DNA of 31,690 nt. It comes from a virus. Location: positions 1 through 31,690 of IMG/VR virus record IMGVR_UViG_3300005290_000044. The stretch is one strand, 5' to 3'. This document shows, piece by piece, positions 1 through 31,690 of this stretch. Position numbers and translations under genes: made by a program. The notes below the pieces were generated by a model. The model saw only the letters and a program-made list of their open reading frames with translations. It was not told the DNA's origin and made no database searches. Position 1 is the first letter of the stretch. The number at the start of each line of letters is the position of its first letter.

Positions 1-466
1 CCTCGCGCGCGCGCGCGGAGAGATTATTATTATATTTATTATATATATAACTCTGGGTATGGGTATGGGTGCCATTGCCGGCGTATTGCTCGGGCAATGG
101 CTGCGCTATACCTACCTCGTTGTTTTTACTCCATCTGGCCTGTGCGCCGCGTCTTCCGGCGTTGCGCCTTTCTTCTCGCGCCGTGACGACAAATTCCCAC
201 TCTTTTTCGAGCCTTTTTTGCCGCCAGTTTCCGTCATTGATGTTGAAGAACCCGAGCAGCTTCGGCCGCAGGATGCGCCGCCAGCGCGTCTCCGAGACGC
301 GGCAGATGCGGGCCAGCTCGCGGTCATCGTCACCGAGCGCGCGGCCGTTGTTGCGCCAGGTGGCGAACAGGATCAGGCAGTAGGCGCCGAACTCCTCGGC
401 CGACAGGTGCAAAGTGTCACCTATCAGGGCATCGATAAACACGGGCATGCACGGCGCTTGTGACAC
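1..466 (-). CDS. DUF1376-type phage replication protein, C-terminus beyond window
   Basis: The frame is open from a GTG at 466 to the window edge, giving 155 codons of N-terminal sequence. Residues 7-65 show the DUF1376 (YdaU-like) signature: MPVFIDALIGDTLHLS, then EFGAYCLILFATWRNNG, then ARICRVSETRWRRIL. This domain is known from the N-terminus of phage and prophage replication-initiation proteins and looks like a winged-helix DNA-binding module. Residues 85-115 are basic (KRLEKEW, ARWSKNN). The GTG abuts the stop of the upstream nuclease gene (TAAGTG), which supports coupled translation; an ATG at 448 is the alternative start. The last visible part is low-complexity because the DNA there is an AT-rich run followed by a (CG)7 run. 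Its position in the early arm downstream of the Cro-position gene equals that of lambda O. Family assignment is good; the replication role is inferred. Confidence 0.75.
   Translation of the reverse strand, partial: MSQAPCMPVFIDALIGDTLHLSAEEFGAYCLILFATWRNNGRALGDDDRELARICRVSETRWRRILRPKLLGFFNINDGNWRQKRLEKEWEFVVTAREERRNAGRRGAQARWSKNNEVGIAQPLPEQYAGNGTHTHTQSYIYNKYNNNLSARARE
4..70. repeat. (CG)7 run, 28-bp A/T-only tract and GGGTAT repeats: possible origin element
   Basis: Positions 4-17 are a pure CG dinucleotide run. Positions 23-50 hold 28 consecutive A/T bases in a genome that is otherwise strongly GC-rich. Positions 55-70 contain GGGTAT twice plus GGGT. The whole lies inside the DUF1376 replication gene. 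Lambda's origin lies inside gene O, with iterons beside an AT-rich unwinding region, so a similar role is possible here. The GGGTAT repeats are few and short, and the role is inferred only from composition and position. Confidence 0.35.
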
Positions 467-1309
467 TTATGGCATCCACTCGCGTTGATGGTGCTGCCGT
501 TCGGCGTCTTTCCGATGGTTGTTGCAGTACCAGCGCGCCGGTGCCGGCCATCCGGGCGGACCATAGCCATACGAGCCGAAATTGCCGCAAAGCGGGCAAA
601 CCTGACCGGCGATATCCCGCAGCACCGGCGGCCGACCATCTACATAGCCGCGCTCAAAAGGTGATAGGTCGCAATACTCTATCTGCCAGGCCGGTGCCTC
701 GCCGGTTTTGGATTTACGCTCCCAAGGGTTGAGGTTCGTGGCAAGTGACGGAAGCGGAGGCGCAATATACTTGATGTCGTAGCAGCGCCACGCCGGCAGC
801 GGAAAGTAAGCCACGCCACGCCGGAAAGCCTGGTGCGGCTCGGTCTTGATCTGAGCGTGCTTTGCCAATTCGCGCACTGACTGCCGGAGCTGGTGCGGTG
901 CCGGGTCAGCCTCCTTGCCGGGCTTCTTCACCACCAGCGCGAGGTGCGCATTGCCAAATTTTTGCTCGATATCGCAATAGTATCGCCAATTCGGCAGATC
1001 GATGCCTTGCTGCCACTGCCGCAACCTGCCATCGGTCGAGGGCGACCGGATTCTGCCCTTCTGATATATGTCGTGGTGATCCTTGTACTTAACTTCGATT
1101 TTCATAAATGCGGCGTCTCCAGGCTTCTGGGCGCCCAGATCCGTCAGCACAATTTTTTGACCGTTAGGGCCGCGCATCATCGGAGCGCCGCCCTCGTCGA
1201 TGCGGTCGAGGCGAAACACGAAATAGCCTTGCTGCTTGAGATCCTCCTCGACGGCCTCGACCGCAGACTCGCCCCAATTCCAAGCGACGCTCGCCTTTAG
1301 GTTCCTCAT
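467..1309 (-). CDS. Predicted PD-(D/E)XK nuclease with C-terminal zinc-binding motif
   Basis: A 280-residue protein. The N-terminal part fits the PD-(D/E)XK nuclease fold: a helix with E14 in GESAVEAVEEDLKQQGY, acidic D57 or D65, and the E72-x-K74 motif in KIEVKYK. A C-terminal cluster C238-x2-C241...C262-x2-H265 should bind one zinc. The chosen ATG at 1309 overlaps the stop of the methyltransferase gene as ATGA, so the two are probably translationally coupled; the frame stays open further upstream but would run far into the methyltransferase. No family name was recognised. It could be a restriction-type or structure-specific nuclease working with the adjacent methyltransferase, or a replication/recombination nuclease. 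The fold call is moderate; substrate and partner are inference. Confidence 0.6.
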   Translation of the reverse strand: MRNLKASVAWNWGESAVEAVEEDLKQQGYFVFRLDRIDEGGAPMMRGPNGQKIVLTDLGAQKPGDAAFMKIEVKYKDHHDIYQKGRIRSPSTDGRLRQWQQGIDLPNWRYYCDIEQKFGNAHLALVVKKPGKEADPAPHQLRQSVRELAKHAQIKTEPHQAFRRGVAYFPLPAWRCYDIKYIAPPLPSLATNLNPWERKSKTGEAPAWQIEYCDLSPFERGYVDGRPPVLRDIAGQVCPLCGNFGSYGYGPPGWPAPARWYCNNHRKDAERQHHQREWMP

Positions 1310-2253
1310 GAGGCATGGCCCCACCGCGGCACGACACCGAAACCGATGTCGGCAAAGACCTTGGCAAAGCGGTCCACATTCGGCCCGAAGTAAAAGAATG
1401 CCTGCCCCTGTGTCGGTGCAACTTCGCGCTCGCCGCGCCGTAGGAAGCGGATGCGCCCGGCGGTGAAGCAAATCGCCTGGCAGGTATCTTGCGCCGAGTT
1501 AAACCAGATCGTGTCGGTGCAGTTGTTGGTCAGCATGATCGCCGCGGTGGTCCGCTTGGCGGCGACCTCGGAGATCAGTTTGTTGACAAACGCCGGCAAC
1601 AGATCGCGGTGATAGGGTGGGTTGAGCCAGACCCGGCCGCGCCAATCGCAGGTTAGCCCGTCAGACTCGGGGTCAAGGTAGGCTCTGGCGCGCACCGTCG
1701 CCTGGGCGATGTCGTTGGATGCCGGGTCGAGATCGATCTCCCCGAGCACCTCGCGCGCCGCCTCGATATAGAAGGCTGGCGTATATAGCTCGAATTCGCC
1801 GGTCCCTTCGGTGCCGCGTACCGTGCCGATCTTCTCCTGCTCGCAGATCCGCAGTGCCCGGTGGCGCGCATCTTCAAGCGCTTGGAGAAAGTCGATCTCT
1901 TCCCAAAGTGCCTTCCGCCAACGCCACAACATCACTTCGATGTTGTTGATGCCACGCTCGTCCGCCGGGTCGAGTCCGAACAGCGCTGCGATGGAGACAA
2001 AACCGCTTACGGTACTGTAAGTGGTTTCATCCGTTGATGGCCGGCCACCTTTGTTCTTCTTCTGCCGGTCCCACCAGCGGATAAATTTGCGCTGCTCGGT
2101 TAGTTTTGCTTCGATCGCCTCATAAAGTTTCGTCGCGTCCTTTGCCCGTCGATAATAGTTCTCAGCCGACTCGGCGACGGCCATCAGCTGCAACGCGCGT
2201 TGCGGGTCATAGTGATCGAGATCGCGCGCACCAAGTGTCGTCGGGAGTGTCAT
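1306..2253 (-). CDS. Phage DNA N6-adenine methyltransferase (Dam-type)
   Basis: A 315-residue protein. The C-terminal half carries features of the phage Dam methyltransferase family (PF05869): YTPAFYIEAAREVLGEIDLDP leading to a DLDPAS block at about 174-179, a WLNPPY catalytic motif (NPPY 211-214), and GQAFFYFG near the end. The family transfers methyl from S-adenosylmethionine to adenine N6. Such enzymes usually protect phage DNA from host nucleases or mark it for regulation. The N-terminal 130 residues are charged, include KKNKGGRPS, and may be a DNA-binding or target-recognition part. The ATG at 2253 follows a GGGGG Shine-Dalgarno-like run and lies 8 nt after the stop of the small upstream gene. 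The next gene starts by ATGA overlap. Family assignment is firm; target sequence unknown. Confidence 0.85.
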   Translation of the reverse strand: MTLPTTLGARDLDHYDPQRALQLMAVAESAENYYRRAKDATKLYEAIEAKLTEQRKFIRWWDRQKKNKGGRPSTDETTYSTVSGFVSIAALFGLDPADERGINNIEVMLWRWRKALWEEIDFLQALEDARHRALRICEQEKIGTVRGTEGTGEFELYTPAFYIEAAREVLGEIDLDPASNDIAQATVRARAYLDPESDGLTCDWRGRVWLNPPYHRDLLPAFVNKLISEVAAKRTTAAIMLTNNCTDTIWFNSAQDTCQAICFTAGRIRFLRRGEREVAPTQGQAFFYFGPNVDRFAKVFADIGFGVVPRWGHAS

Positions 2254-2261
2254 CGATCCCC

Positions 2262-2504
2262 CTAGAGGCTGGCTGTTGCTCCTTGGCAGAGCTGCCGTTC
2301 GAGCGGCCACGGCGCGTCTTCCGGCCAGTTGTCTTGGAACCAGCGGAAGGCGCGCTCGACGGTGATGATGTTGGCGCCGCGGCCGGCCTTCAGCCGGGAG
2401 AAGATCTTGGCGTTACCGCAGCTCATGGTGCCGACGCCGGACAGGGTGCGGCCGGTATGCGCGGCATAGGCGTTCGCGATGGTGAGAATTTCTTCCGCGG
2501 TCAT
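2262..2504 (-). CDS. Small Cro-position protein, probable HTH regulator
   Basis: An 80-residue protein, first gene of the leftward early operon and divergent from the repressor, which is where lambda cro lies. It reads as helices separated by a glycine-rich turn: EEILTIANAYAAHTG, then GNAKIFSRLKAGRGANIITVERAFRWFQDNW. This resembles short DNA-binding proteins seen in alphaproteobacterial prophages, but the helix-turn-helix is weak by eye. The DNA just upstream holds two operator copies, and a -10-like TATGCT (2515 to 2510) sits only 5 nt before the ATG, with no Shine-Dalgarno sequence. Probably an early regulator; function is inferred from position. Confidence 0.6.
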   Translation of the reverse strand: MTAEEILTIANAYAAHTGRTLSGVGTMSCGNAKIFSRLKAGRGANIITVERAFRWFQDNWPEDAPWPLERQLCQGATASL

Positions 2505-2509
2505 GCCAC

Positions 2510-2515
2510 AGCATA
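2510..2515 (-). promoter_or_regulatory. Candidate -10 box of the leftward early promoter
   Basis: Read on the minus strand, TATGCT directly follows operator O1 and ends 5 nt before the ATG at 2504. Transcription from it would begin at or beside the ATG, giving a leaderless mRNA. The -35 region is poor (GTGGTA at 17-nt spacing). Confidence 0.35.
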
Positions 2516-2516
2516 G

Positions 2517-2530
2517 CGGAAAGTTTTCCG
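2517..2530. promoter_or_regulatory. Operator O1 (CGGAAAGTTTTCCG)
   Basis: A perfect inverted repeat with 6-bp arms, CGGAAA-GT-TTTCCG, just upstream of the leftward early gene. It abuts the candidate -10 box, so a bound repressor would block that promoter. It matches the palindrome at 3430-3443 in 13 of 14 positions. Confidence 0.7.
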
Positions 2531-2538
2531 CCTACCAC

Positions 2539-2552
2539 CGGAAAGTTGTCCG
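2539..2552. promoter_or_regulatory. Operator O2 (CGGAAAGTTGTCCG)
   Basis: Differs from O1 by one base. The two centres are 22 bp apart, about two helical turns, as expected for repressor dimers binding side by side on one DNA face. Confidence 0.65.
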
Positions 2553-2584
2553 ATCTTAGCGCCTCGGGTTAATCCCGGAGGCTG

Positions 2585-2598
2585 TGGAAAATTTTCTA
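2585..2598. promoter_or_regulatory. Operator O3 (TGGAAAATTTTCTA)
   Basis: A degenerate copy with the perfect core GAAAATTTTC, 46 bp from O2. It overlaps the place where a -35 would lie for the repressor promoter (candidate -10 TATGCT at 2613-2618), so binding here could give autoregulation. Confidence 0.5.
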
Positions 2599-2612
2599 GC
2601 CAACTTAGAATT

Positions 2613-2618
2613 TATGCT
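2613..2618 (+). promoter_or_regulatory. Candidate -10 box of the repressor promoter
   Basis: TATGCT on the plus strand, about 57 nt before the repressor ATG. No good -35 is visible; the expected position falls inside O3. The assignment rests on position only. Confidence 0.3.
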
Positions 2619-2674
2619 GTTTAGTGCCCCTCGGCGGTCCCCCCACGCCAAGAGAGCGTAGCGGAGACCTGCCG

Positions 2675-3139
2675 ATGATGGACCGTGCGATGTCCGAAGA
2701 GCCGGAAGCGGAAGCGCCGGAAACGCCCGTTTGGGACGACGACGAATTTATTGCCCGCGTCCGCGAGCAGGCCGAGGCGCGCGGCATGAGCCTGCGCGAT
2801 GTCTCGACCAAGGCCGGGCTGGCGCCCGATTACTTCGTTAAACGGCGCGGCAGCGACGCCGGCCGCAATATCGTGATGATCGTCAAGCTGGCGAGGGCGC
2901 TCGACGTGCCGGTGTCGGTGCTCGTCGACCCGTTACCCACGCCATCCCCGGCCGAGGTCGATCAGGTAAAGCTCGACCGGCTTGCGATGGTGGGGAATGT
3001 CGCGGCACATCTTTACCTCGCCCTCGACGCCCGCAAGGCCGCCATCCCCGATGATGTCGACGCCGAAGAGTTGCTGCAAATGCTGATGCGGTTTATCCGG
3101 CCGCCGCTGGTCCGCCGGCCTACGAAAAAGCGTCCTTGA
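2675..3139 (+). CDS. XRE-family repressor (CI-like)
   Basis: A 154-residue protein. After an acidic, proline-rich N-terminus, residues 25-85 form a helix-turn-helix of the XRE/Cro-CI type: IARVREQAEARGMSLRDVS, then KAGLAPDYFVKR, then IVKLARALDVPVSVLVD. There is no S24 self-cleaving peptidase domain, so induction cannot work as for lambda CI; a short C-terminal helical region may dimerise. The ATG at 2675 follows a GGAG sequence; ATGs at 2690 and, upstream in frame, 2624 are alternatives. It is divergent from the early operon and flanked by four copies of one palindrome, its likely binding sites. Its 3' end overlaps the minus-strand gene at 3120-3332 by 20 bp. The fold is confident; the lysogeny role rests on context. 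Confidence 0.8.
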   Translation: MMDRAMSEEPEAEAPETPVWDDDEFIARVREQAEARGMSLRDVSTKAGLAPDYFVKRRGSDAGRNIVMIVKLARALDVPVSVLVDPLPTPSPAEVDQVKLDRLAMVGNVAAHLYLALDARKAAIPDDVDAEELLQMLMRFIRPPLVRRPTKKRP

Positions 3140-3332
3140 TTGCCTGAAGGGTCGGCATTGCCCGCACCCAGAATTCCGGCGCGATCTGCGCGTCCGTCCA
3201 ATTTTCCCACCATACGCCCTCGAGCTTGCGGGCAAACGTCCAGCCACCGCCGGTCCCCGGTATAACCGGGACGCTTTCGCCGGTCGGCGCCGTCTCGATC
3301 TTTTCAATTTTAATGTTTTTGAAGCTGGGCAT
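3120..3332 (-). CDS. Small protein of unknown function, convergent with the repressor
   Basis: A 70-residue protein with a tryptophan-rich middle (GGWTFARKLEGVWWENWTD) and no transmembrane segment. The ATG at 3332 has GGAG about 10 nt upstream. It is transcribed towards the repressor and overlaps its 3' end by 20 bp, so the two mRNAs are complementary at their ends. It is divergent from the recombination operon and shares its upstream region with operator O4. The protein-like composition and the start context argue that it is real. No family recognised. Confidence 0.55.
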   Translation of the reverse strand: MPSFKNIKIEKIETAPTGESVPVIPGTGGGWTFARKLEGVWWENWTDAQIAPEFWVRAMPTLQAIKDAFS

Positions 3333-3421
3333 TCTTAATGTCTCCAGCGACCGGCCTCCCCGGCTCTTTTACAAGACTAACCGCTGCGTTGAACGCCGCA
3401 AGAGTTTTGTAAGAAATTCCG

Positions 3422-3451
3422 TTGCCCTCCGGAAAATTTTCCGGCTATGAT
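3422..3451 (+). promoter_or_regulatory. Promoter of the recombination operon, TTGCCC-N18-TATGAT
   Basis: A sigma70-like promoter on the plus strand: -35 TTGCCC at 3422-3427, an 18-nt spacer, and -10 TATGAT at 3446-3451 (five of six consensus bases). The spacer is almost filled by operator O4, so repressor binding would exclude RNA polymerase. The first gene starts about 24 nt downstream of the -10. Confidence 0.55.
3429..3444. promoter_or_regulatory. Operator O4, perfect 16-bp palindrome
   Basis: CCGGAAAATTTTCCGG is a perfect palindrome and the best match to the O1-O3 consensus. It lies about 840 bp from the other operators, between the -35 and -10 of the recombination operon. This would place that operon under the same repressor. 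Confidence 0.7.
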
Positions 3452-3474
3452 CGGACAGATTTCCGGGGCATCCC

Positions 3475-3720
3475 ATGGCCGCCTGGCGCATCGTCATAGA
3501 CCGCAACGATTTCCGCGCGCTCGTCGCCGGTCGCGAGGTCCGCACGACGGCCGGCCCGGACGAGATATTCGTGACGCTCGATCTCGATCACGTCGCCGGG
3601 ATGAGCCGCTGGACCGACCCGCCCCAGGCCGCCGAGTTCTACGGGAAGTCCGCCAAGCCGGAGATCGACCAGTTCGTCGATGATTGGGTGGAGAAGCGGG
3701 GCCAGCACCAACGTGAGTGA
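3475..3720 (+). CDS. Hypothetical protein, first gene of the recombination operon
   Basis: An 81-residue acidic, soluble protein with an N-terminal strand-rich part (WRIVIDRNDF, then EIFVTLDLDHV) and a helical, charged C-terminus (QFVDDWVEKRG). It starts at the first ATG after the O4 promoter, with only a modest Shine-Dalgarno sequence (CGGGGC). No family recognised. As the first gene behind a repressor-controlled promoter it is expected early in lytic growth. Confidence 0.6.
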   Translation: MAAWRIVIDRNDFRALVAGREVRTTAGPDEIFVTLDLDHVAGMSRWTDPPQAAEFYGKSAKPEIDQFVDDWVEKRGQHQRE

Positions 3721-3778
3721 CCGATGGCCTATGCCGCCTGGTTTGAATCAGGCGCAACGAGTTTTCACGAGGCCGGCG

Positions 3779-3961
3779 ATGACCGCTTTAACTGTAACTC
3801 GCGACGGCGATGTGCTGCATATCGATTTGATACCCGGCGCTGACGGTCCCGACACCGAGGGCGAGGAAGTAACGCCCGGCGTGGTGCTCCTTTATGACGG
3901 GCACGGCTGGCTGATCGGCATCGAGATCAACACCTCAATTCTGCGCGACGGTGGTCGATGA
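3779..3961 (+). CDS. DUF2283-like small protein
   Basis: A 60-residue protein resembling DUF2283: a DGDVLHIDL strand, then GVVLLYDGHGWLIGIEI, the hallmark closing strand pair of that family. The ATG at 3779 follows a GAGG Shine-Dalgarno sequence, and the stop overlaps the next start as ATGA. DUF2283 proteins have no established activity. The family call is by eye. Confidence 0.6.
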   Translation: MTALTVTRDGDVLHIDLIPGADGPDTEGEEVTPGVVLLYDGHGWLIGIEINTSILRDGGR

Positions 3962-4839
3962 AACGTGAATCCTGGACGATCACGTCGCGCGGCGAGTGGC
4001 TCGACCGGCGCCGCGGGCTGCTCACCGCCAGCCGCATCGCGGCGTTGTTCGACGCGCACCCGTTCCTGACGCGCGAGCAGTTGGCCGGCACCATGACCGG
4101 TCACCACAACGAGGGCGACAACCCGGCGATGAAGCGCGGCCGGATCCTGGAGCCGGCGATCCTTGAAGCGATGCGCGAAGAGCACCCGACCTGGCAAATC
4201 GAGAAGGCCAACGAATTCTGGACATTGCCTGAACACCGCATCGGTGCAACACCCGATGCATGGTTTACGACAGGCGACGGTGACGCCGGCCTGATCCAGT
4301 GCAAGACGGTGGCGCCGGAGGTGTGGCAGGGTCGCCCGTCGCTGGCCTATCAGCTCCAAACGCTCACCGAGATGATGTGCACCGGCGTCGAGCACGGCCG
4401 CCTCGCCGTCATGGTGACGAGCCGCTCGCTGCCGCTCTACGAATTCGAGGTGCCGCGGCACCCGCTGGCCGAGGATAAGCTGCTCGCCGCCGCCGCTGCG
4501 TGGTGGGCGGAATGGGATGCCGGCCGGATAGCCCCAGCAGCCCCTGCAGAGGCGCTGAAGGAGCTTCTCGACGACGGCAGCACTGTCGACCTATCCAGCG
4601 ACAACTACCTCCATAGCGCGCTCCCAGATCGGCAGGCGTTGAAGTCCGTCATCAGCGATGCCGAGAAGCGGGTCGCCGAGATCGACGGCCACCTAAAAGC
4701 GGCGATGGGAAAAGCCACGTACGGCTATTTGCCCGGCTGGGCGATCACCTACCGCAGCCACCAGCGGGCCGAGCGGGTGCTGCCGGCGGCGACGATCCGC
4801 ACGCTGCGGGTCTCGGCCAAGGAAGAGGAGTCGATATGA
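3958..4839 (+). CDS. YqaJ-type viral recombinase exonuclease
   Basis: A 293-residue protein of the YqaJ family (PF09588), a PD-(D/E)XK exonuclease equivalent to lambda Exo. It is expected to resect double-stranded DNA ends to give single strands for the annealing protein encoded next. Visible motifs: WLDRRRGLLTASRIAAL near the N-terminus, GRILEPAI (E65), GATPDAW (D100) and GLIQCKT (Q114-x-K116). The last has glutamine where most members have glutamate, a possible effect on metal binding. The C-terminal third is helical and charged. It overlaps both neighbours by ATGA and so sits in a tight exonuclease-annealase pair. Family assignment is confident. Confidence 0.85.
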   Translation: MKRESWTITSRGEWLDRRRGLLTASRIAALFDAHPFLTREQLAGTMTGHHNEGDNPAMKRGRILEPAILEAMREEHPTWQIEKANEFWTLPEHRIGATPDAWFTTGDGDAGLIQCKTVAPEVWQGRPSLAYQLQTLTEMMCTGVEHGRLAVMVTSRSLPLYEFEVPRHPLAEDKLLAAAAAWWAEWDAGRIAPAAPAEALKELLDDGSTVDLSSDNYLHSALPDRQALKSVISDAEKRVAEIDGHLKAAMGKATYGYLPGWAITYRSHQRAERVLPAATIRTLRVSAKEEESI

Positions 4840-5759
4840 CCAACGCCGTCACCACCCGCAACACGCCGCTGTCGCCGACGACCTTTGCCGAGGCCGAACG
4901 CTTCGCCGTGATGATGGCGAAGAGCACGATGGTGCCGCAGGATTATCGCGGCAAGCCGGAAAACATCATGTTCGCCATGCAGTTCGGCGCCGAGCTTGGC
5001 CTGTCGCCGCTACAGAGCCTGCAATCGATATCGAATATCAACGGCAAGTGGGCCGTGTACGGCGACGCCTTGCTGGCGATCGTGCTGGCCTCGCCGCTGT
5101 GCGAAGACGTGATCGAGCGGCTTGATGGCGAGGATGACAACCTGCGCGCTGTCTGCGAGGCGAGGCGCCGCGGTGCCGCGCCGAAGATCCAGATGTTCTC
5201 AGTCGCCGACGCCAAGAAGGCAAGCCTGTGGGGAAAGCAGGGGCCGTGGACGCAGTATCCACGCCGGATGCTTCAATGGCGCGCCCGCGGTTTCGCGCTG
5301 CGCGACGCCTTCCCGGACCTGCTGCGCGGCGTCATTACCGTTGAGGAGGCCCGCGACATACCCGAGAGCGGCATGGTCGACGTGACGCCGCCGCCGAGCC
5401 CGGAGCCGCTCAGCGCCGATCTCGACGCCTTCGCGGCCGAGCCGATCGAGCCGCCGGCATCCACCCCCGACGAGCGCATCGCCGAGGCCGCTGCCGGCCA
5501 GGGCAGCACCGCCTTCCGCGATTGGTGGCAGCAGATCGATCGCGAGCGCCGCGACCGGCTGCGCCCGCACCTGGCGCACTATCAGGCGCTAGCCAGTGCG
5601 GCCGACACCGAGATGGCGCAGCACGCAATTCACGAACCCGGGCGGGCACCCCCCGAACCACGCGACGGTCCCCACGCAACTCCTCGTCGTCGTGGACGCC
5701 CGCCCGGCCCCGGCCTGCTCGACGAGGAGGAGCCGCGGCCAGAGCAGCCGGACGCGTGA
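4836..5759 (+). CDS. RecT-type single-strand annealing protein
   Basis: A 307-residue protein. Residues 15-175 match the RecT family (PF03837): FAMQFGAELGLSPLQSLQSI, INGKWAVYGDALLAIV, and WTQYPRRMLQWRARGFALRD. The family anneals complementary single strands and pairs with an exonuclease in phage homologous recombination; the YqaJ gene directly upstream is the expected partner. The C-terminal 120 residues are rich in proline, arginine and acidic residues and look disordered, perhaps a single-strand-binding-protein interaction tail. Translation start overlaps the exonuclease stop (ATGA). Confidence 0.88.
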   Translation: MTNAVTTRNTPLSPTTFAEAERFAVMMAKSTMVPQDYRGKPENIMFAMQFGAELGLSPLQSLQSISNINGKWAVYGDALLAIVLASPLCEDVIERLDGEDDNLRAVCEARRRGAAPKIQMFSVADAKKASLWGKQGPWTQYPRRMLQWRARGFALRDAFPDLLRGVITVEEARDIPESGMVDVTPPPSPEPLSADLDAFAAEPIEPPASTPDERIAEAAAGQGSTAFRDWWQQIDRERRDRLRPHLAHYQALASAADTEMAQHAIHEPGRAPPEPRDGPHATPRRRGRPPGPGLLDEEEPRPEQPDA

Positions 5760-5763
5760 GCCC

Positions 5764-5994
5764 ATGTCGGCCGAAAGCAAACTCGTCTCGGCGATCGCCG
5801 ACGCCTGCGTCGATTTCCTGATCGAGCGCGGCGAGCTCGACGGCAAGCTGCGGGTCACCCGCGAGCTGCACACCGCGGCGCGGCGGGTCGTCTGGGCCGG
5901 GCACTATTACGGCCACAGCAGCGTGAAATTCGGCGACGCGCTGATCGACCTCGAGCGGCTGGTCGGGCGCCCGACACGGGAGATCGACATTTGA
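5764..5994 (+). CDS. Hypothetical helical protein
   Basis: A 76-residue protein, predicted mostly helical, with a basic centre (RVTRELHTAARRVVWAGHYYG). It starts 5 nt after the recT stop and ends in a TTGA overlap with the next gene, so it belongs to the recombination operon. No family recognised. Confidence 0.6.
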   Translation: MSAESKLVSAIADACVDFLIERGELDGKLRVTRELHTAARRVVWAGHYYGHSSVKFGDALIDLERLVGRPTREIDI

Positions 5995-6212
5995 ACACGA
6001 TCCGGCGCAAGAGCCTGACGCACCGCTGCGCCATCTGCGGCAAGGTCTATTATGGGTTCGGCCAAGTCGCCGAGCCGGTCGCGCCCGGCCTCTGCTGCGA
6101 CGCGTGCCACGCCCAGCATGTGGTGCCGCGGCGGATTCGGCTCGTCATCGATGCGTGGGCAGAGCAGAACGAGGCTTGCCAAAACCACCGCGGCCCGGTA
6201 TCGCGTATTTGA
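5991..6212 (+). CDS. Small zinc-ribbon-like protein, TTG start
   Basis: A 73-residue protein with two cysteine pairs, CAIC and CCDAC, about 20 residues apart, which should bind one zinc ion. The C-terminal half is basic and helical. The only start fitting the operon is TTG at 5991, overlapping the previous stop as TTGA. Such proteins in recombination operons may bind nucleic acid or proteins; no specific function is recognised. Confidence 0.55.
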   Translation: MNTIRRKSLTHRCAICGKVYYGFGQVAEPVAPGLCCDACHAQHVVPRRIRLVIDAWAEQNEACQNHRGPVSRI

Positions 6213-6223
6213 GGAATTTCTTA

Positions 6224-6580
6224 ATGGCCGATCGCTTAATACCGATGACCGAAGTCGCCGAACGTCTCGGTGGCGTGTCGATCCGCACCGCCAAGCGGCG
6301 CATCGAGGAAGCGGGGATCAATCCGCCGCGCCCCGGTCGCGCCTTCATGCTCACCGAGGCCGATCTGGCCGCTGTCATCGAGGCAAGCCGATGCCGTTCA
6401 AGCTCATCCCTCCAGGCCAGCGCAAGGGCAACCCTTACTACCTCGCGCGCGCCTCGTTCGGCGGACGAGACATTGAGGTCTCTACGAAGACGCGAGACCT
6501 CACGGTTGCTCGCCGATTTGCGAAAGAACTCGAACGCAAAATCCAGGAAAGTGGTCTCCCTCGACCTGGAGAAACCCTGA
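6224..6580 (+). CDS. Excisionase-like helix-turn-helix protein
   Basis: A 118-residue protein. Residues 1-55 form a MerR/AlpA-like winged helix: PMTEVAERLGGVSIRTAKRRI, then GRAFMLTEADLAAVIEASR. It lies just upstream of the integrase on the same strand, the usual place of xis, so it probably steers integrase towards excision. The ATG at 6224 follows a GAGG Shine-Dalgarno sequence. The last 62 residues are serine- and arginine-rich and overlap the integrase gene by 190 nt in another frame. Most of the DNA-binding content ends where the integrase begins. Confidence 0.7.
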   Translation: MADRLIPMTEVAERLGGVSIRTAKRRIEEAGINPPRPGRAFMLTEADLAAVIEASRCRSSSSLQASARATLTTSRAPRSADETLRSLRRRETSRLLADLRKNSNAKSRKVVSLDLEKP

Positions 6581-7413
6581 GCTTCGCGCATGCTGCCGAA
6601 CTTTATATCGAGTACCGAGACCCGGCGAAGGCTGACCGGGCGCGGATAGCCCGGCTGCTCGCCGCGCTCGGCCGCAAGATGGTTAACGATATCCGTCAAG
6701 TTGATCTGGTCCAGGCGGCGAATACGCTGTGCGGCGGTAAATCGCCCGCCACCAAAAACCGCGAGGTTCTGCGGCCGGCTGCAAGCATCCTGCATTACGC
6801 CGCGCGCAACGGGTTCTGTGCGTGGCTGCGCATCGAACTGTTCCGCGAGGCGAGGCCCAAGACCCGCGCTGTCTCGCTCGACACGGCCATGACCTTGCTT
6901 GAGGCGATCGAGCCGGGGCCGCGCCGCCTCTTCCTGTTGTGGAGCTTTCGCCAGGGCACCCGGATTTCGGATACGCTCGGGGTTGCCTGGGACAGGATCG
7001 ACCTACCGCGGCAGACCGTCCGCCTGCGGATCAGCAAGACCGACACGTGGATGGAGGCGCCGCTGCATCCCGAGGTGTTTGAGGAGTTGGCGGCGATCCC
7101 CGAGGCCGAGCGGACGGGGCGGCTCTTCCCGTGGACCCAGAAGACCGGGGTCTACCGCTGGCTGCGCCCGCTGACCCGCGAGCTGGAATTGAAGTTCACC
7201 CCGCACATGGCGCGGCACTCGCTCGGCACCTGGCTCAACGAGAGCGGTGCCGGGTTGCGCACGATCATGGCGGCGCTCGGCCACCTCGACCCCAAATCCT
7301 CGATCCGTTATCAGACCGCCGATGTCGAGATCGTCCGCGCCGCGGCGCAAAAACTTCCCGGCATACTCCGGGGGATTTCCGGGCAAACCCCAAAAAAGGC
7401 GCAGAACGCCTAG
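6391..7413 (+). CDS. int: Tyrosine recombinase integrase
   Basis: A 340-residue tyrosine recombinase. The catalytic residues can be placed: R191 in GTRISDTL, K216 in RISKTD, H272-x-x-R275 in HMARHSLGTW, H298 in LGHLD and Y307 in SIRYQT. The N-terminal 60 residues should bind arm sites and the next 100 the core. The ATG at 6391 is chosen because MPFKLIPPG begins a typical integrase N-terminus; upstream in-frame sequence is shadow of other genes. It ends 11 nt before the tRNA-like attachment core and reads towards it, as lambda int does. It should catalyse integration into a host tRNA-Thr(GGT) gene. Confidence 0.92.
   Translation: MPFKLIPPGQRKGNPYYLARASFGGRDIEVSTKTRDLTVARRFAKELERKIQESGLPRPGETLSFAHAAELYIEYRDPAKADRARIARLLAALGRKMVNDIRQVDLVQAANTLCGGKSPATKNREVLRPAASILHYAARNGFCAWLRIELFREARPKTRAVSLDTAMTLLEAIEPGPRRLFLLWSFRQGTRISDTLGVAWDRIDLPRQTVRLRISKTDTWMEAPLHPEVFEELAAIPEAERTGRLFPWTQKTGVYRWLRPLTRELELKFTPHMARHSLGTWLNESGAGLRTIMAALGHLDPKSSIRYQTADVEIVRAAAQKLPGILRGISGQTPKKAQNA
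7368..7383. repeat. Candidate arm-type integrase site, left copy
   Basis: CCGGGGGATTTCCGGG lies inside the last codons of the integrase gene. An identical 16-bp copy lies at 7565-7580 on the other side of the att core, in direct orientation. Direct repeats flanking an att core are typical of integrase arm sites. Confidence 0.45.
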
Positions 7414-7424
7414 GGAAATTCCTA

Positions 7425-7471
7425 CCTTGGTAAGGGGGAGGTCGTAAGTTCAATCCTTACCGGCAGCACCA
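7425..7471 (+). other. attP: attP core: 3' part of a tRNA-Thr(GGT) gene
   Basis: The segment reads as a tRNA 3' part. It has an anticodon loop TTGGTAA (GGT, threonine), a 3' anticodon-stem strand GGGGG, a variable AGGTC, a perfect T-arm GTAAG-TTCAATC-CTTAC, the acceptor strand CGGCAGC, A73 and CCA. The 5' half is missing: upstream bases do not pair with the anticodon stem throughout, and no D-arm or acceptor 5' strand is present. So this is an attachment core that would rebuild the host tRNA on integration, not a tRNA gene. The 5' identity boundary (about 7425) is estimated, and the 3' end may extend slightly beyond CCA. Confidence 0.8.
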
Positions 7472-7554
7472 GCTAACGCGCTGATTTTGCTTACAATAAC
7501 AAGATGGGCGTCAGACAGGAGTTGCCGAGATTTGTGAGAACAAGGCAAAAACCG

Positions 7555-7586
7555 CCGGGGGATGCCGGGGGATTTCCGGGGGAAAT
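7555..7586. repeat. Candidate arm-type integrase sites, right cluster
   Basis: CCGGGGGAT occurs at 7555-7563 and again at 7565-7573; the second is part of a 16-bp copy of the left repeat (7565-7580). ATTTCC-GGG-GGAAAT forms an inverted repeat at 7572-7586. With the left copy this makes at least three related sites around the core. The rest of 7414-7625, apart from the att core, holds no convincing gene. Confidence 0.45.
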
Positions 7587-7625
7587 GTTCCGCTTTGTTT
7601 CTGCCACGGAGCGGAGGCTCGCTGA

Positions 7626-7853
7626 ATGGCCCGCCCGCCACCATTGCCGTTGCAGCATGAGGTAGCCGCCGCTGTCCGCGGCGCACGCCAGGGCGGCGCC
7701 GATGTGGCGCGAATCAAGATTAGAAAGTCCGCCGCTGGGGATGTAGAGATCGAGATTGAGACAACGCTAGCGCCGGCCTTGCCGCCGGAGCCCGCTGAGG
7801 GCGAGTGGGACGAGTTCGCCCGCGCCGCCGCGGAGAAGATGCGCAAGATCTAG
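7626..7853 (+). CDS. Small hypothetical protein on the tail side of attP
   Basis: A 75-residue protein: a proline-rich start, a basic stretch (ADVARIKIRKSAAGDVEIEIE) that should form two strands, and a C-terminal helix GEWDEFARAAAEKMRKI. A GGAGG-like sequence precedes the ATG by about 12 nt. It resembles short proteins found beside integrases in rhizobial prophages, but no named family was recognised. On integration it would lie beside the rebuilt tRNA-Thr, at the prophage end opposite int. Confidence 0.55.
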   Translation: MARPPPLPLQHEVAAAVRGARQGGADVARIKIRKSAAGDVEIEIETTLAPALPPEPAEGEWDEFARAAAEKMRKI

Positions 7854-7904
7854 CGGTCGCAAATAATCCTGCGACGTTTTCCGATCCGACGAATTGAGTA
7901 GAGA

Positions 7905-7922
7905 CCCGCCCGAAAGGGCGGG
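7905..7922 (+). terminator. GC-rich hairpin with GAAA tetraloop
   Basis: CCCGCCC-GAAA-GGGCGGG is a 7-bp perfect stem with a GNRA tetraloop, about 52 nt after the stop of the 7626-7853 gene. There is no T-run, so intrinsic termination is uncertain; it may be part of a larger leader structure for the next gene. Confidence 0.4.
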
Positions 7923-7985
7923 ACCGGCATCAGCGCGTCCAACGCCGATGGCCGGCCCCTAATCATTCGACGTTGGAGGCGTCAA
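7923..7985 (+). promoter_or_regulatory. Structured leader with possible ribosome-site pairing
   Basis: A second hairpin pairs CCGGCATC (from 7923) with GATGGCCGG (to about 7955), with one bulge. Its loop carries TCCAACG at 7938-7944, exactly complementary to CGTTGGA at 7971-7977, which overlaps the GGAGG ribosome site (7975-7979) of the 7986 gene. A pseudoknot-like pairing could hide the ribosome site. This is inferred from complementarity alone. Confidence 0.35.
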
Positions 7986-8138
7986 ATGACTGCGGCCATA
8001 TACAGCCGAATTGCGTCCGCGCGTCTAGCCGCGGCCTTTCTTGCCCTGCTGCTGGCGCTGCCGGCGACCTACGAGATGAGCAAAGACAACACCGACTGCC
8101 TGCGCACCGTGGTCAGGCAGCTCGACCGCAATCGGTAA
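7986..8138 (+). CDS. 50-residue membrane microprotein
   Basis: A 50-residue protein with a strong GGAGG ribosome site 6 nt before the ATG. Residues 12-27 are hydrophobic (ARLAAAFLALLLALPA) and form a signal anchor or signal peptide. The C-terminal 22 residues are charged and contain a single cysteine (DNTDCLRTVVRQLDRN). It is convergent with the next gene, their stops one base apart. It may be a lysogenic-conversion factor or a lysis accessory protein; nothing in the sequence decides. Confidence 0.55.
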   Translation: MTAAIYSRIASARLAAAFLALLLALPATYEMSKDNTDCLRTVVRQLDRNR

Positions 8139-8139
8139 T

Positions 8140-8301
8140 TTATCCCCGCAGCCCGGGGAGGAAGAGATAGAGGCCCAACAGCAGGACCGCGACGAAGGCA
8201 AAGAACACATTGGATGACGAGAATGGCTGCATCTGCGGCAGCGGCAATATCGTGATGAGCCAGAGGAACATCACAACGACAAACAGGATTTCGATGATCA
8301 T
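8140..8301 (-). CDS. 53-residue protein with two membrane segments
   Basis: A 53-residue protein with two hydrophobic stretches: residues 2-20 (IIEILFVVVMFLWLITILP) and 29-48 (NVFFAFVAVLLLGLYLFLP), joined by a short polar loop. The ATG at 8301 follows AAGGA. It is the last gene of the minus-strand late operon. Two-segment small membrane proteins include class II holins, but this one is short for a holin, and no endolysin lies beside it. A five-bp GC stem (CCCCG/CGGGG, 8144-8158) near its end may help separate the convergent transcripts. Confidence 0.6.
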   Translation of the reverse strand: MIIEILFVVVMFLWLITILPLPQMQPFSSSNVFFAFVAVLLLGLYLFLPGLRG

Positions 8302-8319
8302 GGCATCATCCTTTTAAGG

Positions 8320-8556
8320 TCAGCGCGCCTCCAGCAGCCGCCGCTGCACGTCCCGACAGGATTCCGTGACGGCGATAAACTTCGCGCTCGTCAACCCCAC
8401 CACGCAATGTATGCCGAGCGCCAGGAGGCGGGGCGAATGTCCCGCTTCCCGCAGCGTGCTGATGTGCGCCGGGTTGACGGCGACCTGGTGCCCATCTGGC
8501 ACATGCAGAATGACGAGCTGCACGGTCACGAGAAGCGGCAGCAGCATGCCGATCAT
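8320..8556 (-). CDS. Small protein with N-terminal membrane segment, FlbD-like motif
   Basis: A 78-residue protein. Residues 1-18 are hydrophobic (MIGMLLPLLVTVQLVIL), a likely signal peptide or anchor. The rest contains HVPDGHQVAVNPAHISTLRE and a later IHCVVGLTSAKFIAVTESC, the order seen in short FlbD-like phage proteins that bind no known ligand. It lies 19 nt after the tail-fibre stop. The function is unknown. Confidence 0.6.
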   Translation of the reverse strand: MIGMLLPLLVTVQLVILHVPDGHQVAVNPAHISTLREAGHSPRLLALGIHCVVGLTSAKFIAVTESCRDVQRRLLEAR

Positions 8557-8575
8557 CCGCGGGTTGAAGCCATTC

Positions 8576-9787
8576 TCATCCGGTGGCCGGCGGCAGCGCC
8601 GCCTTCAGCGCCTCGACCTCGGCGTGCAACTCGCGGATAGCATTGATTACTGCGTAAATGGCGCGGCCTGGATCGACCGTCAGAACGGTGCGCGACTCGC
8701 CTTCAGCAATACGGCCGGCACCGAGGTTGTACTCGCCAACCAGTTCTGGCAAGACGACCTGAACCTCTTGCGCGACCAGCCCGTAATTAGTATTGCTTCC
8801 CAACTCGCCACCCTTCCAATCGAAGGTTACGGGTCGCAATTGGATCACTTCGGCCAAACCTGAAGTGTAATCTGCAATGTTCTCCTTCAGCGAGAGGTCA
8901 CTGATAGCTGACCAAGTGCCGCTGGTATTTTGACATGCACCAGTGCTGTTAACGATGGCCATACGATTTGCAAAAGCAGGCGCAGCCCCAGCACCTACGG
9001 AACCCGTTGATAAGTACAAATACCAGGCACCGGCCGGATAATCCATATTAATATACCCGGAGTATCCGGCATTAATCGTCGAAAACGTGCTGCCGTTCCA
9101 AATAACATTTTGCCCAAGCACCTGATTGAACGAGACACTGGTGGCGTAGAAGTTGTTGGTACCAAACCCGCCAACCGTGGTGCCGCTAAGCTGAAAGGTG
9201 AGGGTGCTGCCGCCAACATATAGAGGTTGGTACGACGCCGCCCCCGTGTTATCCACACCTTCTATCAGAGTGCCATTGATGTTGGTTACAAACCGGACCC
9301 CTTTTGTGGTGCCGCCGATAAATGCCTGGAGCGTCTTGTCGGAATGGCTAACACTGGTCAACCCGGCGACCGTACCGCCCGCAAGCGGCAAATACGGCCC
9401 GCCGGTAACGTAGCCCTGCGCCTTGACGAAGCCCGTCGTGGCGATCGACGTATCGTTGTCGGCGGTGGCTGGCGTCGGCGCCTGCGGATCGCCCGTGAAT
9501 ACCGGACTTGCCAGCGGCGCCGCCCCGAGGCTGGTCAGCGCCGCGCCGCTCGTCGTGGCGCCCGTGCCACCGCTGGAAATGCTCACCGGGGTCGCCAGGC
9601 TCAGCGTTACGTCGCCCGTGCTGCCGCCGCCGGTGAGGCCGGCCCCCGCCGCCACCGAGGAGATGTCGCCGATGCTGGTGCCTGCCGCGCTCGGACCCCA
9701 CTTGGCGCCGTCCCACGCCCACGACCGGCTGCCGGAGGTGTGGATCTGGCCGGGCGTCAGCCCGGCACTCGGGAAATCTATCGCCAT
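8576..9787 (-). CDS. Tail fibre with C-terminal S74 intramolecular chaperone
   Basis: A 403-residue protein. The C-terminal 109 residues are a Peptidase_S74 domain (PF13884): ISDLSLKENI holds the Ser296-Lys301 dyad, followed by GLVAQEVQVVLPELV and a terminal helix. In this family the domain trimerises the fibre, then cuts itself off. The N-terminal part is glycine/threonine-rich repeat (GLTGGGSTGDVTLSLATPVS) typical of trimeric fibres, and the very start (FPSAGLTPGQIHT) resembles virion-attachment ends. It is the most distal structural gene and probably a receptor-binding fibre. Confidence 0.85.
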   Translation of the reverse strand: MAIDFPSAGLTPGQIHTSGSRSWAWDGAKWGPSAAGTSIGDISSVAAGAGLTGGGSTGDVTLSLATPVSISSGGTGATTSGAALTSLGAAPLASPVFTGDPQAPTPATADNDTSIATTGFVKAQGYVTGGPYLPLAGGTVAGLTSVSHSDKTLQAFIGGTTKGVRFVTNINGTLIEGVDNTGAASYQPLYVGGSTLTFQLSGTTVGGFGTNNFYATSVSFNQVLGQNVIWNGSTFSTINAGYSGYINMDYPAGAWYLYLSTGSVGAGAAPAFANRMAIVNSTGACQNTSGTWSAISDLSLKENIADYTSGLAEVIQLRPVTFDWKGGELGSNTNYGLVAQEVQVVLPELVGEYNLGAGRIAEGESRTVLTVDPGRAIYAVINAIRELHAEVEALKAALPPATG

Positions 9788-9790
9788 TGC

Positions 9791-10003
9791 CTACCCCGTG
9801 TTGATCGAGATCGCGGTCTGCGCGTTCAGCGACACCACAACCGGCGGCGGCGCCCACAACAGCACCTCGCGCACCGCCCCGCTCGTCAGCGCTGCGGTCG
9901 CGGTCGCCATCAGCGCCTCGCGCACCACCCCGGCCGCGGTTCCGGCCGGCGCCGTCGTCAGCAGCGCTTCGCGCGCTGCGGCATCGAGATTGATGTCGGT
10001 CAT
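9791..10003 (-). CDS. Small fibre-associated protein with internal repeats
   Basis: A 70-residue alanine-rich protein containing three degenerate copies of a (A/V)VREALL-like unit, then APPPVVVSLNAQTAISINTG. Its ATG at 10003 overlaps the stop of the upstream fibre gene by ATGA, and it lies 3 nt before the S74 fibre gene. A linker or assembly role between fibres is possible. No family recognised. Confidence 0.55.
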   Translation of the reverse strand: MTDINLDAAAREALLTTAPAGTAAGVVREALMATATAALTSGAVREVLLWAPPPVVVSLNAQTAISINTG

Positions 10004-11484
10004 GTCTCGATCTTGACGCCGCTCTGCGCGGCATTGATGCCGGTCAGCGTCCACGCCGCGCCGGTCGCCGGGTCGGTCGCGAAGTGGCTGCCAAGCCAGC
10101 CATAGCCGGTCCCGGGCGCGGCGCTCGCGGTGGTGCCGGCGCTGTCGGTCGCGCCGGATTTCATCCGCATGCTGACCGTCTTCGCGCCGGCATCCGACTT
10201 GCTGAGGTTGGCCTTGACCGCGACGGCGTAGATCGCCGAGGGCGGCACCGAGAGCGGCGGGTAGGTGTAGAGGTCTTCGTGAGCGACGACGGCATCGAAC
10301 ACATAGCTCAGATTGCCCTGCGGCGGCGCCTGGCTGACCGCGAACCAGTTGGCGCCGCTGACCGTGACGTTGGCCCACAGCACCGTGCCGACGGCGGCGG
10401 TGCCGGTCGGCGCGCTGCCCGGCGCGCCCGCCGCAAAGGTCGCGGTCGACGTTATGTCGTCATTGGCCGCCGAGAGTTGCGTCAGCGCGGCGCCCTGCGC
10501 CACATCGCACATGTGGCCGATCCAGTAGGTCGTGCCGGCGGCGAGCGCGAGCGGCGTCGACACCGGCATGGTCTTGACGGCGCCTGCCGTGGTGCCGGTC
10601 ACGGTCGCGCCCGAGACCAGCAGCACGCCCGGCGCGGCGCCGACGTTGGAATAGACCACCGGGCGCAGTTGGATGGCGCCGTTGCCGGTGCCGCCGGCCT
10701 GGAACGCGATCGAGTTCAGCGTGCAGGCGACGGCGGGCGTCACCGCCCGCAGCCGCATTTGATTGGCGATCGTCGCCTGGTTGGTGCCGCTGCGGGTGAC
10801 GCTCGAACCGAGGATCGCGGCGCCGGCGGCGAACTGGACCGCCGCATCGCCGGTCGGAAACTGTGTTTCGATCCGGGGCGAGGTCAACAGCGCCGCGTTG
10901 TTCGTCGTGCCGCTGGCGTCGAACACGTAGAAATCGTCGATGATCGCGGTGCCGCCGGCGGTCTGGATCGCGATGCCGGTCGCGCTGCTGTTCGCCGTCG
11001 TCGTGGTGTCGCCGCTGCCGCTGAGGATCGACACGCCGTCCATCCACACCTGATACGAGCCGGCGTTCGCGAGTGTTATGTCGAATTCGATATAATGCGT
11101 CGTGTTGGCGGTGATGCTCGCGGTCGAGGTGCCGAGCACCGTGCCGCTGTTGAAGAGACCGTTGCGCACGCTGACGGTGCCGGTGGTGTTGATTTGCACC
11201 GCCGCCTGCGACGACCCGCCGTCGAGAAACTGCAACCCGAGGTTGACGGTGCCGAGCGGGCTGTTGAACCGCAAGCCGCCGATCAGCCGCCCGTAGGCGC
11301 CGGGCAGCGTCTTGGTGATCGTCCCCAGCGACAATGCCTGCCCGGTCTGGCTGAGCGGCGCGACGATTGCCGGGCTGGCGCTGGTCGAGTTCCATTCGCC
11401 GGCCGTCAGGAGCGCCGACACGCCCGCGCCGTAGCTGTTCGCGCCGCCGTACTTGTCGAAGCCCTCGCAGAATAACAGTGCCAT
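10000..11484 (-). CDS. Virion protein with lectin-like (jelly-roll) N-terminal domain
   Basis: A 494-residue protein. It begins MALLFCEGFDKYGG, and residues 1-190 have the alternating pattern of a LamG/concanavalin-like fold: HYIEFDITLANAGSYQVWMD, then ATGIAIQTAGGTAIIDDFYV. The middle and C-terminal parts are beta-rich (VLLVSGATVTGTTAGAV, LAAGTTYWIGHM). The ATG at 11484 overlaps the preceding stop as ATGA; the same frame is open further upstream only as a shadow. Probably a carbohydrate-binding appendage protein; the domain call is by pattern. Confidence 0.7.
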   Translation of the reverse strand: MALLFCEGFDKYGGANSYGAGVSALLTAGEWNSTSASPAIVAPLSQTGQALSLGTITKTLPGAYGRLIGGLRFNSPLGTVNLGLQFLDGGSSQAAVQINTTGTVSVRNGLFNSGTVLGTSTASITANTTHYIEFDITLANAGSYQVWMDGVSILSGSGDTTTTANSSATGIAIQTAGGTAIIDDFYVFDASGTTNNAALLTSPRIETQFPTGDAAVQFAAGAAILGSSVTRSGTNQATIANQMRLRAVTPAVACTLNSIAFQAGGTGNGAIQLRPVVYSNVGAAPGVLLVSGATVTGTTAGAVKTMPVSTPLALAAGTTYWIGHMCDVAQGAALTQLSAANDDITSTATFAAGAPGSAPTGTAAVGTVLWANVTVSGANWFAVSQAPPQGNLSYVFDAVVAHEDLYTYPPLSVPPSAIYAVAVKANLSKSDAGAKTVSMRMKSGATDSAGTTASAAPGTGYGWLGSHFATDPATGAAWTLTGINAAQSGVKIET

Positions 11485-13733
11485 CAAGTCTCCTGCGCGA
11501 CGATGGTGGCGTAGAAATTGGCCAGCGTGGTGTCGGCGCTCGACGGCCCGACGAGGCGCAGCACGTCGCCTTGCGCGAGGCTGATCGCGGCGCCGCCGGA
11601 GGTGGCGAAGGTCGGCGCGATGCCGCCCGCCGTGATGGTGATCATGCCGATCTGGGTGAAGGTGTTCGGGCTCGCCGACAGCGCGCGGTCGACGCTGATC
11701 ACCGTGTTTGCCGTCGCCGCCGCGGTCGCCCCGGCCTGGCTGACGTGCCCCTCGTGACCGCCGAAATTCGCCGGGATGGTGATGGCCTTCGAGACGCGGT
11801 GCATGCCGAGGAGTTGCGAGTTCGCCAGCACGCCGCCGGTAAACGAGAAGCCGATATTGTATTTCGGCGCGGCGGCAATCGCGCTGTTGGCGACGACCCA
11901 CTGGGCCGAGGTGCCGTCGTCGAACCAGACGAAGAGTTGGCCGCTGCCGTCGCTGCTGTCCCACCACAGGTCGCCGGCGGCGGGCGAGGCGGGCGGTGTG
12001 GTGCCGGTCGAGACGCTGGCGCCGCCGCCGCCGCCGGTGGGCGTCGTCCAGGACGGGTCGGAAGCGGTGCCGCCGGTGGTCAGCACCTGGCCGGCGGTGC
12101 CGGCGGCGAGCGCCGCCCAGCCGGCCGCGCCACGATAGAGCACCATGCCGCGCACCGAGCCGAACACGGCATCGATGACGGCACTCAGCGACACGCCGGT
12201 CGCGGCGGCAGTCGAGCCGCTGATGTTGCCGAGGATCAGCAGGTTGGCGATCGGCGCGCTCGCCGGCACGTTGGCCCAGGCCGGGTTGGCGGCGCTGCCC
12301 GCCGTCGTCAGCACCTGGCCGCTGGTGCCCGGCGACAGCGCCACCCAGCCGCCATTGCCGCGATAGAGCACCGCGCCCTGGGTTCCCGACATGGCGGCGT
12401 CGAGGAGTTGCGAGACGGTGGTGCCGCTGGGCGCCGCGCTCGCGCCGCCGATGTTGGCAAGCAGGCTGAGATTGGCGATGGCGGCGAGCGATATCGTGCC
12501 GCTGCCGGTGATCGGGCCGCCGCCAGTGGTGAGCCCGGCGCCGGCGGCGACGCTGGTGACCGTGCCGGCGCCGGACGGCGCGTCCCACATCAGGTCGGTG
12601 CCGGCGCCCTGCGTCTTGAGGTAGTAGCCGGCGGTGCCCGGCGACAAGGCCACCCAACCCGCGCCGGTGCGCGTCATCAGCGCGCCGCGGGCATTGGTCA
12701 GCACGCGGTCGAGGAAGGCCGACAGGGTGGTCGGCACCGGCGCTGTGGTGGTGCCGCTGGCATTGGCGAGGATCGTGTTGTCGGCGACCGGCGCCAGCGA
12801 CACCGTACCGGCGCCGGTGATCGGCGCGCCGCCCGTCGATATGCCGGGGCCGGCCGAGATCGCGGTGACGCCGGTGCCGCCTGTGTCCCACAGCAGGTCG
12901 GCGCCTGGTCCGGCGGTGCGCAGGTAGTAGCCCGTGGTGCCCGGGGCGAGCGCGACCCAGCCGGTGCCGCTGCGGTAGATCAATGAGCCGACGACGCTCA
13001 CCGCCAGCACCGCATCGAGGAAGGCCGACAGGGTGTTCGGGATGGCCGGTGCGGTTACCCCCGCGATATTCGCCATCATCGTGTCGGGCGGCGCAGTCAT
13101 GCCGGCCGGCAGCGCGTCGACGTATGCCTTGTTGACGACATCGCTGGCGCTGACCGGCGACGGCATGCCGGTGATGCGGCCGCCTCTTATGTCAACCGCG
13201 TCCGACGACTGATAGAGCATGTCGCCGGGCGCCAGGTTCATCCAGTAGCCGTCGACGTATTCGAGGATGTCGCGGTTTTGCAGGCTGTCGTCGACCAGCA
13301 CGTCGGGCAGGCCGACGAGCCGCACATCGGTCGAGCCGAACAGTTGCAAGAGCGCCGGCTGGCCGCCGACCGTCAGGGCGGGATCGAACGCCACGTCGCT
13401 GATGTGCGAGATCTCCACCATGAAGATCCCGACGTTGGTGACCTTGAAGACATCGAGCGCGGCGTAGCTGGTGCCCGGCTCCCATTCGTCGCGCCAGGTG
13501 AAGGTCAGCACCGGCAGCGTGTACGGCCCCAGCACGGTGCCGTCGTTGAGGTAGATCGTCATCTGCGTGCCGGAGACGGTGATCGAGGCGATCCCGTTCG
13601 GCAGCGATGGGTTCTCCTGGAGGTCGAGGATCGCCTGCGCGATCGACCAGAAATTGCTGTCGACTTCGGACGGCTGGAGGTTCGAGCCCTTGCCCGGCCC
13701 CCACGGTCCTAGCGTGCGAAAGGTGATGTCCAT
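11484..13733 (-). CDS. Large tail fibre with four tandem repeat modules
   Basis: A 749-residue protein. The N-terminal 200 residues contain a WEPGTSYAALDVFKV segment seen in virion-attached fibre bases and a conserved DVVNKAYVDALPA fibre motif. Four repeats follow at about residues 236-283, 337-384, 441-487 and 517-562, each running (F/L)LD...LxYRxxxGWxALxPGTxGxxLxTxGxxxxPxW. Glycine-rich linkers (GAGLTTGGGPITGSGTISLA) separate them, suggesting shaft segments built by duplication. The C-terminal 130 residues form a beta-rich end domain. It is followed by two more fibre-type genes and is probably part of the host-binding apparatus. Confidence 0.75.
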   Translation of the reverse strand: MDITFRTLGPWGPGKGSNLQPSEVDSNFWSIAQAILDLQENPSLPNGIASITVSGTQMTIYLNDGTVLGPYTLPVLTFTWRDEWEPGTSYAALDVFKVTNVGIFMVEISHISDVAFDPALTVGGQPALLQLFGSTDVRLVGLPDVLVDDSLQNRDILEYVDGYWMNLAPGDMLYQSSDAVDIRGGRITGMPSPVSASDVVNKAYVDALPAGMTAPPDTMMANIAGVTAPAIPNTLSAFLDAVLAVSVVGSLIYRSGTGWVALAPGTTGYYLRTAGPGADLLWDTGGTGVTAISAGPGISTGGAPITGAGTVSLAPVADNTILANASGTTTAPVPTTLSAFLDRVLTNARGALMTRTGAGWVALSPGTAGYYLKTQGAGTDLMWDAPSGAGTVTSVAAGAGLTTGGGPITGSGTISLAAIANLSLLANIGGASAAPSGTTVSQLLDAAMSGTQGAVLYRGNGGWVALSPGTSGQVLTTAGSAANPAWANVPASAPIANLLILGNISGSTAAATGVSLSAVIDAVFGSVRGMVLYRGAAGWAALAAGTAGQVLTTGGTASDPSWTTPTGGGGGASVSTGTTPPASPAAGDLWWDSSDGSGQLFVWFDDGTSAQWVVANSAIAAAPKYNIGFSFTGGVLANSQLLGMHRVSKAITIPANFGGHEGHVSQAGATAAATANTVISVDRALSASPNTFTQIGMITITAGGIAPTFATSGGAAISLAQGDVLRLVGPSSADTTLANFYATIVAQET

Positions 13734-14621
13734 TTAGCCGCCGCCGAGGTTGCCTTCGCTGCCGTCGTCGTGGATCGACACCGGGTCTTCGTGCCGGTAG
13801 GGCAAATCCGGGCAGGTGCTGGTGATATTAAAGCCGATCTGCTGCCCGTAGGCGGAACTGCCGGGAAAAAAGATCGGCGGATCGCCCCACTCGATGTGCG
13901 CCGGGGTATTTTCCGGGCCGAGCGTCGAGCCGCGCCAGAACGCATCGACATCTGCGTCGCGCCACAGTCCTTCCGGGTCGTCGGCGACCCGCCACACGAC
14001 GCGGATCAGGGCGTCGCCGCCGAAGGCCGGGTCGAACCGGCTCGGGTCGTCCCACAGGATGTCGTTGGCGCCCGAGCCGGTGAATGTCGGCTTCCAAATC
14101 TCGCCGTTGAGGCCGGGGTTGATTTGATACGTCCAGGCCAGCGAGCCGCCGGTGAAGGTGAAAAACGGCACGTAGGGCTGCGGCGATGTCGGGATGCCGA
14201 GGTAGGGAAATTGATTGTAATCGCGCGGCCCGGCGCTGTGGATCAAGAGCAGGCCATAGGTCCGGTCAGCGCCGGCGGTATTCGTGAGATCCCAGAAGCT
14301 GGTCGAGATGGTGTAGCTGGCGGGCGTCATCTGGACGCGGGTCTGCCCGCGGCCGAACAGGATGCCGCCCGTGGTGAGGGTAAGGCCGAGCGGCCAGGTG
14401 TGCTGCCAATCGGGCGAACTCGGATCGCGGACCATCCACGGATCGCCGTCGCTGCCGGTCGGGATCGGGCTGACGATACCCGACGAGATGAAATCCAGCA
14501 GAAAGGAATAGCTGTAGGTGCCGCATTGCAGGACAGGCTCGTCCGGCGGGTGGCCACCGTCGTCGTCGGCCCAGTGGACGTTGACGATGCGGCCGATCGG
14601 GTCTTCGACGTAATCGACCAT
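13734..14621 (-). CDS. Hypothetical virion protein
   Basis: A 295-residue protein rich in tryptophan, proline and glycine, with beta-strand composition, such as FWDLTNTAGADRTYGLLLIH and LRDWRDA-like acidic loops. It has no signal peptide or membrane segment. It stops directly before the large fibre gene (TAAATG) and starts 3 nt after the previous gene. Its position between tail hub and fibre suggests a baseplate or fibre-attachment component. No family recognised. Confidence 0.65.
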   Translation of the reverse strand: MVDYVEDPIGRIVNVHWADDDGGHPPDEPVLQCGTYSYSFLLDFISSGIVSPIPTGSDGDPWMVRDPSSPDWQHTWPLGLTLTTGGILFGRGQTRVQMTPASYTISTSFWDLTNTAGADRTYGLLLIHSAGPRDYNQFPYLGIPTSPQPYVPFFTFTGGSLAWTYQINPGLNGEIWKPTFTGSGANDILWDDPSRFDPAFGGDALIRVVWRVADDPEGLWRDADVDAFWRGSTLGPENTPAHIEWGDPPIFFPGSSAYGQQIGFNITSTCPDLPYRHEDPVSIHDDGSEGNLGGG

Positions 14622-14624
14622 CGC

Positions 14625-15080
14625 TCAGCCCACGTTCGACAGCGCCCACTGCACGTCGCAACTCTTCTGGCCGTCCGTGTCGCCGGCGCCAAACGGTTTG
14701 AAGGCGGCGTCTATCTCGCTGAAGACCGAACCCCAGAAGGCGTTAAGCTCGGCCTGGAAGGCGCCGCCGCAGGCGTTCTTTTCCCGCTTCTTGAGCTTGA
14801 CGTTGCGGGCGCGCGCGACATCGACGTAGTTCTCCGGCTTGCCCGGCTGGGTGATGCGGACGGTCTCGCTCTCGCGCGAGGCTTCCTTGAGCGCCTCGCC
14901 GCAGCACTTCACGTTGAAGTTGGTCGAGGTCGGCACCATCTCGGGCATCTTCGACTTGGCGCCCCACGTCAGCATGGCCTTTTCGTGGGTGCCGCTCGGC
15001 CGCGACGGGATGATGATCGTGCCGAAGCTGCCGGGCGACTGAAACGGCCGGACAAAGAACTCGATGCTGCCATCGGGCAT
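14625..15080 (-). CDS. Hypothetical tail-tip-region protein
   Basis: A 151-residue basic protein starting MPDGSIEFFVRPFQSPG. Residues 85-110 are lysine- and arginine-rich (VDVARARNVKLKKREKN), and it has three scattered cysteines. The ATG overlaps the hub gene's stop as ATGA. It lies within the tail-tip gene block; a structural role is inferred from position. Confidence 0.65.
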   Translation of the reverse strand: MPDGSIEFFVRPFQSPGSFGTIIIPSRPSGTHEKAMLTWGAKSKMPEMVPTSTNFNVKCCGEALKEASRESETVRITQPGKPENYVDVARARNVKLKKREKNACGGAFQAELNAFWGSVFSEIDAAFKPFGAGDTDGQKSCDVQWALSNVG

Positions 15081-17821
15081 CAGCTTGCCTCCAGGTCGAT
15101 TGTCTTGGGGAGCGCGAGCGGCGTCAGCGCCGGGAAAAAGTCGGTGTGGAATTCGCTGCCGGTCACCGGCTTCATGTCGAGCGTCACCGTGGTGACCAGT
15201 TCGGCCATCGCGTCGGGCGGGTTCTCGCCCTTGATGGTGACGCCCTGAAACATCTTGGCGACCTCGATCTGCCGGTCGAGACCGTTGACGACCGTGCAGG
15301 AATTGACCGCGTTGTCGGTGTTGACGAGGGGCAGGTTGAGCCCGTCGTCCGAGACCACGAAGTCGGTCAGCGCCTGATAGGCAATCTCGCTCGGGAGTAT
15401 CTCGATCTGGCCGCCGGCGACGACCTGGTAGTCGTCGGTGTAATCGTCCTCGACGTAGCTGTTGACGCCGATCGCGGCATTCGCCGGCAGGCCGGTGCCG
15501 ATGCTGCACCCGATGGTGAACTCGCCGCGCATGGTGCCGCCCGCCACGACCAGCCGATAGCTCTTGACCTTGCCGGTGGCGGCGCCGCCGGGCAGGCGCC
15601 GGTCAAACAGCGTCACGCTGTTGCGCAGGCCGATGGCGAGGCCGATGGCGTCGGTCCAGTTCGTCGCAAATGTCACGTCGACGGCGCGCGCCCGCGCGCG
15701 CAATTTCGCCCGCGCCGCGAGGATCAGGTATTCAAAAGACTGGCTGCCGCGGTCGGTCTGGAAATAGCTCTTGTAGGCAAGGTTGCCGAGCGGCACTTCG
15801 CCACCGGGGTCGATCCCCTGCGCGACGTACTCCGAGGTGAAGCTCACCGTCTCGCGGTCGGCGTCGGTCGTGTCGGACAGCATTTGCTGGACATCGCCGA
15901 CCAGGACCGCGTTGATCGTTTCGGTGCGTTTGCGGTCGGCCCGGTAGTTGAGGATCATGCGGATCTTGTAGTTGTTGACCGGGAAGGCGACCGAGATCGG
16001 GCCGATCTGCCCGCCGTGCAGGAACACGTTGACGTTGGTGGCCTCTTCGGTGTCGCCCTTTTCGGCCGGCTGGGTGTGCCCGAAAAAGGTGACGTTGTAG
16101 CTGATCTCCGGGCCGAGCCAGGCCGCCCCGTGGATAAAGCACAGCGGCGTGCCGCCAGCATCGTCTTCGGTGCTGAGCGCCCAGCCGCCGCCGATATTGG
16201 TGCCGGGCTTCGGCCAATCCTGGAACAGCCCGTCGCCGTTCATGATGGCGATCAGCGCGCCGCCGCCCTTGATGCGCGAGCCGAACCCCATGCCGAGGTT
16301 GATGTTGGCGTTTGCCGGGCTGGTCGGAAACGGCCGGTTGCCGAGCGGCGAGCCGGCTTGCGAGAATGCCCGGACGAGCGGCCCCGTCACGTCGAGCAGG
16401 CCGCTTGCCTGCTGCGACCAGCTAACCGTGCCGGAGAGCGTCACGGCATTGAGCGGCGGCTGGCCGTAGCTCAGCGAGAAGGCGTCGTAGAGCGCCTGGC
16501 CTTCGCTGATCTCGATGATGCCGTCCTCGCCCTGCACGATGTCGCTGACGCTGACTTCCAGCGTGGTGCGGTCGACGTGCCAGAGCGCGCTGTAGGCTTC
16601 CAGCACGGTGTCTTCGTTGACGTTCGAGGTCAGCCAGACCGGGTCATACCACGGCAAGACCGACAACTCGTCGGTGAGGCCCGCCTTCTGCACGCTGTAA
16701 TCGTCGGGCCGGGCGATGAATTCGAGTTCGACGATCTCGTCGGCCTGGAGCCGCGGGACGCCGACCAGGCGGCCGTTGAACAGCGGCAGCAGATCGGGCG
16801 CGGCACCGCCGTCCGGTGTCCATGCCTGATCCCAGGAGAGCCACGCCCAGAGGTTGCGGCCCGGCGCGAGCAGGCCGACCGCGGGGTTTTTGACGCGCAC
16901 CTTGAGGGTGGCGAAGCCGCCTTCCTCGTGGGCGATCTCGATGTCGAGGACGTCTTCGTCGAAACGGTTGTGGATCGCCGGGTCAAAGGGTGCGTTCGGG
17001 GTGCGCGGCCCGGTGATCGTCAGCAAGGCCCGCTCGGAAGAGGATGCCGGCTGGCTGAGGGTGATCGAGGTGCCGCCGTCCGGCGCGACGAAGGTGGTGC
17101 CGGTGGCGATGCCGTTGCCGGCGATGTTGTAGGTGAGGCCCGGCGTCAGGCCGGCGAGGTGCGCGTCGGGAATGGATGTGACGCTGGTCCAATCGTCCGA
17201 GGCCATGCCGGTGAGCTGCAACGGGAACTGCCCGCTGAGAAGCGCGATGACCTCGAACTGGGCGACGCCCGAGGGCGCGTCGGGCGGCACCGCGGCGAAG
17301 GCGTACATCTGCCCGGTGCCGCTGCCGTCGTGGAACAGGTAGGCGCTGCCGATCTGGATGTCCTGGCCGCCGCCGGTGTCACGGCACTGCCCGATGGCCG
17401 GGCCGGTCGCGCCGTAATAGCCGGGCGCGAGATCGAGTGCCGGATCGAGCGCCACGGTGTTGCTGCCGGCGGCGAAGGTGGCGATGCCGGTGTCCATCGG
17501 CACCGACTTGGTGGCCTTGAATGTCGCGCCGCGCAGGGTCTGCCCGGCGGGGCTGTTCATGTTGATCCACTCGGGCGATGGCTGTAACGCCTCCTCGATC
17601 ATGAAGAACGCCGAGACGCCCGGCCCTTCGATCAGGTAGAGCGTGCTCTGCTCCAGCGCCTGGTTGCTGGCGACGTTCTTGACAAAACCGACGCCGGCCT
17701 CGGTGTCGCCGATCACCGGCACGGTTTCGATCTGGCCGCCGTGGGTGTGCCCGGTGGTGACAACGATCACCTGATCCTGGATGGTGCCGCCGGCCCATGC
17801 GAAACAGAACGGGCCGGGCAC
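15080..17821 (-). CDS. Tail hub / tip protein (J-position)
   Basis: A 913-residue protein, the largest in the window. Residues 285-385 read like the hub fold of siphovirus tail tips: DVLDIEIAHEEGGFATLKV, then RVKNPAVGLLAPGRNLW and GRLVGVPRLQADEIVELEF. The C-terminal part has more beta-rich segments (YRLVVAGGTMRGEFTIGC). It starts with GTG immediately after the upstream stop (TGAGTG). Position after the tape measure and distal-tail-like gene matches lambda gpJ or the Gp37-like hub. The exact family is not certain. Confidence 0.7.
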   Translation of the reverse strand: MPGPFCFAWAGGTIQDQVIVVTTGHTHGGQIETVPVIGDTEAGVGFVKNVASNQALEQSTLYLIEGPGVSAFFMIEEALQPSPEWINMNSPAGQTLRGATFKATKSVPMDTGIATFAAGSNTVALDPALDLAPGYYGATGPAIGQCRDTGGGQDIQIGSAYLFHDGSGTGQMYAFAAVPPDAPSGVAQFEVIALLSGQFPLQLTGMASDDWTSVTSIPDAHLAGLTPGLTYNIAGNGIATGTTFVAPDGGTSITLSQPASSSERALLTITGPRTPNAPFDPAIHNRFDEDVLDIEIAHEEGGFATLKVRVKNPAVGLLAPGRNLWAWLSWDQAWTPDGGAAPDLLPLFNGRLVGVPRLQADEIVELEFIARPDDYSVQKAGLTDELSVLPWYDPVWLTSNVNEDTVLEAYSALWHVDRTTLEVSVSDIVQGEDGIIEISEGQALYDAFSLSYGQPPLNAVTLSGTVSWSQQASGLLDVTGPLVRAFSQAGSPLGNRPFPTSPANANINLGMGFGSRIKGGGALIAIMNGDGLFQDWPKPGTNIGGGWALSTEDDAGGTPLCFIHGAAWLGPEISYNVTFFGHTQPAEKGDTEEATNVNVFLHGGQIGPISVAFPVNNYKIRMILNYRADRKRTETINAVLVGDVQQMLSDTTDADRETVSFTSEYVAQGIDPGGEVPLGNLAYKSYFQTDRGSQSFEYLILAARAKLRARARAVDVTFATNWTDAIGLAIGLRNSVTLFDRRLPGGAATGKVKSYRLVVAGGTMRGEFTIGCSIGTGLPANAAIGVNSYVEDDYTDDYQVVAGGQIEILPSEIAYQALTDFVVSDDGLNLPLVNTDNAVNSCTVVNGLDRQIEVAKMFQGVTIKGENPPDAMAELVTTVTLDMKPVTGSEFHTDFFPALTPLALPKTIDLEAS

Positions 17822-18289
17822 TCAGACTTCCTCCAGCACCAGCGACCACGAGACCTTGGCTTCCCACTCGGCGCGCTCGATCTGCCACTCGACGATGCGC
17901 ATCTGCATGCTGGGCCGATAGAAGGTCCAGTCGTCCTGGTAGCGGATCGAGCCGGGCACCGCATCGTGCGCCGGCGCACCGGAAGCGGTGTGCCGCCCGA
18001 TCTCGACGTGGCAATAGATCTGCACCAGCATGCCGACCCAGAGGTCGTCGAGCGCCGGCGGATCCTGGTCGTCGCCATTCGCCTCCAGTTGATACTTGCG
18101 CATCTGCGGCGCCGAGAGGTCGATCAGCGTGCCGTTGACGGTGCGGGCGAGCTTGTCGCTGCCGCGCGCCAGATCGATCGGCGTCAGCGTGCCCTTAAGG
18201 CCGCGCGCCGAGTAGGGCGGCACGCCCGAAACGGCGGTGCCGTTGTCGTAGTAGATGATGTCGAAGACGGTCGCGAACGGCGCTGCCAT
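17822..18289 (-). CDS. Minor tail protein (distal-tail position)
   Basis: A 155-residue protein of mixed strands, with FATVFDIIYYDNGTAVSGVP at the N-terminus and a C-terminal IERAEWEAKVSWSLVLEEV. It is directly downstream of the tape measure, where distal tail or tape-measure-associated proteins are encoded. The chosen ATG at 18289 shares a base with the tape-measure stop (TAATG). No family recognised from sequence. Confidence 0.65.
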   Translation of the reverse strand: MAAPFATVFDIIYYDNGTAVSGVPPYSARGLKGTLTPIDLARGSDKLARTVNGTLIDLSAPQMRKYQLEANGDDQDPPALDDLWVGMLVQIYCHVEIGRHTASGAPAHDAVPGSIRYQDDWTFYRPSMQMRIVEWQIERAEWEAKVSWSLVLEEV

Positions 18290-20613
18290 TAATGCCCGCC
18301 CGGCCTGCCGCCGTACCACGATGGCTTGACGCCGGCGCTGCGCACTTGTTGCCGGCGCGCCTCGACGACGAGCGCATCGACGACGCCGGTCGAACCCGAC
18401 AGCGCGAAGCTGTGGCCGCCGAGGTGGAGATGCACCGGCGCGCCGCCCGCGCCGGCGGTGACGAGGCCGCCCTCGGCGAAGCGCGGCACGCCGCGCGACG
18501 GCATGACCATGCCGCCGCCGGCAAAGCGGTTGAGGTTCGAGAGGAAGCCCGCGCCCACGTTGCGCACCGCGGCGGCGCGCATGACGAATTCGCCATTCGA
18601 GAGCCGCGCCATGATGCTGTCGCTGGTGCCGCTGCCGGGGCCGGTCACCATGCCGCCGCTGGCAAAGCCGCCAAACCCCACCCTATTCACTTGATCGACC
18701 CAGGCGTCCGCTGCTGTCTTGCTGGCCTCGGCAGCCTGCTGGCTGGCTTGCGCGGCTTCCTTGGCGGCCTCGGTGGCGTCCCGGATAGCCGACCCCCATC
18801 CCATCGCCTCCGAGTAATCGATCGGCGAAACCATGTGAGGCGGCAACGCCTGATAGTTGCTCATTCCCGGCGCGTAGGATTGTAAGTAGGGGCTGGTTCC
18901 CCCTTCCCTTGGGTCGCCGCCCCTGGAAGGGGACGCTGTCTCTCTGAAGCCGCTCCCACGCGGACCATAACCGTATGCTCCCGTATCCACCGGTCCATAC
19001 GGAGAAGGAAAGCCTGTTCCTCCACGTGACACCGCGACGCCGAATTTATCGGCGGCGCCAGCAGCACCCGCCGCAGCTGAAGAGGCTAGTTGGCTGGCAC
19101 CCTGAGCCATGTTGAGGGCGCCCTGAATTGTGTTTATTGCGCCCTGTGCCGCTGCTGCTGCTTGCACAAACGATTTGCCAATCGCCTGGGCGCTTTTCGC
19201 CGTACTCAACTCGGCGGCCTGAGCGCTGATCGAGAGGTGCTTCCACAAGCCGTCCCACAAATTGCCGATGGTATCGGTGATATCTTTGAACAGCGGCGGC
19301 AGCTTCTCGAACTCATCCTTTATCGGGGTGGCCGGCATCGCCGGTATGCTGGGGTCGCCGAACGCCGCGCCGCCGGCACCGAATGAGCCGAAGGCGTCCT
19401 TGATCTTCTTGCCCGCCGCGATGGCCGCGTCGGCGAGCATGTTCCAGATCAGGATGTTGGCGTCCTTTTGATTTTCGGCGTCTTGTATTTGGCGCTCGCC
19501 CTCTCTCTTGAGCGTCCCTTGTACTCCTTCCTTTAATATCTGCGTTGAAGCTTCCGCGATCGCCGTTTTCAGTTGTGTATACGCGGAGGTAATTCCCGCG
19601 GTGCTTTCGTTGTATTGGTTTTCGAGCTTGCCCTGAGCCGCCGCGAGCTTTTCAGCGTCGGCGACGGCTTGGTCGGTGGTATTTTTGGTGTTCGCTAGTT
19701 CGGTATTATATTTCTGGATGTTCTCTGTGGCGAGCTTGAGCGCGGCCGGGGCAGATATTCCATAAAGCTCCTTGGCGATTGCGTTAAGTTGTGCAGCACT
19801 GAGCTTTCCGTTTTTCACGATCGTTAAAAAACTTTGATCAATGAAATTGGATGCTGCGGCGGCGTCGCCTTTGAACCGCGCGACATCCACAATAAGTATT
19901 TCATAGAGTTTGGACAGGTCGAGCGCCGCGTCTTTCTCGCCGCCGCGCTGCGCGATCGGACCCGTGCCGAGCAGCCGCGCCCGCTGTCGTATCAGCTCCT
20001 CTCGTGCTGCTTGAGCTTCCCGGGATTGATCTGGAAGACGGCCGATACGCCGCTTTTCCAGTTCCTCAAAGTTGGCGGCTTGCTTTTTTATTGCCGCGTT
20101 TATGGCGTCTTCGCTCTCACCAGCGGCGCGTCCGATGCGCTGCGCGGCCTCTACGGAAGCGGGTGAGCGCGCCGTCTCCCGCGCCAGATCGCGGATTTTG
20201 GTGATGCGCTCGATCTGATCGTCGAGCTCCTTCGTCATGGTTCGTAGGCCGCCGATGACGGCAGCACCGACGAGGCCACCGGCAAAGCCGCCGCCGAAGC
20301 TGCTGACGAGCCGCCCAAAGCTGTTGGCGCTGAGGCTGATGCGGCGGAACTGGACTTCGGTGCGTCGGCCGGCGGCGGTCACCTGGTCGAGCGCGCCGGC
20401 GGTGCCGCGCAACGCGCGGTTGGCGCCGACGATGCGATCCTCAAGTGTGCCGTATTGCTTCGACAGGCTTTCGGCGAGGGCAACATCACCCTTCTTGATG
20501 GCGGCGCTGATCTGCCGGCCGAGCTGCTTCAGCTGCTCCTGGGCGAGCTTCAGTTCCCCGCGGAACGGCGCGGCATTGGCGCCGATTGTCCAGATGAGGT
20601 TCTCACCAGCCAC
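18289..20613 (-). CDS. Tail tape measure protein
   Basis: A 774-residue protein with long alanine-rich helices and coiled coils (ELKLAQEQLKQLGRQISAAI near the start), a hydrophobic glycine-rich segment around 105-125 (GGGFAGGLVGAAVIGGL), and a glycine-rich C-terminus with the recurring GGMV or GGLV and SNGEFVMRAAAVRN tail motif of tape measure proteins. It sets tail length and is ejected with DNA. At about 0.15 nm per residue it predicts a tail near 115 nm. It starts with GTG at 20613, GGAG about 12 nt upstream. It lies directly after the tail chaperones as usual. Confidence 0.88.
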   Translation of the reverse strand: MAGENLIWTIGANAAPFRGELKLAQEQLKQLGRQISAAIKKGDVALAESLSKQYGTLEDRIVGANRALRGTAGALDQVTAAGRRTEVQFRRISLSANSFGRLVSSFGGGFAGGLVGAAVIGGLRTMTKELDDQIERITKIRDLARETARSPASVEAAQRIGRAAGESEDAINAAIKKQAANFEELEKRRIGRLPDQSREAQAAREELIRQRARLLGTGPIAQRGGEKDAALDLSKLYEILIVDVARFKGDAAAASNFIDQSFLTIVKNGKLSAAQLNAIAKELYGISAPAALKLATENIQKYNTELANTKNTTDQAVADAEKLAAAQGKLENQYNESTAGITSAYTQLKTAIAEASTQILKEGVQGTLKREGERQIQDAENQKDANILIWNMLADAAIAAGKKIKDAFGSFGAGGAAFGDPSIPAMPATPIKDEFEKLPPLFKDITDTIGNLWDGLWKHLSISAQAAELSTAKSAQAIGKSFVQAAAAAQGAINTIQGALNMAQGASQLASSAAAGAAGAADKFGVAVSRGGTGFPSPYGPVDTGAYGYGPRGSGFRETASPSRGGDPREGGTSPYLQSYAPGMSNYQALPPHMVSPIDYSEAMGWGSAIRDATEAAKEAAQASQQAAEASKTAADAWVDQVNRVGFGGFASGGMVTGPGSGTSDSIMARLSNGEFVMRAAAVRNVGAGFLSNLNRFAGGGMVMPSRGVPRFAEGGLVTAGAGGAPVHLHLGGHSFALSGSTGVVDALVVEARRQQVRSAGVKPSWYGGRPGGH

Positions 20614-20619
20614 GGCTTG

Positions 20620-20769
20620 CTAAGCTCCGGTCAATTCTCGGACGGTGCGCTGGATCTGATCGGGTTCGCTGCGAGCCGCGTTCGCGCCGTCGATCAGACG
20701 CTCGGCGCGCTCGACCTTTTCGCGATCGAGACCGAGCAGCATCCAGGCAAAGATCTGCCGCGGCGTCAT
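20620..20769 (-). CDS. Tail assembly chaperone C-terminal (T-type) segment in another frame
   Basis: A protein-like frame lies between the chaperone stop and the tape measure: AMTPRQIFAWMLLGLDREKV followed by an amphipathic helix ending RTVRELTGA. The ATG at 20769 gives 49 residues. In the same frame good coding sequence starts earlier, near 20822 (LAAAIEQLVVWGHPAEAIW), which overlaps the end of the G-type gene and has no usual start codon. That fits expression as a G-T fusion by a -1 shift, as in lambda and many siphoviruses. No canonical X-XXY-YYZ slippery heptamer is visible. Independent translation from 20769 is the alternative. Confidence 0.6.
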   Translation of the reverse strand: MTPRQIFAWMLLGLDREKVERAERLIDGANAARSEPDQIQRTVRELTGA

Positions 20770-20804
20770 CGCCCAGATCGCCTCGGCGGGATGGCCCCAG
20801 ACAA

Positions 20805-21236
20805 CTAGCTGCTCAATCGCAGCGGCGAGATGACTGCCGGCCGCATGTCGTTGACGGCCTCTTCCTCGGCCTCTGGCGCCGGCTCGGGTTGGGGCTCGGC
20901 CAGCGCGATCGAAGGGCGGAAGGTGAGCTTGACGATTTCGCCGGCCAACCCGAGCACGACGCTGGCCGGCAATTTCGCCGCCTGCCGCTCGTATTCGCTG
21001 TCGTTGTGGTGCCCCAAGCCGGCCGCGATAAGCGCAGGCAGCGCCTCGCTGGCTCGGAACATGCCGTCATTGCCTTCGATGACGCCGAGAAACGCGGGGT
21101 ATTTCTTGGCGATGTCGGCAAGCTCGGCCAGCGCAACGCCGGTGATCTCGAACGGCAACGACTGCCCGTCATGCGACTCGATTGTCACCGTGATCGTCGG
21201 GCGCTTCGGTACGAGATCGAGAAAGCTGATCGGCAT
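20805..21236 (-). CDS. Tail assembly chaperone (G-type)
   Basis: A 143-residue protein between the tail tube and tape measure genes, the place of lambda gpG. It contains PKRPTITVTIESHDGQSLPF at the start and a central helical region (ELADIAKKYPAFLGVIE). The C-terminus is acidic and proline-rich (PQPEPAPEAEEEAVND). ATG 21236 is chosen over 21260 because the latter would overlap the tube gene. A frame continuing past its stop encodes a T-type extension. Function is inferred mainly from order. Confidence 0.7.
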   Translation of the reverse strand: MPISFLDLVPKRPTITVTIESHDGQSLPFEITGVALAELADIAKKYPAFLGVIEGNDGMFRASEALPALIAAGLGHHNDSEYERQAAKLPASVVLGLAGEIVKLTFRPSIALAEPQPEPAPEAEEEAVNDMRPAVISPLRLSS

Positions 21237-21240
21237 GCGG

Positions 21241-21753
21241 TTATGGTCCCGCCGTGGCAAGCAGCGCCATTTGCAGGTTGGCCGCGGTGAATTCGTCCAT
21301 GATCATGTGGACTTCGAGCGTCTGCTGCACGACCGGCGAGAAATCCTTTTTGCGGATGCCGCCGACGCGGTGGTTCCAGTGGTCGAGGCGCTCGACGGCC
21401 GGCGTCAACTCGAACGTGTTGACGTTGCCGACATCGCGCGGCGTGAGGTCGCCCTCGCCCTTCCAGGTTATCATCCCGGTGCCGATGTAGTACGCGTCGG
21501 TGCTCGGGCTCACCATCGCGTCGTCCGGGTGCAGCAGGGTGCCGAACGAGCCGGTGACGGGATCGGCGAGCACGTCGCCGGTCAATTCGATCTGTCCCCA
21601 CTCGTCCTGGATAAAGCCGAGCGCGCCGGACGGCCCGAACTGCACCAGCGGCAGGGTGATGGTGACCTTCGGCCCGATGTCGTTGGTGCCGGTGAACACC
21701 AGTTCACCTTCGATCTGGGATTGCAGCCCGATGTTCAGTGTGCTTGCGGCCAT
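21241..21753 (-). CDS. Major tail (tube) protein
   Basis: A 170-residue protein, beta-rich, in the tail tube position: after the connector/terminator genes and before the chaperones. Features include VTITLPLVQFGPSGALGFIQ and, in the C-terminal half, FELTPAVERLDHWNHRVGG and MIMDEFTAANLQMALL. Several hundred copies should stack into the tail tube around the tape measure. The function call rests on size, fold-like strand pattern and order. Confidence 0.75.
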   Translation of the reverse strand: MAASTLNIGLQSQIEGELVFTGTNDIGPKVTITLPLVQFGPSGALGFIQDEWGQIELTGDVLADPVTGSFGTLLHPDDAMVSPSTDAYYIGTGMITWKGEGDLTPRDVGNVNTFELTPAVERLDHWNHRVGGIRKKDFSPVVQQTLEVHMIMDEFTAANLQMALLATAGP

Positions 21754-21766
21754 CTCGTTGCTCCTC

Positions 21767-22258
21767 CTAAAACTTGGTGAATTCGCGCAGTGTCTCGCCG
21801 ATGATCGCCTCTAGCTCGACCCGTGCCCGCGGGCGCATCGCGGCGCCCGGGCCGCGCAGAAAGCGGCGTGCCGTGATGTGCGGGCGTTGGCGCCTGTAGG
21901 CCGCGACCGGCCCGGTGTTCCGCCGATAGCCCCTCACCGGAACCGGACCGCTGCGGCGCTTTCCCGGCGCGCCGTATTCGAGAGCGCCGAATGCCGCCGC
22001 GACCCGCTGCGCCTTGCCGGTCGGCAATATCCGCACCCGCCCGCGCACGAAGTCATCGCGCACATCGACAAACCGCCGCGTGGCGGCGCGCAGCCGCCCG
22101 GTTTGAACCGGCTCGCGAGCTTTGACTTGCGACAGCAGCTGCGTCGTCAGTTGGGTGATCTTGACTTCGAGCCGGCGCTTCAGCTCGTCCGGCATCTTGT
22201 CGAGATGCAGGATCAGGCTGTTGACGTTGGAATCGATGCTGACGTTGAGGCCGCTCAC
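21767..22258 (-). CDS. HK97 gp10-like neck / tail-completion protein
   Basis: A 163-residue basic protein. DELKRRLEVKITQLTTQLL is the start helix and VQTGRLRAATRR the conserved motif of the HK97 gp10 family (head-tail joining / tail completion). Arginine is unusually frequent in the C-terminal half. It starts by ATGA overlap with the terminator gene. Confidence 0.75.
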   Translation of the reverse strand: MSGLNVSIDSNVNSLILHLDKMPDELKRRLEVKITQLTTQLLSQVKAREPVQTGRLRAATRRFVDVRDDFVRGRVRILPTGKAQRVAAAFGALEYGAPGKRRSGPVPVRGYRRNTGPVAAYRRQRPHITARRFLRGPGAAMRPRARVELEAIIGETLREFTKF

Positions 22259-22704
22259 GCCGCGAGATCGTCCAAGCGGAAGGCGTAAACGAAGGTCAGG
22301 GTGATATCGAGCCGGTGTTCCTTGGCTTCGGCATCGGGCGGCAGCACGACGCAGCCCTGATAGGTAATGCGGCCGGTGGTGCCCACCGCATCGCGCAACA
22401 GCCCGTCCGCCAGCACAGCGGCGACGATGGCGCTGCGGTAGCGCGACAGCAGGACGCCGGGATCGGCGGTGCCGCCGGCGCGAATGTAGACGCTGATCCC
22501 CGGCGACAATTCCATGCGCTGGATTTCGCTGTGGCGCACCGTCTCCGGCTGGTTCAGCATCGTCTCGATGCCGTCCTGGATGATGACGGCGGGCCGGGCA
22601 TTGCTCGGTACGTCGAGCGCGTTGCGCACCACCGCGGCAATGCCGCTGACGGACGCGCAGAGCGCCGCCAGGCGGGACAGAATCACCTCGCGCTGGTCAG
22701 CCAC
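22255..22704 (-). CDS. Tail terminator-like protein
   Basis: A 149-residue protein in the tail terminator (gpU-like) position: N-terminal helix ILSRLAALCASVSGIAAV, central strands around PGISVYIRAGG, and RYRSAIVAAVLADGLL, ending with DITLTFVYAFRLDD. That fold pattern (helix, strands, helix, final long strand) suits proteins that cap the tail tube. The ATG overlaps the preceding stop by 8 bases. Confidence 0.65.
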   Translation of the reverse strand: MADQREVILSRLAALCASVSGIAAVVRNALDVPSNARPAVIIQDGIETMLNQPETVRHSEIQRMELSPGISVYIRAGGTADPGVLLSRYRSAIVAAVLADGLLRDAVGTTGRITYQGCVVLPPDAEAKEHRLDITLTFVYAFRLDDLAA

Positions 22705-23041
22705 GGCAGAGCAGGTTCACGCGGCACAGCGCGCCGCCATAGGACAATGGCGCAATCTCGGTGATGTTGGCGGGGCTGCCGTCGATCAGGATGATGTCGT
22801 CGCGCGACGGCACCCCGAAGCTGCCAAGCCCGGTCGGGCTGAGCACGACGCGGATTTCCTGCGACTCACCGGCTTCCAGCGATTGCGGCCCGAAGTTGCG
22901 CACCGCCGCCGGCGCCTCGACCTGTTCGGAGATCGTGTTGGCGCCGGTCACCGGATCGACCGCGGTGCGCTGCAAGGTGACCGTCTGGCCGTAGCCGGCG
23001 ATCGCCGCGTCGAGGCGGGAGATGAGTGTCTGCGGCGTCAC
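22697..23041 (-). CDS. Head-tail joining protein
   Basis: A 114-residue protein, helical at the start (TPQTLISRLDAAIAGYGQTV) then beta-rich with LIDGSPANITEIAPLSY, typical of the small head closure / stopper group. GTG at 23041 is preferred because it makes the GTGA overlap seen all along this operon; an ATG at 23074 would overlap the upstream gene by 37 nt. Position between the connector and terminator genes supports a closure role. Confidence 0.65.
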   Translation of the reverse strand: MTPQTLISRLDAAIAGYGQTVTLQRTAVDPVTGANTISEQVEAPAAVRNFGPQSLEAGESQEIRVVLSPTGLGSFGVPSRDDIILIDGSPANITEIAPLSYGGALCRVNLLCRG

Positions 23042-23685
23042 AGCGACCAACTGATCCGGTACGGGGTCAGCCACTCGCGGACCGCGCCCGGCATCCCCGT
23101 CGCGTCCGAGGTGTCGCCGCTGCTGCTGTAGACTTGGGTGATGAGGTCGGGGATCGTCTCGCTACGCACCGAGGGATCGCGCCCGACCGCGCTGTAGCGG
23201 ATCGATATCCACTCCAGGCAGGCGCCCTGCACATCGGCCGGGATCGGATCGAAACCGGCGGTGTAATCGACCACCAACGTCGCGGTATTCCAGGCATAAG
23301 GCGCCGCCGACCCATCGAGCCGGTAGAGGCTGCCGGCGTCCGGGTAGATGTCGAGGTATGCCGGGTCGAGCGCCACGCCCGCTTCGGTGACGGCGACGAG
23401 CGGCACGCCGGCAACGTCAACCGCGATCGGATATTGCCGGGTTATGAACGGCTCGCCGTAGCCGCCGTAAGCATTACGGACCTGATCGCGATAAACCTGC
23501 TGGACGAATACGCGGTCGCAGTAATTGGCGATCGCCGCCGAGGTCGCGCTGATGTGCTGGCTGATCTGCGCGTCTTTCGAAGTGTCCGCCGGGTCAATAC
23601 CGAGCAATGCCTTGGCCTGGTCGAGCGTCACCAGATCGAGGCTCGTCGCCGGCGTGATGACGCGGGTGATGCGGTAGTAGTTCAC
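23038..23685 (-). CDS. Head-tail connector (HK97 gp6-like)
   Basis: A 215-residue protein. TSLDLVTLDQAKALLGID is the family start, followed by a DAQISQHISATSAAIANYCD helix and PADVQGACLEWISIRY, the pattern of the gp6-like connector adaptor that binds beneath the portal ring. ATG overlaps the collagen-like gene's stop by 4 bases. Confidence 0.8.
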   Translation of the reverse strand: MNYYRITRVITPATSLDLVTLDQAKALLGIDPADTSKDAQISQHISATSAAIANYCDRVFVQQVYRDQVRNAYGGYGEPFITRQYPIAVDVAGVPLVAVTEAGVALDPAYLDIYPDAGSLYRLDGSAAPYAWNTATLVVDYTAGFDPIPADVQGACLEWISIRYSAVGRDPSVRSETIPDLITQVYSSSGDTSDATGMPGAVREWLTPYRISWSL

Positions 23686-24344
23686 CGGGCGAGCCGCGAC
23701 AGCAGCGGGTAGAGATCGCAGCCGAGCGCGCTGCCGTCGCCAAAGCGCAGCGTCAGCATGCCCTCGGGATCGACTTCAAGCGCGGTCGCCACCGGCCCCG
23801 GCGGCCCGCGCTCGCCCCTCTCGCCGGGCTTGCCTGGCTTGCCGTACCCGCCCTGCGCCGCGAGCATCTGCCAACCCTCACCGGGGCACGGACCCGGACC
23901 ATCGACCCGCGCCGCAAAGCTCGCGCCGTTGAGCATCACAACGTCGAGCGCGCGATACTCGGATGACGGGTTCCACGTCCCACGGATCGTGAAGCTGCGC
24001 CCTTCGCCGCCCGGCGAGCCGGGCGGCCCAGGAAGCCCCTGGATGCCCGGTTCGCCGGGTGGGCCTGTGATAGCCTCGCCCGGCTCTCCACGCTCGCCCG
24101 GTGGCCCTGGCGGGCCGATTTCGCCGTCCTTGAGTTCGGCGAGGCGCGCCGCGACCAGCCGCTCGACCCGCAACTCGGCCTCGGCCCACGCCGCCCGCAT
24201 GTCTGACGCGAGCGCCGCCATCGTCAGCTTCAAGTCCCGTTCGATACGGGCCGCGTCCGCCGCCAGTTCGGCGGCAAGCGCCTCAAGCGGCCCGGCGGCG
24301 TTCGGCACGGTAGGCAAGGACTGCCCGTTCTGATGCGTGTTCAT
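23682..24344 (-). CDS. Collagen-like virion protein in the head module
   Basis: A 220-residue protein. Residues 20-72 form a helical, coiled-coil-like stalk. G-X-Y triplets follow at 74-115 (with GPPGPPGERGEPGE) and 165-184 (GKPGKPGERGERGPPGP). Between them, residues 117-163 (TWNPSSEYRALDVVMLNGAS, then EGWQMLAAQG) look like a small carbohydrate-binding module of the type that accompanies phage collagen repeats. ATG 24344 is chosen; the frame is open upstream but inside portal. It overlaps the portal's 3' end by 62 nt. It probably forms trimeric fibres on the capsid or neck; the location is inference. Confidence 0.75.
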   Translation of the reverse strand: MNTHQNGQSLPTVPNAAGPLEALAAELAADAARIERDLKLTMAALASDMRAAWAEAELRVERLVAARLAELKDGEIGPPGPPGERGEPGEAITGPPGEPGIQGLPGPPGSPGGEGRSFTIRGTWNPSSEYRALDVVMLNGASFAARVDGPGPCPGEGWQMLAAQGGYGKPGKPGERGERGPPGPVATALEVDPEGMLTLRFGDGSALGCDLYPLLSRLAR

Positions 24345-25665
24345 CGGTCTTTTGCGCTGCGTCGGCGGGGGGTTGTGGCGTATCCGGCGGCGGCAATGCC
24401 GCCTGCGGCGTCGGCGGCTGCATGTCGCTGCCATAGCTCAGCGGGACGACCTGCTGCTGCACCCGCGGTTCAGATCCATGACCGCCCGGTACCGCCGGCA
24501 GGTCTTCGGATGCGCGTGCCTCGTCGGGACTGTAGATGCCGGAAATGACACCGCGCGCCAGCGCCTCGATGCGCTCGCGATAAGCCGAGCGCAGCAGCGC
24601 CCGGGTGTCGAGTTCGAGATATTCGTCCGGCACGCCGCGAAGCTGGAAGAGTTGCCCGAAGGCTTCCTCAATGTGATTGAGCGTGAACCCGAGCCCGGTG
24701 CCGATCCACGACTGCATCAATAACTCGGTGTTGGCGTAGGTTGTGCCGCCGATGCCGAGGATTTGCAGCGGTATCCGCATCGCCAGCGCGATGTTCTGAT
24801 CGCTCATCTTGAGCATTTCGGCGAGTTGCGCGTCGACCGCGCTTGTCGCGATCGGCTGCGCCTTAAGCCCGTGCGTCAGGATCGGCGTGCGCCCGGCAGC
24901 GTCGCCCTGTGTCTGGTGATCCCACCACTGCCGCAGTTCCTGCGACTGCTCGCGCTTCATCGGCAGATCGGTAGTCAACAGAAAGCTCGGCCGCGCCTGG
25001 TTCAGATAGAACGCGATCTGCTGGTTGAGCGCCGCATCCGACATTGCCAGATCCAGCGCCGCCGCCATGATTGGGCTCGCGCCCTTGAGCGGATGCCGCG
25101 GCGTATGCAGCCGGATGTGCAGCACGTCGCGGGCCGGCACGGGATAGGATAAATCCAGCCGTTGCTCGATGATCTCGTTGCCCTGTAGCGAATAGAAGAT
25201 GCTGCCATCCTCGGCCACCGTCGCCGAGCCTTCGCGCATCAGGTGCAGTTCGATGATCTCGGCACGAGCGTTGCGCACCGCGAGTGCAAACGTCTCGCCG
25301 CGCTCATACAGCCGGCGGGTGAGGTTCAATAAAAAATCGGAAATCGATTGGTAATCGTTCGGCCGCCGCATGATGCGCGACAGCGCCGAATTCGTCACCC
25401 GCTCGCGCCCGCCATTGGACAGGCTGCGCCAGTGGTCGCCGGGGCACATCGGCACCGTCTGGCTATAGGCGCTGATGCACGCCTCCAGCATGGCGCTGCG
25501 CCCCGTGTAGGGTTGGAGGTTGTGACCCGACTGCCACCAGTTGAGGTAGCGTCCGGCGCTGGCGCTGAGCCAGCCGCCGGACAGCATGTAGGGGCCGGGC
25601 CGGTATTGTCCCTCAACTGCCCGCGCCTTCCAGGGAATGACGCGGGCGAGCCAAGCCGTGTTCAT
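24283..25665 (-). CDS. Portal protein (HK97 family)
   Basis: A 460-residue portal of the PF04860 type: RPNDYQSISDFLLNLTRRLYERGETFALAV, VLHIRLHTPRHPLKGASPI, and the stem/wing segment IPLQILGIGGTTYANTELLMQSW are family marks (each quoted only in part). It forms the dodecameric ring for DNA passage. It begins one base into the preceding stop (TGATG). Its last 60 residues are proline-rich and overlap the collagen-like gene. Unusually it follows the capsid gene rather than preceding it. Confidence 0.9.
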   Translation of the reverse strand: MNTAWLARVIPWKARAVEGQYRPGPYMLSGGWLSASAGRYLNWWQSGHNLQPYTGRSAMLEACISAYSQTVPMCPGDHWRSLSNGGRERVTNSALSRIMRRPNDYQSISDFLLNLTRRLYERGETFALAVRNARAEIIELHLMREGSATVAEDGSIFYSLQGNEIIEQRLDLSYPVPARDVLHIRLHTPRHPLKGASPIMAAALDLAMSDAALNQQIAFYLNQARPSFLLTTDLPMKREQSQELRQWWDHQTQGDAAGRTPILTHGLKAQPIATSAVDAQLAEMLKMSDQNIALAMRIPLQILGIGGTTYANTELLMQSWIGTGLGFTLNHIEEAFGQLFQLRGVPDEYLELDTRALLRSAYRERIEALARGVISGIYSPDEARASEDLPAVPGGHGSEPRVQQQVVPLSYGSDMQPPTPQAALPPPDTPQPPADAAQKTDEHASERAVLAYRAERRRAA

Positions 25666-25979
25666 CAGCGGGTCGTGTAGCCGCTGCCGGTTTGCGGATT
25701 CATCGCCCGCTGGCGTTGCTCCAGTTGCTCAAGTTCGCGCTTGTGCCTCGCTTCGAGCGCGTCGCGCTCGCGCTTTTGCACTTCTGCAGGAGTTTCAGGC
25801 GGCGACGCTTTGGTCGGATCGTAAGTTCCCTCGGCCATCTGGTCGAGTTCCGCCTGCGTCGGGGTTGCCGGTGGTGGGGTCGGCTCGCTCAGCGGCTCAA
25901 CGCCCTGTCGCGATGCGTGGTGCTGACGCGGTTGCGCCGGCTGCTCAGGCGCCGGGTGTTGCTCGTTGCGGCTTTGCAT
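25665..25979 (-). CDS. Small proline-rich, coiled-coil protein
   Basis: A 104-residue protein: a proline/glutamine-rich N-terminus (PEQPAQPRQHH, PTPPPATPTQ), then a highly charged helix KRERDALEARHKRELEQLEQ expected to form a coiled coil. It lies between the capsid-side gene and portal. A scaffold, portal-associated or assembly role is possible; no family recognised. Confidence 0.65.
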   Translation of the reverse strand: MQSRNEQHPAPEQPAQPRQHHASRQGVEPLSEPTPPPATPTQAELDQMAEGTYDPTKASPPETPAEVQKRERDALEARHKRELEQLEQRQRAMNPQTGSGYTTR

Positions 25980-25990
25980 TTACTTTCTCC

Positions 25991-26338
25991 TCATGGCACT
26001 TCGATGGCGATCGCAAAATCGCGTTTATCCCATTGGATCACCGGGAAAGAGCGCGTCCCCGACCGCACTTTTAGAAACGCGACGGCGCGCAGGTAGTCCG
26101 ACAGCGGCGCCACGACGACGGCGCTGCCGGGTACCACCGGAATGACAATTTCCTTGCCGTCCATCCCGACCAGGTCGTTGTAGCCCTGCCCGTCCGACGA
26201 GATTTGGAATGACAGGTTTCCGCCGCTCCAGGCCGCCGGCATCGTCAACCGGACAATCGCCCCGGCGGTGCAGTCCAGACCGTCCGAGAGCGATTGTCCG
26301 GGCTGAATGACCGGCCCGTTCAGTACTTGGAGCGGCAT
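25991..26338 (-). CDS. Small beta-rich protein beside the capsid gene
   Basis: A 115-residue protein beginning directly after the capsid stop (TAGATG). It is rich in predicted strands (GNLSFQISSDGQ, KEIVIPVVPGSAVVVAPL). Proteins of this size next to a capsid gene are often decoration or cement proteins, and the fold pattern would allow it, but no family was recognised. Confidence 0.65.
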   Translation of the reverse strand: MPLQVLNGPVIQPGQSLSDGLDCTAGAIVRLTMPAAWSGGNLSFQISSDGQGYNDLVGMDGKEIVIPVVPGSAVVVAPLSDYLRAVAFLKVRSGTRSFPVIQWDKRDFAIAIEVP

Positions 26339-28246
26339 CTACCAGGTCACTCCCGACATCCACTGCACCATCCCGGTGCGGCGCATGGCCCAAGTCGTCG
26401 GCAAGATGAGCCGCAATGCGAGTTGGTTGGTCTGGTACATGCTCTCGACCGGAGCGGCGACGACATTCGGGGTACCTGGTGTCGAGATATTGGCCGGCGC
26501 CGTGTCCTCGATATGCAAGGTCGCCTCCTCGCTGACCATGAACTCGGGCGTTCCCATGACGCTGACGAAATCGGCGGCATCGATCATGTAAACCGTGCCG
26601 GCCGGCACCACCGTCGACTCGATGATGGTGAGTCGATTGGTGAACTGCTCGGTCCAGTTAAACCCGGTATTGCCCGGCCCCGGCGTCATCATCAACCCGA
26701 GTGCCTGCGCCGGGTTGATCAGCATCACCAGCCGCTCGCCGGCATTGACGTTGTAGAAGGGCGCCGTCAGCAGCTTGAGATCGCCGAGGATCGCGGCATA
26801 GCCGCCGCCGGCCGTAGGGGTGAGAGCCGCCACGCCGTTGATCAGACCCGCTGGCCTGGTGCTGCCGCTGCCGCCGCCGGCAACGTTGTCGATCAGGAGC
26901 GTGTCGAGCATCAGCCCGGTCTTGCGGATGATCGCGTCGCGCACCAGCCCTTCGAGGCTCGGGTTGCTGTAGGCGGCGATCTCTCGGCTGTAGCGGGTTA
27001 TGACGCCGACCTTGTGCGGATATAGGCTCAGCGACGTGAAGCCCATGCGGCGCACCGGGATCGGCTGCGCCTCACCGACGAAGCTGCCGGCAATGTTTGG
27101 GGTCGCCGCCTCGCTCGGTATCCTGATGACGCCCGCATCGGGGCCGAATTGGAGCGATGTGCCCTGCGCCGCCAATGTCGGCAAGATGCGCCGGGCGGTC
27201 AGCGGCTGCAGCATCGCCGCGGTCGCGATCTGCACCAACTCGGCCGCCCATGTTGCAAGTGTCGTCGAGGCGCCCGCCACCGCTGCGCGGGTGATGACCG
27301 AGGTAGCCTCGTCGTCGGGGTAACGGTCGGCGAGGATGTCCTCGACGGCCCGGTGCTGGATGTAGGCGCGCAAGGCTACCGAACCGGCTCGCCATAGATA
27401 TTCCTGCGGCTCGACCTCGCGCTGCTGCAGGCCCAGCGGACGGCGCGGCAGGGCCGGCGTCCGGGCTTCGGGTTGCTGCTGTGCCGACCGTATTGCCAGG
27501 GAGCGCTCGCTGCGCTCAAGGCTGGCGAGCCGCTCGGTCACCGACTCGATTTCGGCGTTGAGATCGTCCGCCCTGATCGGGTCGTGGTCGGGGTCGCGGG
27601 TATGCTCGACAAGGCTGTCGCGCGCCGCGTTGAGTCGTTCCTGAGCGTGTTCGATCTGCTGACTAATGGTTTGCGTGGTCATCGGAGTGCCCCTCGATCG
27701 GGGTTGCGTCACGGCATGCCCGCCGGGCGTGGCTATGTCCCGTCTCTGTCCGGCATGCCCGCCGAAGACGAAGGCCATAGTGTCGTCAGAAATGTTCAGC
27801 GACTTCGCCACCGCGAGCGCCGCCGGGTTGGCCGGGACGCTGACGATGGAGGTTTCGAGCAGCTCCTGCCGGGTGTAGCGGGTGCCGGCCAGTGGGCGCT
27901 TCGGATCGATCGGCTCGCTCGCGACGCCGCGGAACCCGACACTGGTGGCGCGCAAGATGTCCTGCTCGATCAGCGACAGGATTTCGTCGGTGCGCTGCGA
28001 GGTGCCCTTCTTCGCCGGCGCGAAGTCCGCGACAAGGCGACTGTCCTCTACCCGGATATTCTGCCATCTGCCGATCGGCTGATGCTGTAAATGATTGAAC
28101 AGCGCGATCGGGTTCGACCGGAAGCCGTCGAGCAGCCAACCGTCCGGCTCGATGATGTCGCCGTAACGGTCCATCGTCGCGTCGCTCAACACGTAGGACT
28201 GGCTGCCCGCGGCCTTCCCGGCCGCGGTCTTGCGGATCATCTGCAT
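26339..28246 (-). CDS. Prohead protease fused to HK97-fold major capsid protein
   Basis: A single 635-residue frame. Residues 1-160 are an HK97-type prohead protease (S78 family): LFNHLQHQPIGRW supplies the histidine (H52), ATSVGFRG the serine (S102), and LLETSIVSVPANPAALA is the closing family motif. Residues 189-255 are a coiled-coil delta/scaffold region. From about 280 onwards is the capsid protein: ILPTLAAQGTSLQFG, GFTSLSLYPHKVGVITRYSRE and a P-domain around LLIDNVAGGG. In most HK97-like phages these are separate genes. ATG 28246 is preferred to TTG 28282 (AGGGG upstream). An internal in-frame ATG at 27682 has an almost identical start region and could yield a 447-residue capsid precursor alone. 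Confidence 0.88.
   Translation of the reverse strand: MQMIRKTAAGKAAGSQSYVLSDATMDRYGDIIEPDGWLLDGFRSNPIALFNHLQHQPIGRWQNIRVEDSRLVADFAPAKKGTSQRTDEILSLIEQDILRATSVGFRGVASEPIDPKRPLAGTRYTRQELLETSIVSVPANPAALAVAKSLNISDDTMAFVFGGHAGQRRDIATPGGHAVTQPRSRGTPMTTQTISQQIEHAQERLNAARDSLVEHTRDPDHDPIRADDLNAEIESVTERLASLERSERSLAIRSAQQQPEARTPALPRRPLGLQQREVEPQEYLWRAGSVALRAYIQHRAVEDILADRYPDDEATSVITRAAVAGASTTLATWAAELVQIATAAMLQPLTARRILPTLAAQGTSLQFGPDAGVIRIPSEAATPNIAGSFVGEAQPIPVRRMGFTSLSLYPHKVGVITRYSREIAAYSNPSLEGLVRDAIIRKTGLMLDTLLIDNVAGGGSGSTRPAGLINGVAALTPTAGGGYAAILGDLKLLTAPFYNVNAGERLVMLINPAQALGLMMTPGPGNTGFNWTEQFTNRLTIIESTVVPAGTVYMIDAADFVSVMGTPEFMVSEEATLHIEDTAPANISTPGTPNVVAAPVESMYQTNQLALRLILPTTWAMRRTGMVQWMSGVTW
27680..27694 (-). 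promoter_or_regulatory. Internal ribosome site and start for separate capsid synthesis
   Basis: On the minus strand AGGGGCACTCCGATG matches AGGGGCATTCCCATG at the protease start (28244-28258) in 13 of 15 positions. The internal ATG is in frame and begins the scaffold-capsid part. This suggests a second translation start inside the fused gene. Confidence 0.5.
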
Positions 28247-28272
28247 GGGAATGCCCCTGGGAGGCGATAGGA

Positions 28273-28289
28273 AGGCCGCCAAACGGCCT
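28273..28289 (-). other. Small hairpin between terminase and protease-capsid genes
   Basis: AGGCCG-TTTGG-CGGCCT, a 6-bp stem with a 5-nt loop, in the short gap after the TerL stop. There is no T-run. It could be an mRNA-processing or stability element that lets capsid be made in excess, or it could be chance. Confidence 0.35.
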
Positions 28290-28305
28290 CAATGACTTTA
28301 GGCGG

Positions 28306-29835
28306 TCAGACGATCATCGCCTGAATGTCGATCTCCTGGCTGTCCTCAAGCGGCGCGACGCCGCACAGTTCGGCGAGCGCGATCGCGCCGTCGATGCGCC
28401 CCGCGCTGCGGTCCTTGGCGAGCTTCCGATTGCCCGCCGGGTCGCTCTTCACGACCGCATTCGCCATGCACATGCTCAACACGGGATGCGCCCCGTGCGC
28501 GATGCGACCGTTCAGGATCTCGCCTTCGAGCGCGCGCAGCGCCGGCGACATGTCCTGATAGCCTTGCCCGAACTCGACGAAGTGCTCGTCGAGCTGGCCT
28601 TCGGTAAAGCCGGCCTTGAGCAGCCACGGCCGCAGATGCCGCCAACCCCACCTGTCGAATCCGATCTTGCGCACGTCTTGGCGATCGAAGACGCCGCGCA
28701 AATGTTCGGCGACATACTCGTAATCGACCGACTTGCCCGGTGCGGCCAGCAGATGCCCGTCGCGGTGCCAAACGTCATACGGCACGCGATCCGCCCTGGC
28801 CTTATTCGCCAACCCGTCGCCCGGCAGCCAGAATGTCGGGTGTATCTGCCACACCCCGTCGATCCGCGCGCCGAGCACCAGCGCGGTGAGATCGTTCACC
28901 GCCGACAAGTCCAACCCGCCATAGACCGGGTGGCCGGCGAGCGGCAACGGATCGGCCCCGCACGCCTGCCACAGTTGCCGGCTGATGAACGGGGCGCTCG
29001 CCTCGACGCGCCGGTTGAGGATCAGGTTCTCGAATTCGGCCTGCCTGCTTGGCATTCGGCGGGCGTCTTCCGCCTTGCTCAGCGTCTCGGTGACACTCAA
29101 GAATTCGCCGTAAGCGGGATTGGCCGCTTTAATCGCCTCCTCCGAAAACGGGTCCAGATCCATCGGCGCGGTGTGCAGCGAGACGACGACGCGCGGATCG
29201 TGCGCCGCGATGCCATCGTCAATCAGCACCGAGAGCAAATCCGCATCCGTGGGTGCCTGCGTAGAGATAATGATCGACAGCGGATGTTCCTGCGCGCCGG
29301 TGGCGGTTTCCAGCGCCTCATAAAGCGGGCTGCGCGGGCCGCGCACTTGACCTAACTCGTCATGCACAACGAAGACCGGGCTGAGGCCGAACGCCGTCTT
29401 GGCCTCGGCGCTGAGCGCTCGGTACACGGTGCCGAGTTCGGGGCATGCCAACTCCTTGGCAACTTCGCGAATGAGTACGACCGAACGCAGTTGTTCCGAG
29501 CCACGGACGATCTTGACGGCGAGATCAAACAACAACTTGGCCTGCCCCAGCGATTGCGCGGCGCTGAACAACTGCGAATTCGGCTGGTCGAAACCCTCGG
29601 GTCCGCACAGGTGCAGCAGCAGCAGAAATGCGGCGAGGGCGGTTTTTCCATTCTTTCGACCAAAGCTGAGGATCGCGCGGCGCGTCACCGCCGGGTTGTC
29701 GTAAATCCGCAGCAACTCGGCCTTCTGCCAATCGCGCAGCACGACCGGGCGGCCTTGCAGTTGACCCTCGGGCACGACGCAGCATGTTTGAATCCAGGTG
29801 ATGGCCCGCTCGCCGCGTGTCGGCGGCCGGTTCAC
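28306..29835 (-). CDS. terL: Terminase large subunit
   Basis: A 509-residue packaging ATPase-nuclease. Walker A GRKNGKT is at 59-65, Walker B VFVVHDE at 154-160, and a nuclease acidic site in GGLDLSAVNDL (D309). SAGRIDGAIAL near the end is the last metal-binding block. The start is GTG at 29835, overlapping the TerS stop (GTGA), because NRPPTRGERAITWIQ is the usual TerL beginning; the frame is open further upstream inside terS. It cuts and pumps phage DNA into the prohead. Confidence 0.92.
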   Translation of the reverse strand: MNRPPTRGERAITWIQTCCVVPEGQLQGRPVVLRDWQKAELLRIYDNPAVTRRAILSFGRKNGKTALAAFLLLLHLCGPEGFDQPNSQLFSAAQSLGQAKLLFDLAVKIVRGSEQLRSVVLIREVAKELACPELGTVYRALSAEAKTAFGLSPVFVVHDELGQVRGPRSPLYEALETATGAQEHPLSIIISTQAPTDADLLSVLIDDGIAAHDPRVVVSLHTAPMDLDPFSEEAIKAANPAYGEFLSVTETLSKAEDARRMPSRQAEFENLILNRRVEASAPFISRQLWQACGADPLPLAGHPVYGGLDLSAVNDLTALVLGARIDGVWQIHPTFWLPGDGLANKARADRVPYDVWHRDGHLLAAPGKSVDYEYVAEHLRGVFDRQDVRKIGFDRWGWRHLRPWLLKAGFTEGQLDEHFVEFGQGYQDMSPALRALEGEILNGRIAHGAHPVLSMCMANAVVKSDPAGNRKLAKDRSAGRIDGAIALAELCGVAPLEDSQEIDIQAMIV

Positions 29836-30266
29836 ATCTCCCAGGGCTTTGGACCCTTGGCGGCGTTGCGTGCTGCTGTTGCGCCGCTTTGCGCGTTGTA
29901 CCGGCTTTGATTGGTTAGCCGCAGTTTTGTTGCGAGCGACGTTGCGCCGCGAGTTTCCAGATCGCGCATCTTGAGCAGGTCTTTGTAGCGCTTGGCGCCC
30001 TCGTTTGCTTTTAGCCATTGCGGATCAAAACTGTTGATGATCTTGGAGATGCCTTCCGAGGCTTCGCGGTGCCGGCAGTATTCGGAGAGCATGCCGCGCA
30101 AGGCTCCGGTGTTGAAAAAGTTCGGGTCTTCGCTGCTGACGATCTCGCGCCAGATTTCGGCTTGGCGCTCAGTCAAATCCGTTGGCGGTTCCGGTCGCGT
30201 CCCGAACCCGCCGGCGATGACGACCGCGGCTTGTGCCGCCGCCGACCTACGCCCGCGCTGGTTCAT
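29832..30266 (-). CDS. terS: Terminase small subunit (P27 family)
   Basis: A 144-residue protein: RPEPPTDLTERQAEIWREIV and LSEYCRHREASEGISKI match the P27-type small terminase. The C-terminus is basic (NQSRYNAQSGATAARNAAKG). It should recognise the packaging site and recruit TerL. The start overlaps the preceding small gene by ATGA and the stop overlaps terL. Confidence 0.85.
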   Translation of the reverse strand: MNQRGRRSAAAQAAVVIAGGFGTRPEPPTDLTERQAEIWREIVSSEDPNFFNTGALRGMLSEYCRHREASEGISKIINSFDPQWLKANEGAKRYKDLLKMRDLETRGATSLATKLRLTNQSRYNAQSGATAARNAAKGPKPWEM

Positions 30267-30436
30267 TCGGGCTTCGGTTCGCGCCGACGCGGCATCCAGG
30301 TGGCCGAGCGCAGGCTGGCCGGCACTGGCTCGCCCGCCTTCACGCGTTCGCCGATCGCCTGGACCGCGGCGTAGTACGAACCGATGGCGTCAGCCTCCAG
30401 CTCGGCCTCGCTAAGCGGCAATAGCGGTTCGCGCAT
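30263..30436 (-). CDS. Small helical protein before the terminase genes
   Basis: A 57-residue protein: an acidic N-terminus (SEAELEADAIGSYYAAVQAI) and a basic end (RSATWMPRRREPKPE). ATG 30436 overlaps the upstream methyltransferase by 26 nt; an upstream ATG at 30529 in the same frame would overlap far more. It ends by ATGA overlap with terS. No family recognised; it may assist packaging. Confidence 0.55.
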   Translation of the reverse strand: MREPLLPLSEAELEADAIGSYYAAVQAIGERVKAGEPVPASLRSATWMPRRREPKPE

Positions 30437-31646
30437 CGAATGGCACACCATCGGGAGATACCGCCTGCTCGCCGGTGAATGCCTGCCAGCGCAGCACGGC
30501 GACGTCGACATAAGCCGGGTTGAGTTCAATCGCGTGGCAGGCGCGGCCGGTCATCTCGGCGGCGATGATCGTGGTGCCGCTGCCGCTGAACGGCTCATAA
30601 ACCGCCTGCCCCGGCGACGAGTTGTTCTCGATCGGTCGTTTCATGCACTCGACAGGCTTTTGCGTCGAATGCCCGGTTTCAGACTTGAGGTGATCGATCG
30701 CCCACAACGTCGTCTGCGAGCGGTCGCCACTCCAATGCCCGGTGCGCCCGCTTTTCACCGCGTACCAACATGGCTCGTGCTGCCAGTGGTAATGCCCGCG
30801 AGAAATGATGTGCCGGCTCTTCGCCCAGATGACTTGGCAGCGTATCTCGAAACCGACTGCCTCGAGCGAGGCTTGTACTTCGCTGGCATGCCGGTCGGCA
30901 TGCCACGCATAGGCAACGTCACCCGGAAACAATGCCCAGGCTTCGCGCCAATCCGGCCGGCCGTCGTTTGCAACGGTTCCTACGGCGCGATGGCTAGGCA
31001 GGAGTGCTTGGTTGCGCCAATCCGCGTCGTACTCCACGCCATAGGGCGGGTCGGTCACCATCAGGTGTGGCGTGACGCCGTTCAGCGCCGCCGCGACCGT
31101 ATCGGCGTCGGTGCAGTCGCCGCAGACCAGCCGGTGGCGACCAAGCAGCCACACATCGCCCGGCTGGCTGACCGGAACCGCCGGCGCGTCCGGCGCCGCG
31201 TCGGGATCGGTCAGGCCAGCGCCGCGCGCCAGCAGCGCATCAAGATCGGCGAAGCCGAGCAGCGACAGATCGAAGTCCCACTCCTTCAGCCCGCGCAACT
31301 CGTCTGCCAGCGTGTCCATGTCCCAGCCGGCGTTCAGCGCCAGTTGATTATCGGCGAGCGCATAGGCGCGTTTCTGAGGATCGCTCCAACCCTGCGCAAC
31401 CATCACCGGAACGTCGCTAATCCCAAGTTCAACCGCCGCTAATACCCGGCCATGCCCGGCAATTATCGCACCACCCTCGTCAACCAGCACCGGATTGGTC
31501 CAACCCCACTCGCGCATGCTGTCGGCGAGTTGCGCGACCTGTGCCGGCGAATGGGTGCGCGCATTCCGCGCATTCGGCACCAACCCGGCGATCGGGCGGC
31601 GCTCTACACGGTCAGCGGGCCATGCGCGAGTTATGGTATTTTCCAC
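30411..31646 (-). CDS. ParB-domain DNA methyltransferase
   Basis: A 411-residue fusion. Residues 15-100 are a ParB/Srx-like domain (NARNARTHSPAQVAQLADSM, GAIIAGHGRVLAAVELG with GHGR 64-67). Residues 165-390 are a DNA methyltransferase of the N4/N6 type with motif IV TDPPYGVEYD (DPPY 199-202) before motif I EPFSGSGTT (353-358), the beta-class order. Such ParB-methyltransferases are common next to phage terminase genes. Together with the Dam-type enzyme at 1306-2253 this gives two methyltransferases. GTG 31646 follows a CGGGA sequence. The 44 nt to the window edge show nothing else. Confidence 0.88.
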   Translation of the reverse strand: MENTITRAWPADRVERRPIAGLVPNARNARTHSPAQVAQLADSMREWGWTNPVLVDEGGAIIAGHGRVLAAVELGISDVPVMVAQGWSDPQKRAYALADNQLALNAGWDMDTLADELRGLKEWDFDLSLLGFADLDALLARGAGLTDPDAAPDAPAVPVSQPGDVWLLGRHRLVCGDCTDADTVAAALNGVTPHLMVTDPPYGVEYDADWRNQALLPSHRAVGTVANDGRPDWREAWALFPGDVAYAWHADRHASEVQASLEAVGFEIRCQVIWAKSRHIISRGHYHWQHEPCWYAVKSGRTGHWSGDRSQTTLWAIDHLKSETGHSTQKPVECMKRPIENNSSPGQAVYEPFSGSGTTIIAAEMTGRACHAIELNPAYVDVAVLRWQAFTGEQAVSPDGVPFDARTAIAA

Positions 31647-31690
31647 GATCCCGGTTTCGAGAATTGTTACGATTTAAGGTGCTTTCCAAG

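Follow-up and report, generated by a model that had tools for sequence, protein, structure and literature searches.

The window, meaning the whole stretch of DNA that was analyzed, is a virus record of 31,690 bases whose head and tail genes lie on the minus strand, as do all window features given below. The gene studied here, at 26339-28246, is a single open frame running from ATG to TAG that encodes a protease-scaffold-capsid fusion protein of 635 amino acids plus the stop. Just upstream lies the gene for the terminase large subunit (28306-30018; profile matches), and downstream, beyond two small ORFs that match no family, lies the portal protein gene (24283-25665; profile match). The same order of terminase, fusion, small ORFs, and portal (window 24283-30018) is found in PAJU2, FSL SP-016, JLK-2012, and RHph_X2_26. 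Between the portal and head-tail connector genes, positions 23682-24434 encode a collagen-like Gly-Pro-Pro repeat protein (PF01391), and upstream of the terminase genes, positions 30411-31646 encode a ParB-like N-terminal domain fused to an N4/N6 DNA methylase.

Four parts can be recognized in the fusion protein. The prohead protease domain comprises residues 1-164 (27755-28246; profile, alignment, and structure model) and matches Peptidase_S78 over residues 45-145 (PF04586, 8.8e-6); its H52 and S102 (in SVGF) are invariant across 32 aligned relatives. A match to TIGR01543 (6.4e-8) was under that profile's cut-off. Residues 165-188 (27683-27754) form a linker that extends to about residue 191 in the model, with pLDDT values mostly of 27-48. 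Next comes a coiled-coil, delta-like scaffold region predicted by the structure model (residues 189-275; 27422-27682), followed by the HK97-fold capsid domain (residues 276-635; 26342-27421), which matches the Pfam family Phage_capsid over residues 366-529 (2.7e-7). The structure model, built from 32 relatives, places the protease up to residue 164, then the low-confidence linker, two long scaffold helices (194-216 and 223-250), a low-confidence stretch (251-274), and an HK97-type capsid domain; the placement of the domains relative to each other is unreliable in this model because the pTM is only 0.42. In Foldseek searches, the capsid part matched the capsid proteins of Roseophage R4C (8gta, 9.4e-14) and HK97 (8cfa, 2.7e-11) with TM scores (TMt) of 0.6-0.7. 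Both halves of the protein are spanned by PHROG_617 ("major head protein"; 9.1e-67, residues 20-635, profile positions 32-626). Thus, the open frame, Pfam, and PHROG_617 agree with the original prediction that one frame encodes protease, scaffold region, and capsid. The NCBIfam family NF045541, titled "prohead protease/major capsid protein fusion protein," scored 32.1 bits against a curated cut-off of 525, which makes the window protein a relative of this family and not a member.

The N-terminal start codon at 28246 is preceded by AGGGG (28254-28258), with a predicted anti-Shine-Dalgarno (anti-SD) pairing of -5.7 kcal/mol. A second ATG at 27680-27682 is the in-frame codon 189 (M189), from which a capsid precursor of 447 residues is predicted. 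It follows a putative internal ribosome-binding site, GAGGGG (27690-27695), with a predicted pairing of -7.2 kcal/mol. All pairing energies were calculated with the anti-SD of Escherichia coli. As had been noticed earlier, the two start regions, AGGGGCATTCCCATG (28244-28258) and AGGGGCACTCCGATG (27680-27694), share 13 of their 15 bases. Within the whole window, the motif drawn from them occurs without mismatch at these two sites only, but this is no independent test because the motif was derived from those very sites. Residues RG(I/T)PM had also been pointed out at both starts. This holds at the N-terminal start only conditionally: RGIPM is translated ahead of 28246 only if TTG at 28282 serves as the start, and with ATG 28246 as the start these residues are untranslated.

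The near-identity had been read as the trace of a joining of two genes that had matching ribosome sites, a claim that was not borne out by the relatives. In 31 genes whose start codon lies in the same N-terminal column, the 13/15 likeness is confined to the window gene; in the others the two 15-mers agree at 4-11 of 15 positions, and both start signals are retained without the likeness. For instance, two relatives (L055 and L057) carry AGGGGCATTCC at the N-terminal start only, and another (L034) has a similar motif at the internal start only. A duplicated or jointly evolving element was therefore rejected. Since the two sites vary independently, their near-identity is best read as a local coincidence between two good ribosome sites. 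What goes far beyond chance in these comparisons is the internal ribosome site plus its ATG, not the likeness of the start regions.

With the protein and its alignment as queries, 113 fused relatives were found in viral contigs, phages, and bacterial genomes (Bradyrhizobium, Ensifer, Sphingomonas, Devosia, and Methylobacterium), to which PAJU2 was added. A Met is present at the M189 column in 104 of 115 fused genes (window included); 10 of the remaining genes have an ATG one to five codons further on, and one has GTG. In a 32-row alignment, M189 is the sole invariant column between A143 and E247. The linker ahead of it is poorly conserved in sequence, yet it is in frame in every fused relative and 46-61 residues long in nearly all of them. 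Its being open and in frame has a rough p of 1e-37 against shuffled bases; this p, like the z values given below, is an effect size that overstates certainty because the relatives are not statistically independent. Since the linker is kept open and in frame, the full-length product appears to be maintained as well. Upstream of the internal start, purines make up 84-97% of the bases at positions -13 to -9 (77 nonredundant fused genes), and both this purine block and the start codon are retained across identities of 24-99%. The internal signal was weak (near -0.1) in a few relatives (L065, L068, L070, and L106).

Several controls point to an RNA signal at this position. In the 77 nonredundant genes, the predicted pairing at the internal ATG averaged -5.07 kcal/mol (E. 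coli anti-SD), compared to -2.34 kcal/mol at 1,059 in-frame ATGs elsewhere in these genes and -3.42 kcal/mol after the upstream codons were resampled synonymously according to each gene's own usage (z = -7.9). Similarly, an SD core 4-mer was found at 81% of the internal ATGs, compared to 7% of the other ATGs and 46% of the resampled sequences. A good example of the codon choice involved is arginine, which is encoded by AGG or AGA in 38 of 62 cases (61%) in the SD zone, compared to 246 of 3,285 (7.5%) elsewhere. In addition, at the internal site and immediately downstream of it, the 40-base folding energy reaches its weakest value and the A content its maximum. Therefore, selection at the internal start appears to act on the RNA too and not on the protein alone. 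The strength of the sites does not make the ratio of the two products predictable: the internal site is the stronger one in the window but in just 32 of 75 relatives, and since neither start is consistently stronger, SD strength gives no ground for expecting free capsid in excess.

The same arrangement recurs in other fusion families. NF045541-type fusions were taken from about 400 genomes drawn at the level of the phylum and 289 at that of the class, and in 22 of these genes the predicted pairing averaged -7.25 at the internal ATG compared to -2.24 at others (synonymous z = -6.7); in 2 of 28 full-length members, no ATG lies two codons or fewer from the column. In the Orlajensenviridae fusions (Microbacterium and Exiguobacterium phages), an ATG follows GAGAGGA or AAGAGGA at the same border, and the ATG and SD block move jointly where the linker differs. 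These repeats come from separate lineages but are not proven separate origins because the fusion families have the protease superfamily in common. An alignment with phages that keep the two genes apart had been suggested along with the original prediction, and its outcome favors an internal start. In the two unfused relatives examined, one from Microbulbifer (L125) and Stenotrophomonas phage SOVA965, the separate capsid gene begins at the homologous ATG with an SD. In a tree of 42 capsid parts, which has no outgroup, these two genes fall among four fused phage genes, implying two changes, and SOVA965 adjoins the fused PAJU2; its capsid entered the tree as two overlapping annotated pieces that were roughly joined. 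The SOVA965 record (L031, 2704-4109) annotates this capsid gene as two overlapping ORFs, a division that is either genuine or due to a frameshift in the record.

Roseophage vB_DshS-R4C offers a fused relative with a solved virion, in which there are 415 capsid copies (PMC10276861). Its capsid gene (L232, 5455-7344) encodes 629 residues, belongs to PHROG_617, and matches the protease part of NF045541 with its N-terminal half. The gene is thus a protease-capsid fusion; no separate prohead protease gene is annotated in the R4C record, and the word "protease" is absent from the main text of the structure paper (PMC10276861). ATG189 of this gene follows GGAGG and, at -9.5, is the strongest of the gene's ATGs, compared to -8.0 for the annotated first ATG. 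The deposited shell chain consists of residues 362-629 only. This chain is consistent with removal of the scaffold on maturation, as may also occur in the window protein. It fits either a dual start or a single long product because a delta-type scaffold cleavage would remove the same stretch.

Four features are established at the level of sequence and modeling: an internal start signal that is conserved, a linker that stays in frame, protease residues that are intact, and the HK97 fold. The reading that best joins them is that of a nested dual-product gene, from which a long protein of protease, scaffold, and capsid and a shorter scaffold-capsid precursor would be made. We put its probability at about 0.82. 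By sequence comparison, the gene has what a nested gene should have, a conserved in-frame internal start with a ribosome site. Initiation at 28246 would give the 635-residue protein, and initiation at 27682 would give the 447-residue scaffold-capsid precursor alone, presumably in excess over the fusion. The fusion could co-assemble with the free precursors because the delta-like scaffold and capsid domains are common to both products, and it would thereby carry the protease into the prohead. There, the protease would cut the linker and scaffold domains, and the mature shell would remain.

One alternative is that only the long polyprotein is made, that the protease frees the capsid precursor at the linker, and that the internal ATG and SD are relics from before the fusion. 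HK97-type proteases remove the delta domain, the protease of the window looks intact (H52 and S102 invariant), the linker is predicted to be disordered and hence accessible, and a shell chain starting at residue 362 in R4C is equally expected from cleavage of one long product. A relic should decay, however, yet the start codon and purine block persist while the surrounding linker diverges. The codon choices are not reproduced by synonymous resampling, and the same is true in further fusion families. Moreover, a polyprotein would force a 1:1 ratio of protease to capsid subunit. We therefore consider this alternative unlikely.

The SD-like block could instead make the ribosome pause and so give the protease time to fold ahead of the capsid part, with the ATG being incidental. 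Its location exactly at the protease-scaffold boundary would suit such a role, but a start codon then has no reason to stand at near-fixed spacing in 77 of 77 nonredundant genes, to shift in step with the SD block as the linker varies, or to be homologous to a genuine start in unfused relatives; nor does a pause account for the relaxed RNA structure around the internal ATG. An explanation by means of a pause is thus very improbable. We give equally little credence to the idea that basic or glycine-rich linker residues (R, K, and G) are kept as a protease site or binding patch and that the SD is a by-product of their codons. Position -4 does hold a basic residue (R or K) in 54 of the 77 genes, but the same residues encoded by resampled synonymous codons give clearly weaker SDs (z of -7.9 and -6.7), and the preference for AGR arginine codons (61% versus 7.5%) is confined to the SD zone. 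The nested dual-product reading accommodates these observations, and the second start at 27682 proposed for a free capsid precursor is well supported by the kept start codon, the spaced purine block, the synonymous and arginine codon evidence, the relaxed RNA structure, and the homologous start in unfused relatives.

The fusion of protease and capsid is itself already known, as had been stated beforehand, and such fusions are common in small-genome siphoviruses (PMC9671004). PAJU2 ORF003 is annotated as "prohead protease fused capsid protein," and JLK-2012, the cluster EE Microbacterium phages, and the NF045541 and PHROG_617 proteins likewise combine an S78 protease, scaffold, and HK97-type capsid in one frame. 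The internal capsid start is unannotated in the records of these fusions and was found here in all these groups. The openly accessible literature yielded no account of a nested capsid start in such fusions; subscription papers may contain one. HK97 itself has the S78 protease and a delta-domain capsid protein with the same fold in gp4 and gp5, but as two genes. The Gifsy-2 capsid gene, reportedly described as tripartite by Effantin and colleagues in 2010, resembles the window gene in having the protease, central domain, and capsid within one gene, although we take its protease to be Clp-type. In a scan of that gene, several SD-like sites were found, none clearly best.

Closer parallels for the nested start come from systems in which the capsid protein has a gene of its own. 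Lambda C is a protease-scaffold gene with a nested in-frame scaffold start, and its capsid protein E is encoded separately; the C protease is ClpP-type and unrelated to S78. A scan of gene C found a strong nested SD at ATG309 (-10.8), which we take to be the start of the scaffold Nu3. Record J02459 places nu3 inside C, with its start annotated earlier than ATG309. In herpes simplex virus, UL26 encodes a protease-scaffold protein and the nested UL26.5 the scaffold alone, and the protease-derived form makes up about 10% of the scaffold (PMC12474303). The herpesvirus capsid protein is the product of a separate gene, whereas in the window the nested product would be scaffold plus capsid, and its start is a bacterial ribosome site. 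The best reading by analogy is that the window gene works like UL26/UL26.5 and C/Nu3 while being a member of neither.

We lean toward the view that protease-capsid fusions of tailed phages initiate capsid synthesis internally as a general rule, since a fused protease would be tolerable only if free precursor is made from the same message. If true, this rule would be the phage counterpart of herpesvirus UL26/UL26.5, with initiation at two sites setting the dose of protease per prohead, and R4C is a direct test case for the nested capsid start. In addition, annotations of such fusion genes would give a single product where there are probably two. For the protease and capsid genes, fusion and fission could then be nearly neutral: SOVA965 adjoins PAJU2 in the tree, and the internal start is already a complete capsid start. 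If the internal start is used, a single gene can supply few protease and many shell copies for a virus head. That would account for the ability of phages with a fused protease to build heads that do not hold a protease for every shell subunit, and it would link the strategies by which phages and herpesviruses dose their maturation proteases.
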